Positions 1-5,620 of a DNA stretch of 5,620 nucleotides are shown here, one piece after another. Within the stretch, counting starts at the first letter, position 1. Each line of letters starts with the position of its first letter. The stretch lies in contig CAKZQG010000022.1 of assembly GCA_937139605.1 (NCBI GenBank), positions 1 through 5,620 on the forward strand, given 5' to 3'. This DNA is from an uncultured bacterium (GTDB lineage: Bacteria > DRYD01). The notes beneath the pieces were generated by a model. It was not told the origin of the DNA. It saw nothing but the letters and a program-made list of their open reading frames with translations, and searched no databases. Both the position numbers and the translations under genes were made by a program.

Positions 1-46
1 TTTTTTATTTAATTTTATTATAGAAAGTAAAAAATTTACTTTACGG
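1..46 (+). promoter_or_regulatory. CRISPR leader, repeat-proximal end (partial)
   Basis: This AT-rich stretch lies directly upstream of the first repeat. No repeat copy ends at the position one spacer length to the left (about positions 8-11), so the array really begins at 47. The degenerate repeat at the far end and the repeat orientation (ATTGAAAC at the 3' end) both put the leader on this side. It contains a perfect inverted repeat, AAAGTAAA (24-31) and TTTACTTT (35-42), with a 3-base loop, ending 4 bases before repeat 1. A leader normally carries the array promoter and the Cas1-Cas2 docking signals. No -35/-10 pair can be assigned in this short piece, so the promoter probably lies left of the window. 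Confidence 0.6.
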
Positions 47-866
47 GTTTTAGCCTACCTATAAGGAATTGAAACTTTCATACCAAATTTCGTACTGCCC
101 GTCCCCGTCAAGTTTTAGCCTACCTATAAGGAATTGAAACAAAAATTGTTAAAATTTAACAAAAATTTTACAAAGATTGTTTTAGCCTACCTATAAGGAA
201 TTGAAACGTATAATTGCATTTTCAAACCCATCCATATGTTTAAGTTTTAGCCTACCTATAAGGAATTGAAACTGCAATCTCGGGGAGATTTCATATACAT
301 ATTGTTATGTTTTAGCCTACCTATAAGGAATTGAAACATCTAATTCCTTGCTTCCAAAATGTAAATCCCCGAAGTTTTAGCCTACCTATAAGGAATTGAA
401 ACTTTTTTCTTTTTCTTTTTGTCCTTCCCATTCAGTAGCGTTTTAGCCTACCTATAAGGAATTGAAACCAATAAAAAAAAGTAAGATTTACAATTTTTTA
501 ACAAAGTTTTAGCCTACCTATAAGGAATTGAAACACTTTCTTTACTATTATTCTTTTTTTCCTTTATTTTTGTTTTAGCCTACCTATAAGGAATTGAAAC
601 TAAAACACATTTCGTACTCCCCGTCAAAGGGGTTATACGTTTTAGCCTACCTATAAGGAATTGAAACCCAACACAAAATCTTAAGTTTATTTCTTTTATA
701 TACTGTTTTAGCCTACCTATAAGGAATTGAAACTCTAATTCATTTAAACTTATAAGCTTATCTATTAAATTGTTTTAGCCTACCTATAAGGAATTGAAAC
801 AATAATAATTATTAAAAAAAATAATTTCAACTAAAAAGTTTTAGCTTACTTATAAGGAATTAAAAC
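47..866 (+). CRISPR. CRISPR array, 13 repeats and 12 spacers, type I-B/III-like repeat
   Basis: The 29-bp repeat begins GTTTTAGCC and ends GGAATTGAAAC. Repeats start at 47, 112, 179, 244, 309, 374, 440, 506, 572, 639, 705, 772 and 838. The first twelve are identical and the last differs at three positions. Spacer lengths in order are 36, 38, 36, 36, 36, 37, 37, 37, 38, 37, 38 and 37 bp, and all twelve are different. The repeat end ATTGAAAC matches the 8-nt 5' handle left by Cas6 processing in type I-B and III systems, and the decayed repeat at the right end marks the leader-distal side. Both indicate rightward transcription. No cas gene is in the window, so subtype and activity cannot be fixed. 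Identical repeats and unique spacers suggest an array that was recently active. Spacers 1 and 9 share sequence, and several spacers look like reverse-complemented coding sequence (see findings). Confidence 0.98.
838..866 (+). repeat. Degenerate terminal CRISPR repeat
   Basis: This copy differs from the other twelve by two C-to-T changes in the CCTACCTAT part (giving CTTACTTAT) and one G-to-A change near the end (ATTAAAAC instead of ATTGAAAC). The last change falls in the expected crRNA 5' handle. Decay of the leader-distal repeat is usual, because new repeats are copied at the leader end. It therefore marks the old end of the array and sets its direction. It ends only 6 bp before the stop codon of the convergent rapZ gene. 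Confidence 0.93.
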
Positions 867-872
867 TAGGAC

Positions 873-1727
873 TTAACTTTTAGAAATATCCCGATGCTCA
901 GTGATAACCTTGATATTAGAATTATTTTTAGATAACAACTCAGAAAGATACTCCACAACAAAAACCGACCGATGCTTCCCCCCAGTGCACCCCACCGCTA
1001 CCTCCAATAAATTCTTAACCCTCCCTAAATAATTAGAAATAAAAAACTCCAAATACCCATAAGTCCTATTAATAAAATCAATAGTAAAACTATCACTAAG
1101 CAAATACTCCCTAACTTGAATATCCAACCCCGTCTTATTAGAAAGCTCATTAATATAAAAAGGATTCTTCAATAACCTCACATCTAAAACTATATCAGCA
1201 TTCACTAACCCATACTTATAACCAAAAGATATTAACTTTATCGTTAAATCCATACTAGGAACTAAATTTAATAAAGATAAAATAGTATTACCTAAATCAT
1301 AAGGAGTTAAAAAAGAAGTATCTATATAAAAATCCGCTTTTTCCTTTAATCTCTTAATTATCTCCCGCTCCTTAGCAATCCCTTCTAACGGATTATTAAC
1401 AGATAAAGGATGTACCCTCCTATTAGCCTTAAACCTATTCAATAAAACCTCATCCCTACAATCCAAAAAAATTAACTTAGCATCATACCTCTCTAATATC
1501 TCAAAAAATTCGTTCAAATTCTGCTCAAAATTATTAAAGAAAAAATCCTTTAACCTAACATCCACAGTTAAAGCAATATTCCTTATATTCGTAAAGGACA
1601 AAACCTCCAAAAACTTGGGTATCAATTGAATAGGAAGATTATCTATACAAAAGAACGCATTATCTTCCAAAACTTTAAGAGCAGTATTCTTACCAGACCC
1701 CGAAATCCCCGTTATAAATACTATCAT
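873..1727 (-). CDS. rapZ: RapZ family nucleotide-binding protein (YvcJ/YhbJ)
   Basis: At 284 aa it has the same length as E. coli RapZ. The N-terminal P-loop ATPase domain has a Walker A-like GISGSGKN (residues 7-14), followed by LEDNAFFCIDNLP (20-32), and a Walker B-like region LIFLDCRDEVLLNRF (85-99) leading into RRVHPLS (103-109). The C-terminal domain has DVRLLKNPF (182-190), TGLD (199-202) and the family signature VGCTGGKHRS (245-254). In enterobacteria RapZ binds glucosamine-6-phosphate and steers decay of the GlmZ sRNA, so controlling GlmS. In Bacillus YvcJ is an NTPase, and the role elsewhere is less clear. Two residues stand out: Asn14 replaces the usual Ser/Thr after the P-loop Lys, and Phe190 occupies the place of E. 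coli His190. The ATG has a weak AGGG (1734-1737) 6 nt upstream. It is the last gene of a leftward run, 58 bp after prs, and ends 6 bp from the CRISPR array with no visible terminator. Confidence 0.93.
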   Translation of the reverse strand: MIVFITGISGSGKNTALKVLEDNAFFCIDNLPIQLIPKFLEVLSFTNIRNIALTVDVRLKDFFFNNFEQNLNEFFEILERYDAKLIFLDCRDEVLLNRFKANRRVHPLSVNNPLEGIAKEREIIKRLKEKADFYIDTSFLTPYDLGNTILSLLNLVPSMDLTIKLISFGYKYGLVNADIVLDVRLLKNPFYINELSNKTGLDIQVREYLLSDSFTIDFINRTYGYLEFFISNYLGRVKNLLEVAVGCTGGKHRSVFVVEYLSELLSKNNSNIKVITEHRDISKS

Positions 1728-1785
1728 CTAAAACCCTATATCTAACTATATAACCCTAAACCTAAAATTAAACCTAAATCCAAAA

Positions 1786-2787
1786 CTAATCAAATAACTC
1801 ACTTATAGATTTCCTCAAATATATCCTTTTAATAACTTCTGATAACAACTCAGATACACTAACTTGAATAATCTTATTATTACTCTTTAATTCATCATTA
1901 AGTGGAATAGTATCAGTAACTATAACCTTCTTTATATCAGATTCTTCAATAATCTTAATAGCATTAGAGACAAAGACAGGATGAACAGCTACAGCATAAA
2001 CCTCCTTAGCACCCAAAGCTATAATCTTATTAGCAGCCTTTACTAAAGTCTTTGCAGTAGATATCATATCATCCACTATTATTACCTTTTTATTCATAAT
2101 ATCCCCAACAACTTCCATAGATTCTACTTCTTCAATATCCGGTCTCCTTTTAAACATAACAGCAATAGGAAGCCCTATTTTTTCAGCAAATATCCTTGAT
2201 CTTATAACACTACCAGCATCAGGGGCTAACACCACAAACTCAGATAAATCTCCATCCAATATCCCACTATCCTTTAACGCCTTTATTAAAATATTATTAG
2301 CCTGTAAATTATCAACAGGAATATCAAAAAAACCTTGGATAGCTGGCGCATGTAACTCTATAGTAACAACCCTATTAGCACCCGCAACAGTTAATAAATT
2401 AGCAACCAATTTAGCAGTAATCGGCTCCCTACCACTAACCTTCTTCTCCTGCTTAGCATACCCAAAATAAGGGATAATAGCAGTAATAGTCCCTGCAGAA
2501 GCACGCCTAACCGCATCTATTATTATTAATAACTCCATTAAATTATCATTAACCGGCGGACAAGTAGATTGAATAATAAATACATCCTTACCCCTAACAT
2601 TCTCCAAAATCTTAACCCGGATCTCACCATCAGAAAACTTACTTATTATGCTATCAGCAATAGGTATATTTAAATGCTCTGAAATTTTCTTAGCTAAACC
2701 AATATTAGAATTCCCACTTATTAAAACAATATTAGAAAATAAAGATTTAAAATCAATCTCTTCATTCATTTTTTCACTTTTAAGCAT
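1786..2787 (-). CDS. prs: Ribose-phosphate pyrophosphokinase (PRPP synthetase)
   Basis: Cytoplasmic enzyme that transfers pyrophosphate from ATP to ribose 5-phosphate, giving PRPP for purine, pyrimidine, NAD, His and Trp synthesis. It has 333 aa, against about 310-320 for the family. The extra length is mostly an N-terminal tail before GNSN (25-28). Class I motifs in order: FSDGEIRVKILENVRGKDVF (51-70), PYFGYAKQEKK (106-116, usual ARQDRK), REPITAKL (120-127), ELHAPAIQGFF (144-154), the flexible-loop KRRP (213-216) and the PRPP-binding loop VDDMISTAKT (238-247). In that loop Lys246 stands where most homologs have Gly. The chosen ATG has a G-run (2796-2800) 8 nt upstream. Met7 is an alternative start with a poorer site, which would make the length more typical. 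The gene lies between glmU-like and rapZ, and glmU-prs adjacency is known in many Gram-positive bacteria. Identity is firm; only the start is uncertain. Confidence 0.95.
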   Translation of the reverse strand: MLKSEKMNEEIDFKSLFSNIVLISGNSNIGLAKKISEHLNIPIADSIISKFSDGEIRVKILENVRGKDVFIIQSTCPPVNDNLMELLIIIDAVRRASAGTITAIIPYFGYAKQEKKVSGREPITAKLVANLLTVAGANRVVTIELHAPAIQGFFDIPVDNLQANNILIKALKDSGILDGDLSEFVVLAPDAGSVIRSRIFAEKIGLPIAVMFKRRPDIEEVESMEVVGDIMNKKVIIVDDMISTAKTLVKAANKIIALGAKEVYAVAVHPVFVSNAIKIIEESDIKKVIVTDTIPLNDELKSNNKIIQVSVSELLSEVIKRIYLRKSISELFD

Positions 2788-2996
2788 TTTCTTTACCCCC
2801 TACACCTAAGAATAAACTACCTCAACCTATATAACTAAAGGCTTCCTAGTTTAAATGTGTAATGTTCTTTTATAAATAGCAATAAACTCATTTTATTAAC
2901 ATTCCCAGCTTTAAAAGCTTTAGTTCTAAACTTTATTTTCCTTTCAATCTTATAAAAAGATATATATCTGTTGCTAATATTTTTTTAAAATTTCAC
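2788..2996. other. Intergenic region between glmU-like gene and prs
   Basis: This 209-bp AT-rich gap separates two genes of the same direction. It holds a 12-bp perfect palindrome AGATATATATCT (2958-2969) just after the glmU-like stop, and a short inverted repeat AGCTTT-T-AAAGCT on the minus strand (2907-2919). On the minus strand TATAAA (about 2869-2874) could be a -10 element for prs, but no good -35 pairs with it. No GC-rich hairpin with a T-run is present, so readthrough from the glmU-like gene into prs remains possible. No tRNA or recognisable small gene is seen. Confidence 0.4.
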
Positions 2997-4313
2997 TTAT
3001 TTTACATTTATATTTTTTTTAATCTTTAGTTTTTCAGTAGTAGTATAAAACTTAGCAGGATTACCTAAAACAACTGTATTACTTTCAACATCCTTAGTAA
3101 CAACACTACCAGCTCCAACATAAGAATTACTACCAATAACCTTAGGAGCTATTATAGTAGAATTAGACCCAATAAATGAATTAGCTTCTATAATTGTTTG
3201 ATACTTATTAACTCCATCGTAGTTAGCAAAAACAACCCCTGCACCTATATTAACATTCTCTTTTAGAATCGCATCCCCTACATAAGCTAAATGACTACAT
3301 TTAACCTTATTATACATTTTGGTATTTTTTAATTCAACAAAAGCCCCTACCTTATTACCTTCCATTATCTCATTGTTCTCCCTTAGATTACTAAAAGGCC
3401 CAATAACATTATTATTTAATATTTTATTAGATTTTATAACAGAATTAGAAATAATATTTTTACTACCAATTTTAGAATCCAAAATAAAACAATTCGGACC
3501 TATTTTATTTAATTTCCCCTCAATTAAACTATTTACTATAAAAACATTATCCAATATTAAGTTCTCAGCATTTATATAACTTAAAGGACATATAAAAATA
3601 TTATCCCCCAATAAAACAATATCTTGAAAAATCCTTTTTATAATTTTTTTCGATTTTTCAAAAACTAACTCTATATCCTTTAAATTATTTATTCTAAAAA
3701 AATAATCACTTAATTCTTTATTATTCACAATATTTTTCAAAATTTCTTCTTTGTTTTTTAATAATTTTTCATCAATTTCTATTAATCTTTTTAAATTAAA
3801 AACCTTTTTAAATAGAAAAGATTTAACTAATCCCCAATTGTTAGATTTAAAAACAAAAGAAAAATTAGAAAAATCAATAAAATCATCTACATAAGATAAA
3901 AAACTTATATTATTATTTTTAATAAAATTTAGAAAGATATCAATATTATAAGAGATTAAAGGAGTATTAGCAGGCAAAATTATAAACTCTATTCTATCTC
4001 TATTAATTTTATCTTTAAAGGATCCGTCATCAAAACCCAAAGTATCATTTAATTTGTCATAATCATTTAATTTTTCATAATATAAAATATTTATATCATC
4101 TAAAAATTTTTTAAAATGGTTTTTAAATAATTCTTCATTAGAATAATCTATTACAAAATTTAAACTAAAAGATATTTTTTGTTCCTTAAAGAAATTTTTG
4201 ATTTCTCTTAACTTAATAATTAAAGGACTTAATATAGGATAGATATAGAATTCGTCAGTATATTTAAAAATCTCTTGTTCTAATGGCAGATAAACTTCTA
4301 TAAAGCGATTCAT
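2997..4313 (-). CDS. glmU: GlmU-like protein: intact acetyltransferase, degenerate uridyltransferase domain
   Basis: This 438-aa protein follows the plan of bifunctional GlmU (about 455 aa). The C-terminal left-handed beta-helix (about 235-438) keeps the GlcN-1-P acetyltransferase residues at a constant offset of 22 from E. coli: Arg311, Lys329, His341 (catalytic, in CSHLAYVGDA), Tyr344, Asn355 (NVNIGAG), Asn364 (NYDG), Lys370, Ser383 and Ala401. The N-terminal half should be a UTP:GlcNAc-1-P uridyltransferase, but the LAAGxGTRM...PK signature is absent; residues 9-17 at that place read LPLEQEIFK. The GDxPLI metal site reads ANTPLI (115-120), with Asn for the Mg-binding Asp. The late Asn motif survives as RINN (207-210). 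This half is very rich in Asn, Lys, Ile and Phe. It probably acetylates GlcN-1-P but cannot make UDP-GlcNAc by itself. The ATG has no Shine-Dalgarno site, and an in-frame TAA five codons upstream rules out a longer start. It is not a simple frameshift, because the fold-level landmarks stay in frame. Confidence 0.85.
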   Translation of the reverse strand: MNRFIEVYLPLEQEIFKYTDEFYIYPILSPLIIKLREIKNFFKEQKISFSLNFVIDYSNEELFKNHFKKFLDDINILYYEKLNDYDKLNDTLGFDDGSFKDKINRDRIEFIILPANTPLISYNIDIFLNFIKNNNISFLSYVDDFIDFSNFSFVFKSNNWGLVKSFLFKKVFNLKRLIEIDEKLLKNKEEILKNIVNNKELSDYFFRINNLKDIELVFEKSKKIIKRIFQDIVLLGDNIFICPLSYINAENLILDNVFIVNSLIEGKLNKIGPNCFILDSKIGSKNIISNSVIKSNKILNNNVIGPFSNLRENNEIMEGNKVGAFVELKNTKMYNKVKCSHLAYVGDAILKENVNIGAGVVFANYDGVNKYQTIIEANSFIGSNSTIIAPKVIGSNSYVGAGSVVTKDVESNTVVLGNPAKFYTTTEKLKIKKNINVK

Positions 4314-4372
4314 AATAATAAAATATTAAAAATTTTTATCCCATTTTTATATTCTATACCTTTATAAATTAA

Positions 4373-4380
4373 CCCTCCTT
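4373..4380 (-). promoter_or_regulatory. Orphan strong Shine-Dalgarno-like site upstream of glmU-like gene
   Basis: On the minus strand AAGGAGGG lies about 60 nt upstream of the glmU-like ATG, too far to serve it directly. No ATG, GTG or TTG follows at a normal distance. An ATT four bases beyond GGAGG opens a 19-codon frame (4310-4369) whose TGA overlaps the glmU-like ATG as ATGA, the layout of a translationally coupled leader. ATT starts are rare, so this may be chance. Confidence 0.3.
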
Positions 4381-4439
4381 ATATATGAAAAATTAAAAAG
4401 GAAGAAAAATAAAAAATGTTTAATTATTTAAATATATCG

Positions 4440-4469
4440 TTGTTAAAATATATCAAAACAGAATATAAA
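4440..4469 (+). promoter_or_regulatory. Predicted sigma70-type promoter for the acid phosphatase gene
   Basis: A -35-like TTGTTA (4440-4445) and a -10-like TATAAA (4464-4469) are 18 bp apart, with start of transcription expected near 4476. This would give a 5' UTR of about 50 nt ahead of the phosphatase ATG at 4525. In DNA this AT-rich chance matches are common, so the call rests mainly on spacing and position in a divergent intergenic region. Confidence 0.4.
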
Positions 4470-4524
4470 AAATAAAAACAAATAAAAAACATATAAACAT
4501 AAAAAAGAAAGGAGATTAATAATA

Positions 4525-5241
4525 ATGAGATATTATCTAAATTCTAAAATCTCAAAAATATTAGTAATAATTTACTTATTTTTAGTAACATATTTAAGTT
4601 TAATTAAATCAATTAAATCTGAAAATATACTCTATGAACCCCCTAATTTAGGGATACTAAAAAATAATATAAAATATTATATAAACTCTGGACAATATGA
4701 AAAAGATATAGAAAAAGTCATAAACAAAGCCAAAGAATACATATATAACAGAACCAAAGATTTAACAGAAGAAGAAAGAAGTAAATTAGCAGTAGTTTTT
4801 GATATAGATGAAACTTCATTATCTAATTTAGAATATGAATATAAATATGATTTTGGATTTAATTACGAAACTTGGATAGACTGGGTTAAACAAGCCAAAG
4901 CCCAACCAATTAAACCAACCTTAGAATTATACAAATACATTAAATCCCTTAATATAAAAACATTCTTTATAACTGGTAGAAACCAATTAAATGAAAATTT
5001 AAACGAAGATCCTACTATTATTAATCTTAAAAAAGCAGGATACTACCTATGGGAAAAAGTATATTTCAAACCAACTAATACTAAAATCTCTACAATAGAA
5101 TATAAAACTAACTGCAGAAAAGATATAGAATCTAAAGGCTATAAAATAATTCTAAATATAGGTGATCAATATAGTGATTTAGAAGGAGGATACTCCGAAG
5201 CAATCTTTAAACTACCTAATCCCATGTACTACATCCCCTAA
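4525..5241 (+). CDS. HAD-family acid phosphatase (class B / subfamily IIIB-like), exported
   Basis: This 238-aa protein has a basic N-terminus, then a hydrophobic segment (about 11-29), so it is a signal peptide or membrane-anchored protein; no lipobox Cys is present. Cleavage near SIKS-EN (29-34) is possible. HAD motif I is VFDIDETSLSN (91-101), with Asp93 as predicted nucleophile and Asp95 as general acid/base. Motif II is FFITGR (147-152, Thr150). The basic motif III residue is Lys194 or Arg198. Motif IV is NIGDQYSDLEGG (211-222), with Asp214 and Asp218 as Mg ligands. The ending KLPNPMYYIP is typical of the plant VSP/bacterial acid phosphatase group (the Acid_phosphat_B family). It probably removes phosphate from small organic phosphomonoesters outside the cytoplasm; the substrate cannot be read from sequence. 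AAAGGAGA (4508-4515) stands 9 nt before the ATG. It is divergent from the glmU-like gene and appears to be transcribed alone. No terminator is visible downstream. Confidence 0.88.
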   Translation: MRYYLNSKISKILVIIYLFLVTYLSLIKSIKSENILYEPPNLGILKNNIKYYINSGQYEKDIEKVINKAKEYIYNRTKDLTEEERSKLAVVFDIDETSLSNLEYEYKYDFGFNYETWIDWVKQAKAQPIKPTLELYKYIKSLNIKTFFITGRNQLNENLNEDPTIINLKKAGYYLWEKVYFKPTNTKISTIEYKTNCRKDIESKGYKIILNIGDQYSDLEGGYSEAIFKLPNPMYYIP

Positions 5242-5519
5242 AATAAATATTCTAATTAATAAAATATATAAATACTGATAAAACAATATTGCCAAAAGTC
5301 AGTATATAATATTAGCTTGCTAAGTTTAAGAATAATAAAGATATAGAAATACAAACCTAAACCTTTAAACCTAACACTGTTAATAAAATTAATTTATTCT
5401 CAGTTTAAAATACATACTTCATTAAATCTTATACATCTATAAATAATATAGTTCATTTTAGATTAATATGCTTAACTTTTTTATTAACTCACTAAATTCA
5501 AAATGGAGGAAAAATAGAA
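5242..5519. other. AT-rich intergenic region with small inverted repeats
   Basis: This is a 278-bp gap between two + strand genes. It holds an inverted repeat ATACTGA (5272-5278) / TCAGTAT (5299-5305) with a 20-nt loop, a short palindrome TTAGC-TT-GCTAA (5312-5323), a CCTAAACCT/TTAAACCTAA stretch (5356-5374), and an imperfect stem CTG..AATAAA / TTTATT..CAG (5377-5403). None has the GC-rich stem plus T-run of an intrinsic terminator. No gene or RNA is recognised. A promoter for the downstream gene is expected here, but no hexamer pair is clear enough to call. Confidence 0.4.
5505..5510 (+). promoter_or_regulatory. Ribosome binding site fixing the start of the right-edge gene
   Basis: GGAGGA lies 9 nt upstream of the ATG at 5520. 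An earlier ATG at 5503 overlaps the site itself and closes after four codons, so 5520 is the start. This site is the main evidence that the short edge reading frame is a real gene. Confidence 0.7.
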
Positions 5520-5620
5520 ATGAGATTTCATATAATAGATGGGTACTTTAAGATGATATTTAGCGAAAAACCCGACCAAGGAGTAAATATAATAAAAGAT
5601 TTCTTAATACCTAAAATTTA
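5520..5620 (+). CDS. Partial CDS of unknown function, runs off the right edge
   Basis: Thirty-three codons are visible, beginning MRFHIIDGYF and continuing KMIFSEKPDQ, then GVNIIKDFLIPKI, with no stop inside the window. I do not recognise the family. The visible part alternates hydrophobic and charged residues like a soluble cytoplasmic domain, and no signal peptide or membrane segment is evident. The good Shine-Dalgarno site supports translation. The window ends with TA of the next codon, so a stop right there (a 33-aa peptide) cannot be excluded. It follows the phosphatase gene in the same direction after 278 bp and probably has its own promoter. Confidence 0.6.
   Translation, partial: MRFHIIDGYFKMIFSEKPDQGVNIIKDFLIPKI

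Follow-up and report, generated by a model that had tools for sequence, protein, structure and literature searches.

GlmU, an antibacterial target, is regarded as an enzyme whose two functions are fixed. The GlmU of Rickettsia has lost its acetyltransferase domain and kept the uridyltransferase (PMC5615194). The gene described here is likewise reduced, as far as its residues tell, to one of the two activities, but it is the mirror image of the rickettsial case, the opposite half being the one lost. Searches of the open-licence literature for monofunctional GlmUs, GlmU pseudoenzymes or glmU fission turned up no description of such a case. Bifunctional GlmU proteins (TIGR01173; structures 1hv9, 1hm8 and 9dr4 from E. 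coli, S. pneumoniae and S. aureus) resemble the protein studied here in the left-handed beta-helix and in seven residues of the acetyltransferase site, in having an N-terminal domain at the same place and with what may be a similar fold in a structure model, and in the order of glmU and prs. The protein differs from them in lacking the uridyltransferase active site, in its shortened N half, and in the replacement of R440 by Asn.

The window (the whole stretch of DNA analysed, 5,620 bp in length) is an entire contig, G000:C22, from a 1.88-Mb assembly, 88.5% complete, of a hot-spring bacterium belonging to the candidate phylum Calescibacteriota. The placement rests on its relatives, which include 'Candidatus Calescibacterium sp.'. 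The features of the window are listed in table 1. The NCBIfam glmU model matched the protein over model positions 256–440 only and at 189.8 bits against a cut-off of 366.85, i.e. below the level for a full-length TIGR01173 protein (bifunctional GlmU). Pfam returned hexapeptide/LbH families only, and comparison with sequences of solved structures retrieved GlmU over the C half only, with the best match (1.8e-35) covering residues 244–418.

Table 1. Features of the window (positions counted from its first nucleotide) and GlmU-type loci reduced to the beta-helix.
Feature	Position	Strand	Remarks
glmU-like gene, 438 aa, ATG start	2997..4313	-	acetyltransferase plus degenerate N-terminal uridyltransferase domain
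degenerate GlmU-N (uridyltransferase) domain, residues 1-234	3612..4313	-	Pfam/NCBIfam match absent; active-site equivalents lost
remnant of the LAAGxGTRM...LPKVLHP signature, residues 7-26, VYLPLEQEIFKYTDEFYIYP	4236..4295	-	from alignment
Asn116 codon (AAT), in place of Mg ligand Asp105	3966..3968	-	Asn in 6/6 family members
left-handed beta-helix acetyltransferase domain, residues 235-438	3000..3611	-	seven catalytic/substrate residues intact
prs, ribose-phosphate diphosphokinase, downstream neighbour of glmU	1786..2787	-	order kept in G001 and outgroup f2
rapZ, downstream of prs	873..1727	-	order kept in G001
CRISPR array	47..870		at contig edge, directly downstream of rapZ; 12 repeats match Rfam CRISPR-DR2 (GTTTTAGCCTACCTATAAGGAATTGAAAC); one further repeat, diverged, near 838-866
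HAD-superfamily IIIB acid phosphatase (PF03767)	4525..5241		hydrophobic N-terminus; divergent from glmU; orthologue at same place in G001
beta-helix-only GlmU-type loci			L078, L080, L081, L086-L088, L092, L094, L097, L102, L111, L115

To number the residues, we added E. coli GlmU to an alignment of 25 proteins and confirmed that 22 of its positions could be checked against the residue known there. In the acetyltransferase site, R333, K351, H363, Y366, N377, N386 and K392 correspond to R311, K329, H341, Y344, N355, N364 and K370 of the window protein, and all seven are invariant across the 25 aligned sequences. R440 is replaced by N418, and the five family members whose sequence extends to this position all have Asn there. 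The N half presents a very different picture from that of E. coli GlmU: the G-loop (L11-AAGKGTR-M19) reads Y8-LPLEQEI-F16, so that Arg18 is gone, Lys25 is replaced by Phe22, the positions of Gln76 and Glu154 are occupied by Tyr79 and Leu167, Asn169 falls in a gap, and the Mg ligand Asp105 has become Asn116, with Asn found in six of six family members. The second Mg ligand, Asn227, is retained as Asn209 (in the string RINNL) and is the sole uridyltransferase residue kept among those tested. The sequence-only reading had proposed exactly this combination, i.e. an intact set of seven acetyltransferase residues joined to an N half without the LAAGxGTRM...PK signature and with Asn instead of the Mg-binding Asp, yet with some landmarks left, and it is borne out in each respect, including the landmarks, as NxPL and INN occur in the right order in an in-register alignment. 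It had also raised a base error as a possible cause of the missing signature. None of the G-loop, GDxPL and LPKxLH motifs occurs in any frame of the window, and the same loss is common to all six genomes of the family, so a sequencing error or frameshift can be ruled out, as can chance. The gene thus holds up as one for a GlmU-type acetyltransferase with a full beta-helix and, judging by the residues lost, a dead uridyltransferase half.

The family context was drawn from seven genomes of the phylum with assemblies 71–90% complete, namely G000 (that of the window) and G001, representing one genus (g1), G002–G005 from its sister genus (g2), and G006 from an outgroup family (f2); g1 and g2 together make up the six-genome family f1. 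A search of related genomes for the same N domain, as suggested earlier, was successful: the glmU-like gene occurs in all five other f1 genomes, each time with the uridyltransferase loss. The N half is 221–234 aa long in g1 versus 139–165 aa in g2, where about a third of the domain is deleted. Invariant throughout f1 are Glu14, Lys17, Tyr18, Tyr25, Pro26, Pro30, Asn116, Pro118, Leu119 and Tyr122. Both g1 genomes share the order glmU–prs–rapZ, and glmU–prs is found also in f2 (where the glmU gene is cut by the contig end), which marks the gene as a vertically inherited GlmU. In g2, glmU is flanked by genes for a predicted beta-eliminating lyase and an rfaE-like kinase (ORFs named by inspection). 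Each genome has only one GlmU-type acetyltransferase domain.

The relationship of the N half to the uridyltransferase domain was assessed by profile comparison and structure prediction. Aligned with hhalign to a profile of 32 intact GlmU-N domains, the g1 N-half profile scored 24.9, at the Asp105 region, and beat 400 of 400 column shuffles (best shuffle 18.4). A profile of all six family members scored 20.6, a value reached by two of 399 shuffles, and the g2 profile on its own did no better against GlmU-N than shuffled columns (213 of 400 as high); the g2 N half is linked to GlmU-N through the window's genus. An AlphaFold2 model built on the 25-sequence alignment (mean pLDDT 79.6) matched whole GlmU structures with Z of about 28–30 over some 360–390 aligned residues at an rmsd of 5–9, the whole-GlmU alignments running over residues 3–434; the match to 9dr4, for example, had Z 30.5 (360 aligned, rmsd 5.4). 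For the C-terminal beta-helix domain, the match to 3twd_A had Z 30.7 (219 aligned, rmsd 5.2). The N-terminal fold of this model is partly imposed, because intact GlmUs are included in its alignment. A model built on the six family sequences only was of low confidence (mean pLDDT 58.5), with zero matches under an E value of 0.001; IspD, UDP-GlcNAc pyrophosphorylases and GlmU are among the weak matches that it drew.

The two halves of the protein also differ in evolutionary rate. With dN/dS estimated by simple counting (dS 0.4–0.8 in usable pairs), and with the caveat that a reading frame preceding an essential domain is in any case under constraint not to disrupt that domain, the N and C halves gave 0.53 (95% interval 0.34–0.82) and 0.16 in the comparison of G000 with G001 and 0.25 (0.13–0.48) and 0.12 in that of G003 with G005, and the first 60 alignment columns in this latter, closest pair gave 0.08. 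The N half is therefore under relaxed purifying selection, relaxed but not free. This per-domain comparison had been proposed from the sequence alone, along with the idea that the N domain has been reused instead of simply lost; the selection on it supports that idea indirectly, and the domain has probably been kept as a scaffold or an interface. Its most likely role would be that of a packing or oligomer scaffold or of a surface for a partner.

The absence of any Pfam or NCBIfam match for the N half, and the fact that in g2 it scores like shuffled columns against GlmU-N, might be taken to mean that a GlmU acetyltransferase acquired an unrelated domain by fusion, and that the N half is not a decayed uridyltransferase. 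We give very little credence to such a fusion in view of the significant match of the g1 profile to GlmU-N, the in-register alignment with its NxPL and INN landmarks correctly ordered, the nucleotidyltransferase-like matches, albeit weak, of even the model built on family sequences only, and the glmU–prs synteny. The same synteny, alignment and shuffle-tested profile, together with the structure models, support the view, put forward in the sequence-only reading, that the gene comes from a bifunctional GlmU and that the function was lost later. Purifying selection on the N half and the conservation of Asn116, Pro118 and Leu119 in the family could be read in yet another way, as signs that it still catalyses nucleotidyl transfer or another sugar-phosphate reaction at a rebuilt active site. 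This seems highly improbable, as the equivalents of the G-loop, Lys25, Gln76, Asp105, Glu154 and Asn169 are lost or deleted and about a third of the domain is missing from the sister genus. A catalytically inactive N half derived from a uridyltransferase is thus the reading that we prefer, on the evidence of its residues.

With the uridyltransferase active site lost, another protein probably carries out the final step to UDP-GlcNAc. The need for a separate uridyltransferase, anticipated from the sequence alone, is supported by the presence of murA in five of the seven phylum genomes, by glmM matches in all seven (some weak or partial, and possibly belonging to other phosphohexomutases), and by the failure to detect an intact GlmU uridyltransferase domain, whether in a second GlmU or as a stand-alone GlmU-N, in any of the seven assemblies. 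GlmU itself stayed below the cut-off in all seven, and the same genomes yielded no UDPGP-type pyrophosphorylase above cut-off. A 575-aa hexapeptide protein (G000:C11) considered as a second GlmU was rejected, its ORF reading on inspection as an oxidoreductase–hexapeptide fusion. Four PF00483 nucleotidyltransferases are encoded in the window's genome. One of them (G000:C6:58413-59135) has relatives in seven of seven phylum genomes (partial in G003), all keeping LA(G/A)GEGTRLRPLT, the Lys of LPKPL, and the DD motif with the Mg-binding Asp. Its best match in the PDB is 8x7s, a UTP-glucose-1-phosphate uridylyltransferase (2.1e-42), followed by ST0452 (1.5e-26); from the match to 8x7s, we presume it to be CugP-like. 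CugP and ST0452 are related to the solved proteins that come nearest to this candidate, which differs from both in its short C-terminal beta-helix. CugP is the non-GalU UDP-glucose pyrophosphorylase of cyanobacteria and makes UDP-glucose (PMC7133116), and the GlcNAc-1-P uridyltransferase activity of ST0452 has been studied by mutagenesis (Zhang et al. 2007, cited in PMC4909775).

A further candidate is GlmR (YvcK), which occurs in six of the seven genomes, G004 (71% complete) being the one absent from the matches. The five GlmR sequences read (G000, G001, G002, G005 and G006) keep TxTDDGGSTG, with the proposed catalytic Asp-Asp, and an Asn. GlmR of g1 and f2 (L224 in G000:C15; L222 in G006:C43) has an extra hydrophobic, probably membrane-spanning N-terminus that is lacking in g2. 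We also considered a 286-aa nucleotidyltransferase-like protein (L006, in G000:C38), a weak candidate with no Pfam match and no clear G-loop Arg. Its gene lies near a heterodisulfide-reductase-like ORF, and nucleotidyltransferase-like proteins of 278–290 aa with an ATDxP motif occur in six of the seven genomes (L006, L153, L169, L178, L180 and L181).

Two alternatives bear on this step. The assemblies being incomplete, their gaps could hide a stand-alone GlmU-N of the kind that occurs in rumen Oscillospiraceae (see below); the window gene would then be a secondary paralogue or one half of a split pair whose intact partner went unassembled. Such a partner would have to be missed in every one of the seven genomes, and the window copy sits at the ancestral place beside prs, in genomes with a single GlmU-type acetyltransferase domain each, so we consider this very unlikely. 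A less remote alternative accepts the domain loss and assigns the uridyltransferase step to GlmR alone. GlmR of Listeria and S. aureus has been measured to synthesize UDP-GlcNAc from GlcNAc-1-P and UTP (PMC10128056), and its distribution in the phylum and its preserved Asp-Asp and Asn fit such a role. Nevertheless, GlmR has been described as an accessory enzyme alongside a full GlmU and was not found in G004, whereas the CugP-like enzyme is present in all seven genomes and is closer to enzymes with GlcNAc-1-P uridyltransferase activity. Sole reliance on GlmR thus appears rather unlikely, and the CugP-like enzyme is, as a candidate, more likely than GlmR to be the main replacement.

The explanation that we favour, and hold as a whole with good confidence, is that the window gene, from a bifunctional GlmU ancestor, encodes a monofunctional glucosamine-1-phosphate N-acetyltransferase. 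Its beta-helix half would convert GlcN-1-P and acetyl-CoA to GlcNAc-1-P, and its N half would adopt a shortened nucleotidyltransferase-like fold without a nucleotide or Mg site, which relaxed purifying selection maintains, most likely for use as a scaffold in packing or oligomer formation or as a surface for a partner. UDP-GlcNAc would then be made from GlcNAc-1-P and UTP by a separate enzyme, for which the CugP/ST0452-like one is the likeliest choice, possibly with or instead of GlmR.

Comparable changes can be seen in other bacteria. GlmUs of about 390 aa from rumen Oscillospiraceae (L061–L077) rank among the best matches outside the phylum; in them, as in Calescibacteriota, the acetyltransferase is intact and the N domain is retained with the equivalents of the G-loop, Lys25 and Asp105 lost. 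The decay differs in its details, the Oscillospiraceae N half keeping Arg18 and Pro24, and, unlike in Calescibacteriota, a stand-alone GlmU-N with LAAGKGTRM, LPKVL and GDMPLL was found in seven of seven rumen Oscillospiraceae genomes searched (its ORF cut short in one, and with stops in the frames of two matches). Clostridia of the Ca. Gallimonas type (L084, L085, L090, L103 and L112) have a degenerate and shorter N remnant on GlmU, and in many gut Clostridia, as in one Bacilli MAG, the ORF for the GlmU-type acetyltransferase spans about 200–290 aa and shows no recognisable N domain. An intact GlmU-N was absent at an E value of 1e-8 from the seven genomes of Gallimonas-type and other Clostridia searched. 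As the N half is degenerate or missing in Clostridia too, the loss is not confined to one phylum. In a tree inferred from 170 columns of the C domain, the degenerate genes of Calescibacteriota and those of Oscillospiraceae each fall in a starred clade of their own; AU tests did not reject a single clade for the two (p 0.72).

These parallels allow a more tentative proposal, to which we would assign somewhat less than even confidence, that GlmU-N decays repeatedly into a dead but maintained pseudo-domain aiding or regulating the acetyltransferase, and that in Calescibacteriota a CugP-type enzyme or GlmR has taken over the UDP-GlcNAc step as the only uridyltransferase. A lineage in which the second active site appears gone and the domain persists sets the catalytic role of GlmU-N apart from its structural one. 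It also predicts a different UDP-GlcNAc-making enzyme in a candidate phylum, where GlmR or the CugP-like enzyme could be the only uridyltransferase. For these genomes it would be wrong to annotate both GlmU activities on the basis of the acetyltransferase half.
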